This document shows, piece after piece, positions 1-64,000 of a DNA stretch of 64,000 nt. The translations under genes were made by a program, and so were the position numbers. The DNA is from Nitrosopumilus cobalaminigenes (GTDB taxonomy: Archaea; Thermoproteota; Nitrososphaeria; Nitrososphaerales; Nitrosopumilaceae), in assembly GCF_013407145.1 (NCBI RefSeq), contig NZ_CP026993.1, forward strand, positions 62,001-126,000, written 5' to 3'. Each line of letters starts with the position of its first letter. The stretch's first letter is position 1. The notes below the pieces were generated by a model. The model saw nothing but the letters and a program-made list of their open reading frames with translations. It was not told the origin of the DNA and made no database searches.

Positions 1-600
1 AGTAACTGACGCAATCAACACTGAAGCATCAAAGACTCAATCTCTATCTGATAACATCTCAGTAACTGACGCTATTGATACAACTTCACAACAAACTATC
101 ATTCTATCTGATAACATCTCAGTAACTGACGCAATCAACACTGAAGCATCCATCACACAATCTCTATCTGATACTATCTCAGTAACTGACGCTATTGTAA
201 ACAGTAAATTCTTCATCAAGACCTTATCTGATAACATCTCAGTAACTGACGCAATCAACACTGAAGCATCAAAGACTCAATCTCTATCTGATAACATCTC
301 AGTAACTGACGCTATTGATACAACTTCACAACAAACTATCATTCTATCTGATAACATCTCAGTAACTGACGCAATCAACACTGAAGCATCCATCACACAA
401 TCTCTATCTGATACTATCTCAGTAACTGACGCTATTGTAAACAGTAAATTCTTCATCAAGACCTTATCTGATAACATCTCAGTAACTGACGCAATCAACA
501 CTGAAGCATCAAAGACTCAATCTCTATCTGATAACATCTCAGTAACTGACGCTATTGATACAACTTCACAACAAACTATCATTCTATCTGATAACATCTC
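1..600 (+). repeat. Nested coding tandem repeat: 60-bp units in a 240-bp higher-order period
   Basis: Ten consecutive 60-bp units each begin agtaactgacgc and each encode 20 residues. Four unit types (cores NTEASKTQ, DTTSQQTI, NTEASITQ, VNSKFFIK) recur in the same order. The array is therefore 2.5 copies of a 240-bp block, and the visible copies look identical at DNA level (1-60 = 241-300 = 481-540; 61-120 = 301-360 = 541-600). Silent positions are as conserved as the rest, which suggests recent unequal recombination or active homogenisation. The array runs off the left edge. Confidence 0.95.
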
Positions 601-3373
601 AGTAACTGACTCTATTGCTTTTAGAGGTGAATTTAGTATTGAAGCAAGATCTGATGCAACTACATTACAAAGTGGTGCAGTATACCTTATTTCACCAAGT
701 CCATTTACTGGTACAGGAACATTATCTATTACAGATGGTGATGGCAATGACTCTGATGCAACTGCAGGAATTATAGCAGTTAGCAACGCTAGATTTGGCG
801 ATTATGATGTTGAAATGACTACTGTTCCTGCAACTTTCAATGTTACAGTTAATGCTACATCTGTTTCTATCTGGAATGCAGATGCAACACCATTAGTCAC
901 ATTCACCTTAATTTCACAAGCAGCAGTTGTGATCAATTTGGATCCATTAATTGTCACAACTGCTCCAATACTCAATGCAACACATTCAACAACACTATCC
1001 AATGCCAATGCTAAACTTGTCAACCAAACAGAATCTTCAATTACTACAACAGATGGTTTACCTGAAATAGTTGGTGTTGGAAAGAACAACACTTCAGGAA
1101 TTACTTCTGCAACAACTAAACAGTCTAACATCAAGTTTGTAAAGGATACAACTACGGGTTCTACCGGTAAATCCCTTCAACAATCATTTGGAATGCCAAA
1201 ATATAACATGGCAAAAGATAAGGATCTTACCGTTATGTTGCCAGCAATGGTCACAAAGGAATCTACAACAAGACAGGTGATTGCCACTCCGCTATATGAT
1301 AAAGTAACCCCTGGACAGAGAATGATTGTTCCTATCGAGTCTTCTCTTATTCCATCATTTGGAGGTGTATCAAAACTTGATATCACATCAAAATCAACTG
1401 CATCATCCACTGGAACATTTAGCAATGACTGGATTGTAATTGAAGTCGATGATGATTTAATCAACACTCCTACACTTGCAAGCAGTGGAATCACAAATGA
1501 ATTGGAATTATTCATCGATGTAAAATATCGCCATGAAGAGGACACGCTTGGTTTCAACTGGGGTGATGCAAACAACTATGAATCAGATCCAAAACTTACA
1601 GTACTTGTTCCAATCCCCACTGATTCTAATATTATCACACTTGAGAACGGCTGTGCAGATGTTCAAGTACACACACTAGTTGGTGAAACATGGTCTGCAG
1701 GAATTGATAGAGTACTATCCAATGTTCCATCTACTGACAATTCAGGATTCTGTGAGGTTGAAATAGAGTCAGATCATTATTCCAAGAAATCAGTTTCATC
1801 CAGAAGATCTGCATCATCTAGTTCTGGCTCCTCTGATGGTGGAAGTGGAAATAATGGTGGTGGCAGAACCGGTGTCAGTACTGGATATAGTGGTGGCTTT
1901 GGTGGCTTCCTTTCAACCCCACTTGCAATCAACGAGATTTACTATGACAAATGTGTCGACAACATGGCAAAGATAATAGTATCAAGTGATGCAGATGCCC
2001 CACCAACTGTTAGGGTATCTACTGCAAAGTCCGGAGTTGTAATTGCAACACTATCTGAGGTTCAACCATATGCAAAACTCAATGAATTCTCATCTTTGGA
2101 TAGATACGTCTATGAGATTCCAATATCATCAGATGAATCATTCTTGATGATTGTGGCAACTGAAGAGAAAGGATCTACAACAAACACAGTACAAGCATCT
2201 GTCAAACTATTATCCTGTGAAGGTACAACAGTAATTGTTCCACTTCCAGATGTACCATTACCAGAAACACCTGAGGATGCTCCAAGAATCTTTGACACTA
2301 AACTATCCATTGAAAATGGAACCACATATGATGTGAAAGAATCTGAATTCCTATACATCGATGGACAAGACATGTCAGTTTCAGCAATCATTGATAGTGT
2401 TGTACAACCACAACGTGTAGAGATTAGAACAATCTCCATGGGCCAGACAGTTGACCAGTATGTTGCAATCAAGATGGATGTAACACCATTGCTAGTATCT
2501 AACTCAACTTACGTCGTATCAGGAACAATTCCATCATATCTAATGGCAGAACCCGGAATGACATACTGGATGCACATTACAGATGAGGATGACTCACAAT
2601 CAGAATCAATACATTACAACATTGGTGTAAAACCAACTGAATCATCTACAGTACGTGTTGAAGTAGACATGCCAACAATCAAAGCATCAGGTACTATAGT
2701 CAAACCAGAATTCTACATATTCAATGACGATGTACCATCATACGGAATCGTATCACTATTAGTTGATGGTAAGGTTGTATCAAAACAATCACAATTGTTT
2801 GGAACTGGACAGACACATGTAATCTTCAACTGGAATGTCCCACAAGCAGATGGTTACATAGACTATGAGGTACAAGGAATGGTTGAATTGTACGATAACA
2901 CATTTGCAACTGCATCCTCTGTACTTGCAACACATCCAAAGACTATCACAGTTACAGGTGAACAAATGCCAGAACTACAAGTGATACAAAGAGACGGAAC
3001 AATACTTGCAGATCCTGCATTGGTATATGCATCAAATGCAGATGATACATTACGATTTACTGTAACTGATCCTGCAGGACAATGTATCATTGGTGCTGGA
3101 GAAGAATGTCTTGTAAATGATAGTACAAGGGACAATCGCGGTGGATTAGAAAGTGTACCATACGGTGATCAAATACTCAGAGTTAGATATTCAGGAGCTG
3201 ACAATTCACTAGAAAGATTCTCAATTACATCAATTGATCCAATTGTTGGACAATGGAATGTAACATTGGAATCCGATGACGGCTTTGTACAACAAGCACA
3301 TGCATCAGATGACACAACAGTCAAGATAAAGTACAGATATCACAGTGAGACAATGACTGTAAAATCTGGATAA
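2..3373 (+). CDS. Giant secreted repeat protein, C-terminal part (5' end outside window)
   Basis: The frame is open from the window edge to the TAA at 3371-3373, so about 1123 residues are visible and no start is seen. The first ~200 residues are tandem 20-residue units built around LSDNISVTDAI. A non-repetitive beta-rich region follows, then a Ser/Gly linker near residues 598-640, then further beta-rich, Ig-like-looking segments to the end. No C-terminal membrane anchor is evident. Composition (Thr, Ser, Asn, Val, Asp rich; few Lys/Arg) fits an exported adhesin or S-layer-associated protein, as in the very large repeat proteins known in marine thaumarchaea. The exact role is unknown. It lies directly before another secreted protein, which supports a surface function. 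Confidence 0.8.
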   Translation, partial: VTDAINTEASKTQSLSDNISVTDAIDTTSQQTIILSDNISVTDAINTEASITQSLSDTISVTDAIVNSKFFIKTLSDNISVTDAINTEASKTQSLSDNISVTDAIDTTSQQTIILSDNISVTDAINTEASITQSLSDTISVTDAIVNSKFFIKTLSDNISVTDAINTEASKTQSLSDNISVTDAIDTTSQQTIILSDNISVTDSIAFRGEFSIEARSDATTLQSGAVYLISPSPFTGTGTLSITDGDGNDSDATAGIIAVSNARFGDYDVEMTTVPATFNVTVNATSVSIWNADATPLVTFTLISQAAVVINLDPLIVTTAPILNATHSTTLSNANAKLVNQTESSITTTDGLPEIVGVGKNNTSGITSATTKQSNIKFVKDTTTGSTGKSLQQSFGMPKYNMAKDKDLTVMLPAMVTKESTTRQVIATPLYDKVTPGQRMIVPIESSLIPSFGGVSKLDITSKSTASSTGTFSNDWIVIEVDDDLINTPTLASSGITNELELFIDVKYRHEEDTLGFNWGDANNYESDPKLTVLVPIPTDSNIITLENGCADVQVHTLVGETWSAGIDRVLSNVPSTDNSGFCEVEIESDHYSKKSVSSRRSASSSSGSSDGGSGNNGGGRTGVSTGYSGGFGGFLSTPLAINEIYYDKCVDNMAKIIVSSDADAPPTVRVSTAKSGVVIATLSEVQPYAKLNEFSSLDRYVYEIPISSDESFLMIVATEEKGSTTNTVQASVKLLSCEGTTVIVPLPDVPLPETPEDAPRIFDTKLSIENGTTYDVKESEFLYIDGQDMSVSAIIDSVVQPQRVEIRTISMGQTVDQYVAIKMDVTPLLVSNSTYVVSGTIPSYLMAEPGMTYWMHITDEDDSQSESIHYNIGVKPTESSTVRVEVDMPTIKASGTIVKPEFYIFNDDVPSYGIVSLLVDGKVVSKQSQLFGTGQTHVIFNWNVPQADGYIDYEVQGMVELYDNTFATASSVLATHPKTITVTGEQMPELQVIQRDGTILADPALVYASNADDTLRFTVTDPAGQCIIGAGEECLVNDSTRDNRGGLESVPYGDQILRVRYSGADNSLERFSITSIDPIVGQWNVTLESDDGFVQQAHASDDTTVKIKYRYHSETMTVKSG

Positions 3374-3458
3374 TACATGGAATTTTGAGCATGTTTTTTG
3401 TCGTTTTGTAAAATTACAAGAAATTCTATTTTCCAGATTTGGGATATTTGCCTTTGCC

Positions 3459-3465
3459 TTTTATT
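3459..3465 (+). promoter_or_regulatory. TATA-like box of the MopE-repeat protein gene
   Basis: The run TTTTATT is centred about 26 nt before the ATG at 3488, the spacing expected for a leaderless archaeal transcript. This is inference from spacing and composition only. Confidence 0.4.
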
Positions 3466-3487
3466 CCTGAAACAGACAATATAGTAT

Positions 3488-6400
3488 ATGCAAAGTAAGG
3501 TTGTACTGTTTACACTAGTATTTGGTGCAATTATTTTTGGAGTCTCAGGGTTGATTCCTTCTGCTCATGCAGCTCAACTTCAACTAAATGAAGAAAATTG
3601 TACTGATTTGGAAGGATTGTGGAGTACTAGTCCTCTTACCTGTTCAATTCCAGATGGTGTAGAAGCAGAGATTGGACTTGAAGAAGATGAAGAAACAGCT
3701 AACATTCTAATCATTTCTGGATTTACTACTTTGAACATTGAAGAAGGTGCGGTTCTAACTGTTTCAGGAGGAATTGAAAATTTAGGAACTATAAATCTTA
3801 GTGGAGAAATGTCTGTTGAAGAAGATGCAGGAATTTTAAATCAAGGCACTTTTAATATTTTAGAAACAGGACAATTTGATAATTACTTTGAGTTTAGTGG
3901 TTCAGGGGATGTAAACAACTCTGGTATACTAAACAATAATGATGATGGAGAATTCACAATTAGTGGTTTAATCAATAATTTTAATACAATTAATGTCAAC
4001 GATGGTACATTATCAACAGATAATATTTTTTCAAATGATATTGATGGTATCATAAACAATTATGGAAGAATTGATGTAACAACATTAGTAAATGATGGAG
4101 AATTAAATAATAAAATTCCAAGTGCTTTTATTAACATTGCAGGAAGTGATACTGAACCTGCATTATTAACAACAACTTCAGGTTCTACGTTTTCTAACTC
4201 CGGAACGTTAGATATAGATCCTTCAGGACAATTTATTCATGAAGGTGGATTTTCTAGTTCTCTTACTTCAATAGTCAAATTAGGAGGATTAATCATTAAT
4301 GATGCTCTATTTACAAACAATGGCTTTCTTGAAATAAAATTTTCAGGAGAACTTCGAAATCTTAGTACTTTTGTAAATGAAGGTACAATGACTTTAACAT
4401 CTGATGAAGCTCAAATTGCAACTTTTGATGGAACTGATGGAATTATTCTTACAAATAATAATAAAATAAAGAATGAATGTGGTTTGATCCTTGGAAACTG
4501 GGAAGGTACAGTTCCTGAGGATCTTTGTGGATTTGAATTAACAATAATTTCACCTAATGTTGGTAGTATTGAATCTGATTTTTCACCTACAACATTTACT
4601 GGTGTTGGTCAAGATAGAAACGCCACTGGTTTTCCTGTAGGTGCATCAAACGAAATCGAGTGGTTATCAAATCATGAAGGAATTATAGGCACTGGTTCTC
4701 CGCTTATTTACCAATTAACACATCTGGGAACACATCAAATTACTGCATCTGTTTTAGATGAAAATAACAACTTAATCACATCCACTGTGAGCATTCTTGT
4801 TTCTCAAGTAGACAATGATGGAGATGGAGAAGTGGTTCAAACAGATTGTGATGATCAGGATCCAAATAACTTCCACGGAAATCCTGAAGTCTTTGATGGT
4901 CAAGATAATGATTGTGATGATCAAGTAGATGAAGGATTTAGTGATGAAGACATGGATGGATTTGATTCATCTGTTGATTGTAATGATGATCCATTAAATA
5001 ATGGATCTGTAATGTTCCCAGGAAATCCTGAAGTTATTGATGGTCTAGATAATGATTGTGTTGGTGGAATTCCAGATAATGAACTTGATACAGATGGTGA
5101 TTTCCAAATCCCATCCTTAGATTATAATGAATTGACTTGGCTTGGAGATCCATCTGTCACTAGCGGAGGAGATTGTGATGATGGAGATGTTTATGGTGCT
5201 ACAAGATATTTGGGAAATACTGAGATTGTTGATGGTATACCAAATGATTGTATTGATGGATTACCAGACAATGAAACAGATGATGATAGTGATGGTTACA
5301 TTGAGGGTATATTTGATGTAACCTTAGCAGAATTTCAAGAAATTTGGCCACTTGTAGAAGGTGATCAAGACTGTGCTGATAATAATGCTGCAAGAAGTCC
5401 AGGATTACCTGAGATAGATGGAGATGGAATTGACAATGATTGTGATGGTGTTGTTGACGTTGGTATTACTGACTTTGATGAAGATGGATATCATACTGAT
5501 GGTTCTGGATTAGGATTTGATTGTAAAGATGATGATTCAACTGTATTTACAGGAGCAACAGAGATAGTTGATGGTTTAGACAATGATTGTGATGGTTTAC
5601 TAATAGACGAAGAGATTGACCATGATGGTGATGGATACATCTCTGGCATATTTGATCCTCTTGGTGGATGGGATGGATCTTTACAAGTTTTAGGAGAGGC
5701 TGATTGTAATGATATTCCAATTGAAGGACTAAACATTTGGCCTGGAGCACCAGAACAACTTAATGGAATAGATGATGATTGTGATGGAATAATTCCATTA
5801 AATGAATTAGATGGTGATGCTGATGGCTCTTTTGCTGACTTGGATTGTGATGATAATGATCCTAAACGTTCACCAAACTTTGAAGAAATCGTAGATGGAA
5901 TTGATAATGATTGTGATGATGTACTACCTTCAAACGAAATTGATGATGATGGAGATAATTTCATAGATGGAACATTTGACATTAATGGTTGGTTTGGAAT
6001 TCCTGAAGATGCAGGAGACAACGACTGTGATGATACTAACATTACAATGTTCCCTGGTAATTTAGAAATTCTTGATGGATTTGACAATGATTGTGATACT
6101 ATTCTTTTAGATGAAGAAATTGACAATGATGGTGATGGTCAAGCAGAATATCTAGGCGATTGTGATGATGATGATAAATTCAATTATTTAGGAAATGATG
6201 AACGTGATGATGGTAAAGACAATGATTGTGATGGAGAAATTGATGAAGGATTTGATTTAGATGGTGATGGTTTCACTGCTGGTAATGGGGATTGTCTAGA
6301 TGTAATGGAGACAGATCCTTTGAATCCCTTCTTTGGAGCAAATCCTGTTACAGTATACATGGGTGCATTAGAACTTCCAGATACATATGACAATGATTGT

Positions 6401-7735
6401 AATGGATTCATAGATGATCTTAATGACAAATTCACAACTCCAGAACTCCAAGAAAATCTTGATGACAAAATCATAAGGGATTATGAAAAACAAGCAGAGA
6501 AATTAGAAAAAGAAATTAAAAAGTTGGAATATGAAAATAGAAAACTAGACAAATATGCAGACAAGTATGAAGCAAGAGCAGAACAAGCTTTAGAAGGTGA
6601 CACTAGAAAGGCAGCATATTACCAGGCAAAATCAGACAGATATGAAGACAAAGCAAATGACGCCCTTGAAGATGGTAAAGAAAGTAAAGCCGCCAAATAT
6701 CAAAAAACTTCTGATTATTTCCAAGCAAAAGCTGACAGAGCACTAGAGGGTAATCCAGAAAAGGCAACAAAGTATCAGGCAAAAGCCGATGAACTTAGAG
6801 CAGAAATTTCTAGTAATGAATCACTAATTGAAATGTATGGAAAGGAAATACTTGTAATTAACATGTCCATAGGCACAATTTCTGTTGATTGGTCACAGAC
6901 TATTGTATTTACTTATGATAATCTAACTGATGAAACATTTGATGATATCTTAGATGACATCAAAGACAATCTAAAAGAAATTGAAAAATTAGAGGAAAAA
7001 GCAGCAAAAGAACAAGAAAAAATTGATAAAGAAATAGCAAAAGGCAATCTCGAAAAAGCTGCAGAACATGAACAACACAAACTTCAAGCACTAGAAGAAA
7101 TTGAAATACTGGAAGATCTTAACACTGTTCTCAAATGTGCAATAGACTTTACTGAAGAAATGTTATTAGAAGAGGTTGAATTCTCAATCAAAATTAATAG
7201 AGACTCTGATGATGCAGAGGAAGGAAATGATTCAGATAATCCTCTAGATATGAAACTAAAAAGTAGTGATCTTGATTTAGTAGAAGAATCTGAATATGTA
7301 GGATTACGATTCAATGATATTCCTCTTGTGCAAGGGCAAATAATCAAGAGTGCATACATCCAATTTACATCTGAAGACAAAGATAGTGGCAATTCTGTAG
7401 TAACAATTTATGGTCAAGACATAGATGATGCCCCAACATTTACAAATTCTGATGGAGGTATTTCATCTAGAACACTAACAAGTGCATCTGTCACATGGAA
7501 TATACCAGATTGGGATGATAATAAATCAAAATCTGATCAACGAACATCTGATATTACATCAATCTTAGAAGAAATTGTAAACAGACCAAATTGGTCTGAA
7601 GACAATTCAATGGTATTCATAATTACTGATGGTCAAGGTAGTGATAGAGATGCATACACTTATGATGAAAAGTCATCAAAAGCTGCAGTATTACACATTA
7701 CAACATTATCTGATGATAAAGATGATGATGATTAG
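3488..7735 (+). CDS. Secreted Asp-rich MopE-type repeat protein with coiled coil
   Basis: This 1415-aa protein starts with a clear signal peptide (Lys-4, a hydrophobic core, then SAHAAQ near residues 26-31). Residues ~60-340 hold short Asn/Gly-rich repeats (NxGTxN, NxGxL) suggestive of a beta-solenoid. Residues ~440-978 carry ten Asp-rich units of the form DxDGDG...DCDDxDP...EIxDGxDNDCDG, matching the putative metal-binding repeats of MopE-like proteins; Ca or Cu binding is possible but unproven. Residues ~980-1235 are a charged coiled coil with three ~28-residue repeats (YxxKADRALEGxxxKAxxYQAK). The last ~170 residues match a beta-sandwich domain common at the C-terminus of secreted archaeal and bacterial proteins. 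It is probably a surface or matrix protein. Confidence 0.8.
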   Translation: MQSKVVLFTLVFGAIIFGVSGLIPSAHAAQLQLNEENCTDLEGLWSTSPLTCSIPDGVEAEIGLEEDEETANILIISGFTTLNIEEGAVLTVSGGIENLGTINLSGEMSVEEDAGILNQGTFNILETGQFDNYFEFSGSGDVNNSGILNNNDDGEFTISGLINNFNTINVNDGTLSTDNIFSNDIDGIINNYGRIDVTTLVNDGELNNKIPSAFINIAGSDTEPALLTTTSGSTFSNSGTLDIDPSGQFIHEGGFSSSLTSIVKLGGLIINDALFTNNGFLEIKFSGELRNLSTFVNEGTMTLTSDEAQIATFDGTDGIILTNNNKIKNECGLILGNWEGTVPEDLCGFELTIISPNVGSIESDFSPTTFTGVGQDRNATGFPVGASNEIEWLSNHEGIIGTGSPLIYQLTHLGTHQITASVLDENNNLITSTVSILVSQVDNDGDGEVVQTDCDDQDPNNFHGNPEVFDGQDNDCDDQVDEGFSDEDMDGFDSSVDCNDDPLNNGSVMFPGNPEVIDGLDNDCVGGIPDNELDTDGDFQIPSLDYNELTWLGDPSVTSGGDCDDGDVYGATRYLGNTEIVDGIPNDCIDGLPDNETDDDSDGYIEGIFDVTLAEFQEIWPLVEGDQDCADNNAARSPGLPEIDGDGIDNDCDGVVDVGITDFDEDGYHTDGSGLGFDCKDDDSTVFTGATEIVDGLDNDCDGLLIDEEIDHDGDGYISGIFDPLGGWDGSLQVLGEADCNDIPIEGLNIWPGAPEQLNGIDDDCDGIIPLNELDGDADGSFADLDCDDNDPKRSPNFEEIVDGIDNDCDDVLPSNEIDDDGDNFIDGTFDINGWFGIPEDAGDNDCDDTNITMFPGNLEILDGFDNDCDTILLDEEIDNDGDGQAEYLGDCDDDDKFNYLGNDERDDGKDNDCDGEIDEGFDLDGDGFTAGNGDCLDVMETDPLNPFFGANPVTVYMGALELPDTYDNDCNGFIDDLNDKFTTPELQENLDDKIIRDYEKQAEKLEKEIKKLEYENRKLDKYADKYEARAEQALEGDTRKAAYYQAKSDRYEDKANDALEDGKESKAAKYQKTSDYFQAKADRALEGNPEKATKYQAKADELRAEISSNESLIEMYGKEILVINMSIGTISVDWSQTIVFTYDNLTDETFDDILDDIKDNLKEIEKLEEKAAKEQEKIDKEIAKGNLEKAAEHEQHKLQALEEIEILEDLNTVLKCAIDFTEEMLLEEVEFSIKINRDSDDAEEGNDSDNPLDMKLKSSDLDLVEESEYVGLRFNDIPLVQGQIIKSAYIQFTSEDKDSGNSVVTIYGQDIDDAPTFTNSDGGISSRTLTSASVTWNIPDWDDNKSKSDQRTSDITSILEEIVNRPNWSEDNSMVFIITDGQGSDRDAYTYDEKSSKAAVLHITTLSDDKDDDD

Positions 7736-7767
7736 AAGTTAATTTTTTGAAAATTTAGTTTTAAAAT

Positions 7768-9225
7768 TTATGGAAATGCAATAAATTCAGAAATTATAGA
7801 ATCTAATTCAGAAATTTTTATTCTGCTTTGTTCCATAGAATCTCTTTTTCTAATTGTTACAGTTTCATCTTCTAATGTTTGATGATCTACAGTTACTGCA
7901 AATGGTGCCCCAATCTCATCTAGTCTTCTATAACGTCTGCCAATAGCACCAGAATGATCTAAAAATGCATCACATTTTCTTTTAATTTGAAGATAAATCT
8001 CATCTGTTTTCTCTTTGAGACCGTCTTTTTTGACTAAAGATAATATCCCTACATGCATAGGAGCAAGATATGGCTTTAATGATAGAACAATTCTTTCATG
8101 TTCTTTATCATCTTGCAAACTATGTTCCAAAATTGTGTACAAACTTCTATCAATTCCCATTGATATCTCAAATACATGCGGTAATACCTTCTCGTCCTCA
8201 TCCATAATCTCAAATTTTTGTTTACTTTTTGTTGCATGACTGGTCAAATCATAATCAGATCTGTAATTACAGGCAACAAGTTCTAACCATCCAATTGTAG
8301 TTTCAACTTCAAAATCAAATGCAACTTCAGCATAGAATGCTTTTTCTTTATCACCAAGTTTTCTAAACCTGCTTTTTGAAATATCAATACCAGTTTTTTC
8401 ATAAAATTCAGTTAGTATTCCTAAATAATATGCAACAAACTTGTTTGGAACAACACCTGATTCTACTGCCTCTTTACATGTCATGGAGACCGGTTCAGAA
8501 TCTGTTTGAACTCTAATTGTCACATTTTCAATCTCTGAAAACTTTTCCATCTCAGTTAGTTTGTTTGGATTACAAAATACTTCGATTTCTGCCTGATAAA
8601 ATTCTCTTAAACGAAGAAGACTCTGTCTGGGAGCTATTTCATTTCTAAAACTCTTTCCTACTTGAGCAATTCCTAAAGGAAGTTTACCTCTCATAGTTTT
8701 GTATAGTCTAGGAAAATCTACAAAGATTGATTGACATGTTTCAGGTCGTAGATATGCCTCTTCTTCTTCTGGACCAATACCAACTTTAAACATCATATTG
8801 AAATTTTTAGTTTTATCAAAATCACCCTTACATTTTGGACATTTGATATTATTTTGTGCTATTGCATTATCAAATTCTTCCAAATCTGCACTTTCAGGAA
8901 TTTCTATCTGTGTAAGTTCTGCAATAGTTCTATCTGCTCTAAAAGTTGAATTACATTTTGTACATTTGATTATTGGATCTGCAAAATTTCCCAAGTGCCC
9001 TGAAGCTTCAAAAACTGATTTTGACATTATTTGTGAACCATCAATTTCAAGCATTCCATCTCTTCTGATTAGTTCTCTTCTCCATAACTCAAGAAATTTA
9101 TTTTTCAAACTGACTCCTGATGGACCATATTCCCAAAATCCAGCCTGAGCATCAGCATATACTTCACAACTAGGAAAGTAAAACCCACGCTCAAGTGCTA
9201 GTTTCATTACTGCTTCATAGTCCAT
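7768..9225 (-). CDS. glyS: Glycyl-tRNA synthetase (class II)
   Basis: This 485-aa protein charges tRNA-Gly in the cytoplasm. The N-terminus (LERGFYFPSCEVYADAQAGF) is the archaeal/eukaryotic alpha2-type signature. Cys pairs C88/C91 and C129/C132 form the usual zinc insertion. Motif 2 lies near residues 192-217 (FRNE...R.REFYQAE). The C-terminal anticodon-binding domain has the DEIGAPFAVTVD signature. Length is typical to slightly short. A TATA-like box sits 26 nt before the ATG, so it probably has its own promoter although nfo lies downstream in the same direction only 31 nt away. A tRNA-Gly gene lies elsewhere in the window but is not linked. Confidence 0.96.
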   Translation of the reverse strand: MDYEAVMKLALERGFYFPSCEVYADAQAGFWEYGPSGVSLKNKFLELWRRELIRRDGMLEIDGSQIMSKSVFEASGHLGNFADPIIKCTKCNSTFRADRTIAELTQIEIPESADLEEFDNAIAQNNIKCPKCKGDFDKTKNFNMMFKVGIGPEEEEAYLRPETCQSIFVDFPRLYKTMRGKLPLGIAQVGKSFRNEIAPRQSLLRLREFYQAEIEVFCNPNKLTEMEKFSEIENVTIRVQTDSEPVSMTCKEAVESGVVPNKFVAYYLGILTEFYEKTGIDISKSRFRKLGDKEKAFYAEVAFDFEVETTIGWLELVACNYRSDYDLTSHATKSKQKFEIMDEDEKVLPHVFEISMGIDRSLYTILEHSLQDDKEHERIVLSLKPYLAPMHVGILSLVKKDGLKEKTDEIYLQIKRKCDAFLDHSGAIGRRYRRLDEIGAPFAVTVDHQTLEDETVTIRKRDSMEQSRIKISELDSIISEFIAFP

Positions 9226-9245
9226 TAAAACATCAATTCACCCAT

Positions 9246-9255
9246 GAAATAAATT
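9246..9255 (-). promoter_or_regulatory. TATA-like box of glyS
   Basis: On the minus strand AATTTATTTC is centred about 26 nt before the glyS ATG at 9225, between the glyS start and the nfo stop. The spacing supports a leaderless transcript. Confidence 0.4.
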
Positions 9256-9256
9256 T

Positions 9257-10096
9257 CTACGCAAATTCCTTCGCTATTTTGACATTTTCAAAGTCATCCC
9301 GGTCATCATCAATTGGAGTCTCTAAAATTATAGGAATTTTTTTCTTATTTGCAAACTTTACTACAGCTGAAATTCCTTTTTCTCCGATACCTCCTAATCC
9401 TAAATGATAGTGTCTATCAAGATTGCACCCTAGTTCACCTCTTGCATCATTTAGATGAAGAATTTTCAAATTATCTATTCCTACATGTTTATCAAACTGT
9501 GAAAAAGTATTCTTTACATCCTTATCTGTTCTTAAATCATATCCTGCAACAAATGCATGACAAGTATCTAAACAAACGCCAAATTTCTTTGCAGGTTTTA
9601 GTTGTTTGAAAATTTCTCCCAACTGTTCAAATTCAGAACCAATAGAATTTTTCTGTCCTGCAGTATTTTCTAATAGTATCATTACATCATTTTTTGCTTT
9701 TCCAGCTTTTGTCAAACCTTCGACTAGTTTTTTAATTCCAGCTTCATCTCCAGTTCCTAGATGACTACCAAGATGAGTTACTAAATATGGAATCCCTAAT
9801 TGTGCACATCTTTCAGATTCACCAATTAATGTTTTAACAGATTTTTCAAACCCATCTTCTTTTGGTGTTGCAAGATTTGGCAAATATGGCATATGTGCAC
9901 ATGTTGCAAATCGATCAATTTTACTTGCCTTTAGTTTTGATTTAAAATTATCAATGTCTTCTTTGGTCAAATCTTTTGCATGCCAACCTCTTGGATTTCT
10001 TGTAAAAATTTGAAATGCAGAACATTCTCTTTCAACAGCATTATCTACAGATTTATCAATTGAACCAGAAATTGAAACATGACATCCTACTTGCAT
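9257..10096 (-). CDS. nfo: Endonuclease IV (AP endonuclease)
   Basis: This 279-aa TIM-barrel metalloenzyme cleaves DNA 5' to abasic sites in base-excision repair. Zinc-ligand motifs appear in order: GCHVSISGS near residue 4, CAHMPYLPNLA near 66, LLENTAGQ near 141, CLDTCHAFVAGYD near 175, HLNDARGE near 214, RHYHLGLGGIG near 228 and ILETP near 257. This matches the AP endonuclease family 2 pattern over the full length. It is divergent from the primase genes across an 83-bp gap and sits downstream of nothing else on its strand. Confidence 0.96.
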   Translation of the reverse strand: MQVGCHVSISGSIDKSVDNAVERECSAFQIFTRNPRGWHAKDLTKEDIDNFKSKLKASKIDRFATCAHMPYLPNLATPKEDGFEKSVKTLIGESERCAQLGIPYLVTHLGSHLGTGDEAGIKKLVEGLTKAGKAKNDVMILLENTAGQKNSIGSEFEQLGEIFKQLKPAKKFGVCLDTCHAFVAGYDLRTDKDVKNTFSQFDKHVGIDNLKILHLNDARGELGCNLDRHYHLGLGGIGEKGISAVVKFANKKKIPIILETPIDDDRDDFENVKIAKEFA

Positions 10097-10150
10097 AACC
10101 AGTATTCCTTAAAACATAATTTAAACCAGAGTCAAAATTCAAAAATCAGA

Positions 10151-10158
10151 TTTTTAAG
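10151..10158 (+). promoter_or_regulatory. TATA-like box of the primase operon
   Basis: TTTTTAAG lies about 25 nt before the priL ATG at 10180, in the divergent nfo/priL gap. It is consistent with a leaderless start. Confidence 0.45.
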
Positions 10159-10179
10159 TAAACTCAGTAAATTACTTTC

Positions 10180-11205
10180 ATGCTTGAACTTGGACAAGAT
10201 GAAATTGCAAAATACCCCTTTTTGGCTGATGCTGGTCAATATCTTAAAGATCAGGGCTTTTCACTTGAACAGTTTGGTTCAGATCCTGACCTAAAGCACC
10301 TAATTGAGAAGGCATATGAGCGAATTAGAGTCGCAGCAGATGGTAAAATCTACAAATCTGATCTGGATGGAGATCATGTATCTAAAGAAGCTGCTTTACC
10401 AAGAGAAGTTTTTTCTTTTCTTTTAGCAATTGTTCTATTGAAGCTTAGTGGCATGCATACTCTAATCAAAAGATTTGCTTTAGCTGAGGCAAGACGAGCT
10501 GAAAAATATTTAGAAAAAGATCTTGCAAATATTTCAGATGAATCTAAAAATCAACTTGCAATTAGAGTAATAGACGATCTTTTTTCAGTTCAAGTAGAAA
10601 AATTAGATGATTTCTTTGTTATTCCTGTTTCTAATTATCTAAAACACTCTATTAATTTTCATGAAAGAGAATGGAAATTAATTAACCGTCATGTAGAAAA
10701 TGGACAAGTCTATCTTTCTCCACACGAAACTGTTAGATTGATAAGAAAAGAATTAGGAACATACATCAATTCGAAAATTGTTAATGCAAGAACTCCTACA
10801 ATGATTCCAGGTTTTGAAGATTCAGTAAACAAATTGGTTTCATTATCTAAAAAATTTGTAACCTATACTGTAACTACTGGAGAATATCCTCCATGCATAA
10901 AACATGCAATAGAAGTTCTTGAAAAGGGTGAAAACCTTCCTCATTCTGGAAGATTTATGCTTGCAACATTTCTTTTATCAAAAGGACAATCTGTTCAACA
11001 AATTGCTCCCTTGTTCAAAAATGCACCTGATTATAACGAACGTGTAACACTTTATCAATTAAATCATTTAGCAGGCACATCTGGTGCTGGAACACAATAC
11101 TCTTGTCCATCTTGTGAGAAATTAAAAACACAAGATCTATGCTTTGCAACATCTGAATGTGATAACATTATCAATCCATTACAATTTGGAAGGAAGAAAA
11201 AATAA
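10180..11205 (+). CDS. priL: DNA primase large subunit PriL
   Basis: This 341-aa protein is the iron-sulfur regulatory subunit of the archaeal/eukaryotic-type primase, which makes RNA primers for replication. The C-terminal domain carries the conserved Cys positions (PPCIKHA near residue 237; CPSCEKLKTQDLCF and SECD near 310-328) and the SGRFMLATFLL and YQLNHLAG signatures of the PriL [4Fe-4S] domain. The stop codon TAA shares its last base with the ATG of priS at 11205, so the two subunits are translationally coupled. Confidence 0.95.
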   Translation: MLELGQDEIAKYPFLADAGQYLKDQGFSLEQFGSDPDLKHLIEKAYERIRVAADGKIYKSDLDGDHVSKEAALPREVFSFLLAIVLLKLSGMHTLIKRFALAEARRAEKYLEKDLANISDESKNQLAIRVIDDLFSVQVEKLDDFFVIPVSNYLKHSINFHEREWKLINRHVENGQVYLSPHETVRLIRKELGTYINSKIVNARTPTMIPGFEDSVNKLVSLSKKFVTYTVTTGEYPPCIKHAIEVLEKGENLPHSGRFMLATFLLSKGQSVQQIAPLFKNAPDYNERVTLYQLNHLAGTSGAGTQYSCPSCEKLKTQDLCFATSECDNIINPLQFGRKKK

Positions 11206-12326
11206 TGCAAGAAACTGATATACAATTTCTAGAAAATTCTTTTAAAAAATACTATTTTGATCATTTTGATCAAATCAAAGTACCTGAAAGAACCTCTGAA
11301 CGTGAATTTGGCTATCAAAAATTCAATTCAGGAATGACTCGACATCTTGCCATTAAAGATGATAAAGAATTACATCTAATGCTAATACAAAATATTCCTT
11401 CAGACGTTTATTGTTCTAATGCATACTATACATTTCCAAATTTACCAATGAATGAAAAAGATTGGAAAGAAGCAGATCTTATTTTTGATATTGATGCGAA
11501 AGATCTTAATTTGCCATGTAGAGAAAGTCATACAGTTTCAATTTGTAACGAATGTAATGAAGTATCAAAAAATTCTTCCCAATGTACAAAATGTAATTCC
11601 ACAAAATTAGAAAAAAAATCTTTACCTTGTAATAATTGCATTAATGCATCTAAAACAGAAGTTACAAAGCTATCTGAAGTTTTAATTGATGATCTTGCAG
11701 TATCAAAAGAAAATATCCATGTTTATTTTTCAGGAAATGAAGGATTTCATGTTTATGTATATGATTCACAATTTCAAGAAATTGGCTCTAGAGAAAGATC
11801 AGAGTTAACAGATTACATTTCATTTCGTGGAATCATACCTGAATCTTTTGGAATGAAAAAAATTAAACCAAATAGAGCATCATTTCCTGATTTTGAAGAT
11901 AAAGGTTGGAGAGGAAGATTTTCAAAATATATTTTTGGATCAAAATCTAAACGCTCAAAAATAATTACAGAATTACTGGCAAATGGTTATTCATCTTTCC
12001 AAAAAACTCTAGATGATGCATCTGATAATATTGGTGTAAAAATTGATCCAAATGTAACTATGGATATTCATAGAATTTTTAGATTACCTGGATCTATAAA
12101 CAGTAAGAGTGGACTTGCAAAAATTCAATGCAATGATTTAGAAAAATTTGATCCATACATCGAAGCATCTTTTCTTAGTGATGAAACTGTAGAAATTTTA
12201 GCAAATTGTCCAATAGAATTCAAATTAAAAAATAAAAAATTTGGTCCATACAATAACGAAAAAATTACCATTCCAACATTTGCTGCAGCCTATATGATTT
12301 GTAAAAAACTTGCTAGAATAGCTTGA
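11205..12326 (+). CDS. priS: DNA primase catalytic subunit PriS
   Basis: This 373-aa AEP-superfamily primase is the catalytic partner of PriL. The metal-binding DxD is in LIFDIDAKD (D95, D97), and the SGxxGxH motif is SGNEGFHV near residue 176. The RFSKYIFG and DIHRIFRLPGSINSKSGL segments are typical of PriS. A Cys-rich insertion follows the DxD (C105, then CxxC pairs at C114/C117, C127/C130 and C142/C145), which suggests one or two zinc knuckles, more than in well-known euryarchaeal PriS. It overlaps priL by 1 nt and is followed after 47 nt by the UPF0182 gene. Confidence 0.95.
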   Translation: MQETDIQFLENSFKKYYFDHFDQIKVPERTSEREFGYQKFNSGMTRHLAIKDDKELHLMLIQNIPSDVYCSNAYYTFPNLPMNEKDWKEADLIFDIDAKDLNLPCRESHTVSICNECNEVSKNSSQCTKCNSTKLEKKSLPCNNCINASKTEVTKLSEVLIDDLAVSKENIHVYFSGNEGFHVYVYDSQFQEIGSRERSELTDYISFRGIIPESFGMKKIKPNRASFPDFEDKGWRGRFSKYIFGSKSKRSKIITELLANGYSSFQKTLDDASDNIGVKIDPNVTMDIHRIFRLPGSINSKSGLAKIQCNDLEKFDPYIEASFLSDETVEILANCPIEFKLKNKKFGPYNNEKITIPTFAAAYMICKKLARIA

Positions 12327-12373
12327 TTTTACCGGTAAGACATTAATTTACCAAATCTCAAGAAAATTTAGTT

Positions 12374-15229
12374 TTGTATAGCGCCTCTACTGATAAGCAA
12401 GCTCCTCCTCCTGATGCTGGAAAATACATCAGATTGGGTATTGTAGCCATAATCGGAATAGTGATTTTCACTATGGTTGGTAATCAGGCAGTTATTTTAT
12501 CAATGAATTTCACAGAATTTGGCGATCAATTCACAAAACCTCTTTACTATACACTAGTTTCGACAATTATTCTTTCAGCGATTGCTCTAGTTCGAGTAAA
12601 CATTGCAGGAAGATCTTCAATTTTCTGGTATGCCATTAGTACAGGAATTGGATTTTTAGGAAGTGGAGGACAACAACCTATCTCAAATACTTTGAAAAGT
12701 TTTAGAGATTACAAATTATCCTCTGCTCAATTTGTAATTTGGCAAATCACAAAGATTTTGCTTTTTGGAGCTTTCTTTGCAAATATTATGTTTGGATTTG
12801 CAGCAATGTCATTTATAGATGGAAATACTTTGGGAATAGAAAACTTACCATCATTATTTTCTCTACCATTTGTAACTCCTGAGAATAATCCAAACTATGC
12901 AGCTGAAAATGTAGTTCCAATGATTCCCGCTTTAGTAATTTTGATTCCCCCATTACTTGCAGCTATAGGACTTCGTTTAGTATTGTATGTTGGAATTCAT
13001 AGAATAATTCATGTCATTACTTCCTTTATGCAAGATTCCAATGAAGGTAAACCACGATATCTAAACTATGTATCAACAATTGAAGGAATTATTGGTATTG
13101 GTGTAATTTGGGCTGGTATCAATCTCTTCTTTACAGATCAAATTGATTATAACACAAGATATGTTATTGGTGGTACACTTGTTATTGGTTTTGCTTTAAT
13201 TGCATTTTCGCTAGTTGATAGAATTCGTGCTCGTGTACTAACTCATATGTTTAAGAGAGATGTTTACATCAGATTTTTAACAATTATAGCAATTGCAATT
13301 ATTATTGCAGGATTTGTATCAGTAAACAACAGTATTGCCGATGCAAAGAAAATTGAATATTTGGGACCATATACTGCACAACAAATTGGTGTAAATCGTT
13401 ATCTTGGTGAGCTAAATAACGTTCAAGAAAATATTCATGATGTACAACTAACTTCTGTTTCTGCAAACAATATCAAAAATTATGTAAAGCAAAATTCTGA
13501 TGTACTTGATGTAATTCGAGTATGGGATTGGGAGGCTGCTTTTGCTAAATTAAAGCCAGAGATAGGTCTAATTCCGTATGTAGACTTTGAAGATAATGAT
13601 ATTCTTCGATTTAACAATACATTGTATTGGACTGCTTCAATGAAGCCAATTTTACCAACATCTGTTAGTCTTGAAAATAGATGGTACAATGAGCATCTTG
13701 TATATACACATGTTCCAGATGGATTTCTCACTTTAGAGGCTACTGATGGTCAGATTGTTGATAGTAGTGAATTTTTCAAACAAAGAGAAATTTACTATGG
13801 TGAAGGTGGATTGTTTGAACAAACCTGGTCAGGTTATCCAAACTCAAGAGGTGATAATAGTGCTGAACTTGGTGGCGTATCGTATTCTGGTTTAGGTGGA
13901 TTGGATGTATCACCACCACTTAGTTGGATTTTTGAGCCAAACTTTTTGCTTTCATTTCCAGGTGAATCAGTTCACATTATGAGATACAAAGATGTACATG
14001 ATAGAATGGAAACACTATATCCTTATTTCCTCTATGATTTGTTTGGAAAAGAATTAGATTCCCTTCCTGTAACTGATGGTGAAAATTCTTACTGGTTAAT
14101 TCCATTAATTATTGGATTTGATACAGGTGATGTTCCTTGGTCTGTTGGTAATCCGTACTTACGTTTAGTAGGTTATGCATTAGTTGATTCCTACAATGGC
14201 GATATTCAATTACTGAAAACTGGTGATGATTTCTTTACTGAAATGTTTGCTAGTCAATACTCTGAACAATTCCAACCTATGCCACAATGGTTAGAAGAAC
14301 AAATTAGATATCCCGTTGAATTATTTAATTGGAAAACAGAGATGTATAATATTTACCACGTAACAAACGTTGAAACTTTTATTCAAGCTAACGAATTTTA
14401 TGAAATTCCACGTGGTCTTGATACCTATTATGTAGAAGCAAAACCTCCTGGATTTGATCAAACAGAATTTGTTGGATTACTTTCGTTGGAATTAAGAGGT
14501 TCTCAAGGTAGAAACCTTGCTGGATATATGGTAGTTGAAAATGATCTTACAAATCTAGGAAACTTGCAATTCTATGAAGTTCCATTAAATTCTACGACTA
14601 AATTGATAGGTCCTACCGCAGTGCGAGAAGCATTAGATAGAGATCCTGAATTTGCTCAATTAAAGACCCTTTTGAGAAATCCAAGAATTGGTGATAATAT
14701 TCTATACCGTGTTGGTGATCATGATATCTACTTTATTCCTGTATACACTGCAGGTGCTGGTGGAGTAGTTGCTCAATTAGGAACTATTGCAGCAGTAGGA
14801 GCTGCATTCAATGGCGAATACTTTGTTGGATTAGGTGAAACACAAGAAGAAGCATTTGAAGCATACTTGAAGAAAGTTTCTGGTGTAGCATCTACTACTA
14901 CTACTGCAGATGATGATTATGTAGAATTGATTCGAAGTGATAGAATTGATATAATTAAGTCTGTATTTGAAACAAATGGTATTTCTGTTTCTGAACCAAC
15001 ATCTATTCAGATCCCATTATCATTTAATGAAGGGGAATTGTTCTTCTTTACTGAAAGTGATCGTGCAGATACTGAAGACTTCTTAAATAAATTCATAGAT
15101 GACTTTGTAAAACCAAGAACTGACAGAGTCTTCATGTGGCAAGAAGATACTAATCTTAACATTGGAACTGTATTAGTAAAAGATGAACTTCCTGAGATAC
15201 ACTATATCTCTATAGAGGTTGGCAACTAA
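12374..15229 (+). CDS. UPF0182 (COG1615) family large membrane protein
   Basis: This 951-aa protein starts at a TTG (the only start that keeps the N-terminal tail). About seven hydrophobic segments lie in the first ~330 residues. A long, mainly extracytoplasmic region follows, with the family features IDYNTRYVIGG, FTDQ..YNTRY, YPYFLYDLFGKEL and SYWLIP. Length and architecture agree with COG1615 proteins found in cyanobacteria, actinobacteria and some archaea, whose function is unknown. The gene lies in the primase run and ends exactly where the amidotransferase gene begins (0 nt gap), so the two are probably cotranscribed. Confidence 0.85.
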   Translation: MYSASTDKQAPPPDAGKYIRLGIVAIIGIVIFTMVGNQAVILSMNFTEFGDQFTKPLYYTLVSTIILSAIALVRVNIAGRSSIFWYAISTGIGFLGSGGQQPISNTLKSFRDYKLSSAQFVIWQITKILLFGAFFANIMFGFAAMSFIDGNTLGIENLPSLFSLPFVTPENNPNYAAENVVPMIPALVILIPPLLAAIGLRLVLYVGIHRIIHVITSFMQDSNEGKPRYLNYVSTIEGIIGIGVIWAGINLFFTDQIDYNTRYVIGGTLVIGFALIAFSLVDRIRARVLTHMFKRDVYIRFLTIIAIAIIIAGFVSVNNSIADAKKIEYLGPYTAQQIGVNRYLGELNNVQENIHDVQLTSVSANNIKNYVKQNSDVLDVIRVWDWEAAFAKLKPEIGLIPYVDFEDNDILRFNNTLYWTASMKPILPTSVSLENRWYNEHLVYTHVPDGFLTLEATDGQIVDSSEFFKQREIYYGEGGLFEQTWSGYPNSRGDNSAELGGVSYSGLGGLDVSPPLSWIFEPNFLLSFPGESVHIMRYKDVHDRMETLYPYFLYDLFGKELDSLPVTDGENSYWLIPLIIGFDTGDVPWSVGNPYLRLVGYALVDSYNGDIQLLKTGDDFFTEMFASQYSEQFQPMPQWLEEQIRYPVELFNWKTEMYNIYHVTNVETFIQANEFYEIPRGLDTYYVEAKPPGFDQTEFVGLLSLELRGSQGRNLAGYMVVENDLTNLGNLQFYEVPLNSTTKLIGPTAVREALDRDPEFAQLKTLLRNPRIGDNILYRVGDHDIYFIPVYTAGAGGVVAQLGTIAAVGAAFNGEYFVGLGETQEEAFEAYLKKVSGVASTTTTADDDYVELIRSDRIDIIKSVFETNGISVSEPTSIQIPLSFNEGELFFFTESDRADTEDFLNKFIDDFVKPRTDRVFMWQEDTNLNIGTVLVKDELPEIHYISIEVGN

Positions 15230-15772
15230 TTGCTACTTGTTGTTGATAATGGTTCTATTTACACAAAAAATTTAACCAATTTTCTTACAGAAAAAAATAT
15301 TTCTTTTGAACAACAAACCCCTCACTCATTAAATTTAGATTCAATATCAAAATATGACTCATTCATTCTTTCTGGAAGAAGAAGAAATGAAAAAAAGATT
15401 AATAAAATTAATTCCAAAATTATCAAACACTCCATTAATAATAATAACAAACTGCTTGGAATTTGCTATGGTGCAGAAATTTTAGCACTATCTTTAGGGG
15501 GAACAATTCGAAAATCTCCATCTCTTCAAAAAGGAAATGAATCTATACAAATTCTAATGGATAATTCCATTTGCGATGGCTCAATAGAAGTTTTTGAGAG
15601 TCATGGCTATGAAATTTCCAAATTACCTAGAGAACTAGTACCGATTGCTAAATCAAAAAACTGTAAATTTGAAATAATTCAATATAAAAAAAAGCCAATT
15701 TTTGGAACTCAGTTTCACCCTGAAATGAGTAAAGATGGAAATGATTTGATAGAAAAATTTTGTTTGCTCTGA
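15230..15772 (+). CDS. Class I glutamine amidotransferase, possibly GMP synthase subunit A
   Basis: This 180-aa protein is a stand-alone GATase domain that releases ammonia from glutamine. The nucleophile is the Cys of GICYGAEILA (residue ~82), and the His-Glu pair is in FGTQFHPEMS near the C-terminus. Layout and length match archaeal GuaAA, which pairs with a separate GuaAB synthetase; no GuaAB is visible here. The usual GGP motif is replaced by SGRRR, so specificity is uncertain and other GATase partners are possible. It starts at TTG directly after the UPF0182 stop. Confidence 0.7.
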   Translation: MLLVVDNGSIYTKNLTNFLTEKNISFEQQTPHSLNLDSISKYDSFILSGRRRNEKKINKINSKIIKHSINNNNKLLGICYGAEILALSLGGTIRKSPSLQKGNESIQILMDNSICDGSIEVFESHGYEISKLPRELVPIAKSKNCKFEIIQYKKKPIFGTQFHPEMSKDGNDLIEKFCLL

Positions 15773-15806
15773 TTGATTTTAATAACTCTCAAAATTTCTT
15801 TAATTT

Positions 15807-16769
15807 ATGGACGAAGAAAATCATGAATTACTTTTACCCCTTGTTGAAGAAGAAAATATTTGCCTCCCATTACCAATAAACGTCGTATCAAAATACTGGA
15901 ATATTGATTTACCTATGGCAGAAGCCATAGATTCAGCAAAAAAATATTCTGGATTTGATGGTAGTATACTGATTGAAGGAATTGAAACTGCAGAAAGACA
16001 TGGTTTAACATGTAAAATAGTTCATTCATCACTAACTGAATTAAAAAAAATTATAGATCTTGGAATTCCACCCATTGTAATTCTTCCTGGAATTCCTGAA
16101 ATCACTCAACATGCATCTGTAATTACTGGTTATGATGAGAATGAAAAAACAATTTTACATTATATTCAGACCGGGAATAAAGAAGGAGAACAACAAGAAG
16201 GTGCAATTCCCCAAGATATTTTTGAGAAAGAATGGTCTGAAGAAGGAAAATTACTAATTATTTTAGCTCCATCTGATATTCTTTCATCAATACAACTTGA
16301 AAATGATGTAAATAAAAAATCGAATCGCTTATGCTTAATTTCTGAAAAACAAAATATTTTAAAAAATACTACCGAAGCCCTAGAATCTTTAAAACAAGCA
16401 GTAGAACTTGATGGAAATAACTCTACTGCATTAAATCTGTTAGGTGCAATGCTAAATGCAGGAAATTCTCCTGACTGTATCAAATATTATGAAAAATGTT
16501 TACAAATCAACGGTAAATCATATCTTACTTTTAATGGTCTGGGAAATTTTTATCTAAAAACAAACCAATTTGAAAAAGCAGAAAATTACTATACAAAAGC
16601 AATAGAAATTAACCCAAAACGTTCTGCAAAAATTTACAAAAATCGTGCTTATCTTAGAGAAAAACAAAATAATTATTCTGGTGCGAAAGAAGATTTGAAA
16701 AATTATTTAAAATATTACCCAAAAGCCCCTGATAGAGGAATAATAGAACAAGCAATTAGAGAACTTTAA
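15807..16769 (+). CDS. C39-peptidase-like domain fused to TPR repeats
   Basis: This 320-aa protein has no signal peptide. Residues ~8-155 resemble a C39-like papain-fold domain: candidate Cys19 (ENICLPLPINVVSKYW), His102 (QHASVITGYD) and the ITGYDEN strand typical of C39. The Asp usually found after the His strand is not present (HYIQTG in its place), so it may be a degenerate, peptide-binding or differently wired version. Residues ~195-315 contain about three TPR units (LNLLGAMLNAG, FNGLGNFYLKTNQFEKAENYY, IYKNRAYLREKQNNYSGAKEDL). Similar C39-TPR fusions occur in bacteria with unknown role. It is the last gene before tRNA-Gly. Confidence 0.6.
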   Translation: MDEENHELLLPLVEEENICLPLPINVVSKYWNIDLPMAEAIDSAKKYSGFDGSILIEGIETAERHGLTCKIVHSSLTELKKIIDLGIPPIVILPGIPEITQHASVITGYDENEKTILHYIQTGNKEGEQQEGAIPQDIFEKEWSEEGKLLIILAPSDILSSIQLENDVNKKSNRLCLISEKQNILKNTTEALESLKQAVELDGNNSTALNLLGAMLNAGNSPDCIKYYEKCLQINGKSYLTFNGLGNFYLKTNQFEKAENYYTKAIEINPKRSAKIYKNRAYLREKQNNYSGAKEDLKNYLKYYPKAPDRGIIEQAIREL

Positions 16770-16843
16770 TGCGGAGTGCGGGATTTGAACCCGCGGCCTT
16801 CAGCTTGGGAAGCTGACGTCATACCAGACTAAACTAACTCCGC
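16770..16843 (-). tRNA. tRNA-Gly (CCC)
   Basis: Read on the minus strand, the acceptor halves GCGGAGT/ACTCCGC pair fully with discriminator A. The anticodon stem TCAGC/GCTGA encloses loop TTCCCAA (anticodon CCC), and the T arm is GCGGG-TTCAAAT-CCCGC. No intron is present and CCA is not encoded. Confidence 0.95.
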
Positions 16844-16867
16844 CTAGAAGAAATTCATTAACTATGA

Positions 16868-16875
16868 TTAAATAT
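16868..16875 (+). promoter_or_regulatory. TATA-like box of the 57-aa zinc protein
   Basis: TTAAATAT is centred about 24 nt before the ATG at 16896. This favours that ATG over the upstream TTG at 16881. Confidence 0.4.
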
Positions 16876-16895
16876 CTTAATTGACAATTCAAAAT

Positions 16896-17069
16896 ATGGA
16901 TGCAAGATGTCCTGAATGTGAGAAAGTTGCAATATTAGATGATGATGTAACAAATGTAAAATGTCCTCATTGTAATTTTGAAGCAGATTATGAAACTTAT
17001 CTTGAAATCATGAAAGATCAGGCAATCAATATGTCGTCTGAATATATTCCAGACAGACCTGGAATTTAA
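16896..17069 (+). CDS. Small zinc-ribbon protein (57 aa)
   Basis: The protein has two CxxC knuckles: ARCPECEKV near residue 5 and VKCPHCNFE near 27. They are spaced like a single zinc ribbon of the LysW/TFIIB type, followed by an acidic helical tail ending IPDRPGI. The ATG at 16896 is preferred because of a TATA-like box 24 nt upstream; a TTG at 16881 would add five residues. It is not a clear LysW, since that protein has the C-terminal EDWGE motif, which is absent here. The function is unknown. It converges on the 40-aa zinc protein gene with no gap. Confidence 0.7.
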   Translation: MDARCPECEKVAILDDDVTNVKCPHCNFEADYETYLEIMKDQAINMSSEYIPDRPGI

Positions 17070-17192
17070 TTACCAATAACTTCCTTTATCTGAGCAATCT
17101 AAATGAGCTCCACAGTTTGGGCAAAACATATGACAAGCTTGCATGTCAACCATTTTTTTATCACATCTTGGACATCTGATCTCTTCTACCAT
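17070..17192 (-). CDS. Very small zinc-ribbon protein (40 aa)
   Basis: An open frame runs from the ATG at 17192 to the TAA at 17070. It encodes MVEEIRCPRCDKKM..., with C7/C10, C20, C24/C27 and C33 and an aromatic end (SYW). Two CPxC knuckles and an intervening Cys-His pair (A19-C20-H21) look like a treble-clef or zinc-ribbon fold. A TATA-like box lies about 24 nt upstream of the ATG. Its stop codon is directly adjacent to the stop of the convergent 57-aa gene. Its short length would let automated annotation miss it. The function is unknown. Confidence 0.65.
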   Translation of the reverse strand: MVEEIRCPRCDKKMVDMQACHMFCPNCGAHLDCSDKGSYW

Positions 17193-17210
17193 GCCTATCT
17201 CAATTAATCT

Positions 17211-17220
17211 TAATTTAAAA
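17211..17220 (-). promoter_or_regulatory. TATA-like box of the 40-aa zinc protein
   Basis: On the minus strand TTTTAAATTA is centred about 24 nt before the ATG at 17192. This matches the leaderless spacing seen across the window. Confidence 0.4.
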
Positions 17221-17266
17221 ATAATGTCCAAAGGTTAATTAGTCGTTCAACTTTTTTTTGGAATAA

Positions 17267-17668
17267 TTGGCAAACTTCAAACTTACCATCTCTGACATTA
17301 AAGGAAAATCTATTTCAAAAGAACTCAAAGATAGTGATGCTAATCCTTTGTTAGGATTACAGCTAGGGAATGAAACTGATGCATCAATTGTTGGATTAAC
17401 TGGAAAATTAAAACTTATGGGAGGAAGTGACAAATCTGGCGTTCCTATGAGAAATGATGTTCATGGTGCAGCAAGAAAAAAAGTTTTGCTTTCTAAAGGA
17501 GTTGGATTACAAGATGCAGAAGCTGGACAAAGAAAAAGAAAGTTAATGCGAGGAAATACTGTATCCGAAGAAATCTATCAAGTAAATTGTAAATTTGATG
17601 GAGAATTACCAGTAGAAGCTCCTGCTGAAGATGCAGCAGAAGAAAAAACTGAAGATAAAAAAGAATAA
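17267..17668 (+). CDS. rps6e: Ribosomal protein S6e
   Basis: This 133-aa small-subunit ribosomal protein starts at TTG (MANFKLTISDIKGKSISKEL). The conserved features GKLKLMGGSDKSGVPMRNDV and RKRKLMRGNTVSEEIYQVN identify S6e of the archaeal/eukaryotic type. The Ala/Glu/Lys-rich C-terminal tail is lineage-specific. It is followed after 31 nt by the aIF2 gamma gene, a common archaeal pairing, although that gene has its own TATA-like box. Confidence 0.95.
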   Translation: MANFKLTISDIKGKSISKELKDSDANPLLGLQLGNETDASIVGLTGKLKLMGGSDKSGVPMRNDVHGAARKKVLLSKGVGLQDAEAGQRKRKLMRGNTVSEEIYQVNCKFDGELPVEAPAEDAAEEKTEDKKE

Positions 17669-17672
17669 CTTA

Positions 17673-17680
17673 ACATATAC
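17673..17680 (+). promoter_or_regulatory. TATA-like box of the aIF2 gamma gene
   Basis: The sequence around ACATATAC is centred about 23 nt before the ATG at 17700, just after the S6e stop. Confidence 0.35.
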
Positions 17681-17699
17681 CGATTTAACTTTTTGACTC

Positions 17700-18962
17700 A
17701 TGCATTGGAGAGAAACTCTTCCTGATTGGTACATTAAAAAATATGGCTATCAACCATGTGTTAACATTGGAACTGCAGGTCATGTTGATCATGGAAAAAC
17801 TACTCTTATTCAGGCCTTAACTGGTTCTTGGACTAGTGTACATAGTCAAGAACTAAAACGTGGAATCACAATTCGTGTTGGTTATTCTGATGCTGCTTTT
17901 TACAAGTGCAAAAAATGTGAAGAACCATTAGGATATTCTACAACTCCAAAGTGTAATAATTGTGGAAAAGAAAGTGAATTATCTAGAGTTGTTAGTTTTG
18001 TAGATAGTCCTGGACACGAAAGTCTTATGGCAAATATGCTTTCAGGTTCTGCTTTAATGGATGGGGCTTTACTATTAGTAGCAGCAAATGAGAAAGTACC
18101 CAAACCACAAACTAAAGAACACCTTTTAGCTCTTCAAACTCTTGGAATTCAACAAATAGTCGTTGTTCAAAATAAAGTCGATTTACTTTCTTACAAAGAA
18201 GCTTTAGTAAATTACCAAGAAATTACAAAATTTGTTAAAGGAAGTCATGGTGCAAAAGCTCCAATTATTCCAATATCTGCACAATCTGGATTAAACATTG
18301 ACGCGTTAATTGGAGCAATCGAATCATCAATCAAAACACCTGAAAGAGATGAAAAAGCAGATACAGTAATGCATGTTTTACGTTCTTTTGATGTAAACAA
18401 ACCTGGAATAAAATTAAAAGATATCAAAGGTGGTGTAATTGGAGGAAGTTTAACTCAAGGAGTTTTTAATGTTGGTGATGAAATTGAGATTAAACCAGGA
18501 ATTTTGAATGAAAAGAAAAAGACTTACGAACCACTTCTAACTGAAATTACTTCATTAGGAACTGCGGCAGGTATTGTTGAATCTGTAAAACCTGGCGGTC
18601 TAGTTGCTATTGGAACAAAGTTAGATCCTGCTATGACTAGAAGTGATTCTTTTATTGGTTCAGTAATTGGAAAACCTGGTACACTACCTGAAAATTCTAC
18701 TTTACTAAAATTAGAAGTAAATTTGTTTGATTCTGCTGTAGGTGTTACTGAAGATATCAAAGTTCTACCAATAAAATCTGGTGAATTACTTCGACTAAAC
18801 ATTGGTACTGCTCCTATATTAGGCAAGGTTACTAAAGTAAAATCAAAGAATATAGAAATTGAATTAAGGAGACCAGCATGCATCTTTGAAGGTGGCAACG
18901 TAGCAATTAGTAGAAGAATTGCTGAAAGATGGAGATTGATTGGTGCAGGAATAGTTGGTTGA
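17700..18962 (+). CDS. eif2g: Translation initiation factor aIF2 subunit gamma
   Basis: This 420-aa GTPase brings initiator Met-tRNA to the small ribosomal subunit as part of the aIF2 alpha/beta/gamma complex. G1 is GHVDHGKTT (residues ~27-35), G3 is DSPGHE, and G4 is NKVD near residue 159. The zinc knuckle CKKC...CNNC lies between G2 and G3, as in the family. Domains II and III follow, with the RPACIFEGGNVAISRR segment near the end. The PIN-domain gene overlaps its last 8 nt. The alpha subunit is encoded in this window at 22160-22957; beta is not seen. Confidence 0.97.
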   Translation: MHWRETLPDWYIKKYGYQPCVNIGTAGHVDHGKTTLIQALTGSWTSVHSQELKRGITIRVGYSDAAFYKCKKCEEPLGYSTTPKCNNCGKESELSRVVSFVDSPGHESLMANMLSGSALMDGALLLVAANEKVPKPQTKEHLLALQTLGIQQIVVVQNKVDLLSYKEALVNYQEITKFVKGSHGAKAPIIPISAQSGLNIDALIGAIESSIKTPERDEKADTVMHVLRSFDVNKPGIKLKDIKGGVIGGSLTQGVFNVGDEIEIKPGILNEKKKTYEPLLTEITSLGTAAGIVESVKPGGLVAIGTKLDPAMTRSDSFIGSVIGKPGTLPENSTLLKLEVNLFDSAVGVTEDIKVLPIKSGELLRLNIGTAPILGKVTKVKSKNIEIELRRPACIFEGGNVAISRRIAERWRLIGAGIVG

Positions 18963-19323
18963 CGTAATCTGTGACACAAATTTTTTAATCCATTTAGCCA
19001 CAAATAGAATCAAAAATTTAGATAAATTGGATGTAGAAATAGGTCAAATCACTTTTGTTGTTCCTGAAGTTGTAAAAAATGAATTATTAGAATTAGAAAA
19101 AAAACCTGAAAAAAAACAAGACATTGAATCAACTTTAAATTATATAAAAAATTGGAAAAAAATTCCAATTTTTGGTTCTTTTGCAGATAAAGAAATACTT
19201 GATTATGTTAAAGATAACCGAGTAATTGTAGCAACAATGGATAAAGAGCTAAAAAAATTGATTAAAAATAATGGAAGCTCAATAATGTCTTTTTCAAATA
19301 ACAAAATAGTTTTAGAATCTTAG
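18955..19323 (+). CDS. PIN-domain nuclease of the Fcf1/Utp24-like group
   Basis: This 122-aa protein starts at a TTG that overlaps the aIF2 gamma stop region (8 nt). Acidic PIN residues are visible: CDTNFLI (residue ~6), PEVVKNEL near 37 and ATMDKELKKL near 95. In many archaea a PIN protein related to the rRNA-processing nuclease Fcf1 follows aIF2 gamma, which supports a role in ribosome biogenesis rather than a toxin-antitoxin system; no antitoxin gene is present. It is translationally linked to the factor gene. Confidence 0.8.
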   Translation: MVDVICDTNFLIHLATNRIKNLDKLDVEIGQITFVVPEVVKNELLELEKKPEKKQDIESTLNYIKNWKKIPIFGSFADKEILDYVKDNRVIVATMDKELKKLIKNNGSSIMSFSNNKIVLES

Positions 19324-19325
19324 AA

Positions 19326-19333
19326 ATATTTAA
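19326..19333 (+). promoter_or_regulatory. TATA-like box of the PEBP-family gene
   Basis: ATATTTAA lies just after the PIN gene stop and about 28 nt before the ATG at 19358. Confidence 0.35.
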
Positions 19334-19357
19334 CTTTAAGATGTTCTATTAAATGAT

Positions 19358-19810
19358 ATGACTTTTTATCTAGAAAGTAAAGCATTTGAAAATGGTGGAA
19401 CTATTCCAAAAAAATATGGATATAAACATGGAAACATTAGTCCTCATCTAAAAATTAATAATATTCCTAATAATACAGTCTCACTTGCATTGATAATGGA
19501 TGATCCTGATGCAATGGGTGCAGTAGGAAAAATATGGGTTCATTGGGTTGTGTGGAATATTGATCCTACAAATTCTGAATTTATTGAAAATTCTATTCCA
19601 CAAAATTGTATAGAAGGACAAACAGATTTTGGTGAGAATGGATATGGTGGACCTGCCCCTCCTGATAAAGAACATACGTATTTTTTCAAGTTATATGCAT
19701 TAGATCAAAAATTAGATATTAAGAATGGTTCAACTAAACAAGAAATTGAATCTGCAATGGAAAATCATATTATTGAAGAAACAATTCTTAAAGGAAAATA
19801 TGCTCCATAA
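19358..19810 (+). CDS. PEBP family protein (YbhB/YbcL-like)
   Basis: This 150-aa protein has the phosphatidylethanolamine-binding/RKIP family signatures: DDPDAMG near residue 48, WVHWVVWNI near 60 and GYGGPAPPDKEHTYFFKLYALD near 98-119. These build the anion-binding pocket. Length is typical for prokaryotic members. The cellular role in archaea is not established. It sits before aglB on the same strand with a 63-nt gap. Confidence 0.9.
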   Translation: MTFYLESKAFENGGTIPKKYGYKHGNISPHLKINNIPNNTVSLALIMDDPDAMGAVGKIWVHWVVWNIDPTNSEFIENSIPQNCIEGQTDFGENGYGGPAPPDKEHTYFFKLYALDQKLDIKNGSTKQEIESAMENHIIEETILKGKYAP

Positions 19811-19873
19811 TTGTAATTTTTTTAATATATTTTATACAAAGAGTAATAAGCAAAGTTTTTAGAAAAATATCAA

Positions 19874-22006
19874 TTGTTAGCAAATACTAAACTTATTTCA
19901 ATAGGTAATTTTGATTTAAAATTAAACCATCTTCTAATTATTGGAATTTTATCTTTATCCTTCACAATTTCATTTCTTCTTCGTGCTCAACCTGCTGAAT
20001 ATGGATTTGAATTAAATGAATTTGATCCATTTTTCAATTATCGAGCTACTCAGTATATTGTTGATAATGGAATAACTGAGTATTTTGAATGGAATGATGG
20101 ACTTAGCTGGTATCCTCATGGTAGAGACGTATCAGCTACTTCTCAAGTTATTCTTCATATGACTGGGGCTCTAACGTATACTATTTTTGGAGGAGGATCA
20201 GATCTATATGATTTTACTATCTTATTCCCTGTTATTTTTTCATCTTTATCTGCAATTGTAATATTTGCATTAGTTAGAGTAATTGGCGGTACTACTGCAG
20301 GACTTTTCTCAGCGCTTCTTTTCTCAGTTTCTATTCCAATTTTAATTCGTAGTCCTATTGGATGGTTCAAATCTGAACCATTGGGGTTATTTTTTAGTCT
20401 TTTAGCAGTATATCTTCTATTAAGTGGAATAAACTCTTCAAATAAAAAAATTGCAATTTTAAAATTAATTGGTGCTGGAATTTTTACTACTTTTTCAATT
20501 TCAGCATGGGGAGGAAATCAATTTTTTATCATTCCAATTGGCATTTTCTTTATTGCTTTACCTTTTTTGAGAGCAGATCATAAATTCATCATTTGGGCTA
20601 TTCCAATCTATACAATTTCCACTATTTTAGTTTCATTGGGTTTTGAACGAGTTAGCTCTGGATTTATTTTTGGTTTAGGTGGAATCTCATTAATCATTCC
20701 TACATTCTTTTTGGTTTCTTGTATACTTATTCAAAATAGAAGTTCTAAACATAAAATTCGAAATGGATTATTATTTCTACTTGGAATTTTAATTATATCG
20801 TCTAGTTTACTAATACTAAATTCTGAATTTTTACCTCTACCAAGTCATAGATATCTTAATGCTTTAAATCCATTTTTGACAACTACAGATCCATTAGTTG
20901 ATTCAGTATCAGAACATGCTACTACTACTATAGCACAATCCTTTTTGTTCCATTCTGTTTTGATGATTTTTTCAGGAATAGGCATTTGGTTATTATTCAA
21001 AAATATCCAAATACAAAATTCGAATTTCATTAAAAATGACATGTTGGCATTTTCATTAATTTTAGGAGTCGTAGGGGTTTATGTAAGCGCTACATTTGTT
21101 AGACTTGAAGTATTTGCTTCAGTTTCAATCATCCTCTTATCTTCTTTGGGTTTAACCATGTTAACTAAAGAAATATTCAAAAATAAACCAAAATCAAAAA
21201 AACCTATAGGAAAATTTATTCAATTACCCTTTACTGCAGGAATTATTATTCTACTACTCGTTCCTATGATATATCCAGTGGGTTCTGAACCTCATTCAAT
21301 TACAAATCTCCCACCTACAATTATGAATGGTGGAGCTGGATATCAAATTTCTACAAATGATTGGTTAGATACATTGAGTTGGATCAAAAACAATACTCCA
21401 CAGGATTCTGTTTTTGCTTCATGGTGGGATTATGGATATTGGATTTCAACAATGGGAGAAAGAGCATCATTATCAGATAATTCTACAGTAAATACAAAGA
21501 TAATTCAAAATATTGCTGAAATGTTATTGAGTGATCCTGACACTGCTTGGAATACTCTTAACGACATGCAGGCAGACTATGTTTTGATATTTGTAGCTGG
21601 AGAAAAATTGAATCTCAACACACCTACTTCATTTTACACTCTAAATGGTGGTGGTGATGAATCAAAAAAAGTCTGGTTTATGAAAATTGCAGGACATGAC
21701 ACTTCAAAATACTTACATCCTGATGGAACTAGTGGAACAGAATATTTTTGGAATGAAACTTTACTTGGAAAAATGATGCCTTTTTCTATTGTTGGCTATG
21801 TTAATCCTAATGATTTGAATCAACAATCTTTAACATTTAGACCTGGAATGATGGGAATTTATGAAAAAGACATCAAATATCCTTCTGATGGTGATGGACC
21901 ATTAAAATTAGTATATGCATCATCTGGATTTACAGAAGAAAAATCTGGACCTATGCTTGGTGTTTTTGTTTATGAGGTAAACAAAGATTACAAATCTACA
22001 TCTTAG
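19874..22006 (+). CDS. aglB: Oligosaccharyltransferase AglB (STT3 family)
   Basis: This 710-aa multi-pass membrane enzyme transfers lipid-linked glycans onto Asn of secreted proteins. The first external loop has the catalytic acidic motif NEFDPFFNYRAT near residue 49. About a dozen hydrophobic segments follow, and the hallmark WWDYG is near residue 515 in SWWDYGYWIST. The start is a TTG. Length is somewhat shorter than in many euryarchaea. It is convergent with nop10 (4-nt overlap). Its likely substrates include the secreted repeat proteins at the left end of the window. Confidence 0.95.
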   Translation: MLANTKLISIGNFDLKLNHLLIIGILSLSFTISFLLRAQPAEYGFELNEFDPFFNYRATQYIVDNGITEYFEWNDGLSWYPHGRDVSATSQVILHMTGALTYTIFGGGSDLYDFTILFPVIFSSLSAIVIFALVRVIGGTTAGLFSALLFSVSIPILIRSPIGWFKSEPLGLFFSLLAVYLLLSGINSSNKKIAILKLIGAGIFTTFSISAWGGNQFFIIPIGIFFIALPFLRADHKFIIWAIPIYTISTILVSLGFERVSSGFIFGLGGISLIIPTFFLVSCILIQNRSSKHKIRNGLLFLLGILIISSSLLILNSEFLPLPSHRYLNALNPFLTTTDPLVDSVSEHATTTIAQSFLFHSVLMIFSGIGIWLLFKNIQIQNSNFIKNDMLAFSLILGVVGVYVSATFVRLEVFASVSIILLSSLGLTMLTKEIFKNKPKSKKPIGKFIQLPFTAGIIILLLVPMIYPVGSEPHSITNLPPTIMNGGAGYQISTNDWLDTLSWIKNNTPQDSVFASWWDYGYWISTMGERASLSDNSTVNTKIIQNIAEMLLSDPDTAWNTLNDMQADYVLIFVAGEKLNLNTPTSFYTLNGGGDESKKVWFMKIAGHDTSKYLHPDGTSGTEYFWNETLLGKMMPFSIVGYVNPNDLNQQSLTFRPGMMGIYEKDIKYPSDGDGPLKLVYASSGFTEEKSGPMLGVFVYEVNKDYKSTS

Positions 22007-22158
22007 GAATATCTTTCAGCTAATCTATATCTCATATATTTATCATCAGGTGAAAACTTTGCTGGATGAACAGAAACTGTTTCTTCACTGCATTTAGGAC
22101 ATTTTTCTTTTAAAGTATAATGATGGCACTTGGTACATTTCCTGAGTAAAAATCTCAT
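22003..22158 (-). CDS. nop10: Nop10, H/ACA snoRNP-type pseudouridylation protein
   Basis: This 51-aa zinc protein supports the Cbf5-based H/ACA guide RNP that makes pseudouridine in rRNA. CTKC and CPKC knuckles near residues 8 and 20 are followed by the conserved PAKFSPDDKYMRYR segment. The ATG at 22158 lies one base after the aIF2 alpha stop and gives the usual length; upstream in-frame codons belong to the overlapping aIF2 alpha gene in another frame. aIF2 alpha-Nop10 adjacency is widely conserved in archaea. Confidence 0.93.
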   Translation of the reverse strand: MRFLLRKCTKCHHYTLKEKCPKCSEETVSVHPAKFSPDDKYMRYRLAERYS

Positions 22159-22159
22159 T

Positions 22160-22957
22160 TTAATTCTCTCTTGTTTTCTTTGAATCTTCTCTTGTAAAAC
22201 TAAATGTTCCTTTTTTCTTTTGAATATTAGTTTGAATTTCTTCAACAATAGGTTTTAGTAATTTTTCAGCTGATTTGAAATCCTCTGAAGTAATTGAAAG
22301 TCTGTATTTTGGTGCTCCAAGATAAGTAATATCAACAGTAGAATCTTTTTTGATAATATCTAGCAAAGTTTTTTTAATAATTTCAACCCCATCGGATTTA
22401 TTACTTGTAATTTCCATAATTCCTCTAATTTCTACAGAAGGAAGTTTAATTTTTGAGCATATGTCTTCAATAACAGTAGATGTTTTTTTTGCGATTTTCA
22501 AGTCTTTTACAGATTCAATTCCATTTCTACCAATGGAGATGAATGCATCATAAACAGAATCAAATTTTGAATAAATACTATCTTCCAATTTTTCAATTTC
22601 CTCATCTGTTAATTTTGCTTTTTCTTGAACATTTTGAAGTAGAGTTTTTCCTTTTTCAAATTTCTTAACTTCTTTTAGCTTTTGCTTTTTTTGATCTTTT
22701 GATACCTGTTTTAATGAAAGATCTATATCTCCACGTTGAGCATTTACTTTTTTTACAAGAAGTACTTTTTTCTCCCCGTCTTTAACAAATCTATTAACTG
22801 ATCTAATCCAACCTGGAGCAATTTCTGAAATATGCAAAAATCCTTGAATATCATCATATTCATCTAGAGTAACATATGCTCCATGATCCATTACTTTGGT
22901 AACTGTTGCAAGAACGATTTCACCCTGTTCAGGCATTTCTTGGATTTCAGTAGACAT
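22160..22957 (-). CDS. eif2a: Translation initiation factor aIF2 subunit alpha
   Basis: This 265-aa protein begins with an S1 RNA-binding domain (residues ~10-85: GEIVLATVTKVMDHGAYVTL, GFLHISEIA, DLSLKQVS). A helical domain follows, then the alpha/beta C-terminal domain (YLGAPKYRLSITSEDFKSAE) that contacts aIF2 gamma. It forms a tight operon with nop10 (1-nt gap) and is convergent with aglB. Confidence 0.95.
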   Translation of the reverse strand: MSTEIQEMPEQGEIVLATVTKVMDHGAYVTLDEYDDIQGFLHISEIAPGWIRSVNRFVKDGEKKVLLVKKVNAQRGDIDLSLKQVSKDQKKQKLKEVKKFEKGKTLLQNVQEKAKLTDEEIEKLEDSIYSKFDSVYDAFISIGRNGIESVKDLKIAKKTSTVIEDICSKIKLPSVEIRGIMEITSNKSDGVEIIKKTLLDIIKKDSTVDITYLGAPKYRLSITSEDFKSAEKLLKPIVEEIQTNIQKKKGTFSFTREDSKKTREN

Positions 22958-22998
22958 TTCTTCTAAAACCCTATTATGCGTAAATTAATGTTTGCTGG

Positions 22999-23532
22999 TT
23001 AGAAATCAATTCCTTCTTTTGCTTTGATTCCTTGTTGAAATGGATGTTTTATCTCTCTCATTTCTGTAACTAGATCTGCAATTTCAATAACTTCATCTTT
23101 AGCATAATTACCTGTTAGTACCAAATCAACCCCTTTTGGTTTAGATTTGATCATTTTTACAACATCATTAACTGAAATTAAATTAAGATTTACGGCATAG
23201 TTTATCTCATCTAAAATAACAATATCATAGTTTCCTGATTGAATTTTTTCATTACTTATCCTAATTGCTTCTTTAGCTACTTGTTCATGATCTTCTTTTG
23301 GACTTTTATCATCAATTATTCCAACAAATCCTTTTCCTACTGCAACCATTTCAAATTCAGGTTCAAGTCTCTTTGATGAATCCATTTCACCATAATGCCA
23401 TGATCCTTTGATAAATTGAATCATACAAGTTTTCTTTTCATATCCTGTTGCACGTAATGCAATCCCTAACGCTGCTGTTGTTTTTCCTTTACCCTTTCCA
23501 GTATAAACAATGGTTAAACCGTCTTTTTCCAT
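22999..23532 (-). CDS. cobO: Cob(I)alamin adenosyltransferase (CobO/BtuR type)
   Basis: This 177-aa ATPase transfers the adenosyl group to the cobalt of corrinoids, making the coenzyme B12 form. The P-loop variant GKGKGKTTAALG lies at residues ~12-23, and IQFIKG, ILDEINYAV and DLVLTGNYA match CobA/CobO. It is divergent from cbiA across 68 bp, at the edge of the cobalamin block. Confidence 0.93.
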   Translation of the reverse strand: MEKDGLTIVYTGKGKGKTTAALGIALRATGYEKKTCMIQFIKGSWHYGEMDSSKRLEPEFEMVAVGKGFVGIIDDKSPKEDHEQVAKEAIRISNEKIQSGNYDIVILDEINYAVNLNLISVNDVVKMIKSKPKGVDLVLTGNYAKDEVIEIADLVTEMREIKHPFQQGIKAKEGIDF

Positions 23533-23612
23533 AAATCACATCTAATGAGTCTCACTAAAAACATTGAGGATTTTCAGAAATCTATCAATTTAAATAAAAA
23601 ATGGTTCTAGTC

Positions 23613-24974
23613 ATGCAATTGAGAATTCCTAGAATTGTTATTGCAGGTGCTACTAGTGGAGTAGGAAAAACATCAATTACTTGCTCTATAATTTATGGTT
23701 TACAAAAAAAGGGTTTTACTGTTCAACCATTTAAAGTTGGACCGGATTATATCGATCCTGGTTATCTATCAAGTATTTCAAAACATGAAACTTTCAACTT
23801 GGATGCATGGTTGATGGGTGAGAAACAACTTTTGAATAGTTTTCTTTTAAATTCAAAATCTAGTATTTCTGTTATAGAGGGTGTCATGGGATATTATGAC
23901 GGATTTGGTGGTGATTCAAACTATGCTAGCACTCATCATGTGGCTTCATTAACCAAGTCTAATGTGATACTAGTTCTTGACGCAAGTAAAACTTCACGTT
24001 CCATTGCCGCAACTGCTCTAGGATTTTTAAAATTTCATAGAAATTCTCGTATATCTGGAATAATTCTTAACAAAATAGGCAGTAAAAAACATGAACTTCT
24101 ATGTAGAAGTGCACTAGAAAAAAACAAAATTCCGATTATTGGTATTATTCCAAAAGATCCTTTATTGAATATGCCTTCAAGGCATCTTGGATTAATTTCA
24201 ACATTAGAAAACAAAGTTCTTAAGAAACAAATTAAAAAAATCTCTAAAATAATTTCAGAAAATCTCGATATAAATCAAATTATAAAAATTGCAAAAAATT
24301 CTTCTGATCTTCCTAAACAAACGAAACCCAAATACAAGAAAACAAAAACAACTATTGCTGTTGCACTTGATACTTCATTTAATTTCTATTATCAAGATAA
24401 TTTAGAAGCATTACGCCGTGAAGGTGCAAAATTAAAATTCTTTAGTCCTGTTAAAGATAAAAAAATTCCTAAATGTGATGGTCTATACATTGGTGGTGGT
24501 TTTCCTGAAGTTTTAGGTAATTCCCTTGAAAAAAACCAAATTATGAAAAAATCAATAAAAAAATTGTCTGAAGATAATCTTCCTATTTATGCTGAGTGTG
24601 GGGGATTGATGTATTTGACAAAATCTATTTTATCTGAAAACAAAAAATACAAAATGATTGGACTATTTGATGCTGAAACAAAAATGACAAATAAAATGAG
24701 ACTGAATTATACTAAAGGTAAGATTATTTCAAAAAATACTATTGCAGAAAAATTACATAATTTTCAAGGACATGAATTTCACTACTCTCATTTAGATTCT
24801 GTTTCATCTGATTCAAAATTTGCTTATGCTTTAGAAATAGGTGAGGGGATTAAGACACATCAAGATGGACTAATTCAAGATAATACTATGGCCTCATATG
24901 GTCATCTGTATTTTGATAGTTCAAATTATGCAGAAATTTTTGTTAAAAATTGTATAAAATCTTCAAAGAGATGA
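23613..24974 (+). CDS. cbiA: Cobyrinate a,c-diamide synthase
   Basis: This ~453-aa enzyme amidates side chains a and c of cobyrinate, using glutamine and ATP. The P-loop is GATSGVGKTS near residue 11, and the KVGPDYIDPGY and NLDAWL motifs follow. The C-terminal GATase domain has the Cys nucleophile in YAECGGLMYL and the HEFHYS region. The ATG at 23613 is preferred because family members start just before the P-loop strand; an ATG at 23601 would add four residues. Its end overlaps the convergent cbiC by 12 nt. Confidence 0.95.
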   Translation: MQLRIPRIVIAGATSGVGKTSITCSIIYGLQKKGFTVQPFKVGPDYIDPGYLSSISKHETFNLDAWLMGEKQLLNSFLLNSKSSISVIEGVMGYYDGFGGDSNYASTHHVASLTKSNVILVLDASKTSRSIAATALGFLKFHRNSRISGIILNKIGSKKHELLCRSALEKNKIPIIGIIPKDPLLNMPSRHLGLISTLENKVLKKQIKKISKIISENLDINQIIKIAKNSSDLPKQTKPKYKKTKTTIAVALDTSFNFYYQDNLEALRREGAKLKFFSPVKDKKIPKCDGLYIGGGFPEVLGNSLEKNQIMKKSIKKLSEDNLPIYAECGGLMYLTKSILSENKKYKMIGLFDAETKMTNKMRLNYTKGKIISKNTIAEKLHNFQGHEFHYSHLDSVSSDSKFAYALEIGEGIKTHQDGLIQDNTMASYGHLYFDSSNYAEIFVKNCIKSSKR

Positions 24975-25604
24975 TTCTGCTCTAATTAGTTTGAAAATTG
25001 CATTAATTGTAGCAGATACTGAAGAACTTCCTCCTTTACGACCAAGATTTGTGATAAATGGGGTCTCTTCCAATCTTGCTAATTCTTCTTTTGATTCAGC
25101 AGCACAGATGAATCCAACTGGAATTCCAATAATTAAGGCAGGTTTTACGATACCTTCTTTGACCATTTGGATTACTTCTTGTAATGCAGTAGGTGCATTA
25201 CCAATAGCCACAACACCTCCATCAATATCTGAAATTGCTGCTCTCATAGATACTTGTGAGCGTGTTTTTCCTTCTTTTTTTGCTAATTCCATGATTTCAG
25301 GTTTTGAAATATTACAAATTACATCATTCCCAAAATCTTTTGGATTTTGTTTGTTCATTCCTCCAATCACTCCGTTAACATCAACAACGATACTACAGCC
25401 ATTTTTCAAAGCCTTCATTCCACTTTCAATTGCATCTTTATGAAAAATTAACTTGTTCTTATCTGCAAAATCAAAATCTGCAGTTGAATGGATAATTCTT
25501 CTAACTATTGGCCATTCTTTTTCATTAAATTCATGTGAACCAATCTCATCTTCAATCATTTGCATGCTTGCATCCTCAATTGATTGACCTTTCTTAGTTT
25601 GCAT
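24963..25604 (-). CDS. cbiC: Cobalt-precorrin-8 methylmutase
   Basis: This 213-aa enzyme moves a methyl group from C11 to C12 of the corrin ring to give cobyrinate. The catalytic His is in RRIIHSTADFDF (H39). SMRAAISDIDGGVVAIGNAPTAL is typical, and VGFICAAESKEEL is the conserved C-terminal block. It is the last gene of the minus-strand run cbiD-cbiG-cbiX-cbiC, overlapping cbiX by 11 nt. Confidence 0.95.
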   Translation of the reverse strand: MQTKKGQSIEDASMQMIEDEIGSHEFNEKEWPIVRRIIHSTADFDFADKNKLIFHKDAIESGMKALKNGCSIVVDVNGVIGGMNKQNPKDFGNDVICNISKPEIMELAKKEGKTRSQVSMRAAISDIDGGVVAIGNAPTALQEVIQMVKEGIVKPALIIGIPVGFICAAESKEELARLEETPFITNLGRKGGSSSVSATINAIFKLIRAESSL

Positions 25605-26346
25605 CTTCTACCTCTTTTGCTCTCTCTAATATCAAATCTATCATTTTCTGATCTGTTCCTATATGTTTTGTAATGCATGCTTTTTCTATAGATGATTTTT
25701 CAAGTGCTGGTATCAAATCATTGTTAATATCAGTTTTAACATGTGCACCCTCATGAAGAAAATAAAAAACAATTACCAATACTTTGGGATTGTCTTTTTC
25801 ACATTTCTTAATCCCTTCAAAAATATCAGGTTGTTCTATTTCTAGCCAACATCTACTAACATTTCTGTATGAATCTGTTAATTCATTTACAATGTAATCT
25901 AATGATCTTTGTGCATTAGGATCTTTACTACCGTGTCCAATAATCATTACATCTACTTCATTATTTGAAAGTGTAATTTTATTTTCTTCTAGTGTTGTAG
26001 ATATTCTATTTTCAACAACATCTACCAAAGTTTTATGCATACTCATTTGTTTTGTAACAACAAATTTTACTTTGGTATCTTTTTGATACTTCATTACTTC
26101 ACTAACTGCAATTTTCACTTTTTTACCTGGATACAAAAAATATGGAACTATAGTAAGAGAATCAATATCTTGTTTTAGAGATTTAGGAATACCATCTTCG
26201 ATATATGGTGGTTCTACCTCTAGAAAACAAAAATCAGTAAAAACATAGTCACCTTTTGCCTTAATTCCTTTACAAATCACATCTAATTCTTCAGATGCTT
26301 CTCTTTCTCTACTTCCTCTATCAATCAACAATAATCCTCGTTTCAA
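25594..26346 (-). CDS. cbiX: Sirohydrochlorin cobaltochelatase, two-domain CbiX-like
   Basis: This 250-aa protein has two similar chelatase halves. It should insert cobalt into sirohydrochlorin, the entry step of the early-cobalt (anaerobic) B12 route. The C-terminal half has the expected metal-binding His residues (IIGHGSKD, H138; YFLHEGAH, H198 and H202). The N-terminal half has lost them: LIDRGSRE carries Arg10 where His is expected, and YFLYPGKK has Tyr72 and Lys76. Only one functional site is therefore likely. It overlaps cbiG by 4 nt and cbiC by 11 nt, so it is translationally coupled. Confidence 0.88.
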   Translation of the reverse strand: MKRGLLLIDRGSREREASEELDVICKGIKAKGDYVFTDFCFLEVEPPYIEDGIPKSLKQDIDSLTIVPYFLYPGKKVKIAVSEVMKYQKDTKVKFVVTKQMSMHKTLVDVVENRISTTLEENKITLSNNEVDVMIIGHGSKDPNAQRSLDYIVNELTDSYRNVSRCWLEIEQPDIFEGIKKCEKDNPKVLVIVFYFLHEGAHVKTDINNDLIPALEKSSIEKACITKHIGTDQKMIDLILERAKEVEDAN

Positions 26347-27401
26347 TTCATAATCCTCGCTATAGCTATAGTCAAATTTGGTGGGAATTTCTGCTTTTCT
26401 ACTATTAATTGACCTTCAGATACTTTGATAGCAGCAGCTTCTGAAACACTTGCAGTTCCTTCAAAGGCTTTTACAGTTTCAGAAGGATTTGGAGCTGAAA
26501 TTTCTGCCAAATCTTCTCTATTTACATACTCTACTGGTATTCTCATTTCTTTTCCAAGATCAATTAGTCCTTGTACGTCCTCTGGTTTTTTTATTGATAC
26601 TAGTTTTGCAATTGATTTTGAACTTAGTTTAAATTTCTCCAAACAAAATTCAATTCCCTCTCTAATGGTTTCTTTTGTAGTATCCCAATGCAGTCCAATT
26701 CCAATGACCAAGCTAGGAGGACGATATATTACGGATTCATTAATTATTTCATCCTCAATTAATTTATCAGAAATTATAAGATTAGCTTTGGAATTTGATT
26801 TTTTTAAATCATCCATTTTTTCATAAATTATAACGTTTTTTGGTAATTTTTTATACCAATTTCTATTCCCTGCTTCTTGAAATACTCCTATTGGTTCTTC
26901 ATTTACCATATGTGCACTAATTTTTGTTACAGTAGAATCATCATCTATTTTCCAATTAAATTCCCTTCCGACTAGGTCTACTGCAATTGTTTTGTTTACA
27001 TCAGCTGCTGTGGTAATTACAGATAAAGCTCCTAGTTTTTCTGCAATCTCTTCAGTAAGCTCATTTGCTCCTCCTATATGTCCAGATAAAACACTGATTA
27101 CAAAATTTGTTTTATCATCTATCACAATTACTGCAGGATCTGTTTTTTTATCTTTCAGATATGGAGCAATTAATCTAATTACTGCACCTAATGAAAAAAT
27201 ACAGATTAACGCATTATTATTTTTAAAAAGTTCAACAATTTTTTCTGTTGTAGGCTCAGAATACCAGGTAATTCCTGTTACTTCAGTTGTTAATTTTGAT
27301 GGAGCAAATACACTCCAATCTGGAAATAGTTTTTTTAGATTTTCTCCAATTTTTACACCATTTTTAGTAATAGCAAGAACTGACGTTTTTTCCATAATCA
27401 A
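26343..27401 (-). CDS. cbiG: Cobalt-precorrin-5A hydrolase
   Basis: This 352-aa enzyme opens the lactone ring of cobalt-precorrin-5A and releases acetaldehyde. The N-terminal domain has FSLGAVIRLIAPYLKDKKTDPAV and VLSGHIGGANELT. The C-terminal CbiG domain has LVIGIGLHWDT, and AEISAPNPSE with SEAAAI near the end. Length is typical. It forms an operon with cbiX (4-nt overlap) and lies 25 nt downstream of cbiD. Confidence 0.95.
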   Translation of the reverse strand: MIMEKTSVLAITKNGVKIGENLKKLFPDWSVFAPSKLTTEVTGITWYSEPTTEKIVELFKNNNALICIFSLGAVIRLIAPYLKDKKTDPAVIVIDDKTNFVISVLSGHIGGANELTEEIAEKLGALSVITTAADVNKTIAVDLVGREFNWKIDDDSTVTKISAHMVNEEPIGVFQEAGNRNWYKKLPKNVIIYEKMDDLKKSNSKANLIISDKLIEDEIINESVIYRPPSLVIGIGLHWDTTKETIREGIEFCLEKFKLSSKSIAKLVSIKKPEDVQGLIDLGKEMRIPVEYVNREDLAEISAPNPSETVKAFEGTASVSEAAAIKVSEGQLIVEKQKFPPNLTIAIARIMN

Positions 27402-27426
27402 AATCTTTTAACTTTAATAAAATACC

Positions 27427-28530
27427 TTACTCTTGGGATTTCCTAGCTAAAATATTTCCTTCAAAATCAAATAATACCACATCAATTGGAACTTTTTCTT
27501 CAGAATGTTTTCTCATATGCTTATACGTCTCACTGCAAATCAAGTCAAAAAATCCCACAATCTTATTTTTTTGAATAATTTCTGAAACATGTCTAGCTGT
27601 ATTTGCTTTTTTAATTTCTTGAATTACACCTTCATTAGCATTACATTTTTGCGCTAATTCCGCTAGAAAACTCATATCTACTTTAGATCCTTTAACATGA
27701 GTTTGTTTAACACCTGCTGCCATTTTTGCTAACTTTCCAATGAAACCAACAACATATGCTCTTTTGATATTTTTTCTACCACATTGTTGAATTGCATATC
27801 CTGAAAAATCACCTATTTGTACAAAACAATGTTCTGGCAAATCCACTAGTTTCTTTGCAAAATCTTCACTTCTTCCACCCGTTGTCAATACTACTGTATC
27901 ATTACCAGCTGCAATTGCTACATCCAAATTTTGTCTAATTGATGCTGCATACGCTGCAGTAGAAAATGGAATAACAATTCCACTAGTTCCCAAAATTGAA
28001 ATCCCATTTATAATCCCTAATCTTGGATTATCTGTTTTAGGTCCTAACTCTTTTCCTTTAGGAACTGAAATAACTACTCTGATTCCTTTTTTTAAAAGAA
28101 TTTCTTCGCCAATTTCTCTTAAATTTTCACTAATCATTTTTTTAGGAACTGGATTGATTGCAGGCTTGTTAATTTCCAAACCTAATCCTGGTTTGGTTAC
28201 TATACCTACTCCCTCACCCCCATCAATTTCAATTTCATTTATTTTTTCAATAAATGATAATTCTACAATAATTTCTGCTCCGTGAGTAACATCAGGATCA
28301 TCTCCTCCATTTTTGATAACAGAACATTTTGCTCTATCAGATCCAAACTCACATGAGTAAATTGGAATTGAAACATAGGATCTTTTTGGTAGTAAAATAT
28401 CCACATCCTCGATTTTTTTTTGATTAATAATTGATAATAGTGCAGCTTTTGATGCAGCCGTCGCAGAACTTCCTGTAGTATAACCAGTCTTTAATTTTGT
28501 CTTTTCTTCTTCCACGATATTGGTATTCAT
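27427..28530 (-). CDS. cbiD: Cobalt-precorrin-5B C1-methyltransferase
   Basis: This 367-aa enzyme methylates C1 of the corrin ring using SAM. The N-terminal signature is LKTGYTTGSSATAASKAAL near residues 13-31, followed by GGDDPDVTHG and the GEGVGIVTKPGLGLE block. It is the first gene of the minus-strand cobalamin run. The SAM synthetase gene metK is 925 bp away, across the SDR gene. Confidence 0.95.
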   Translation of the reverse strand: MNTNIVEEEKTKLKTGYTTGSSATAASKAALLSIINQKKIEDVDILLPKRSYVSIPIYSCEFGSDRAKCSVIKNGGDDPDVTHGAEIIVELSFIEKINEIEIDGGEGVGIVTKPGLGLEINKPAINPVPKKMISENLREIGEEILLKKGIRVVISVPKGKELGPKTDNPRLGIINGISILGTSGIVIPFSTAAYAASIRQNLDVAIAAGNDTVVLTTGGRSEDFAKKLVDLPEHCFVQIGDFSGYAIQQCGRKNIKRAYVVGFIGKLAKMAAGVKQTHVKGSKVDMSFLAELAQKCNANEGVIQEIKKANTARHVSEIIQKNKIVGFFDLICSETYKHMRKHSEEKVPIDVVLFDFEGNILARKSQE

Positions 28531-28609
28531 TTTGTAGTATTAACTCTTATTTCATATTTTTTGAAAATTCTTCAAATAGATTTAAAATTAAAATAAACTT
28601 GGTTCTATT

Positions 28610-29461
28610 ATGGTTAAATCTTTGAAGGTTGTTGTTACAGGAGCTAGTGGTTTTATTGCAAAAAACCTTCGAAAATATTTATCAGAAAAAAATATTGAAT
28701 TAGTCTCAATATCTAGAAAAGATTTTAAGAATTTTAATTCTGAAACTAAAATCATCTCAAAGAATTACAAAGAAAATAATTTATTTAAAAAAATTCAAAA
28801 TTCAGATGCACTAATTCATCTTGTTGGAATTGGGAAACAATCTGTAAATACTGATTATGATATGATAAATACTGATTTAACAAGACATATTGTAAATCTA
28901 AGTAAAAAAGCTAATATTAAAAAAATTATTTTTCTAAGTGGTTTAGGCGTATCTGCAAATACCTCGTTAGGATACTTTATTTCAAAATATAATGCAGAAA
29001 AACAAATTATAGATTCAGGTTTAGATTATACAATTTTTAGGCCTTCTTACATTGTTGGAAAAGATGATTTATTATCAAAAAATCTGAAAAAACAAATTAA
29101 ATCGGGAGAAATTATAATTCCAGGATCTGGAACTTACTCAATTCAGCCAATTCATATCTCTGATGTTGTCAAAGTTCTTTTTGAATCTGTCTCTGAATTG
29201 AGATTTAATAATAAAATCTTTGATCTTGTTGGTCCTGATTATATTACATATGAAAATTATGTTAAACTCTTTTCTAAAGGAACTAAAACTAGAATCAAAA
29301 AAATTAATCTTGAAGAAGCATATCATAATGCAATAGTGAATTCAAAATCTAGTTTTGGAATTGATGATCTCAATATTCTAATTGGAAATTTTAAAGGAAA
29401 CCACAAAAAATTATCTCAAATATCTAAAATAAATTTTCAATCTGTATTGAGTTTTCTATAA
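28610..29461 (+). CDS. NAD-dependent epimerase/dehydratase-like SDR protein
   Basis: This 283-aa protein has an N-terminal Rossmann motif ([12 protein letters not shown], residues ~9-20). ISRKDF follows at the second strand, then LIHLVGIG, and a [10 protein letters not shown] segment holds the YxxxK catalytic pair. [15 protein letters not shown] is typical of NDUFA9-like atypical SDRs. The substrate is unknown; family members include quinone-related and chaperone-like proteins. It converges on metK with a 6-nt overlap. Confidence 0.8.
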
Positions 29462-30622
29462 TCCGGCAGATTGTTTTAATATTTCAGATTTGTTTGTTTT
29501 TTCCCATGAAAATTCTGGTTCATTTCGTCCAAAATGACCATAGGCTGCAGTTTTTTTGTAAATAGGTCTCTTCAAATCTAGTTGTGAAATAATTCCTGAT
29601 GGTTTCATATCGAAATTCTTTCTGACTAACTCTTCAATTTGATTTTCAGGAATTTTGTTTGTTCCAAATGTATTGACATATAGTGATACAGGTTCTGCAA
29701 CTCCAATTGCATAAGCAAGTTGAACTTCACATCTGTCTGCTAATCCTGCTGCAACTAGATTTTTTGCTATATATCTACACATGTAACATGCAGATCTGTC
29801 AACTTTTGATGGATCTTTTCCTGAAAAAGCTCCACCACCATGTCTTCCAAATCCACCATAACTATCAACAATAATTTTTCTTCCAGTTAATCCTGCATCT
29901 CCATGTGGTCCACCAATCACAAATTTACCTGTAGGGTTAATGTGAATTTTAATATCATCATTCCAAAGATTTCCTAATACTGGTTTGATTACTTTGTCTA
30001 TAATTTCTCTTGAAATTTCTTCTTGAGAAATGTTTGGTGCATGTTGTGTTGATATTACAACTGTCTCAATTTTTGTAGGTTTGTTATCTTCATATCTTAC
30101 AGAAACTTGTGATTTGCCGTCTGGTCTAACCCATGGCAAAGATTGATCTCTTCTTACTTGTGATAATTTTTGAATTAGTTTATGTGCCAATAAAATTGGC
30201 ATTGGCATCAATTCTTCAGTTTCATTTGATGCATATCCAAACATCAAACCTTGATCACCTGCACCTTGCTCCTTTCCTTCAGCGGCAGTTACTCCTTGAC
30301 TAATATCTGGACTTTGTGAATGAAGCTTCAAATCAACTTTACATGTGTCTCCATCAAACATCAAATCTTTGTTATCGTATCCTATTTCTCTGATAGTTTT
30401 TCTAACTAATTCTTCTTGAGCCTTTTGATCAAAAACTGCTTTTGATGTAACTTCTCCTGATACTACAACATAATCTGTAGTAACCATTGTTTCAACTGCA
30501 ACTCTGGAATCTGGATCCTGTTTAAGATATTCATCTAAGAATGCATCAGAAATATTATCACATATTTTGTCTGGATGACCTTCTGTTACTGATTCAGAAG
30601 TAAAGAGAAAATTATTGGTCAT
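29456..30622 (-). CDS. metK: S-adenosylmethionine synthetase, bacterial-type MetK
   Basis: This 388-aa enzyme makes SAM from methionine and ATP. Its motifs are those of the bacterial/eukaryal MAT family: [12 protein letters not shown] near residue 11, [12 protein letters not shown] near 118 and [17 protein letters not shown] near 260. They are not those of the distinct archaeal MAT family typical of Euryarchaeota and Crenarchaeota. This points to an old bacterial acquisition. Placement near the cobalamin genes fits a methylation/methionine context, since the Cbi methyltransferases use SAM. Confidence 0.95.
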
Positions 30623-30640
30623 AAAACCACATCACTGTAA

Positions 30641-30886
30641 CTAGAGTTCGTTTTCTAGTTTGATAAATAATACATTATTGCCTCTTACGATTACCCTGCC
30701 ATAATTTGCAATGGTTTTACCGTCATGAAGCTCTTCAGCATCAGTCATAATCAAATTCATGTAAGAATCTACATTGTCCATTTTTCCTTTGTACTCTACT
30801 TCGTTCTTCAGTCTTACAGTAACTTTCTTCTTTGTACTTTTTTGAAGGGTTGTTAGAGGTCTTTTTGCACTATTTGATTGGGACAC
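30641..30886 (-). CDS. Sm-like RNA-binding protein (LSm)
   Basis: This 81-aa protein contains Sm1 (KKVTVRLKNEVEYKGKMDNVDSYMN region) and Sm2 (YGRVIVRGNNVLFIKL). It should form a ring that binds U-rich RNA. It starts at a GTG whose first base is the last base of the TAG of an upstream 12-codon ORF led by a strong Shine-Dalgarno sequence, an unusual arrangement in this window. The N-terminal ~17 residues form a short basic extension. metK follows after 18 nt. Confidence 0.92.
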   Translation of the reverse strand: MSQSNSAKRPLTTLQKSTKKKVTVRLKNEVEYKGKMDNVDSYMNLIMTDAEELHDGKTIANYGRVIVRGNNVLFIKLENEL

Positions 30887-30940
30887 TAATTGTTCACTTG
30901 TTTTGCAACTTTAGTCTCTAGCATAAAAGCCTTACCTCCT
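30886..30940 (-). promoter_or_regulatory. Shine-Dalgarno plus 12-codon leader ORF coupled to LSm
   Basis: On the minus strand a perfect AGGAGGT (30940-30934) stands 9 nt before an ATG at 30924. This opens the 12-codon ORF MLETKVAKQVNN, ending with TAG at 30888-30886. The G of that TAG is the first base of the LSm GTG start, so termination and reinitiation are directly linked. The LSm frame itself has an upstream stop at 30913-30911 and cannot be extended to this ATG. Confidence 0.5.
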
Positions 30941-30994
30941 TTGTGAATATTGAAATTCCTTAAATTTTTTCTTCTTTTTCTAATAATTATACAA

Positions 30995-31654
30995 ATGATC
31001 TCAACAGGTTTACAAAAATTAGACCAATTCTTGTCAGGAGGAATTCCAGATAGTGTTATTGTAGATATTTTTGGTGAAAATGGAACTGGTAAAACACTGC
31101 TATTATTACAATTATTAATAAATTCAATAAAAAATGGTGGAAATGTTTTGTATTTGGATACAACAGGAGGATTCAGACCTGAAAGAATCATAGAAATTCA
31201 AAAAGAATCTGAAATTGAAATTAACTTACTTGAAAAAATAACTGTATCTAGAATTACAAATACTTCAGAACAAATCAAATCGGTTAACAACATTATATCA
31301 AATAATTTTTCTTTAATAGTAATTGATAACATTACGGATTTATTTTCTTATGAATATCAAAATGATGAATCAACTTTTAAAAAAAATTCATTATTTATGA
31401 AATATATGCATAATTTATCAAATTTTGCTATTACAAAAAAAATTCCAATAATTATTACAAATATGATTAGAACAAGTGATGGTAAAGAAATTGAAAATAT
31501 GCAAAATGCAATTGATCCTTTCACACATATCAAAATTCATCTTACTAAAAATTCATCAAAATTTCATGGTCAAATCTATTGGGCATTAAAAAAAGAAAAT
31601 TTTTCATATACCATTAACAAAAAAGGCCTTTCTGACACTACTGAAGATTTTTAA
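30995..31654 (+). CDS. RecA/RadA-superfamily ATPase, RadB-like
   Basis: This ~219-aa protein has Walker A GENGTGKT near residue 27, an LYLDTTGG segment and Walker B LIVIDNITDL near 106, with no N-terminal helix-hairpin-helix domain. That architecture fits archaeal RadB-like recombinase paralogues involved in recombinational repair. The ATG at 30995 is chosen because MISTGLQKLDQFLSGGIP matches the family N-terminus; the upstream ATG at 30950 would add an unrelated hydrophobic stretch within the promoter region. It is divergent from LSm. The stop overlaps the TATA-like box of the next small gene. Confidence 0.82.
   Translation: MISTGLQKLDQFLSGGIPDSVIVDIFGENGTGKTLLLLQLLINSIKNGGNVLYLDTTGGFRPERIIEIQKESEIEINLLEKITVSRITNTSEQIKSVNNIISNNFSLIVIDNITDLFSYEYQNDESTFKKNSLFMKYMHNLSNFAITKKIPIIITNMIRTSDGKEIENMQNAIDPFTHIKIHLTKNSSKFHGQIYWALKKENFSYTINKKGLSDTTEDF
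31647..31654 (+). promoter_or_regulatory. TATA-like box of the 39-aa membrane protein
   Basis: ATTTTTAA lies within the last codons of the RadB-like gene and is centred about 26 nt before the ATG at 31677. Confidence 0.35.
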
Positions 31655-31676
31655 TGGTCTACTCTTAGGTAAAACA

Positions 31677-31796
31677 ATGGCAGGAATTTTTGATTCAATA
31701 CCAATTATCACTGTAGTTTTATTTGCACTAGGCTTAATTGGTGTAATTGTTTATGAAAGATCACGATCAAACAATCCCGTCGAATCTACCTCTTGA
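31677..31796 (+). CDS. Small single-span membrane protein (39 aa)
   Basis: The ORF runs from the ATG at 31677 to the TGA at 31794-31796. It begins MAGIFDSIP and has one hydrophobic segment at residues ~9-26, then the positive stretch YERSRSNN, so the C-terminus is probably cytoplasmic. A TATA-like box lies 26 nt upstream. Its 3' end overlaps the helicase gene start by 44 nt in another frame. No family is recognised. It could be a real micro-protein or chance; the promoter spacing and membrane pattern favour real. Confidence 0.5.
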   Translation: MAGIFDSIPIITVVLFALGLIGVIVYERSRSNNPVESTS

Positions 31797-34494
31797 TTCA
31801 TTATTTGGAAAATTCGGATTTTCTAAACTAACTGAGATTCAGAAAAAAGCATCACCAATAATTTTACAAAAAAAAGATTGTCTTGTTATTGCTCCAACAG
31901 GTTCTGGAAAAACAGAATGTTCAGTAATTCCGATTTTCTCTTTGTTAAAAAATTCTAAACAATCTGGAAAAATTAAAACCCTTTACATCACACCTTTACG
32001 AGCCTTAAATCGTGACGTGTTTCGAAGAATTACAAATTATGCACATGAAAATCAACTGACGATTAAAATTCGACATGGAGATACTAGCCAAAAAGATAGA
32101 AAAAAAATAACTGAAAATCCTCCTGATGTTTTAATCACAACTCCTGAAACTTTGGTAATTCTATTAACACAGGTAAAAATGCTCAATGCATTATCTGATT
32201 TAGAATGGATTGTAATAGATGAAGTACATGAATTATTATCTAGTGAGCGAGGTTCTCAATTATCATTAAGTGTTGAAAGATTGGAATTAAATTCAAAATA
32301 CTCACTTACAAAAGTTGGATTATCTGCAACTGTAGGAAATTTTGATGAGGCAGGAAAATTTGTCGTAGGAACTAAAAGAAAATGTCAGATAATCAGAGAT
32401 ACATCAGTTAGGAAATATGATGTAGAAATCAAGTATGTTGAAGGAACAATTTCAGATGTTGCAGAAAAAATAATTGAATATGTGCTAGAATTAAAGTTAG
32501 ATTCTCCAATACTTCTCTTTACAAATACCAGAGGAGAGGCTGAATTTTTAGCATCAGTTTTAAAACAAAAATCTTCTGTTCCAATAGAACTACATCATGG
32601 TTCTCTCTCAAAAGAAGTTAGAGAAGAGACAGAACAAACTTTGCGTGAAGGCAAACATGGTATCGTAGTATGTACCTCTTCCTTGGAATTAGGATTAGAT
32701 ATTGGCTCAGTTGAATTGGTGATTCATTATGGTTCTCCAAGACAAGTATCAAAATTTGTTCAAAGAATAGGTAGAAGTAAACATAATCGTGATGAATCAG
32801 CTCAGGGTTTAATTATTACAAATAACCCTGATGATGAGTTTGAAGCACAAGCAATTCTTGATCGTATTCAAGAAGGCTCCATTGAAGAACAAAAAATTCA
32901 TGATGGATCTCTAGATGTTTTAGCTCATCATTTAGTTGGACTATCTATGCAAATTGGTGAAATTACAGTTGAACAAGCTTTTGAATTAGTGACAAAGGCA
33001 TATTCATTTAGAAATTTAAAAATTGAAGATCTCATAGATGTATTAGATTTACTTGATTCAAACTATCTAATTTTTTTTGATAGAACAAAAATGACTTATT
33101 GGAAAAAAGGCGGTTCTTTCAAATATTATTTTGAAAATCTTTCCACAATACCTGATATTCTTAAATTCAAAGTTTTTGATAGTGTTGGAAAAAAAATCAT
33201 TGGGTCTTTAGATCAAAGATTTGTAGGAGATCATGGAGATTCAGGAAATATTTTTGTGCTGAAAGGTTCACAATGGAGAATTCTAAATGTTGATGAAAAA
33301 TCATTCAGTGTAAATGTTGAACCTTTCAGGGGAGGAGGAATTACAGTACCTTATTGGGAAGGAGAAAGTATACCTATTGACTATAAAACAGCACGTAAAG
33401 TAGGAAATTTCCGTAGTAAAGTAAAGAATGGAAATTTTACTTTAACAAATAATATAATTGAAAAATTAAATTTTGATAAAATTCCTGATGAAAATAATCT
33501 TGTTATTGAATCAAATAGATCTCAAGGTTCAATTGTAATTCATTCTTGTCTTGGTACTAAGATCAATTCTACTTTATCCACATTACTATCTTCAATACTA
33601 TCATCTATGTTAGGTTCAATTGTTGATTCTCGTTCTGATGGTTACAGAATTGTTTTATCATCTAATTCTAGAATTTCAGAAAAACTTTTCATAGAAGTTA
33701 TTAAAGATGATTATGATTTACAATCTGTTGTTAGTGCTTCTTTAACTGGAACTCATAATGTCAATTGGAAAACATGGTGTGTTGCAAAAAAATTTGGAGT
33801 TGTAGGACGTGGAGCAATATATGAAAGAAAATCTGCCAGATTTTTATATGAACGATACTCCAAAACAGCACTTGTCCATGAAGCACTACGAGAATTATTT
33901 CATGATAAATATGATCTTAAAAATTCTGAAAAAATTCTGAAAAAAATCAAAGAAGATGAAATTCATCTCACTTGGTTAGAAGTTGATCAATATTCTAAAT
34001 TAGCTCTGCCAATTTTAGATCATACTGCAAAATATTATTCTTCACCTGCAAATCTTGACAAAGGTATTCTTGATCTTGTTAAAGCTAGATTAGAAAAAAC
34101 AAAACATCGTCTGATTTGTGCTCGATGTGGAAAATGGGAACGTGTTTTTCAAACATCTGAGGTAAAAAATTTACTCGTTTGTCCATATTGTAAAGCAAGG
34201 CAAATTACTGCAACATACTATTCTGATTATGATTTACCTAAAATTATTAGAAAAAAACATGATGGGAAAAGATTAACTGCAGATGAAAAACACAAGTATG
34301 ATCGTGCCTGGAAAGTTGCATCATTAGTAGAAAATTTTGGAAAAATTGCTATTACTGTAATTTCTGGATATGGTGTTGGTGCTGATACTGCAGCAAGAAT
34401 CTTAAGAAATATGGTAGATGAAGAACATTTGTTTAAACAAATCTATGAAGCAGAAAGACAATATGTAGTAACTAGAGGTTTTTGGGATTCTTAG
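31753..34494 (+). CDS. lhr: Lhr-type superfamily 2 helicase
   Basis: This ~913-aa protein shows Walker A APTGSGKTE near residue 50, DEVHEL (motif II, DEVH), the SAT motif in GLSATVGN and motif VI QRIGRSKHNRDE. Large helicase-related (Lhr) proteins act in DNA repair and replication-fork processing in archaea. The C-terminal part contains a Cys4 zinc site (CARCGKW...CPYCKARQ). The ATG at 31753 is preferred to a TTG two codons earlier. It is convergent with the RPA-like gene, overlapping by 4 nt. Confidence 0.93.
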   Translation: MKDHDQTIPSNLPLDSLFGKFGFSKLTEIQKKASPIILQKKDCLVIAPTGSGKTECSVIPIFSLLKNSKQSGKIKTLYITPLRALNRDVFRRITNYAHENQLTIKIRHGDTSQKDRKKITENPPDVLITTPETLVILLTQVKMLNALSDLEWIVIDEVHELLSSERGSQLSLSVERLELNSKYSLTKVGLSATVGNFDEAGKFVVGTKRKCQIIRDTSVRKYDVEIKYVEGTISDVAEKIIEYVLELKLDSPILLFTNTRGEAEFLASVLKQKSSVPIELHHGSLSKEVREETEQTLREGKHGIVVCTSSLELGLDIGSVELVIHYGSPRQVSKFVQRIGRSKHNRDESAQGLIITNNPDDEFEAQAILDRIQEGSIEEQKIHDGSLDVLAHHLVGLSMQIGEITVEQAFELVTKAYSFRNLKIEDLIDVLDLLDSNYLIFFDRTKMTYWKKGGSFKYYFENLSTIPDILKFKVFDSVGKKIIGSLDQRFVGDHGDSGNIFVLKGSQWRILNVDEKSFSVNVEPFRGGGITVPYWEGESIPIDYKTARKVGNFRSKVKNGNFTLTNNIIEKLNFDKIPDENNLVIESNRSQGSIVIHSCLGTKINSTLSTLLSSILSSMLGSIVDSRSDGYRIVLSSNSRISEKLFIEVIKDDYDLQSVVSASLTGTHNVNWKTWCVAKKFGVVGRGAIYERKSARFLYERYSKTALVHEALRELFHDKYDLKNSEKILKKIKEDEIHLTWLEVDQYSKLALPILDHTAKYYSSPANLDKGILDLVKARLEKTKHRLICARCGKWERVFQTSEVKNLLVCPYCKARQITATYYSDYDLPKIIRKKHDGKRLTADEKHKYDRAWKVASLVENFGKIAITVISGYGVGADTAARILRNMVDEEHLFKQIYEAERQYVVTRGFWDS

Positions 34495-35888
34495 TTTTTC
34501 TTTGTAATTTTAGAGAATGGAGTAACAAATAATTCTATTCTACCTTCTAGTCCAGCCTTTGCATTTAACCCTGTAATGGAAATAATTTCTCCTAATTCAC
34601 ACTTATCAATAATTCTTGCTTGATTTCTCCAACCTTTTACCCAAATTTGCCCTGTATCATCTTCTACAAACATTTCTGAAAGTGCTATTGATTCTCCAGA
34701 TTTTGTTTGAACCTCACGTCTTTGAGGAACTTTCAATACGATTGCTTCAATACAATAACTAGAGTCAACTTTGATATCGTTAATTTTTGTTCTAAGTTGA
34801 GATAAAGATGGAATTGATTCATCATTATCTAATTTCCTTACAAAGGAATTTTCATCTAGTGTGATTGAATTACCATAAACTTTTGATGGCATGCATTCTA
34901 TTACGTCTCCCTCTACACAAATACTAGTTGAATTTGAAAAGTCACTAATGTTGAATAAATTCTTTTTATTATCTACAGCCATTATCATATTTTTACCGTT
35001 TTCTGATGGTGATATGGAGATAATTCTAGTGATTATTGGTTCTGCTTCTTTTCCTCCTTCAATTTCTACAATTGTTGCATCATTTCCGTGAATTTCTAGT
35101 CCTTGATTTCCTGATTTTACTCTAACACCAAGCAATCTTACTTTGGCTGATTGTGAAATCATGTTTGGAATGGTGGATTCATCTTTACCCCATAATACTA
35201 CTCTCATACCACTTCCATCTTTTCCCTTTAGTCTCATTCTTAGTGCTTTTCCAGGCATGCCACGAGAATTCGTAAATTCCATTCCACTAATTACACCATC
35301 AATAGTTCCTGAAATTACTAAATCTTTTTGTCCTTCTTGAGATTCACTCACATCTTTTGTAATGGTGTCTATTGTTGGAATTTCACTTGTTGTATCAGTA
35401 GTTTCTATATTTGATCCAGAACCAATATTTATTGTTGGAGAACCATCAAGATCTGATTTAACATAAGCTTTAATGATTTTAATTAAATCTCCTGGTTTTA
35501 GATTTTCAACTCCTGGGAGATTTGCTTTTTCATCCCATAATTTCACACTAGCTGTAGAATTTGTATCATACACAGTCATTGTCCGAAGATAAAACGGAGA
35601 ACCATCTTTTCTAGAAAATTGTTTTGCAGGTGATAAATTTAGAACTCTTGTTTCTAATGAAATTTCTTTTGCTCCTGCATATAGATCCTTTAAACTAATT
35701 TCTAGTTTTTGTGGTTCTGACAATGCAATTCCGTAATCAGATGCAATTAAGAACAATGCTCCCTGATCAGTCAAATACCCAGCACCAATTTTTTCCTTTT
35801 TCTGTTTTATTTGTTCTTCAAGATCTGCTTTAGTTAATTCTGGTTTTTGTTCTAGAAATTTATTGATAAGATCTTCAAATTCTGACAA
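34491..35888 (-). CDS. RPA-like single-stranded DNA-binding protein
   Basis: This 465-aa protein begins with a helical region (residues ~1-70), followed by at least three OB-fold-like segments: TRVLNLSPAKQFSRKDGSPF near 100, ISGTIDGVISGMEF near 190 and IVLKVPQRREVQTKSGESIA near 385. This is the architecture of archaeal replication protein A. No clear C-terminal zinc finger is present. Its context with helicase and RadB-like genes supports a DNA repair/replication role. Confidence 0.88.
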   Translation of the reverse strand: MSEFEDLINKFLEQKPELTKADLEEQIKQKKEKIGAGYLTDQGALFLIASDYGIALSEPQKLEISLKDLYAGAKEISLETRVLNLSPAKQFSRKDGSPFYLRTMTVYDTNSTASVKLWDEKANLPGVENLKPGDLIKIIKAYVKSDLDGSPTINIGSGSNIETTDTTSEIPTIDTITKDVSESQEGQKDLVISGTIDGVISGMEFTNSRGMPGKALRMRLKGKDGSGMRVVLWGKDESTIPNMISQSAKVRLLGVRVKSGNQGLEIHGNDATIVEIEGGKEAEPIITRIISISPSENGKNMIMAVDNKKNLFNISDFSNSTSICVEGDVIECMPSKVYGNSITLDENSFVRKLDNDESIPSLSQLRTKINDIKVDSSYCIEAIVLKVPQRREVQTKSGESIALSEMFVEDDTGQIWVKGWRNQARIIDKCELGEIISITGLNAKAGLEGRIELFVTPFSKITKKN

Positions 35889-36100
35889 TTCAATTTTGTT
35901 AAACTTGTTCTATTAATAAAAATTTCATTCTCTTGATAATGTCATTTTATAAAAAAATGATCGCTTTATCAGAATTTTCTTGTATATTCAAAAAATGAGA
36001 TTATTGTAATATTCAATTTCTACATGTTTTTTCTTGATTAGTTCAATTCTTTTCGCATTTATCTCACTAACTAAATTAATAGGAAGATCGCAGTTTTGTT
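35889..36100. other. Divergent intergenic region between RPA-like and ABC exporter genes
   Basis: This 212-bp region is AT-rich and non-coding. It holds a TATA-like TTATTAATAG about 25 nt before the RPA start (minus strand) and TAAATTAAT near 36071-36079, about 26 nt before the ABC ATPase ATG. No repeat or RNA gene is seen. Confidence 0.4.
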
Positions 36101-37039
36101 ATGTCATGCATTGAAGTGAACCATCTTTCAAAATTATATGGTTCAGTTCGTGCAGTAGATGATCTAGTATTATCAGTAAAATCTGGACAAGTTTTTGGAT
36201 TTTTAGGACCTAATGGTGCAGGTAAATCTACCACCATCAAACTTCTCACTACTCTGATTCCACCATCAAGTGGTTCATTATCCATTCTGGGTGTTGATGC
36301 AGTCTCAAATCCACTTCAAATTCGTCATAAAATTGGTGTAGTCTTACAACAACCTAGCTATGAGCCTACATTATCTGTTGAAAAATCCCTTGAGAAATAT
36401 GGAATGATGTGGAATGTACCAAAAATTGAGCGTAAAAAAAGAATGGAGCAACTATTGAAAGATTTTGATCTAGTTGAAATTCGTAAAAAAAGAAATGAAG
36501 ACCTATCAATTGGTCAAAGAAGACGAGTTCAAGTTGCACGAGAATTTATGCATGATATGGAATTATTATTTTTAGATGAACCCACTGTAGGATTAGATCC
36601 AAGTGCTAGAAGAAAATTATTAGATTATTTAAAAAATAAAGTAAAAACTGGTTTAACAATTTTTTACACTACACACATTCTTTCTGAAGCAGAATATCTT
36701 TGTGATCAAATTGCTATTATTGATAAAGGTAAAATTGTAACAGTCAATTCTCCTGATGCTTTAAAAAATAGATTTGGAAAAGAAAAAACTATTAAAATTC
36801 ATTTATTAGAAAAGCAATCCAATGTTCCTTCACTTTTATCTGGAATATCTGATTGCAAAATTGATTTTAAAACTGGAACCAATATTATAATTCATTCAGA
36901 ACAATCCGAATTGGTTTTGTTACAAGTTTTAAAAATACTTAATGATAATAAAATTGAGATAGAGGATCTATCAGCCGTACCAACAAATCTTGAAGAGATA
37001 TTCTTAAACATGGTGAGAGAAAATGCATCCAATAATTAG
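36101..37039 (+). CDS. ABC transporter ATP-binding protein (exporter type)
   Basis: This 312-aa protein has Walker A GPNGAGKSTT near residue 37, a Q-loop (VLQQPSYEP), the ABC signature LSIGQRRRVQ, Walker B LLFLDEPTVGLDPS and the switch His in YTTHILSEAE. A C-terminal ~90-residue extension is typical of DrrA/CcmA-like subunits of ABC-2 exporters. It overlaps the permease gene by 17 nt, so they form one operon. The substrate is unknown. Confidence 0.95.
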   Translation: MSCIEVNHLSKLYGSVRAVDDLVLSVKSGQVFGFLGPNGAGKSTTIKLLTTLIPPSSGSLSILGVDAVSNPLQIRHKIGVVLQQPSYEPTLSVEKSLEKYGMMWNVPKIERKKRMEQLLKDFDLVEIRKKRNEDLSIGQRRRVQVAREFMHDMELLFLDEPTVGLDPSARRKLLDYLKNKVKTGLTIFYTTHILSEAEYLCDQIAIIDKGKIVTVNSPDALKNRFGKEKTIKIHLLEKQSNVPSLLSGISDCKIDFKTGTNIIIHSEQSELVLLQVLKILNDNKIEIEDLSAVPTNLEEIFLNMVRENASNN

Positions 37040-37784
37040 ATTAGTAAATAGAAATCTTACGATTTCTCTCAATCCTGGATTTTTAATTTGGCAAATAATT
37101 TTTCCTTTAATTTACATTTTTGTTGCAGGATTTGCTTATGCACCATTAATCAATGCAGTACCATTTGGAAATAAAGATCTTGATTATCCGGCATTTTTAG
37201 CTTCAGGTATGATTGGATTTAATATTATGAATAGTACTCTGATTTCTGGAATTATAATTTGGAATGATAGAAAACATGGAATGTTTGAACAAATTATGTC
37301 TGGTCCTTTCACTAGAAGTCATTATATTCTAAGTAATATTTGCACAATAGGAATTATTGGTTTAGTTAGTGCAACGCTAATAGCAGTAGTAGGATACCCT
37401 GTATTTTTCGAATCTGTGGAATTTTCTCTAGTAACAATACCCATAATCATTTTTGGAGCCATCACTGGATCAGTACTTTTTGGTTCATTAGCCTCAATTA
37501 TTTCCACTAGATTACGCTCAAGTGAAGGATTTAATGTAATTATTAACACCGTTTTTCTTTTCTTTGCTTTTGTTAGTACGGCATTTTATCCAGCAGGCGG
37601 TGCACCTGAACCATTACGAACAGCATTTTATCTAAATCCATTAACATATCTTGTTGACGTAATAAGGGCTGGAATTTTTGGAACTATTACTGAATTTATA
37701 ATTTTAGAAATGATTATTCTTGTAGTTATAGCATCTATATTATTTGTAATTGCATCTAGACTTTTAACTAAATTAGATTTTTAG
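37023..37784 (+). CDS. ABC-2 type transporter permease
   Basis: This 253-aa protein has six hydrophobic segments and the ABC-2 family segment PLTYLVDVIRAGIFGT near residue 205 (typical NPLTYxVDxxR). It should be the membrane subunit for the ATPase encoded just upstream. Such two-gene systems export lipids, polysaccharides or drugs; nothing here fixes the substrate. A short NDP-sugar-dehydrogenase-like gene is convergent 9 nt downstream. Confidence 0.93.
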   Translation: MHPIIRLVNRNLTISLNPGFLIWQIIFPLIYIFVAGFAYAPLINAVPFGNKDLDYPAFLASGMIGFNIMNSTLISGIIIWNDRKHGMFEQIMSGPFTRSHYILSNICTIGIIGLVSATLIAVVGYPVFFESVEFSLVTIPIIIFGAITGSVLFGSLASIISTRLRSSEGFNVIINTVFLFFAFVSTAFYPAGGAPEPLRTAFYLNPLTYLVDVIRAGIFGTITEFIILEMIILVVIASILFVIASRLLTKLDF

Positions 37785-37793
37785 AATTTAAAA

Positions 37794-38531
37794 TTATTTT
37801 TTAAATTTTTCATACATTTCATTAATTTTTTTAATCATATCTATATTTTCATAGTCTATCAAATTTAGATTAGGAATTACGCAATGCCCTCCAATAATTC
37901 CAGGATACATTTTGGGTCTATTGCCTAAATTTTCATGAATTTCATCTGCAAATTTCCACATCTCATCAAAATCAATGTTTTCTTTTTCACAAATCATTTT
38001 TGTTATTTGTGCATAATTGATCAACCATCCATAATAGGTTGTATCCACTAATATTTTTGCCAATTCTGCAGTTTTTGTTGTTGACATCCAATCTATTTTT
38101 TCAAATCTATTTTCTAAATCAATTTTTATTTTAGGATCAATATTTTTTTCATCTGAAGAAATAAATTTTGTATATTTTTTAATATCGTCTAAAAATCTTT
38201 TATGTACTCCTCGAACTGGAGAATATAAAACCAAAACTTTAGATTTCTCTTGAATCATTTTTGTAGTTCCGGGCTTTACTGTTGAATGTACCAACACAAC
38301 TTTTAATCCCTCAATCTTATTGATCCAATTTATTGTAATATCTACAAACTCTGATAATTCTCCTGGTAAACAAACATGTAGATATTCTGGATTTTCAATT
38401 TTTTCATTTTCTGAATAATTTTTGCATTTAGAAGAATCTACATCAATTCCTATGCTGTCAAAATTCTTTTCTTCAAGAAGGTGAAATAATGTTTCTCCCA
38501 CTTCTCCCATTCCTAAAATAATGTCAGTCAT
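37794..38531 (-). CDS. Short NDP-sugar-dehydrogenase-like protein
   Basis: This 245-aa protein has a short N-terminal Rossmann motif (ILGMGEVGETL), STVKPGTT near residue 85 and GGHCVIPN near 213. These are landmarks of the UDP-glucose/UDP-ManNAc dehydrogenase family, including the catalytic Cys position. The C-terminal UDP-binding domain present in ~430-aa relatives is missing and the N-terminal domain is shortened. The gene is intact, not obviously a pseudogene, and may have another substrate or function. The full-length relative lies at 62576-63952. Confidence 0.65.
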   Translation of the reverse strand: MTDIILGMGEVGETLFHLLEEKNFDSIGIDVDSSKCKNYSENEKIENPEYLHVCLPGELSEFVDITINWINKIEGLKVVLVHSTVKPGTTKMIQEKSKVLVLYSPVRGVHKRFLDDIKKYTKFISSDEKNIDPKIKIDLENRFEKIDWMSTTKTAELAKILVDTTYYGWLINYAQITKMICEKENIDFDEMWKFADEIHENLGNRPKMYPGIIGGHCVIPNLNLIDYENIDMIKKINEMYEKFKK

Positions 38532-38598
38532 TATGCCTAATTTCAGAAAAACCCCCTATGATATATTCGTGTTACAAAATCATATTTTATTAAAAAAG

Positions 38599-38671
38599 TA
38601 GCCCGGCCCAGACTCGAACTGGGGTCAAAGGCTTCAAAGGCCTCTATGCTTGACCGCTACACTACCGGGCT
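38599..38671 (-). tRNA. tRNA-Gln (TTG)
   Basis: On the minus strand acceptor AGCCCGG pairs with CCGGGCT, with discriminator A. Anticodon stem GAGGC/GCCTT (one G-T pair) encloses loop CTTTGAA, giving anticodon TTG. The T arm is CCCAG-TTCGAGT-CTGGG. No intron or encoded CCA is seen. The amidotransferase GatD/GatE that makes Gln-tRNA-Gln is also in this window. Confidence 0.95.
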
Positions 38672-38740
38672 GCTAAATCGAGCACTTTCATTCCCTTAAT
38701 GAACTTTTTATTTGAATTTGGCTCATAAATCAAAAATTCA

Positions 38741-39769
38741 CTATTCTTTAATTGTTTGAATTAATTTTTGAATAGGGTCTTCCATCTGTTTTCTAATAGT
38801 TTCTGCTCTTTTATGACTCTGATTATTATTTGATTCAAAAATTTTCTTTATGTGTCTTGAAATATTATTTGGATTTGTTTCTCTTTTAACTAGGGATTTT
38901 TTTACTAAGAAATTTTCAATTATGTTTGGAACGGCATCATACGAAATTGTTGGAATTCCCATTAATGCAGATTCTGCAGTCATTGTTCCACCAGATCCAA
39001 TAAAAACATCTGTATTGCTTAACAAATGTTTTCCATCATATGACATTTTCACAATTTTTACTTTCTTGCCAATTATTTTTTGTAAATTCTCAATTTGCTT
39101 TGTATATCTTCCCAAGACTACAATATTTTCATTTGTAAAATCCATTCCAATTTTTTTGATTATGGGAATAATTTTACTAGATTTAGATGTATATGATGCT
39201 TCTTCTTCTTCTACCCTTATCAGAATATTCTTTTTAGAATTATTTTTAAATGGTAATTTTGCATCTTGATTAACTTTCCTCTGTATGGTAACTACAGCAT
39301 CAATTGCTTTGTATTGAATAATATTTTTTTCATCAATTCCATATGTTGTAAATTCTTTTTTTGATATTACTTGTGGAATTAACAATTTTTGAATTAATGG
39401 TAGCGTTAATCGCATTACTGCGTTAGCATGTGGAGAATCACAAAATGCTATATGTTTAATTCCTAACCCAAAAGATATTCTTGCTGCCTCTGGAGAACAA
39501 AAACTAATAGCAATATCAGGTGAAAATGTCTTAATTTTTTTAGACAATTTTTCCATTCTGTCAATACTGGCTTTGAGTTTACTTTTCTTATCTCCACCAC
39601 CATGCTTTCCGACAAAAATAAGGTCTAAACCACGTATTTTGGCTAATTTTGAAACTTCTTCATAATCTCGTGAAGTACACAAAAGATCGTATTTTTTACC
39701 TAATTTTTCAATTATTGGTTCAGAAAACAATAATTGTTTTGGTGTTAGAATATCTATCCAGATTTTCAA
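38741..39769 (-). CDS. DUF354 family protein
   Basis: This 342-aa protein begins MKIWIDILTPKQLLFSEPII and contains YDLLCTSRDYEE, FVGKHGGGDKKSKL, IAFCDSPHANAV and IGSGGTMTAESALMGIPTISYD, all typical of DUF354. The GSGGT-containing C-terminal half resembles GT-B glycosyltransferases and UDP-GlcNAc 2-epimerases. In archaea DUF354 genes often lie in surface-glycan regions, which fits nearby sugar genes, but no activity is established. Confidence 0.88.
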   Translation of the reverse strand: MKIWIDILTPKQLLFSEPIIEKLGKKYDLLCTSRDYEEVSKLAKIRGLDLIFVGKHGGGDKKSKLKASIDRMEKLSKKIKTFSPDIAISFCSPEAARISFGLGIKHIAFCDSPHANAVMRLTLPLIQKLLIPQVISKKEFTTYGIDEKNIIQYKAIDAVVTIQRKVNQDAKLPFKNNSKKNILIRVEEEEASYTSKSSKIIPIIKKIGMDFTNENIVVLGRYTKQIENLQKIIGKKVKIVKMSYDGKHLLSNTDVFIGSGGTMTAESALMGIPTISYDAVPNIIENFLVKKSLVKRETNPNNISRHIKKIFESNNNQSHKRAETIRKQMEDPIQKLIQTIKE

Positions 39770-39832
39770 GTAATTTCCTAATTATGGTAAGTTCAATAAG
39801 TTTTTCTTAGTCTAATACTAGCTGTAAATGTA

Positions 39833-40984
39833 ATGGGGGGAGCAAAAGTTGTTGTTTATGGACTTAGTACAGAAGGATATGCTATTGCATCTCAAATGGC
39901 AATCAAAGGTGCAGATGTATACATTATAGATGAATCAACACCATCAGCAATTTCTCTAAAAGCTGAAATTGCTAAAACATATCCGAATGTTTCTTCTCTA
40001 AAAGAAGATGAACCCTTGTTAGCAATGGAGCCCATAGATGTGGCAATTTCAAAAGCACAATACCTTTTCTTTACTCCACGAATTAGAAAAACCGGACAAG
40101 ACATCAAAACTGAAATTCATTCAAAATTCAAGGATGCAGTTTCTTCGATGAAAAAGAATAGCTCTGTTATTTTTACACTTCCTACTGGATTTGGAGGTAA
40201 CAATGAAAATATTTCATTACTCGAACATGTTACTGGTCTTCAGACTGGAAAACATATTTCATATTTTTATTATCCATTAGAAGACCTCAATGAACAACCA
40301 AAAATTATAGGATCATTTAATGGAAAAGAAGATTCTACATTATCAGAACTCCTAACAGTAGGTAAAAAAGAGAAAAAATTTGTAGCTATTTCATCATCTG
40401 AGCATTTCCATGCAATTGATGTTTTATCTAGATTTTCTAGTCTGTGTAGTGTTTTAGAGGTGTGTAAATATGCTCAAGATGAAGTAACCAAAAATGATCT
40501 TTCATCTGATGATTTTCAGGAAATCTTTCTAGACAATATGGTTAGTGGTTTATTTGATTTGAAATCTTTAGGCTCTTCTTTTGAAGGTGCAAATTCATTG
40601 ATGTATCTAATTAATGGAAGTGTCAAAGGAATTGATGGATACATCAAACGACTAATAGATGAAATTCGTTCAACTCTAAAGAAAAATGATCTCAAAGCAA
40701 GTAGAACAAAGATTGCATTATCTTGGACACTTGATCAACATGCAATGCGTGGAGATAAAATTGAGATGTTACAAAATTTAACTTCAAGACTACGAGATTA
40801 CATTGGTGATGTAGAGGCTTATGAAGATCCTAACTTTGATTTATTCCATAGTGATAAAACTACCATAGTAGTAGCTTGTTCGCAATCTGATTTTGAAAAT
40901 ATAGAAAAGACTAAACAAGATTCTGATCTGATTATTGTCAAAGCCAATCCTTTATGTGAAACAATCAATAATAGTATAAATTAG
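39833..40984 (+). CDS. Orphan Rossmann-fold protein related to NDP-sugar dehydrogenases
   Basis: This 383-aa protein starts KVVVYGLSTEGYAIASQMAIKGADVYIIDE, a strand-loop-helix-strand Rossmann pattern with a modified Gly motif (GLSTEG in place of GxGxxG). Later order (IDVAISKAQYLFFTPR, SSVIFTLPTGFGG, FYYPLED, then a long helical region from ~205 on) loosely parallels the NDP-sugar or 6-phosphogluconate dehydrogenase layout, but the catalytic Cys and Lys motifs are not recognisable. I do not know its function. It lies 22 nt before grpE on the same strand and may be cotranscribed with the chaperone genes. Confidence 0.6.
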   Translation: MGGAKVVVYGLSTEGYAIASQMAIKGADVYIIDESTPSAISLKAEIAKTYPNVSSLKEDEPLLAMEPIDVAISKAQYLFFTPRIRKTGQDIKTEIHSKFKDAVSSMKKNSSVIFTLPTGFGGNNENISLLEHVTGLQTGKHISYFYYPLEDLNEQPKIIGSFNGKEDSTLSELLTVGKKEKKFVAISSSEHFHAIDVLSRFSSLCSVLEVCKYAQDEVTKNDLSSDDFQEIFLDNMVSGLFDLKSLGSSFEGANSLMYLINGSVKGIDGYIKRLIDEIRSTLKKNDLKASRTKIALSWTLDQHAMRGDKIEMLQNLTSRLRDYIGDVEAYEDPNFDLFHSDKTTIVVACSQSDFENIEKTKQDSDLIIVKANPLCETINNSIN

Positions 40985-41006
40985 CTAAATTACTATTTTT
41001 GTTGAA

Positions 41007-41561
41007 TTGTCTAGTGAATCTAATTCTGATGAAATTCCAGTTGATGTAATTTCTGAAAAAGATACTGAAAATAATTCTCCTAAAATAGAACCAGAATCTG
41101 ATGTAGAAAAAATATCTAAATTGTTAGATTTGGAAAAACAAAAATCATCTGAATATGAAGAAAAATTAAAACTTGTATTAGCCGATTTCCAAAATCTTAG
41201 CAGAAAAACTCAAACTGATATTGAAAGTGGCATTAATTCAAAAATAAATGAATTCACATTAGATTTTTTAAAAATTTATGATGATTTTGTTAGAGCAAAA
41301 GAAGTTCTTTCTGACAGTAAAATTAATTCAGAAGGCTTGGATTCAATTTTGAAAAACATGGATGCTTTATTGAAAAAATATCATATTCGACCTATAGATG
41401 CATTAGGAGAGATTTTTAATCCCAATTTCCATGAGGCTATATCAATAATTAATGATCCTGATTTAGATGATGACACAATTACAAAAGAGATCAGGAAGGG
41501 ATATATTTCTCATGAGAGAGTTATAAGACCTACACTAGTAGAAATTTCAAAAAAAGGATGA
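41007..41561 (+). CDS. grpE: GrpE nucleotide exchange factor
   Basis: This 184-aa protein starts at TTG. An acidic, disordered N-terminus and a long helix (residues ~30-110) precede the C-terminal beta domain with GEIFNPNFHEAISIIND and KGYISHERVIRPTLVEIS, the GrpE signature. It releases ADP from DnaK. It is the first of the linked set grpE-dnaK-dnaJ, 9 nt before dnaK. Confidence 0.92.
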   Translation: MSSESNSDEIPVDVISEKDTENNSPKIEPESDVEKISKLLDLEKQKSSEYEEKLKLVLADFQNLSRKTQTDIESGINSKINEFTLDFLKIYDDFVRAKEVLSDSKINSEGLDSILKNMDALLKKYHIRPIDALGEIFNPNFHEAISIINDPDLDDDTITKEIRKGYISHERVIRPTLVEISKKG

Positions 41562-41570
41562 TGATAAAAT

Positions 41571-43460
41571 ATGGCTAAAATTATTGGTATTGATTTAGGA
41601 ACAAGTAACTCTGCAGCAGCGGTAGTAATGGGTGGAAAACCCACAATTATTCCAGCAGCAGAAGGGGCAACAGTTGGTGGCAAAGCATTTCCCTCAGTAG
41701 TAGCTTTTTCCAAAGATGGTGACCTTCTGGTAGGTGAGCCTGCACGTAGACAAGCAGTTACAAATCCAGATAGTACTATTGTTGCTGCTAAACGAAAAAT
41801 GGGTTCAGATCATACTTTTAAAATTCTAGATAAAGAATACAAACCTCAACAAATTTCGGCATTCATCCTTCAAAAAATTAAAAAAGATGCTGAAGCATTC
41901 GTTGGAGAACCAGTTCAAAAAGCTGTAATTACAGTTCCTGCGTATTTTGATGATAATCAGCGTCAAGCAACTAAAGATGCTGGAACAATTGCAGGACTTG
42001 ATGTTGTTAGAATAATCAATGAGCCAACAGCAGCATCTTTGGCATTTGGATTAGACAAAGCAAAAGAAGACATGAAAATTCTCGTCTTTGATTTTGGTGG
42101 TGGTACCTTAGATGTAACTATTATGGAAATGGGTGGGGGCGTATTTGAAGTTCTAAGTACTTCTGGTGATACTCAACTTGGTGGTACAGATATGGATAAA
42201 GTGTTAATTGATTATGTTGTTGATGAATTCAAGAAAAAAGAGGGTGTTGATCTTTCTCAAGATTCAACTGCAATGACTAGAATTAGAGAAGCTGCTGAAA
42301 AAGCAAAAATTGAATTATCTACTGTTATGGAAACCGATATCAATTTACCATTTATCTCTCATGATCCATCATCTGGCGCAAAAAATTTAGAATTAAGAAT
42401 TACAAGAGCAAAACTAGATGAACTAATTGGACCTATTGTAGAGCGATGTAAGCCTTCAGTACTCAAAGCCTTGGAAGATGCAAAACTCTCAAATTCCAAT
42501 ATTAATAAAATTGTCATGGTTGGTGGACCAACAAGAATTCCATTAGTCAAAAAATTTGTTAGTGATCTAATTGGTCAAGAATCTGAATCAGGTGTAGATC
42601 CTATGGAGGCTGTAGCAATGGGAGCGGCCATTCAGGCAGGAATTATTGCTGGAGATGTGAGTAGTGATATTGTTTTACTTGATGTTACTCCTCTAACATT
42701 GGGAATTGAAACTTTAGGTGGAGTTAGAGAACCATTAATTGAGAGAAATACTACAATCCCGACCTCAAAGGGTAAAGTTTTCACAACTGCAGCTGATAAT
42801 CAAACTGCAGTTACTATTCATGTTGTACAAGGTGAAAGACCTATGGCAACTGATAATGTTTCATTAGGAAGTTTCAATCTTACAGATTTACCACCTGCTC
42901 CAAGGGGCGTTCCTCAAATTGAAGTAAAATTTGACATTGATGCAAATGGAATTATTAATGTCACAGCAAAGGATCTTGGAACTCAAAAAGAAGCAAAAAT
43001 CACTATAGAATCTAACTCTAAATTATCTCCAGAGGAAATTGAAAAATTGAAAGAAGATGCAGAAAAATTCTCTGATGAAGATAAATTAAAGAAAGAAAAA
43101 ATTGATTTAAAGAACGAAGCAGAAAGTTACATCTACACTACAGAAAAATTAGTTAACCATGATCTTAAAGATAAAATTTCACAAGAACAAGGTATCAAAA
43201 TTACTGACGCCGTAAAAGAAGTTAAAGAAGTTTTAGATAAAGAAGCCGAAGAATTGAAACCTAAACTTGAAGCATTGCAAGCATTGGTAAATGAAGTTAC
43301 AACAGAACTTTACAAAAATGCTTCACCTCCACCCGGTGCAGATGGACAACAGGGTGCAGATGGACAACAGGGTGCAGATGGACAACAGGGTGCAGATGGA
43401 CAACAGGGTGCAGAAGAAACATCTGAATCATCTAAAACTGATGAAACAAAAACTAACTGA
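41571..43460 (+). CDS. dnaK: Hsp70 chaperone DnaK
   Basis: This 629-aa protein has the ATPase signatures [13 protein letters not shown] near residue 6, [13 protein letters not shown] near 166 and [12 protein letters not shown] near 316, and a substrate-binding domain with [12 protein letters not shown] and NTTIPTSK. The C-terminal tail carries four perfect GADGQQ repeats followed by an acidic, Ser/Thr-rich end. Archaeal dnaK genes are regarded as bacterial acquisitions. A purine-rich GGATGATG lies just before the ATG. Confidence 0.97.
43335..43406 (+). repeat. Four perfect 18-bp repeats in the dnaK tail
   Basis: The unit ggtgcagatggacaacag occurs four times head to tail, followed by a partial copy, and encodes (Gly-Ala-Asp-Gly-Gln-Gln)4. 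The perfect DNA identity suggests recent slippage and likely copy-number variation among strains. Confidence 0.95.
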
Positions 43461-43508
43461 GATTCCAATTCAATCATTTATAGTATAATTATGATTAAGG
43501 TATGATTC

Positions 43509-44567
43509 ATGGCTGCAAAACGAGATTATTATGAAGTTTTAGGTGTTACAAAAACATCTTCACCAGATGAAATTAAACAACAGTATAGAAAATTAGCCTT
43601 AAAATTTCACCCTGATCGAAATCAATCTGCAGAAGCCGGAGAACATTTCAAAGAAATTTCTGAAGCATATGCTGTAATCTCAGATCCTGAAAAAAAACAA
43701 ATCTATGATCAACATGGACATGCAGGTGTTGATGGCAGATATTCAACTGATGATATCTTTCAAGGTGCACAAGGCGGAGGATTTGATTCTATTTTTGAAT
43801 CAATTTTTGGTCGTGGTGGGGGCGGAGGATTTGGATTTAATCAACAACGAGGTTCTGATATTCTATATCAAACTTCGGTAACTTTAGAAGATGTTCTTCA
43901 TGGTAAAAAAGTAGAAATTAATTTACAAAAACAAATCCAATGTGATATTTGTAATGGTTCTGGTGCTAAACCTGGTACCAACAAAAAAACCTGTGGAACA
44001 TGTAATGGTCAAGGACAAGTTAGACAAACTCGAAATATGGGATTTGCATCTTTTGTAACTGCTGCACCATGTTCTGCATGTAGAGGACAGGGCTCCATAA
44101 TTGAAACTCCTTGTAATGAATGTAAAGGACAAGGAAAGAAAAAAGGATCAAAGACAGTTTCATTTGATATTCCTCCTGGAATTGATTCAGGTGACTATAC
44201 AGTACCTGGTGAAGGAAATGAGATTCCTGATGGTGAAAATGGTGATCTAATAGTTAGAGTAAATGTTCAACCTCACTCTAAATTTAATAGAGATGGAAAA
44301 GATATTTTCTATGATCATGATGTTTCAATGATTGATGCTGCATTAGGATGTGAAATAATTGTTCCAACCTTGGAAGGAACAGAAAAAATTAAAGTTGATT
44401 CTGGTAGTCAACCCAATACCATAATCAAACTAAAAGGAAAAGGAGTTACGCACATTAACTATAGAGGAAAAGGAGATCAATTTGTCAGAATTGTGGTTAA
44501 TGTACCTAAAAAACTCAATAAACATCAAAAAAATCTTTTAGATGAATTTCGAAAAACAAGTGACTAA
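43509..44567 (+). CDS. dnaJ: Hsp40 co-chaperone DnaJ (type I)
   Basis: This 352-aa protein has an N-terminal J domain with the HPD motif (KFHPDRNQ near residue 30) and a Gly/Phe-rich linker (GRGGGGGFGF near 99). Four CxxCxGxG zinc repeats follow (CDICNGSG, CGTCNGQG, CSACRGQG, CNECKGQG), then the C-terminal substrate domain. It is somewhat shorter than E. coli DnaJ. It stimulates DnaK ATPase. The HAD gene starts one base after its stop. Confidence 0.96.
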   Translation: MAAKRDYYEVLGVTKTSSPDEIKQQYRKLALKFHPDRNQSAEAGEHFKEISEAYAVISDPEKKQIYDQHGHAGVDGRYSTDDIFQGAQGGGFDSIFESIFGRGGGGGFGFNQQRGSDILYQTSVTLEDVLHGKKVEINLQKQIQCDICNGSGAKPGTNKKTCGTCNGQGQVRQTRNMGFASFVTAAPCSACRGQGSIIETPCNECKGQGKKKGSKTVSFDIPPGIDSGDYTVPGEGNEIPDGENGDLIVRVNVQPHSKFNRDGKDIFYDHDVSMIDAALGCEIIVPTLEGTEKIKVDSGSQPNTIIKLKGKGVTHINYRGKGDQFVRIVVNVPKKLNKHQKNLLDEFRKTSD

Positions 44568-44568
44568 A

Positions 44569-45108
44569 ATGAAAATTGCATTAGACGTAGACGGTGTACT
44601 TGCAGATGTCATAATATCATGGCTAAATTTTAGTAATTCAATAAGACCAAAAATTGCCAAACATCAAATTACAAATTGGGAATTTTGGAAAGAATTCCAA
44701 ATAGATCCTTTTGATTTTTATGCTGAACTTAGTTCATGTTGGAAAGATTGGATGTCAATACCTACAACAGAAACAAATCTTTCATCAATAACAAAATCTC
44801 TTTCTAGTCTTGCTCAAGTGGATATTGTAACTGCTAGGGAACGTTCTACTGATTCTTTTGTCAAATCTTGGTTAGATCATCATAACATATCTTATGACAA
44901 TTATGTTTCAGTTATTGACGGTCCAATGAAAGCCAATTTAGATTATGATGTATTTATTGATGATTCCCCTCTTAATGCAGAAAAATTTCTTAAAAATAAT
45001 AAAAAAGTAATTTTGTATTCACAACCTTGGAATCAACATGTTTCTGAAAATCAAATCCATCGAGTTTCAAATCTTTCTGAAGCAGTTGAAAAAATAAAAA
45101 TTAGTTAA
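44569..45108 (+). CDS. HAD-superfamily phosphatase, 5'(3')-nucleotidase-like
   Basis: This ~179-aa protein starts MKIALDVDGVLADV, HAD motif I with DxD. IVTARE is motif II and a Lys (GPMKANL) supplies motif III. DYDVFIDDSPLNAE is motif IV. The layout is that of the deoxyribonucleotidase/NT5C-like group; the substrate is unproven. The ATG at 44569 follows the dnaJ TAA by one base and is preferred to an upstream ATG inside dnaJ. It converges on the 54-aa zinc protein with a 4-nt overlap. Confidence 0.8.
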   Translation: MKIALDVDGVLADVIISWLNFSNSIRPKIAKHQITNWEFWKEFQIDPFDFYAELSSCWKDWMSIPTTETNLSSITKSLSSLAQVDIVTARERSTDSFVKSWLDHHNISYDNYVSVIDGPMKANLDYDVFIDDSPLNAEKFLKNNKKVILYSQPWNQHVSENQIHRVSNLSEAVEKIKIS

Positions 45109-45269
45109 TCTTTTTCAAATTTTCTAATATTGACTTGATGACCATTTCTAATATGTGTAGAATGTGTAGTGTTTACTAATTCACCAACTTTTTCTTCACT
45201 GTAAAATTTTGTATTGTATCGTCCTAGTATTTTTTTACAGTTTGAACAATATACTTCTCTAAATTCCAT
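45105..45269 (-). CDS. Small Com-like zinc protein (54 aa)
   Basis: The ORF from the ATG at 45269 to the TAA at 45105 encodes MEFREVYCSNCKKILGRY..., with one clear CxxC (C8/C11) followed by two His residues (THSTH) and GH near residue 44. These could complete a zinc site. Its start resembles Com-type zinc-finger peptides. The stop overlaps the HAD gene stop by 4 nt. It is short enough to be skipped by gene callers. A weaker TATA-like AT run lies about 18-19 nt upstream. Confidence 0.6.
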   Translation of the reverse strand: MEFREVYCSNCKKILGRYNTKFYSEEKVGELVNTTHSTHIRNGHQVNIRKFEKD

Positions 45270-45347
45270 TTTATCTCTTGATTAATTTTTTGTAGTTGTT
45301 TTCAAGTATAATAAAGAAACTTATTCTAGATTTCAAATTTTTTCAAT

Positions 45348-45435
45348 GCGGGAGTCACCCAGCCTGGTCAACGGTGTAAGGTTCAGATCCTTATCTTCTA
45401 GGAGTTCGTGGGTTCAAATCCCACTTCCCGCACCA
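45348..45435 (+). tRNA. tRNA-Leu (CAG), CCA encoded
   Basis: Acceptor GCGGGAG pairs with TTCCCGC, and discriminator A is followed by an encoded CCA (45433-45435). Anticodon stem TAAGG/CCTTA encloses loop TTCAGAT (anticodon CAG). The long variable arm TCTTCTAGGAGTTC marks a class II tRNA. The T arm is GTGGG-TTCAAAT-CCCAC. GatE ends 2 nt downstream on the other strand. Confidence 0.95.
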
Positions 45436-45437
45436 AT

Positions 45438-47348
45438 TTATTTCAGATTTTGTATTTTCTTTTTGATATATTTTAAAAGAAGATTATTGATTATTTCACC
45501 AGAAGCTTTACCCCTTAATTCTTTCATAGCAATTCCCATTAATGGTCCCACTGCTCTTTCTTTTTGATTTTTAATGATCTCTTCATTTTTCTCTACAATT
45601 TCTTCAATGATTTTTTCTAGATCATCTTTGTTTACAGATTGAATTGATGCATTCTTCATAGCTTCTTCAATAGTTTTTGATTTTCCAGCCATTATATTTT
45701 CAAATACTATTTCAATAGATTCTTTGGCAATTTTTCCCGCTTCCAATAACTGAAATGATTTCATTATCTCTTCATTTTTTAATAAATTAGAATCTAGACC
45801 ACTTCTTTCCAAATTTGTAATTGAAGAACAAAGAACTGATGCAACAAATGTTGGATTTATGTTAATCTTTTCAATAATCTTTTCAAATAATCCAATATAT
45901 CGTGAATCAAAAATTTGCTCTGCAAGTTGAGGATTAATTTTGTATTTAGTTTCTAATCCTTTTATCGAATCATCCCATGATTTTGGTATGTTTTTTTCAG
46001 CTTCTAATAGTTCTTCTTTTGTAATAATTATTGGAGGTATGTCTGTTTCAGGATACATTCTTGCAGCACCTGGTCTAGGTCTGAGAAATTTTGTTTCCCC
46101 TGCTTGAGTAGCTAGTCTAGTATCTATTGGAATGCCGTGATCTTTGATATGCTCTATTCTTAAAATAATTTGATCTACAATTGTATTGATTTTTTCTTGT
46201 GGTGATGCTAGAATCAAAAATGCATCATTTTCTTTTATTTCTGAATATTTCTTTAATTCTTCCAAATCTGACTCTTCAATTCCATAATTAGGAAGTTCAT
46301 CTGAATGAAACACACCACCAATTCCAAAAAATCTCACTAGTTCTGCTACTTCCCTACCTAATCTAATGCCTTCATATGGTGAAAATCCAAACATTCCAGC
46401 CATATTTTTAAAAGATATGGCAATTATTTTTTGATTTTTCTTTATTGCATTTTGAATTATTTTTGATTTACATTTTGAAAATAATTCTGTAATGTCTTTT
46501 TTATCATCTTTAGAAAAATTCCAATTACTCTCTTGAATTTTTTTTGAGATTTTTAGCAAGCCGTGTTGTCTTTTAGCTTCATATTCCACAACTTTTTCTA
46601 ATTGATCTAATTGTTGTACCCCTTTCACTTCAATTACAACACCCCCTCCATCTTTAATTGAAACATTGACATCTTGCCTGATTGATCCTAAACCTCTTTT
46701 CACTTGTTTTGTACTTCTCAAAATCCTTCCTAATGACAATGCAATTTTTTTGATTTCTGTTAATTCTACTTCAAAAGGATCTGTTGCAATTTCAACTAGT
46801 GGAACACCTAAACGCTCCAATCCAAATTTCCTTATTGAACCTTCTTCACCTAAAATTTTAGCAGCATCTTCTTCAAGACAGATTGATTGAATGCCTATCT
46901 TGATGTCCCCTGCATTATAAAATCCACCTTGTGAAATTAGCATGGTACGTTGAAATCCTGTTGTATTGGAACCATCAATTACTGTTTTCCTCATAGGGTA
47001 AATTTCACTAAAAATATTTGATTTTAACGCTGAAGAAATTATTAATGTAATTTTTCTTGCATCTTCATCCAATTCATGTGGTGGTTCTTCATCTTGTTCT
47101 ACTAAACAACTACTTTCATGATTTGCATAATACATTATTGTTTTAGATTTTGTACTTTCAAACAATGCTGCAGGATCAAATTCTCCTAACTCACTTTTAG
47201 ATGCACGTAATTTCCTTTGAAATTTGATTGAATATTCATCTGATTCAATAGGCATACAATTACAGAATAATTTTTTATTTGTTGCAAGCTGTTGGTGAAT
47301 TTCTAAACCTACTTTGACGCCTACATTATTAATTGAAAATTCTTCCAT
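45438..47348 (-). CDS. gatE: Glutamyl-tRNA(Gln) amidotransferase subunit E
   Basis: This ~636-aa protein is the archaea-specific partner of GatD that amidates Glu-tRNA-Gln. The N-terminal GatB-like domain has VGLEIHQQLATNKKLFCNC and DGSNTTGFQRT near residue 130, and LVEIATDP is conserved. A GAD-like insertion follows in the middle, and a YqeY-like helical tail is at the C-terminus. The ATG at 47348 is preferred; a GTG at 47360, directly after the gatD stop, would add four residues. It forms an operon with gatD upstream. Confidence 0.96.
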   Translation of the reverse strand: MEEFSINNVGVKVGLEIHQQLATNKKLFCNCMPIESDEYSIKFQRKLRASKSELGEFDPAALFESTKSKTIMYYANHESSCLVEQDEEPPHELDEDARKITLIISSALKSNIFSEIYPMRKTVIDGSNTTGFQRTMLISQGGFYNAGDIKIGIQSICLEEDAAKILGEEGSIRKFGLERLGVPLVEIATDPFEVELTEIKKIALSLGRILRSTKQVKRGLGSIRQDVNVSIKDGGGVVIEVKGVQQLDQLEKVVEYEAKRQHGLLKISKKIQESNWNFSKDDKKDITELFSKCKSKIIQNAIKKNQKIIAISFKNMAGMFGFSPYEGIRLGREVAELVRFFGIGGVFHSDELPNYGIEESDLEELKKYSEIKENDAFLILASPQEKINTIVDQIILRIEHIKDHGIPIDTRLATQAGETKFLRPRPGAARMYPETDIPPIIITKEELLEAEKNIPKSWDDSIKGLETKYKINPQLAEQIFDSRYIGLFEKIIEKININPTFVASVLCSSITNLERSGLDSNLLKNEEIMKSFQLLEAGKIAKESIEIVFENIMAGKSKTIEEAMKNASIQSVNKDDLEKIIEEIVEKNEEIIKNQKERAVGPLMGIAMKELRGKASGEIINNLLLKYIKKKIQNLK

Positions 47349-47360
47349 ATTGATTCCCAC

Positions 47361-48650
47361 TTATTTTGAAAATTCACATGCAATTCTATTAAGCATAATT
47401 TCTTTAATCTCATCATGATTTTCAGTATTCCCAGTAACCCACATGGCTTTTACCAATGCAATTTCAGGTATCATGTTTTCTAGGGGGATTATGCCTAAAT
47501 CAAGTAAATCTCTACCACTTTCATAAACTGTCATTCTAACTCTGCCATCTATACACTGTGAAGTCATTCCCATAAAGATGCCTTTTTCATTTGCCATTTT
47601 TACCATTGAATACATGTTTTCTCCAATGTGTCCGAGACCTGTCCCTTCAAAAATTATTGCTTTATAGTTTGAATCTATAATGTGTTTTAACAAAGATGGA
47701 TCATATCCTGGATGATATTTTACTAATGCAACTTTTTCATTAATTTTTATTTTAGGTTCAAATTTTTTGTCTGTAAAAAAATCTGTTTTCATATTATTAT
47801 GAATTTCATTATTTACAATTAAAAATGCAGGATCATCTCCAACTGTTTGAAAAGCTCCTCTTTTACTTGTGTGATTTTTCCTTACTCTAGTGCCTATATG
47901 ACATGCAATCGTTTCATCGTTTTCATCTTGATGCATTGCTATGAAAATACCATTTGTTTTACATTCCGTTAAAAATTTTGTAGCTCCAATTAGATTCAGC
48001 GCTGCATCTGATGATGCACGATCTGAAGATCTTTGTGAACCTACTAACACAATTGGGATCGGAAATCCAGCTAATGAAAAAGAAAGATATGATGATGTAT
48101 AATGCATAGTATCTGTACCATGAGCAATAATAATTCCTGAATACTCTGATTTAGAATATTGATTAATCTCTTCAGCAATTTTTAACCAATGCATAGGCAT
48201 AATATTTTCTGAATATTCAGAAAACAAAACTTTTGCATCTATGTTTGCAATTTTTGCAAGTTCAGGAACGGAAGAATTCAATTCTTCAGCAGTTAATACT
48301 GGTGTAACAGCACCTGTTCTATAATCAATTTTACTAGCTATTGTACCTCCCGTTGATAATAATAGAATATTTGGTAGATGTTCATTTTTTTCTACCTTTT
48401 CATTTTTCTCTACAATTTTTTCTGTAGATGGATTTTTCTCTACTTTTTCAATCTTGGAAATCTCCAAACCAATATTGTATCCACTCTTTAATTTCAGAAC
48501 AATGTGTTTGTCATCACTGTGTTCATATCTTGGCATAATTATGCCTGAATAAGTAATATCAGCTAAAATTTTTACTGAATCTCCAATTGAAATATTATTT
48601 GTTTTAAGAAATTCTAAAGAGTTTCCATCATATCCAGTATATTCTGACAT
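47361..48650 (-). CDS. gatD: Glutamyl-tRNA(Gln) amidotransferase subunit D
   Basis: This 429-aa protein is the asparaginase-like ammonia-producing subunit. Catalytic Thr motifs are LLLSTGGTIAS near residue 97 and IAHGTDTMHYT near 175, with the Lys region KYHPGYDP downstream. A ~70-residue N-terminal beta domain typical of GatD is joined by a charged Glu/Lys/Asn linker made of imperfect VEKN repeats (residues ~67-90). It pairs with gatE immediately downstream. Confidence 0.96.
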   Translation of the reverse strand: MSEYTGYDGNSLEFLKTNNISIGDSVKILADITYSGIIMPRYEHSDDKHIVLKLKSGYNIGLEISKIEKVEKNPSTEKIVEKNEKVEKNEHLPNILLLSTGGTIASKIDYRTGAVTPVLTAEELNSSVPELAKIANIDAKVLFSEYSENIMPMHWLKIAEEINQYSKSEYSGIIIAHGTDTMHYTSSYLSFSLAGFPIPIVLVGSQRSSDRASSDAALNLIGATKFLTECKTNGIFIAMHQDENDETIACHIGTRVRKNHTSKRGAFQTVGDDPAFLIVNNEIHNNMKTDFFTDKKFEPKIKINEKVALVKYHPGYDPSLLKHIIDSNYKAIIFEGTGLGHIGENMYSMVKMANEKGIFMGMTSQCIDGRVRMTVYESGRDLLDLGIIPLENMIPEIALVKAMWVTGNTENHDEIKEIMLNRIACEFSK

Positions 48651-48682
48651 TTATGAGGATTAGATTTGTTATTTTATTAAAA

Positions 48683-50869
48683 CTACCTGTAATAGGAAGC
48701 AACTAGTTTTTCGCCCATCTTGAGGTCTTTTTGTTCTCTTACTTTCTTTACTGCTTCCTCAAAGTGTTTCATAGTTACTTTAGCATCAACATCCTTTTTC
48801 TCGATATCCTTTACATCTGGATTTTTATCTAAAAATTCGTGAATTACTAAAGATACTGCAGTATTTGCAATAGATGCTGTATCTGCTCCACTAAGTCCAT
48901 CAGTTAGTTCTGATAGCTTCTCGAAGTCTACATGTGTAGGATCACTTTCATCACTAATGGTTGGAATCTTTTCAGCGTTAATTTTCAAGATACTCTTTCT
49001 ACTTTCTTTGTCTGGAAGTGGAATCTGAATAATTTTATCAAATCTTCCTGGTCTTAATAATGCAGGATCAATCATATCTGCTCTGTTTGTTGCTGCTAAT
49101 ACTATGACACCGTGCATATTCTCCATACCATCCAATTCTGTTAATAATTGACTTACAACTCTTTCAGTAACTGCTGTTTCTCCACCAGCTCCTCTAATTG
49201 GAGCAATAGAATCAATTTCATCAAAGAATACAACACATGGTGCGGACTGTCGTGCACGTTTGAAAATTTCTCTAATTCCTCGTTCTGATTCTCCCACCCA
49301 TTTTGATAATAGTTCAGGGCCTCTTACAGAAACAAAGTTTGCTTCACTTTGAGTGGCAACAGCTTTTGCAAGTAGAGTTTTACCAGTACCACTTGGACCA
49401 TGTAGTAATATTCCTCTTGGCATGCTGTGTCCTAGTTTATCGTATAGACCTGGATATTTCATAGGCCATTCTACAGCTTCTTGTAATTCTCGTTTAACAT
49501 CTTCTAATCCTCCAACATCATCCCATTTTACATCTGGATTTTCAATGAAAACTTCTCGCATACCTGATGGTGTTACTTCAATCAAGGCTTTCTGGAAGTC
49601 TTCATGATTTACAATTAATTTATCTAAAGTTTCAGGAGGTAATTTCTCTTCTTCTAAATTCAAAACTGGTAATAGTCTCCTCAAGCATTTCATTGCAGCT
49701 TCTTTACAGAGATATTCTAAATCTGCGCCAACATATCCATGACTGACTGCTGATATTTTTTCCATGTTTACATCTTCTGATAATGGCATATTTCTACTGT
49801 GAATTGCAAGAATGTCTTTTCTTCCTTTTTTATCTGGAACTTTAATCTCTATTTCTCTATCAAATCTTCCTGGTCTTCTAAGTGCAGGATCAATTGCATT
49901 AGGTCTATTTGTTGCAGAAATTACAATTACTTTACCTCTTGCTTCCAATCCATCCATTAATGATAACATTTGAGAAACAACTCTTCTTTCAACTTCTCCT
50001 GTAACTTCCTCTCTTTTTGGAGCAATAGAATCAATTTCATCTACAAAGATTATTGATGGTGCTTTCTCTCTTGCCTCTTTGAAAATTTCTCTTAATCTTG
50101 CTTCACTTTCACCGTAGAACTTACTCATAATCTCTGGACCTGAAATACTGATAAAATGTGCATTACTTTCATTTGCAACAGCTTTTGCAAGTAGAGTTTT
50201 ACCAGTACCTGGTGGACCGTATAACAAAACACCTTTTGGAGCTTCAATTCCTAATTTTTCAAAAATTTCTGGATGTCTTAATGGAAGTTCAATCATCTCT
50301 CTTACTTTTTTAATTTCATTTGAAATTCCACCAATGTCTTCATAGGTTACTTGTGGAACTCCACGTAATGTTTCACCCTTCTCTGCAATATGGAAAACAG
50401 TTTTTTGAGTAACTAATACTGCATCAGCTGCTGGATTTACTCCAATTACTTGAAAAGTTAAACGTCCACCAAAGTATGGAACCATTACATTATCACCTTT
50501 GATCAAAGGCACACTTTCTAAAGCATCTGCAAGATATCTTTCATCAATTGGTGGAATTGCTTCTAATGGAGCAACCACTACTTTTTCTGCAGCCACTGCT
50601 TTTATTTTTCTAACTGAAATTGTATCGCCTATTGCAATTCCTGAATTATTTCGTCCAAGTCCGTCAATTCTGATTATTCCCTTTCCTTCATCTGAAGGAT
50701 AGAGTGGAAGACATTTTGCTACTGTTCTTCTTTTACCTTTAATTTCAATAACATCTCCTGTAGATGCATTTAGTGTATCCATAGAGTCATAATCGATTCT
50801 TGCTACTCCTCTCCCAACATCTCTTGTATATGCTTCAAGAACTTTGAGAGATAATGCATTTTGACTCAT
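48683..50869 (-). CDS. cdc48: AAA+ unfoldase CDC48/p97/VAT
   Basis: This ~728-aa hexameric ATPase unfolds proteins for degradation. The N domain has the double-psi barrel start ([21 protein letters not shown]). D1 has Walker A GPPGTGKT and Walker [13 protein letters not shown]2 has GPSGTGKT and [11 protein letters not shown]. Arg-finger regions ([22 protein letters not shown]) are present. The ATG at 50869 is chosen because a TATAAAAA box sits about 25 nt upstream; earlier in-frame starts at 50875 and 50884 (TTG) would lie within 6-20 nt of it. It is divergent from rpl2. Confidence 0.96.
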
Positions 50870-50890
50870 ACTCATTGGCCTCAATTCTAA

Positions 50891-50898
50891 TTTTTATA
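50891..50898 (-). promoter_or_regulatory. TATA box of cdc48
   Basis: On the minus strand TATAAAAA is centred about 25 nt before the ATG at 50869. It is the basis for choosing that start. Confidence 0.5.
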
Positions 50899-50901
50899 CC
50901 T

Positions 50902-50940
50902 TTGTGGTAATTTCAATAACTTACAGCATGACTACCACAA
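50902..50940. promoter_or_regulatory. Perfect 8-bp inverted repeat beside the cdc48 promoter
   Basis: TTGTGGTA (50902-50909) and TACCACAA (50933-50940) form an exact inverted repeat with a 23-bp spacer. One arm lies 4 bp upstream of the cdc48 TATA box and the other 2 bp before the rpl2 TATA-like box. The half-site centres are 31 bp apart, about three helical turns, which suits a looped or tetrameric repressor rather than a terminator. Confidence 0.45.
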
Positions 50941-50941
50941 G

Positions 50942-50949
50942 CTTAAAAT
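50942..50949 (+). promoter_or_regulatory. TATA-like box of rpl2
   Basis: CTTAAAAT lies about 29 nt before the TTG start at 50975, next to the right arm of the inverted repeat. Confidence 0.4.
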
Positions 50950-50974
50950 TCTCTTTAGGTCGGAAATCAACAAC

Positions 50975-51709
50975 TTGGGTAAGAGACCATTAGTACGAAG
51001 ACGAGGCCGTGGAGGCAATCAATTTAGATCTACATCTACTGGTAAAGTAGGCAAAAAAGCCAATTATCCGCGTTTTCCACTATCTGAGCAACATACAGGA
51101 GAAATTATAGATCTTGTACACGAACGTGGTAGAGAAGCTCCATTATCTAAAATTAGATTTGAAGATGGTTCTGTTTCATTTGTACCTGCAGTTTTAGGAA
51201 CTTCAGTTGGTACTACTTTACAATTTGGATTAAAATCAACAATTGAAAAAGGAAATGTCATTAGTGTTCAAAACATTCCTGATGGTACAATTGTATGTAA
51301 TATTGAAAAGCACTTTGGAGATGGTGGTGCTATTGTCAAGTCTGCAGGTACTGATGCAACTATTTTCTCCCATGGAGATGATGGTGTTACAGTTAAACTC
51401 CCTTCTGGTAAATTTGCAACTTTAAATCCAAAAAATAGAGCCATGATTGGTACTCTTGCTGGCGGTGGTGCTACTGAACGACATTTTATGAGTGCAGGTA
51501 ACAAATGGCGTAGTTTCAAAGCTAAAGGAAAGAAATATCCAATTGTTAGAGGTGTTGCTCAAGCAGCATATGTACACCCACACGGTGGTGGTCGTCATCA
51601 ACACGTTGGACAAAGTTCTACTGTTTCACGAGATGCTCCTCCAGGTGCTAAAGTAGGTAGTATTGCTGCAAGAAAGACTGGTAGAGCTAGAATTAAAGAA
51701 AGAAAGTAG
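50975..51709 (+). CDS. rpl2: Ribosomal protein L2 (uL2)
   Basis: This 244-aa large-subunit protein lies near the peptidyl-transferase centre. It starts at TTG (MGKRPLVRRRGRGGNQFRS). The C-terminal signature around PHGGGRHQHVGQ and the basic end (ARKTGRARIKERK) are those of archaeal L2. The gene is not in a visible S10-type ribosomal cluster here, but stands between cdc48 and acylphosphatase. Confidence 0.97.
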   Translation: MGKRPLVRRRGRGGNQFRSTSTGKVGKKANYPRFPLSEQHTGEIIDLVHERGREAPLSKIRFEDGSVSFVPAVLGTSVGTTLQFGLKSTIEKGNVISVQNIPDGTIVCNIEKHFGDGGAIVKSAGTDATIFSHGDDGVTVKLPSGKFATLNPKNRAMIGTLAGGGATERHFMSAGNKWRSFKAKGKKYPIVRGVAQAAYVHPHGGGRHQHVGQSSTVSRDAPPGAKVGSIAARKTGRARIKERK

Positions 51710-51759
51710 TTTTTACTTTAACCTAAAATTGATTAATAGCTCAATGAAATATTGTTGTA

Positions 51760-52038
51760 GTGTCGGATCAACGTGTTAGACTTTTTGTAACTGGGAAGGT
51801 ACAGGGTGTTTTTTTCCGTCAAACACTAAAAGTTATGGCAAAGAAAAATGATGTTTTTGGTTGGGTAAAAAATCTCAAGGATGGTAGAGTTGAAGCTGTT
51901 TTAGAAGGAGATGAGGAGAAAATTAGCAGACTAATTGAATGGGCCCATGGAGGTCCAGCCAATGCAAGAGTTGAAGATGTGGAGATTCGTAATGAAAAAT
52001 TTTCTGGAGAATTCTCAAAATTTGATGTATTATACTAG
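51760..52038 (+). CDS. acyP: Acylphosphatase
   Basis: This 92-aa enzyme hydrolyses carboxyl-phosphate bonds. It starts at GTG. The catalytic Arg is in GKVQGVFFRQTLK near residue 18 and the Asn is in WVKNLKDGRVEAVLEG near 38; both are the family signatures. It is convergent with the DUF5655-like gene (4-nt overlap). Confidence 0.95.
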   Translation: MSDQRVRLFVTGKVQGVFFRQTLKVMAKKNDVFGWVKNLKDGRVEAVLEGDEEKISRLIEWAHGGPANARVEDVEIRNEKFSGEFSKFDVLY

Positions 52039-52367
52039 TGAATTTCCTCAAATGCATTTTTTATGATTTGAGTAAATTCTGAAATTTCTTGATCCTTTTT
52101 AATCTGAATTATTTGAATAGGATCTTTTCTGCTTTTTTGAATTTTTATAATCACTCCCTCTCTATCGGGTTCTACATCTACAAACCATCTGAATGTCATT
52201 GATTTACAAAAAACTACTCTATGCATTCTAACATCTTCTATCACTTTGTCTCCTAATGAGAAGCAAAATTCTCTAATCGAATCAAATAACGGTAATACCG
52301 AACCTGGAATTTGTTTCTTAAAGTCTTCATAATTTCTTTTATTTCCAAATGAAATCTTTCCTTCCAT
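52035..52367 (-). CDS. DUF5655-like small protein
   Basis: This 110-aa cytosolic protein has the pattern LFDSIREFCFSLGDKVIEDVRMHRVVFCKSMTFRWFVDVEP, which resembles DUF5655 and related domains found alone or with nuclease-like proteins. No catalytic motif is evident and the function is unknown. It lies downstream of the SRP RNA gene on the same strand, 29 nt after its 3' end. Confidence 0.6.
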   Translation of the reverse strand: MEGKISFGNKRNYEDFKKQIPGSVLPLFDSIREFCFSLGDKVIEDVRMHRVVFCKSMTFRWFVDVEPDREGVIIKIQKSRKDPIQIIQIKKDQEISEFTQIIKNAFEEIH

Positions 52368-52396
52368 GAGGTTGAAAATTTGATTTTAATTATAAA

Positions 52397-52712
52397 GGTA
52401 GTAGATCTGCTGGCTCCAGTCTAGACGAATAGCCCCATTTCAAGGCGTACAAGATCCGCCACGTTGACGAGGAAGCGTGGATGCTCCACCTTAGGATTGC
52501 TCCCTCCCGGACCTCATCCCTTTCGATGGTTCGGTCTTAGAAGTTATCCCTTCGGATATTTCTAGTCCTGCAACCACCCGCCTCGGCGTGATTTCATTTC
52601 CGCACACCAAGCGGGAATTACCCTTCTAGAGATTTACCCAACAGTTGCTGATCTCTGCATATAGCCGGTTTCAGAATAGGGCACGGCTGGCACCCTGATC
52701 CTACCTACTACC
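52397..52712 (-). ncRNA. Archaeal 7S signal recognition particle RNA
   Basis: The 316-nt minus-strand RNA has complementary ends: 5' GGTAGTAG (52712-52705) and 3' CTACTACC (52404-52397) form helix 1. Near the middle GAGGTCCGGGAGGGAGCA resembles the conserved helix 8 SRP54-binding motif. Length is typical for archaea (~300 nt). A TATA box sits 24 nt before the 5' end. The stretch contains no plausible ORF. It scaffolds SRP54/SRP19 for membrane targeting. RNase P RNA was considered and rejected. Confidence 0.9.
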
Positions 52713-52731
52713 ATTTTTCCTAAGAAAGTAT

Positions 52732-52740
52732 GTTATATTT
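52732..52740 (-). promoter_or_regulatory. TATA box of the SRP RNA gene
   Basis: On the minus strand AAATATAAC is centred about 24 nt before the proposed RNA 5' end at 52712, and only a few bases after the stop codon of the thiolase gene. The SRP RNA therefore has its own promoter at the end of that gene. Confidence 0.6.
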
Positions 52741-52743
52741 GCA

Positions 52744-53658
52744 TTAGGTTTGATTTTCTTTTAGTTTTAAAACTACACTACACACTGAGCATACATTTCC
52801 TGTACAATCATTTCCGCATTTTTCACATTTTGTTTTTTCTTTAGTGTTTGAATTCTTTACAACTTGTGACACTTTGAGAATTGATTGATACAAGTTATTT
52901 TTAATTCCACTATGTTGATTTTCTAATGAATTCAAAAATTCACGAATTTCTGTTCGAATTCCTTCACTCATGTGAGGACATGGTTCTGATTGAAATGGCA
53001 TATCATTTGTAAATGCATAAAAAACTATTTCAGATTCATAAATCTCACAAAACGGTTTTATTTTTCTTAAAGAATTTGCAGAAGTATCCGGATCCATCCA
53101 ACCAATCTTTGTTGTATCACCTGAAAGCATGTTTATCACAAATGTTTGTAACGTATCGTCTAAATTATGCCCTGTTGCAATTACATTAGCACCAATATCA
53201 TTAGCGGCATAATCTATTGCTCTTCTTCTTAATGTTCCACAAATTGAACATGATGAAGTTTTTTCACTTTCTCGTAAATCTAATGCTTCATCAAGTGTTA
53301 ATTCAAAAAGATCTTTGTAAGAATATACTTTATGTTCTACATTAAGATCTTTACAAAACTTTTCAACAATTTCTAATGCCTCATTTCTATATCCTGGAAT
53401 TCCTTCATCAATTGTGATTGCTATTATTTTAAAACTATGAGTTAATGCCATTTCATTAATAATTTTTAATAATGCCAGAGAATCTTTTCCTCCGGAAACT
53501 GCAACAGCTACTAATTCATTATGCTTAATCATATTATATTTTGAAATAGTTTTTGCAGTTTTTCTTACAATAGATCTTGAAAAACACTGTGAACATAGCT
53601 TTTCACCTGAATATTTTCTAGTATATGCTGCAGGATTTTCACATCTGTCACAATTCAT
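52744..53658 (-). CDS. tRNA 2-thiolation protein, TtuA/Ncs6 (CTU1) family
   Basis: This 304-aa ATP-dependent enzyme thiolates U34 or U54 of tRNA. An N-terminal zinc site uses C3/C6 and C22/C25. The PP-loop is SGGKDS (residues 55-60). CSICGTLRR and the later CPHM carry the conserved catalytic Cys residues (C/C/C for an Fe-S cluster). A C-terminal CxxC...CxxC zinc ribbon completes the protein. Whether it modifies position 34 (Ncs6) or 54 (TtuA) cannot be told. The SRP RNA promoter abuts its stop. Confidence 0.92.
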   Translation of the reverse strand: MNCDRCENPAAYTRKYSGEKLCSQCFSRSIVRKTAKTISKYNMIKHNELVAVAVSGGKDSLALLKIINEMALTHSFKIIAITIDEGIPGYRNEALEIVEKFCKDLNVEHKVYSYKDLFELTLDEALDLRESEKTSSCSICGTLRRRAIDYAANDIGANVIATGHNLDDTLQTFVINMLSGDTTKIGWMDPDTSANSLRKIKPFCEIYESEIVFYAFTNDMPFQSEPCPHMSEGIRTEIREFLNSLENQHSGIKNNLYQSILKVSQVVKNSNTKEKTKCEKCGNDCTGNVCSVCSVVLKLKENQT

Positions 53659-53701
53659 GAAATTATCTTGTTTTTTTCATTAATGATTCTTTAGGTATTT
53701 T

Positions 53702-54898
53702 CTAGATTGTAAACCAGCCAGATTTCAAATATGATAAGGCAATGTTGAGGCCAAATAGTACAAATGTGAATGCATAGATTCCCCACATTGCAATATTGAC
53801 TGACTTGTCTGAAATTCTCTTATCAATTATTGTATGAATGAATTTACCTCCATCCAAAATCGGTAAAGGAAGCATGTTGATAATACCGATGAAAAATGAG
53901 ATCATCCAAAGCCATAACAAGAACATTGAAAGATTTGGATCATTCCATTCAATGAAATTCATTACAGGTTTGTAAGCAAATGTGTTGTCTCTCATAATTC
54001 CAATTAATCCTCTTTCAGGATCTTCTGGTGCAGGCATAATCTCTACACCAAAATTCAATGGTTGACCATCTCTAATTACAGAAACACTTGCGGTATCTCC
54101 TGGACTCAGAGCTGGAAAGTCAACTGGACTCAATATCGGTATATCATTAATTGATGTGATGATGTCATTAGCAAGTAATCCTGCTTGTTCTGCACCAGAG
54201 TTTTCAATAATTGAAAGGATCAATACTCCATCTGGAAGTTCATAAAATGCACTTAGGAGTGGCTCAGGTAAAACCATTGCAAAAAATGGATTTGTTAACA
54301 AAATAGCACCTAAAACAAATGCAAATAAAACATTTGATGTAGCACCTGCACCAATTACTCTTAATTTTGATATCTTTTTAGCTTTTTCAAATTCCTCTTC
54401 ATCTGGTTCAACAAATCCTGCAAACATTGCAATGAATATTGCAAAACCACCTGTTTTGATTTTGATTTTTTCTAAGGCAGCTACTATACCATGTGCTCCT
54501 TCATGAATAACTAGTACGATAGGAATTGACAGTAAAAAGTATGTAATTGATGATGCTGATGTTAATGTGACTCCTGGAATTAGTACAGTCAATTCTGAGA
54601 ATTCTGATTGTGCTACAAAAAAGTTTGAAACATTGTTTAACAAAAACCAAAATGCAAAGGCCATCATAATAAAACCTGCAATTACACTTGTATCTGCAAA
54701 TACTCTAATGCCTCTTCTAGTTCGACTTAACAATTTTAAGAGAACTTCATTTACTCCCTTGTTTTTGTATACTAGACTGTATGCTTTAATTTCAAAACCA
54801 TATTTCTCAAATTTGAGAGCTTTTGCAACAACTACAATAACCACCCAAGCCATCAAGACATAGATTATCGAATTTTGAGTAATAAAATCAAGTTCCAA
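53702..54898 (-). CDS. Site-2-protease-type membrane metalloprotease (M50) with PDZ domain
   Basis: This ~398-aa protein cleaves membrane-bound proteins within the bilayer. Zinc ligands are HEGAH near residues 132-136 and the NMLPLPILDGGKF motif near residue 345. A PDZ domain lies between (GVLILSIIENSGAEQAGLLANDIITSINDIPI). About five membrane spans are seen. The TTG at 54898 (MELDFITQNS) is chosen because the longer ORF to 55039 would run through the divergent cutA gene. In bacteria and archaea S2P proteins release membrane-tethered regulators; the target here is unknown. Confidence 0.9.
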   Translation of the reverse strand: MELDFITQNSIIYVLMAWVVIVVVAKALKFEKYGFEIKAYSLVYKNKGVNEVLLKLLSRTRRGIRVFADTSVIAGFIMMAFAFWFLLNNVSNFFVAQSEFSELTVLIPGVTLTSASSITYFLLSIPIVLVIHEGAHGIVAALEKIKIKTGGFAIFIAMFAGFVEPDEEEFEKAKKISKLRVIGAGATSNVLFAFVLGAILLTNPFFAMVLPEPLLSAFYELPDGVLILSIIENSGAEQAGLLANDIITSINDIPILSPVDFPALSPGDTASVSVIRDGQPLNFGVEIMPAPEDPERGLIGIMRDNTFAYKPVMNFIEWNDPNLSMFLLWLWMISFFIGIINMLPLPILDGGKFIHTIIDKRISDKSVNIAMWGIYAFTFVLFGLNIALSYLKSGWFTI

Positions 54899-54910
54899 AC
54901 TAATTGTTAA

Positions 54911-54919
54911 TTTTTTAAG
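54911..54919 (+). promoter_or_regulatory. TATA-like box of cutA
   Basis: TTTTTTAAG is centred about 26-27 nt before the cutA ATG at 54942. It lies in the short divergent gap with the S2P gene, which supports the shorter S2P start. Confidence 0.45.
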
Positions 54920-54941
54920 GTACGGACATTTATCGTTTACT

Positions 54942-55253
54942 ATGAAACCAGTAATAATTATCTCAACATATCCTAATAAAAAATCAATTTCAAAAATTGC
55001 AAATGAACTTGTAAAAAATAAAACAGTAGCATGTGTCAATATTTCTAAAATTTCTTCAATTTACTCTTGGAAAGGAAAAATTGAAAATTCTTCTGAATAT
55101 CTTGCCATTTTCAAAACCATTAACAAAAATAAGACAAAGTTGAAAAAGAAAATCAAAGAAACTCATCCTTATGATGTTCCTGAAATAGCTGAAATTGACG
55201 TCACCTCTATTGATAAATCATATCTGAAATGGTTAGTAGAATCTACAAACTAA
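54942..55253 (+). CDS. cutA: CutA divalent-cation tolerance family protein
   Basis: This 103-aa trimeric PII-like protein has the family pattern IISTYPNKKSISKIANELV, ACVNI...IYSWKGKIENSSEYLAIFKT and HPYDVPEIAEIDV. Its role in metal tolerance is established only loosely in bacteria. It is divergent from the S2P gene and convergent with pelA (4-nt overlap). Confidence 0.95.
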   Translation: MKPVIIISTYPNKKSISKIANELVKNKTVACVNISKISSIYSWKGKIENSSEYLAIFKTINKNKTKLKKKIKETHPYDVPEIAEIDVTSIDKSYLKWLVESTN

Positions 55254-56302
55254 GATTCTATAGCATATCGTAACAAAGAAACTATTCCACCCAGCCCTGA
55301 TACTCTAAGTCCAATATCTGTAGATGAATCGACACTGTAAATCTTGACTCCCTTTGTTTCAGCATCATTTAGAAAATCCATTACTCCTTGTTCATCATTT
55401 TCTTGAATTACTTTATCAGAAAATACCATTGATTCAACTGCTCCCATTTGATTGGCATTGATTGTTTCATTATATCCCATAGTGAATTTCCTGCTTGTTT
55501 TATTTGCTAAAATCATTACTTGATCTATTATTGATGAGGCTTTGGCTAATTTACTATCTGACATTATTTCTTGCATTGATTGAGATTTTGTAAATGTGTA
55601 AATTCCATCTTCTCCTCCAGAATCAATTCCATCTACAACTTGAATTTTATATTTTTGAAGTTTTTGTGATTTCTCTATGAAATTTGCAAACCTTTTCTTT
55701 GTTTCACCTGGACCAAAAATCACTATAGTGTCTCCTTCTTTGAAAATAGTTGATACTGCTTGTTGAACTTGTTCAAAGAATTTCTCAATCTTGAAATTTG
55801 TTTTGTATCTTTTTCCACCAGAACCCGAATAGATATTTGGCATAAATTCTAAATGTGTACCTCTTAGTCTTGCAATTCCACTATCACTAGTATCAATTGC
55901 AACTAGTACAAAACTAACTTGATTATTACTTGATTCTAAAAGTTTTTTTTCAATTGGCAACCATTTTTTCTTTGAAATAGTAATTCCATCATTTAATTTT
56001 AAAATAAAAGAATGATGGGAACCATGTGGAACTGATTCATTACTTGATTCAGAAATTGTGCCTCCTACTCTTAATCTATCTAGAACATCATCAAGTGAAA
56101 TTTTTTCAACTGTTAATGCAATTCTAACTTTGATTCGTTCTCCTTTGTCTGGTCTTGAATAATCTTTATCTTGTTTTAGAACTCTTGTAGTATCTCCAAT
56201 CACTTTATCATTCTCTTTGATAATTCGACGTAAATTCAAAAGATCTTCAGAATCTTCTGGTATGACCGAGATTGAATTTTCATCTATTTCTTTTGTAATC
56301 AT
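55250..56302 (-). CDS. pelA: Pelota (Dom34), ribosome rescue factor
   Basis: This 350-aa eRF1-like protein splits stalled ribosomes with ABCE1 and aEF1A. The N-terminal Lsm-like domain has IIKENDKVIGDTTRVL near residue 28, the centre has FGPGETKKRF near 202, and the C-terminal domain has VMIL and GGIVSLLRYA. A Pelota-type centre without a GGQ motif distinguishes it from aRF1. It lies 32 nt downstream of the unknown 166-aa gene, probably in one operon. Confidence 0.95.
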   Translation of the reverse strand: MITKEIDENSISVIPEDSEDLLNLRRIIKENDKVIGDTTRVLKQDKDYSRPDKGERIKVRIALTVEKISLDDVLDRLRVGGTISESSNESVPHGSHHSFILKLNDGITISKKKWLPIEKKLLESSNNQVSFVLVAIDTSDSGIARLRGTHLEFMPNIYSGSGGKRYKTNFKIEKFFEQVQQAVSTIFKEGDTIVIFGPGETKKRFANFIEKSQKLQKYKIQVVDGIDSGGEDGIYTFTKSQSMQEIMSDSKLAKASSIIDQVMILANKTSRKFTMGYNETINANQMGAVESMVFSDKVIQENDEQGVMDFLNDAETKGVKIYSVDSSTDIGLRVSGLGGIVSLLRYAIES

Positions 56303-56334
56303 AATGTTATTCTATTTAACAAAAAGAAAATAGT

Positions 56335-56835
56335 TTAACTTGTTGGTTCTTCTGTTTTAGTTTCTTCAGATTTCTTTTTTAGATAATTTTCAACCCATTC
56401 TATAGTAAGAACCCCTGATTCAGACAGATTTGTAAGAGAATTAGCTGATGCGTCTCCAGAAACTTTACCGTTGTTTCTTTTAATCTGTCTCCACTTCAAA
56501 GATGTATTTCCACTTTTTGAATTATAGATTATTCCTAAAACATCTTTTGCATTAACAAACGTAATATCTCTAATTTTTTTTAGTGTAACCTTATCTGCTG
56601 CCTCAACATAAATGGCTCCTAGACTATCTTCTCTTTCTGCAAAAACCTCTGAATCTTCCAAATATGCTCTTGGAGCATAAGACATGCAAGTACTAGTAAT
56701 TACAAATCTTCTAAAACTTTCCAATGAGGCTGGAGTGTCTATTGTAACCATTTGGAATGATTGAACTATTTGCCATTTATCAAGCTTCTTGAAAGATTCA
56801 ATAGGAATTTGCTTGAAATATGGCTTGCAGACCAT
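56335..56835 (-). CDS. Conserved-looking protein of unknown function upstream of pelA
   Basis: This 166-aa soluble protein contains FKKLDKWQIVQSFQMVTIDTP at the N-terminus and a mixed alpha/beta middle (SLGAIYVEAADKVTLKKI, DVLGIIYNSKSGN). A Lys/Arg-rich stretch near 120 and a charged C-terminal tail follow. No domain is recognised. Base use and frame quality are normal for a real gene. It is the promoter-proximal gene before pelA (32-nt gap), so a link to translation quality control is possible but unproven. Confidence 0.6.
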   Translation of the reverse strand: MVCKPYFKQIPIESFKKLDKWQIVQSFQMVTIDTPASLESFRRFVITSTCMSYAPRAYLEDSEVFAEREDSLGAIYVEAADKVTLKKIRDITFVNAKDVLGIIYNSKSGNTSLKWRQIKRNNGKVSGDASANSLTNLSESGVLTIEWVENYLKKKSEETKTEEPTS

Positions 56836-56922
56836 GATGTACCTATCCCTCTGATCAATGATGAGGATCTTGAGTTCTGAGCCTGCATTAGGATTTTAAT
56901 TAATGATGATTGATAGAAAAAC

Positions 56923-57342
56923 ATGAAATCTTTAACTGAATATTTGACTTTTGAAGTAAAGACTAGACGAGCATTTGTAAACATTACATCTGATGTAAGA
57001 AAATTAGTAACAAAAAGTAAAATCCAAGAAGGACTTTGTCTTGTAAATGCAATGCATATCACTGCAAGTATTTTCATAAATGATAATGAAGGTGGATTGC
57101 TTCATGATTATGAAAAATGGTTAGAAGAATTGGCTCCACATGCACCAACGACACACTATGATCATAACAATACAGGTGAGGATAATGCAGATGCCCATCT
57201 AAAACGACAAATAATGGGAAGAGAAGTTGTAGTTGCAATAACTAATGGCGAATTAGATTTTGGACCATGGGAAGAAATTTTCTATGGAGAATTTGATGGA
57301 AAACGACCAAAAAGAGTTTTAGTTAAAATTATTGGCGAGTAA
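56923..57342 (+). CDS. YjbQ/UPF0047 family protein
   Basis: This 139-aa protein has the family signature [30 protein letters not shown], the [22 protein letters not shown] block with conserved His/Asp/Glu metal-site residues, and [30 protein letters not shown]. Some members have weak thiamine-phosphate synthase activity; the physiological role is open. It converges on the 54-aa Cys protein with no gap. Confidence 0.93.
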
Positions 57343-57507
57343 TTATCCGAAGTCTGCATCACGTTTTTGACTTTGTGATTCATTCTTTCTTGCAGCATCT
57401 CTGAATTCATCATTATGATTTTGAGGCCCATGTCCACATTTTACACATGCAATTTTGAATCCATCCTCATTTTTTTCATAAGTTTCGCAGCCACAGAAAC
57501 ATGCCAT
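57343..57507 (-). CDS. Small Cys-rich protein (54 aa)
   Basis: The ORF from the ATG at 57507 to the TAA at 57343 encodes MACFCGCETYEKNE..., with C3, C5, C7 and a CVKCGHG knuckle (C21/C24), so a single zinc or similar metal site is likely. The rest is a charged helix (NDEFRDAARKNESQSQ). A clean TATA-like GATATATC stands about 26 nt before the ATG. Its stop directly abuts the YjbQ stop. The function is unknown. Confidence 0.65.
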   Translation of the reverse strand: MACFCGCETYEKNEDGFKIACVKCGHGPQNHNDEFRDAARKNESQSQKRDADFG

Positions 57508-57529
57508 GATTGAATATAATTTCTAAGAT

Positions 57530-57537
57530 GATATATC
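57530..57537 (-). promoter_or_regulatory. TATA-like box of the 54-aa Cys protein
   Basis: GATATATC is centred about 26 nt before the ATG at 57507, in the short gap after the DtxR-family stop. Confidence 0.45.
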
Positions 57538-57555
57538 TTTTGGGTTGAGTTCAAC

Positions 57556-58011
57556 TTATGTTGATTTACAACATTCGCCCATTGGAATTTCATGATCATG
57601 TGGACATTTTCTTGGATGTTTTAGCATTACACAAAGTGCATCTGTAAATTGTTTGTTCATGTGATGTTCAATTCCACAAACCATTTCCTCATCAATTTCT
57701 ACCTTGAGTGCACTATCCATTAGAACCTCCAATAATCTACTATTTCTCATCATACTTGCTCCTATTCTCTCACCATCTTCAGTAAGTCTTACTCCTGCTT
57801 TATTGTAATTTACAAGATTTTTCAAATTTAATTTCTTTAGCATCTGAACTACACTTGGTTGTCTAACATTGAGCATTTTTGCAATGGTGCTAATTTTTAC
57901 ATCTTCCCCCCTTTCTTTAATATGCCAAATTGCTTTGAGATACATCTCTACATGTTCAGCTTCTGCAGTACCTACAAAGAGAGTCTCTTGATCATCATTT
58001 AATGCGTCCAT
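57556..58011 (-). CDS. DtxR/MntR-family metal-dependent regulator
   Basis: This 151-aa protein has a winged-helix domain (STIAKMLNVRQPSVVQMLKKL, residues ~41-61) and the iron-dependent repressor dimerisation region. Metal-site candidates are C112, E115 and H116 (VCGIEHHM), matching the DtxR pattern. The His usually found in MRxH is a Ser here (MRNSRLLE), so the second site differs. The C-terminus ends HPRKCPHDHEIPMGECC, rich in ligands, and has no SH3 domain. It lies 1 nt after the TrmB-family gene, so both are cotranscribed. Confidence 0.9.
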   Translation of the reverse strand: MDALNDDQETLFVGTAEAEHVEMYLKAIWHIKERGEDVKISTIAKMLNVRQPSVVQMLKKLNLKNLVNYNKAGVRLTEDGERIGASMMRNSRLLEVLMDSALKVEIDEEMVCGIEHHMNKQFTDALCVMLKHPRKCPHDHEIPMGECCKST

Positions 58012-58012
58012 A

Positions 58013-58780
58013 CTACACCTTCTTGGAATCTTTTAATAAATATTCAAAGTATTGACGTGCAAATCCTGCCAATCCCGCATGATCTGCCCAAATTGCTACA
58101 ACTTCAGAAGAATTTACGCCTCCAATTTCAGGCCCTAGTAGAATTACTACGTATCTTTTATCAGAAATTATTCCACCTCCAAACAATCCTTTCTTGATTG
58201 TTACAGTGGCAACTCTTTTGATTGCCTTGATTGATTCTTTATCCATTTTGTCTGATGTAAGAATTGTAATATCTACTCCCTTATCATGAAGTGATCTTAG
58301 TTTTGGTAATGCTTGCTTAACAAGATCTACTCCAGCTTCGGGCAATGCAATCATTACTTCATTTCTACATGTCTCTACCATTTCTAAAATTTTAGCTGCA
58401 ATGTTTGCTGCACCAGATAATACCCATATGTCCGGCCTTTCACTTGTTCCACTTTTTTCATACAAAGGAACTAATTCATTTAAAATTACATTTTGATTCT
58501 GCGAAAAATCAGTTTCCATTTTTTGTTTTGTAGTTTCAAGACCTGTTGAAGGTGATTTTGCAAAATATTTTGTTGGCCTTGAATCATCTGAACCAATCCA
58601 CCCTTTTTCTTCTAGAGTTCCTAAAACTTCATAAATTTTTGAGTAAGGAACTCCTGATTTCTGACTGAGATCTGATGCTGTTAATTCTCCTGACTTTAAC
58701 AAAGCTGAAAACGTTCTAATTTCGTAACTGGTAAGACCAATTTTCTCTAATGCTTTTCTTGTTTTATCGGAAATGCTCAT
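58013..58780 (-). CDS. TrmB-family transcriptional regulator
   Basis: This 255-aa protein has an N-terminal TrmB winged helix (KIGLTSYEIRTFSALLKSGELTASDLSQKSGVPYSKIYEVLGTLEEKGWI region, residues ~13-62) and a coiled linker. Its C-terminal ligand/effector domain resembles the PLD-like domain of many thaumarchaeal TrmB proteins rather than the sugar-binding one. The ligand is unknown. It is the first gene of the TrmB-DtxR operon and is divergent from the Tes-like gene. Confidence 0.88.
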   Translation of the reverse strand: MSISDKTRKALEKIGLTSYEIRTFSALLKSGELTASDLSQKSGVPYSKIYEVLGTLEEKGWIGSDDSRPTKYFAKSPSTGLETTKQKMETDFSQNQNVILNELVPLYEKSGTSERPDIWVLSGAANIAAKILEMVETCRNEVMIALPEAGVDLVKQALPKLRSLHDKGVDITILTSDKMDKESIKAIKRVATVTIKKGLFGGGIISDKRYVVILLGPEIGGVNSSEVVAIWADHAGLAGFARQYFEYLLKDSKKV

Positions 58781-58804
58781 CTGCGATCTAATCGATCAGT
58801 TTTG

Positions 58805-58813
58805 ATATTTAAA
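58805..58813 (-). promoter_or_regulatory. TATA-like box of the TrmB-DtxR operon
   Basis: On the minus strand TTTAAATAT is centred about 29 nt before the TrmB ATG at 58780. The palindrome 58816-58829 begins 3 bp upstream of it. Confidence 0.5.
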
Positions 58814-58815
58814 TC

Positions 58816-58829
58816 AGGTATGCCTACCT
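58816..58829. promoter_or_regulatory. Candidate operator: perfect AGGTA-N4-TACCT palindrome
   Basis: AGGTATGCCTACCT has exact 5-bp inverted arms and resembles the AGGTTAGNCTAACCT core of DtxR/MDR1 boxes. It lies directly against the TATA box of the TrmB-DtxR operon, at the TFB-recognition position, so a bound repressor would block that promoter. Autoregulation by the encoded DtxR protein is the simplest reading. Confidence 0.5.
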
Positions 58830-58862
58830 CCTAAATTCCACACGGGGGCTAGTAGGAAATGG

Positions 58863-58870
58863 ATTATATA
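58863..58870 (+). promoter_or_regulatory. TATA box of the tetraether-synthase-like gene
   Basis: ATTATATA is centred about 32 nt before the ATG at 58899 and about 44 bp from the palindrome centre. Confidence 0.5.
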
Positions 58871-58898
58871 CCATCTTTGAAAAATCTTCAATATAGGT

Positions 58899-60563
58899 AT
58901 GGCATTAATTCAGATATCCAATCAATCAACTAAAAATTTAGGTAAAAAATCTACAATTAGATTCACTCAAAGTATCTGTCCAGACTGTAACATGATTTTG
59001 GATGCTGAGGTCTTTGAGCGAGATAATCAAGTGTTTATGTCAAAAGTTTGTCCAACTCACGGTGAATGTGAGGAATTATACTTTGGTTCTTATGAAATGT
59101 ACAAGAAATTCAGTACATACTGGATGGATGGTAAAGGTGCTCATTCTCCAAATGTAATGATTGACAAATGTTCATGTCCAAACAACTGTGGATTGTGCTC
59201 AAATCACTTGTCTCATAGTGGATTAGCAAACATGATTGTAACTAACAGATGTGATTTAACATGCTGGTATTGTTTCTTTTATGTAAAGAAAGGCCTTGAA
59301 GGTGCTTACATGTATGAACCAGATCATACACAAGTTAGAGGAATGATGAAAACTCTCAGAGCTGAGAGACCAATTCCAGGAAACTCTATGCAAATTACTG
59401 GTGGTGAACCAATGCTTAGAGAAGATATTGCTGATGTTATCAAAATTATGAAAGAAGAAGGTGTTGACCATATTCAAATGAATACAAATGGTATCCGACA
59501 CGCAATGGATCCAGAAGCTGCAAGAGAAGTAAGACTTGCTGGATGTAACAACTTGTATCTTTCCTTTGACGGTGTAACTGCAAGAACAAATCCAAAGAAT
59601 CACTGGGAAATCCCATATGCACTTGACAGTTGCAGAAAAACAGGTACTACTGTAGTATTTGTCCCAACAGTAATCAAATCAATTAATGACCACGAACTAG
59701 GTGGAATTATCAGATATGCTCAAAAGAATATGGATGTAGTTCATGCTGTAAACTTCCAACCAGTATCATTAACTGGAAGAATGGGTAAATCTGAACGTGA
59801 AAAATATAGAATCACAGTTCCTGATTGTGTTCAAAGAATTGAAGAACAAACTAATGGTGAAGTAACTGTTGATGATTGGTTCCCAGTCCCAAGTTGTATG
59901 CCACTAACTAATGTAATTGAAGCATTCTCAAGCAAACCAAAATACGAATTATCCATTCACTTTGCTTGTGGTGCAGGGACATACATTTTTGAAGATGCAG
60001 ACACAAAGAAGTTTGTTCCATTAACAAAATTCTGTGACATTCAAGGAATGTTAGAATTATTTGAAGATAAAGCAGAAGAAATTCGTTCTGGTAAAAACAA
60101 GTACTTTACAATGCTTGAAGTTGTTAGAAAACTCAAAGGCTTTGTTGATACAAAGAAACAACCAGCAGGGTTAGATTTAGCAAAGATGTTTGGTAATATT
60201 CTAATGAAGAGATCATTTGATTCAGTTGGTTCATGGCACGTCAAAGGATTATTCCTTGGTATGATGCACTTTCAAGACAAGTACAATGAAGACCTTGAAA
60301 GATTACAAAGATGTGATATTCACTATGTAACTCCAGACCTTAGAATAGTTCCATTCTGTGCATTTAATGTAATTCCAGAATGGTATAGAGATAGAATTCA
60401 AAAGAAATACTCTATCACTGTAGAGGAATGGGAAGAAAGAGAAGGTGTTAAACTTGAAGATGGTCTTTACAGAGGTCTTATGAGACGTGGAGCAGGTGAT
60501 GAACTTGCTGCTGGCTGTGCAAAGAGTCAGATGTTCCATGATGCTGCTCAAGCAACAATGTAA
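58899..60563 (+). CDS. tes: Radical SAM protein, tetraether synthase (Tes)-like
   Basis: This 554-aa protein has the radical-SAM cluster motif CDLTCWYC (C118, C122, C125) and ITGGEP near residue 166. Extra Cys sets flank it: C27/C30/C51 at the N-terminus (CPDC...CPTHG) and C91/C93/C97/C100, suited to additional metal or Fe-S sites. The C-terminal part has CDIHYVTPDLRIVPFCAFN. This architecture matches the MJ0619-type family shown to join archaeol tails into GDGT membrane-spanning lipids. Length is typical. The gene stands alone, divergent from two regulator genes. Confidence 0.88.
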   Translation: MALIQISNQSTKNLGKKSTIRFTQSICPDCNMILDAEVFERDNQVFMSKVCPTHGECEELYFGSYEMYKKFSTYWMDGKGAHSPNVMIDKCSCPNNCGLCSNHLSHSGLANMIVTNRCDLTCWYCFFYVKKGLEGAYMYEPDHTQVRGMMKTLRAERPIPGNSMQITGGEPMLREDIADVIKIMKEEGVDHIQMNTNGIRHAMDPEAAREVRLAGCNNLYLSFDGVTARTNPKNHWEIPYALDSCRKTGTTVVFVPTVIKSINDHELGGIIRYAQKNMDVVHAVNFQPVSLTGRMGKSEREKYRITVPDCVQRIEEQTNGEVTVDDWFPVPSCMPLTNVIEAFSSKPKYELSIHFACGAGTYIFEDADTKKFVPLTKFCDIQGMLELFEDKAEEIRSGKNKYFTMLEVVRKLKGFVDTKKQPAGLDLAKMFGNILMKRSFDSVGSWHVKGLFLGMMHFQDKYNEDLERLQRCDIHYVTPDLRIVPFCAFNVIPEWYRDRIQKKYSITVEEWEEREGVKLEDGLYRGLMRRGAGDELAAGCAKSQMFHDAAQATM

Positions 60564-60584
60564 TAGAATTTTTTAATCCAAGAC

Positions 60585-60592
60585 CTTAAAAA
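60585..60592 (+). promoter_or_regulatory. TATA-like box of the GT4 gene
   Basis: CTTAAAAA is centred about 25 nt before the GTG start at 60614. Confidence 0.4.
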
Positions 60593-60613
60593 GTCTGCAA
60601 CTAATTTTATTTT

Positions 60614-61564
60614 GTGAAATTTCTTTTTATTTCGCCTAGATATTCTGGTGGAATTGGTGGACATGCTGCAATGCTTGCACACCAATTAGAAAATTTTGGG
60701 CATAGTGTTACAAAAATGGAAACACCTCACATTCCAATTAAAAATCTAAAAAATCCAAGTTTTGCAATTTTAGGTGCATTAAAAGGAATAATGAATAGAC
60801 AAAATTATGATATAGTTCATGCATTCAATATACCATCGGGATTTGCAATGCATTATTCAAAGGGACAGAAAAAAATTCTATCTGCCCATGGAGTTTACAG
60901 TGACCAAGTAAAAGTATTGCATTCATCAACAACTAGTAAAATTGCAACTAGTGCAGAATCAAGAGTTTTCAAATGGGCTGATAAATTAACTACTGATTCA
61001 CAAATAACTAAGAAAGAATACAAAAAAAAATTCAACCTTGATTTAGAATATCTGCCATCTCCAATAGATACTGAAATGTTTAAAAAAATTCCAGAAGTTA
61101 AAAAAATTACAAATCAAGTTGCATATGTAGGTCGAGATAGTTTTGAAAAAGGAATTGATATACTAAAAAGTATAGAATCAAAAATAAATGGAAATGTGGT
61201 ATATTGTGTAGACAAACCTTGGGATGAAACTATGAAAATTCTTAAATCTTCAAGACTACTAGTAGTTCCTTCTAGAATGGAAAGTCTTCCAACTGTTATA
61301 AAAGAAGCATTTTATCTAAAAATACCCGTCATTGCATCTTCTGTAGGTGGAATTCCAGAATTAGTTACACATAATGAGACTGGAATATTAACAGAATCTG
61401 AAAATCCTCAATTATTACTAAAAAATATTAATGAATTATTGATTGATGAATCACTTCAACAAAAATTATCATCTAATGCATATGATTTTGTAATCAAACA
61501 TTTTACTTGGAAAAAAATCCTTCCAAAATATCTTAATTTTTATGAAAACTTATTAAAAAATTGA
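60614..61564 (+). CDS. GT4-family glycosyltransferase (GT-B fold)
   Basis: This 316-aa protein starts at GTG (MKFLFISPRYSGGIGGHAAMLA). The Gly-rich loop SGGIGG near residue 11 is typical of GT4. The C-terminal domain has VPSRMESLPTVIKEAFYLKIPVIASSVGGIPELVTHNETGIL (residues ~218-260), with the EX7E-like Glu pair. It probably adds a sugar to a lipid carrier or surface glycan. It heads the sugar locus that continues to the window end. Confidence 0.93.
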   Translation: MKFLFISPRYSGGIGGHAAMLAHQLENFGHSVTKMETPHIPIKNLKNPSFAILGALKGIMNRQNYDIVHAFNIPSGFAMHYSKGQKKILSAHGVYSDQVKVLHSSTTSKIATSAESRVFKWADKLTTDSQITKKEYKKKFNLDLEYLPSPIDTEMFKKIPEVKKITNQVAYVGRDSFEKGIDILKSIESKINGNVVYCVDKPWDETMKILKSSRLLVVPSRMESLPTVIKEAFYLKIPVIASSVGGIPELVTHNETGILTESENPQLLLKNINELLIDESLQQKLSSNAYDFVIKHFTWKKILPKYLNFYENLLKN

Positions 61565-61568
61565 ACAT

Positions 61569-62468
61569 TTAATTAAAAAATATTTTTAATCCTTCTTCTA
61601 AACCTATTTTTGCTTTCCAATTTAATTTCTTATTTGTATTTGTAAGATCTGCTAAACTGTTTTTCACATCTCCTTCTAATGCATCGATATGAATTATTTT
61701 TAGATCTTGATTTGAAATTGTAATTAAAATTTCTGCCAAATGATTAATTGAAGTTGGAACATTTGTTCCTATATTATAAAATCCAAAATTCACATCTGAA
61801 TCCATTGCAAGTATATTTGCATATGCAACATCTTCTACATGAACAAAATCTCTAATTTGTTCACCATCTCCAAAAATTTTCAGTGATTCATTATTTTTTA
61901 TATTATGTAGGAATTTTGTAATTACTCCTGCATATGAAATAGTTTGGCCTTTTCCATAAATATTGAAATATCTTAATCCAATAACTTTGACATCCAGTTC
62001 TGCATATTTTTCAGCTAATAATTCTGATTGGTATTTTGTATCTCCATAAGGATTAATTGGTTTTCTTGGAGAATCTTCTTTGATTGGAATTGTTTCAGTG
62101 TCTCCATAAACACTTGAACTACTTGCAAAAACAACTTTGATTTCAAATTCTTTGGCGATTTTTAGAATATTTTCAGTTCCCACTAGATTTACATCAAAAT
62201 ATTCATCTCTTTTAGTGAATGACTCTTGAACTACTGTTAGAGCTGCTTCATGAAAAATACCGTCAACATTTTTACAAATTTCTCTTAATTTATCAAAATT
62301 GCGAATATCAATCTCATGAAATTCAATCTTATCTAGAATATCCTCAAGATTGCTCTTTCTCCCAGAATGTAAGTTATCAATCACTTTAACAGAATGATTA
62401 TTTTTAATTAATTGACGTACGATATTATTCCCAATAAAACCTGCCCCTCCAGTTACTACATATTCCAT
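61569..62468 (-). CDS. UDP-glucose 4-epimerase-like NAD-dependent epimerase
   Basis: This ~299-aa extended SDR has Rossmann motif TGGAGFIGNNIV near residue 6, VIDNLHSGRKSNL, the HEAALTVVQES block, catalytic Ser-Ser/Tyr-Lys (SSSSVYGD and NPYGDTKYQSE, YxxxK) and RYFNIYGKGQ. The ATG at 62468 is supported by a TATA-like box 27 nt upstream and by the family N-terminus; the longer ORF to 62552 adds an unrelated hydrophobic stretch. The substrate may be UDP-Glc, UDP-GlcNAc or another NDP sugar. It converges on the GT4 gene. Confidence 0.9.
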   Translation of the reverse strand: MEYVVTGGAGFIGNNIVRQLIKNNHSVKVIDNLHSGRKSNLEDILDKIEFHEIDIRNFDKLREICKNVDGIFHEAALTVVQESFTKRDEYFDVNLVGTENILKIAKEFEIKVVFASSSSVYGDTETIPIKEDSPRKPINPYGDTKYQSELLAEKYAELDVKVIGLRYFNIYGKGQTISYAGVITKFLHNIKNNESLKIFGDGEQIRDFVHVEDVAYANILAMDSDVNFGFYNIGTNVPTSINHLAEILITISNQDLKIIHIDALEGDVKNSLADLTNTNKKLNWKAKIGLEEGLKIFFN

Positions 62469-62490
62469 TCTTGATGTGTGAAATATGACA

Positions 62491-62498
62491 TCTTTAAG
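62491..62498 (-). promoter_or_regulatory. TATA-like box of the epimerase gene
   Basis: On the minus strand CTTAAAGA is centred about 27 nt before the ATG at 62468. Confidence 0.4.
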
Positions 62499-62575
62499 TT
62501 TTGAGCAAAATTGAATCAAAAACCTAAATAAAGAATAACAAAATCTTAACATAAATTAATAAAAATGTGAATGAT

Positions 62576-63952
62576 ATGAACAAAAAAATTTTTGATAGAA
62601 ATATTGATGATGTTAAAAAATCAATTAAATCAGCTGAAATTTCAGTCTGTGTAATTGGGATTGGTAGAATTGGTCTACCTACTGCACTATCTTTTGCAAA
62701 ATCAGGATTATTGACTACGGGATTGGATATTAACACTAGTTTAGTTGAAAAAATAAATTCTGGGGATTTTCCTTTAAAGGACGAACCAAAATATGATATA
62801 ATTTTTGATGAGGTTTTAAAAAATAAAACATTTCATGCAACAACCCAAGCTAATGAAATTATTCCAAAATCTGATGTTATATTATTATCATTACCTACAC
62901 CTATGAATGAAAACAACATTCCTGATTATTCTGCTTTGAAATCTGTTGCAAATCAACTTCACAGTCTAATGACGCCTGGTACATTAGTTGTAGTTGAAAG
63001 TACTATTGAACCAGGTTTTTTGGAAAATGAATTAATTCCTATAATTGATGGAAATGATGAACGATTAGAATCTGGAATTAATTATGGAATAGGAGTTTGT
63101 CCTGAAACTGCAAATCCTGGTGAAATAATCACAGATTTTGAAAAATTACCTAGACTTGTAGGTGGAATAAATAAAAAATCAGCTGATATTATTACTGAAA
63201 TATATCATCATGTATTCCCTGTACAACTCATTCCAATGCCTAATTGTAAGACTGCAAATGCTGTTAAACTTACAACAAATGTTTTTCGTGATATCAATAT
63301 TGCATTCATAAATGAACTATCTATTTTATTTGAAAAACTTGGGATAGATACTAACACTGTTTTGGAAGCAGCAAAAACAAAATATAATTTCCAAGTCCAT
63401 TATCCTGGCGCTGGTGTGGGAGGACCATGTCTACCCATAAACTCGTACCAATTTTTAAATTCTGGAAAACAATTTGACGATGATCTATTGACAATAATCA
63501 AAGCTAGTAGAAAACGAAATGAAAGTATGCCCCATTATGTTATAGACATGATAAATGAAACTTTATCTCAAAATGGAAAATTATTAAAAAATTGTTCATT
63601 ATTGATAATGGGGGTATCATACAAACCCAATGTGAAAGATATACAATTGACACCCGCAGAAATTATAATAAATAAATTAAAAGATCAAGGAGCAATACTC
63701 AAAATCTATGATCCATATTTTAAATCCTCAACTGTGTTTGGAATAGAAACTGAAAACAATTTGGAAGATGCATTACATAAAGTAGATGCAGTGATTTTAC
63801 TTACAGCTCATAAAGAATTTTTAAAAATTGAACCCTCTTTTTTAAAATCAACTATGAAAAGTCCTATAGTAATTGATACTAGAGGTGTTTTTGATGTTTC
63901 TGCTGCAAAAGAAGCTGGTCTAATTATTAGGAGCCTTGGACGAAAATTCTAA
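62576..63952 (+). CDS. NDP-sugar dehydrogenase (UDP-ManNAc/UDP-GlcNAc type)
   Basis: This ~458-aa enzyme oxidises C6 of a UDP sugar to the uronic acid. NAD motif is VIGIGRIGLPTAL near residue 29, STIEPGFLEN follows, and NAVKLTTNVFRDINIAFINEL holds the catalytic Lys region. GVGGPCLPINSYQFL carries the catalytic Cys. All three domains are present, including the C-terminal one (IMGVSYKPNVKDIQLTPAE). The ATG at 62576 is used; a GTG at 62567 would add three residues. It is divergent from the epimerase. Confidence 0.93.
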   Translation: MNKKIFDRNIDDVKKSIKSAEISVCVIGIGRIGLPTALSFAKSGLLTTGLDINTSLVEKINSGDFPLKDEPKYDIIFDEVLKNKTFHATTQANEIIPKSDVILLSLPTPMNENNIPDYSALKSVANQLHSLMTPGTLVVVESTIEPGFLENELIPIIDGNDERLESGINYGIGVCPETANPGEIITDFEKLPRLVGGINKKSADIITEIYHHVFPVQLIPMPNCKTANAVKLTTNVFRDINIAFINELSILFEKLGIDTNTVLEAAKTKYNFQVHYPGAGVGGPCLPINSYQFLNSGKQFDDDLLTIIKASRKRNESMPHYVIDMINETLSQNGKLLKNCSLLIMGVSYKPNVKDIQLTPAEIIINKLKDQGAILKIYDPYFKSSTVFGIETENNLEDALHKVDAVILLTAHKEFLKIEPSFLKSTMKSPIVIDTRGVFDVSAAKEAGLIIRSLGRKF

Positions 63953-64000
63953 GGTTTCATTCGATTCTAAATCAGTTCAAGAGATTCTTACTTTAAGATA
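63936..64000 (+). CDS. Possible start of the next sugar-locus gene (cut by window end)
   Basis: A TTG at 63936, inside the end of the dehydrogenase gene in another frame, opens a frame with no stop to the window edge (MDENSKVSFDSKSVQEILTL...). The overlap of 17 nt resembles coupled genes elsewhere here, but only 21 codons are visible, so this is tentative. Confidence 0.3.
   Translation, partial: MDENSKVSFDSKSVQEILTLR

Follow-up and report, generated by a model that had tools for sequence, protein, structure and literature searches.

Few cells in the ocean are as numerous as the marine ammonia-oxidizing archaea, whose attachment to particles is poorly known. The 64,000-nucleotide stretch of DNA analyzed here (the window) comes from a complete Nitrosopumilus genome (G000, the source genome; the other G codes denote genomes of relatives), where it lies within one 1,563,356-bp contig (G000:C1:62001-126000), and it opens inside a perfect tandem repeat. 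To what kind of protein does this repeat belong, and how have its copies come to be so alike? In the literature searched, no paper on this array of the Nitrosopumilus giant gene was found.

Extent and layering of the array

Analysis with TRF revealed a perfect 240-bp tandem repeat in the first 610 nucleotides of the window, with 2.5 copies, 100% matches and no indels (score 1220), which is far above chance expectation. Each 240-bp block consists of four 60-bp units that encode 20 residues (for example, VTDAINTEASITQSLSDNIS). The identical short-range repeat that a sequence-only reading had noticed here is therefore real and, as that reading also proposed, the array extends past the left edge, which could be read because the window sits inside one longer contig. 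The regular array occupies genome positions 59001–62600 and comprises 60 units of exactly 60 bp each; it starts 3000 bp to the left of the window, where 50 of the units lie, and the window holds its last sixth. Older, degenerate units of 18–20 residues precede it from approximately position 58287. A profile of the array found no second site in its own genome, where the array is unique. In composition, the array contains 35% Ser and Thr, 12% acidic and 2% basic residues, with aromatic residues almost absent and no Cys, Gly, or Pro, and it carries 45 N-x-S/T sequons in 61 units.

Assigned to types by their variable region, the units follow the order ABBCDDBCDDBCDDBCDDBCBCBCBBBCDEECBFBCBBBCDEECBFBCBGHIBGHIBGHI. 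Within this string, a BCDD block occurs four times (240 bp, with a longest exact match of 544 bp), a 12-unit block occurs twice (720-bp spacing, 664 bp of exact identity), and a BGHI block, which is the 240-bp repeat seen at the window start, occurs three times. The 240 bp that had been taken as the true period thus describes the terminal BGHI blocks and not the whole array, in which the BCDD blocks and the 720-bp duplication are also present. Similarly, the identity claimed at silent sites extends to copies of one type, which share the same DNA, exceptions being rare (one type uses both AAT and AAC), and not to different types, between which silent differences were found at Ala4 (GCA/GCT), Ile5 (ATC/ATT), and Leu15 (CTA/CTC/CTT/TTA). 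Six core codons are constant in all 60 units, namely Val1 (GTA), Thr2 (ACT), Asp3 (GAC), Asp17 (GAT), Ile19 (ATC), and Ser20 (TCA). Because same-type copies are nearly all identical and the core codons constant while the codons of other columns differ by type, the array has two layers, an older divergence of types and a recent duplication of blocks. The head-to-tail blocks and the near-complete DNA identity of same-type copies bear out the recent amplification or homogenization proposed earlier. Of the two processes then offered, amplification is supported; gene conversion, dispersed and acting alone, accounts less well for blocks that lie head to tail than does tandem duplication or unequal exchange.

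Structure prediction was applied to the array and to the region that follows it. For eight array units, AF2 returned a β-solenoid with a pLDDT of 83.6 in the best model and 38.8–59.5 in the other four; this solenoid was not trusted, because perfect repeats are known to lead AF2 to β-solenoids that are unrealistic despite high confidence (PMC11795689). Foldseek found no significant match to the array model (best E 0.07), and a borderline Pfam match of ATP-synt_ab_C over the array (29.0 bits against a cut-off of 27) was set aside as fortuitous, given the repetitive sequence. The AF2 model of the C-terminal module (pLDDT 39) was usable no further than 'beta-rich', and a search of the C-terminal region against solved structures returned no relatives and one chance match (E 0.88).

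The giant gene and its surroundings

The array lies within an open frame of 3083 aa (genome 56122–65373; 3017 aa from the first ATG), which contains no stop over 9.2 kb and ends in a 923-aa non-repetitive C-terminal region with orthologues throughout the genus (Table 1). Nearly full-length matches to this region were found in G054, G055, G094, G006, G001, G036, G053, G047, and G032, and the matches in other genomes begin at approximately residue 386. At E ≤ 1e-12, the 527-aa C-terminal module is present in 59 of the 300 genomes of the order. Its terminal sub-domain also matches a second site in the source genome (G000:C1:1014881-1015135; 40% identity, E 5e-8). That site lies at the C-terminus of a separate, conserved signal-peptide protein of ~1100 aa (L065:2839-6132) found in most genomes of the genus; a common surface-sorting or docking domain is possible. 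The giant protein itself ends in HSETMTVKSG, in which no sorting motif was seen.

Table 1. Positions of the features of the giant-gene locus within the window
Feature	Window position	Strand	Description
Last ten 60-bp units of the array	1..610	+	TRF and unit list; final unit boundary 600/601
Giant gene, C-terminal 1123 codons	1..3373	+	Array end and 923-aa non-repetitive C-terminal region
Junction and first half of C-terminal region	602..1789	+	Conserved mainly in closer orthologues
Family-wide C-terminal module, ~527 aa	1790..3370	+	After Ser/Gly-rich linker; predicted beta-rich; eight genera, one family
Terminal sub-domain	3041..3283	+	Pattern CIIG..CLV.STR...VRYSG.D..LE.FSI; recurs in separate ~1100-aa protein
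MopE-type gene, 1415 aa	3488..7735	+	Signal peptide, eight MopE-type metal-binding motifs
Glycyl-tRNA synthetase (GlyRS)	7768..9225	-	Right-hand flanking marker of locus

In the source genome, the signal peptide is followed by two hydrophobic segments and by a lectin-like domain of the LamG/Concanavalin A type (PF13385, E 2e-19). After these come a small minisatellite of 36-bp units, a stretch rich in Lys, a segment resembling MG2 (a weak match, below the cut-off), a region before the array with a sequence resembling a β-propeller, the array, and the C-terminal module. Intact orthologues in G094 (5212 aa) and G001 (3338 aa) likewise contain the signal peptide, the two hydrophobic segments (approximately residues 191–242 in G094), a LamG-like region, the array, and the C-terminal module, with the signal peptide and the two-helix hydrophobic hairpin in frame with the array. 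The signal peptide of these intact members agrees with the earlier suggestion of an exported protein. The 36-bp minisatellite (genome 55604–55783, L009:7604-7783, left of the window) consists of five copies of TVEIAPVDTNST at 99%, and relatives have minisatellites of their own at a like position. In G026, this is a 21-bp unit (YNQTPQP) in more than 20 copies, with at least two frames open, and in G006 the units read GTNSTGIIPVN.

The giant gene is located between a glycosyltransferase gene and, past the MopE-type gene, GlyRS. The MopE-type gene, whose product also has a coiled-coil-like stretch, is not a constant neighbor, being absent between the giant gene and GlyRS in G006 and G026. Thrombospondin-3-like proteins of Nitrosopumilus have been reported to rise under H2O2 (PMC6593220). 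The glycosyltransferase gene and GlyRS directly adjoin in three genomes that lack the giant gene, G005, G092, and G035, the first of which we take to be Nitrosopumilus maritimus SCM1. A simple insertion at a clean empty site was rejected, as the relative orientation of the two marker genes differs in these genomes, and the pattern is therefore one of presence or absence at a rearranged locus. By these comparisons, the giant gene is accessory and patchy across the Nitrosopumilaceae. Elsewhere in the window (43335–43414), a perfect 18-bp repeat (4.4 copies) encodes a Gly/Gln-rich stretch at the end of another long gene (~41574–43452).

Divergence of the array between species and homogenization within them

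Within the genus, the C-terminal module of the orthologues is ~50–80% identical, and the array is found in the same position. The number of units, 60 in the source genome, is 117 in G094 (LSETLTPSDVLTTTTAASVT and LTETLTPSDSVATSETVT), 116 in two frames in G006 (LTESLSLVDDINRTFNIS), 55 in the 3311-aa orthologue of G026 (LSDSITVSDTIANTASQTIQ and others), 16 in G001 (LSDSLALTDTIATTSAISAT), and at least 19 in G054, where the array ends at the contig edge. Unit lengths in the relatives are mostly 54, 60, or 63 bp, and 57 bp also occurs. Unit sequence, unit length, and copy number are each private to the species; the units are wholly different between orthologues, and a faint L-S/T-D/E-x-hydrophobic-x-x-x-D pattern is common to all of them. 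Nested blocks were also identified in the unit-type strings of G006, G026, and G054. The variability in length anticipated by the sequence-only reading was thus found between species (16 to 117 units, with one genome per species compared). These comparisons suggest a rapid change of the stalk in both length and sequence, with the remainder of the protein still recognizable. G026 also encodes a second array protein (G026:C1:5673-13136, L045; 2488 aa, 33 units in ABC-type triplet blocks), a paralogue that is ~29–33% identical in the C-terminal region.

The nearest relative, Nitrosopumilus sp. ECS24A2 (G054), allowed homologous blocks to be compared. Its array contains a four-unit block three times, unchanged but for the last codons of the third copy. 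When aligned with the four-unit block of the source genome, the variable parts show an identity of 0.59 in phase and of 0.33–0.44 in the three other phases, and the blocks are therefore considered homologous, since the order of types matches better in phase than out of phase. These homologous 240-bp blocks are identical within the source genome and near-identical within G054, and share 67.5% of their nucleotides between the two. Homologous copies thus resemble each other more closely inside one species than across the two, and homogenization has continued after the split. In the coding region that flanks the array, identity is 77.0% for nucleotides, 77.7% for protein, and 56% at fourfold sites (dS ~0.98, dN 0.14, dN/dS ~0.15, with synonymous sites near saturation); this flank evolved under purifying selection while the array was homogenized. 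These comparisons give good support to concerted evolution of the array, with tandem duplication in frame and unequal exchange as its route. At the molecular level, the agent would be unequal crossing-over or slippage, to which the head-to-tail blocks in register point.

A probable giant surface protein and its alternatives

The natural reading of the domain order and of the array composition would be a membrane-anchored stalk or adhesin. We consider it likely that the array serves as the spacer, or stalk, in a giant Nitrosopumilus surface protein that is anchored in the membrane and is probably an adhesin. The array has been homogenized separately in each species, as blocks of one to twelve units were repeatedly duplicated in tandem and lost without a change of frame. 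Such a stalk would hold the folded domains out from the S-layer, and its length may be free to drift, as gain or loss of whole units preserves the frame; the giant protein may serve attachment to particles or cells. Indirect support comes from S-layer-bearing ammonia oxidizers, in whose biofilms large adhesion proteins of ~1000–3000 aa are induced (PMC12448741).

The N-terminal part of the gene raises the question of whether the source strain carries a decaying pseudogene, with the array as a relic that still expands through neutral slippage. Three frame breaks are found there, at approximately genome positions 55240, 55940, and 56136 (L009:7237-8140, genome 55237–56140), and they part the signal peptide and hydrophobic hairpin upstream (genome 53103–55259) from the array; the array-bearing 3017-aa frame is therefore without both in the assembly. 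When 78 kb were scanned by codon usage, no frame break turned up outside the giant gene; two further direct switches of frame are short overlaps between genes, of the ordinary kind. The orthologues in G006, G026, and G032 contain breaks or stops at other sites. The first break in the source genome sits in a partial duplication of ~85 bp. However, the second and third compensate each other around the Lys-rich repeat, so that these two could be consensus errors in repetitive DNA. The long frame without a stop, the low dN/dS of the C-terminal flank against G054, and the orthologues of G094 and G001, intact over their whole length, also speak against decay, and we regard a pseudogene as unlikely.

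An assembly product, in which collapsed or mis-stacked reads would account for both the number of copies and their exact identity, appears more doubtful still. The array evidently defeats assemblers, since the assemblies of many relatives (e.g. G054, G056, G057, G152, G173, G303, G304, and G137) stop inside it, ~1 kb upstream of the C-terminal module. Even the single 1,690,905-bp contig of G009 starts inside the array gene (G009:C1:1-2963, L052), and the N-terminal part did not turn up in its final 11 kb (L067); this contig may have been cut at the array. Yet the contig of the source genome crosses the array with several block types in irregular order and with both flanks, the independent assembly of G054 contains the same kind of three-fold block in its own sequence, and a collapse would imply a longer real array rather than an absent one. 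Very improbable, in our view, is a contingency device, whereby switching or variation of the surface protein through the array would allow escape from viruses or grazers. Rapid turnover of a species-specific and probably exposed sequence, together with the surface character of the family, is what such a device would display, but neutral homogenization alone predicts turnover between species. Moreover, the units (all of 60 bp in the source genome) are multiples of three in length, so that a gain or loss of units keeps the reading frame and alters length, not the on/off state; the phase variation once envisaged for this array was accordingly rejected. For the phage avoidance suggested alongside it, nothing was found in favor, and a search of the core repeat against viral contigs returned no match.

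For the preferred reading, a stalk homogenized in each species, one extension would be that the species-private units act as a recognition surface, with identical units on neighboring cells binding each other. We hold this to be a long shot; if true, concerted evolution would keep re-tuning a label of self and non-self, and aggregates would stay clonal. The array shows concerted evolution clearly, and does so within coding DNA of an archaeon, where homologous higher-order blocks have been homogenized separately in two species. It also accounts for the breaking of draft genomes of the family at the giant gene, which leaves the size of the protein invisible in most assemblies, and it is a possible length marker for strain typing. 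The object is of an ordinary kind, a tandem-repeat surface stalk, found here in a little-studied archaeal family and with unusually clean evidence of concerted evolution.

Among known systems, the large adhesion proteins of AOA (N. maritimus Nmar_0455-0459 and N. viennensis NVIE_000940-001020) are likewise very large and patchy among AOA, and are thought to reside in the S-layer (PMC12448741). In N. maritimus, the 2799-aa protein that lies close to the region induced in biofilms, assigned to Nmar_0455-0459 from its position and size, was however rejected as an orthologue, as its homology is limited to a weak 87-aa stretch (25% identity, E 2e-6, to the G026 orthologue), and a search with the C-terminal region found the giant array gene absent in N. 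maritimus. The staphylococcal Sdr/ClfA adhesins offer a parallel in design, in that a ligand-type domain is held out by a Ser-rich, low-complexity, in-frame minisatellite, and the copy number of their Ser-Asp repeats alters by rearrangement without a frame shift (PMC3324548). Homology is neither expected nor seen, and the Nitrosopumilus array protein differs in having 20-aa units rather than SD dipeptides, in lacking the LPXTG cell-wall anchor, in belonging to an archaeal cell with an S-layer, and in its nested 240/720-bp blocks. A giant adhesin dominated by near-identical extender repeats is also seen in the ice-binding MpAFP of Marinomonas primoryensis, which has ~120 identical 104-aa repeats (PMC4083281); these bacterial repeats are folded, Ca-binding Ig-like domains, whereas the Nitrosopumilus units are 20 aa long.
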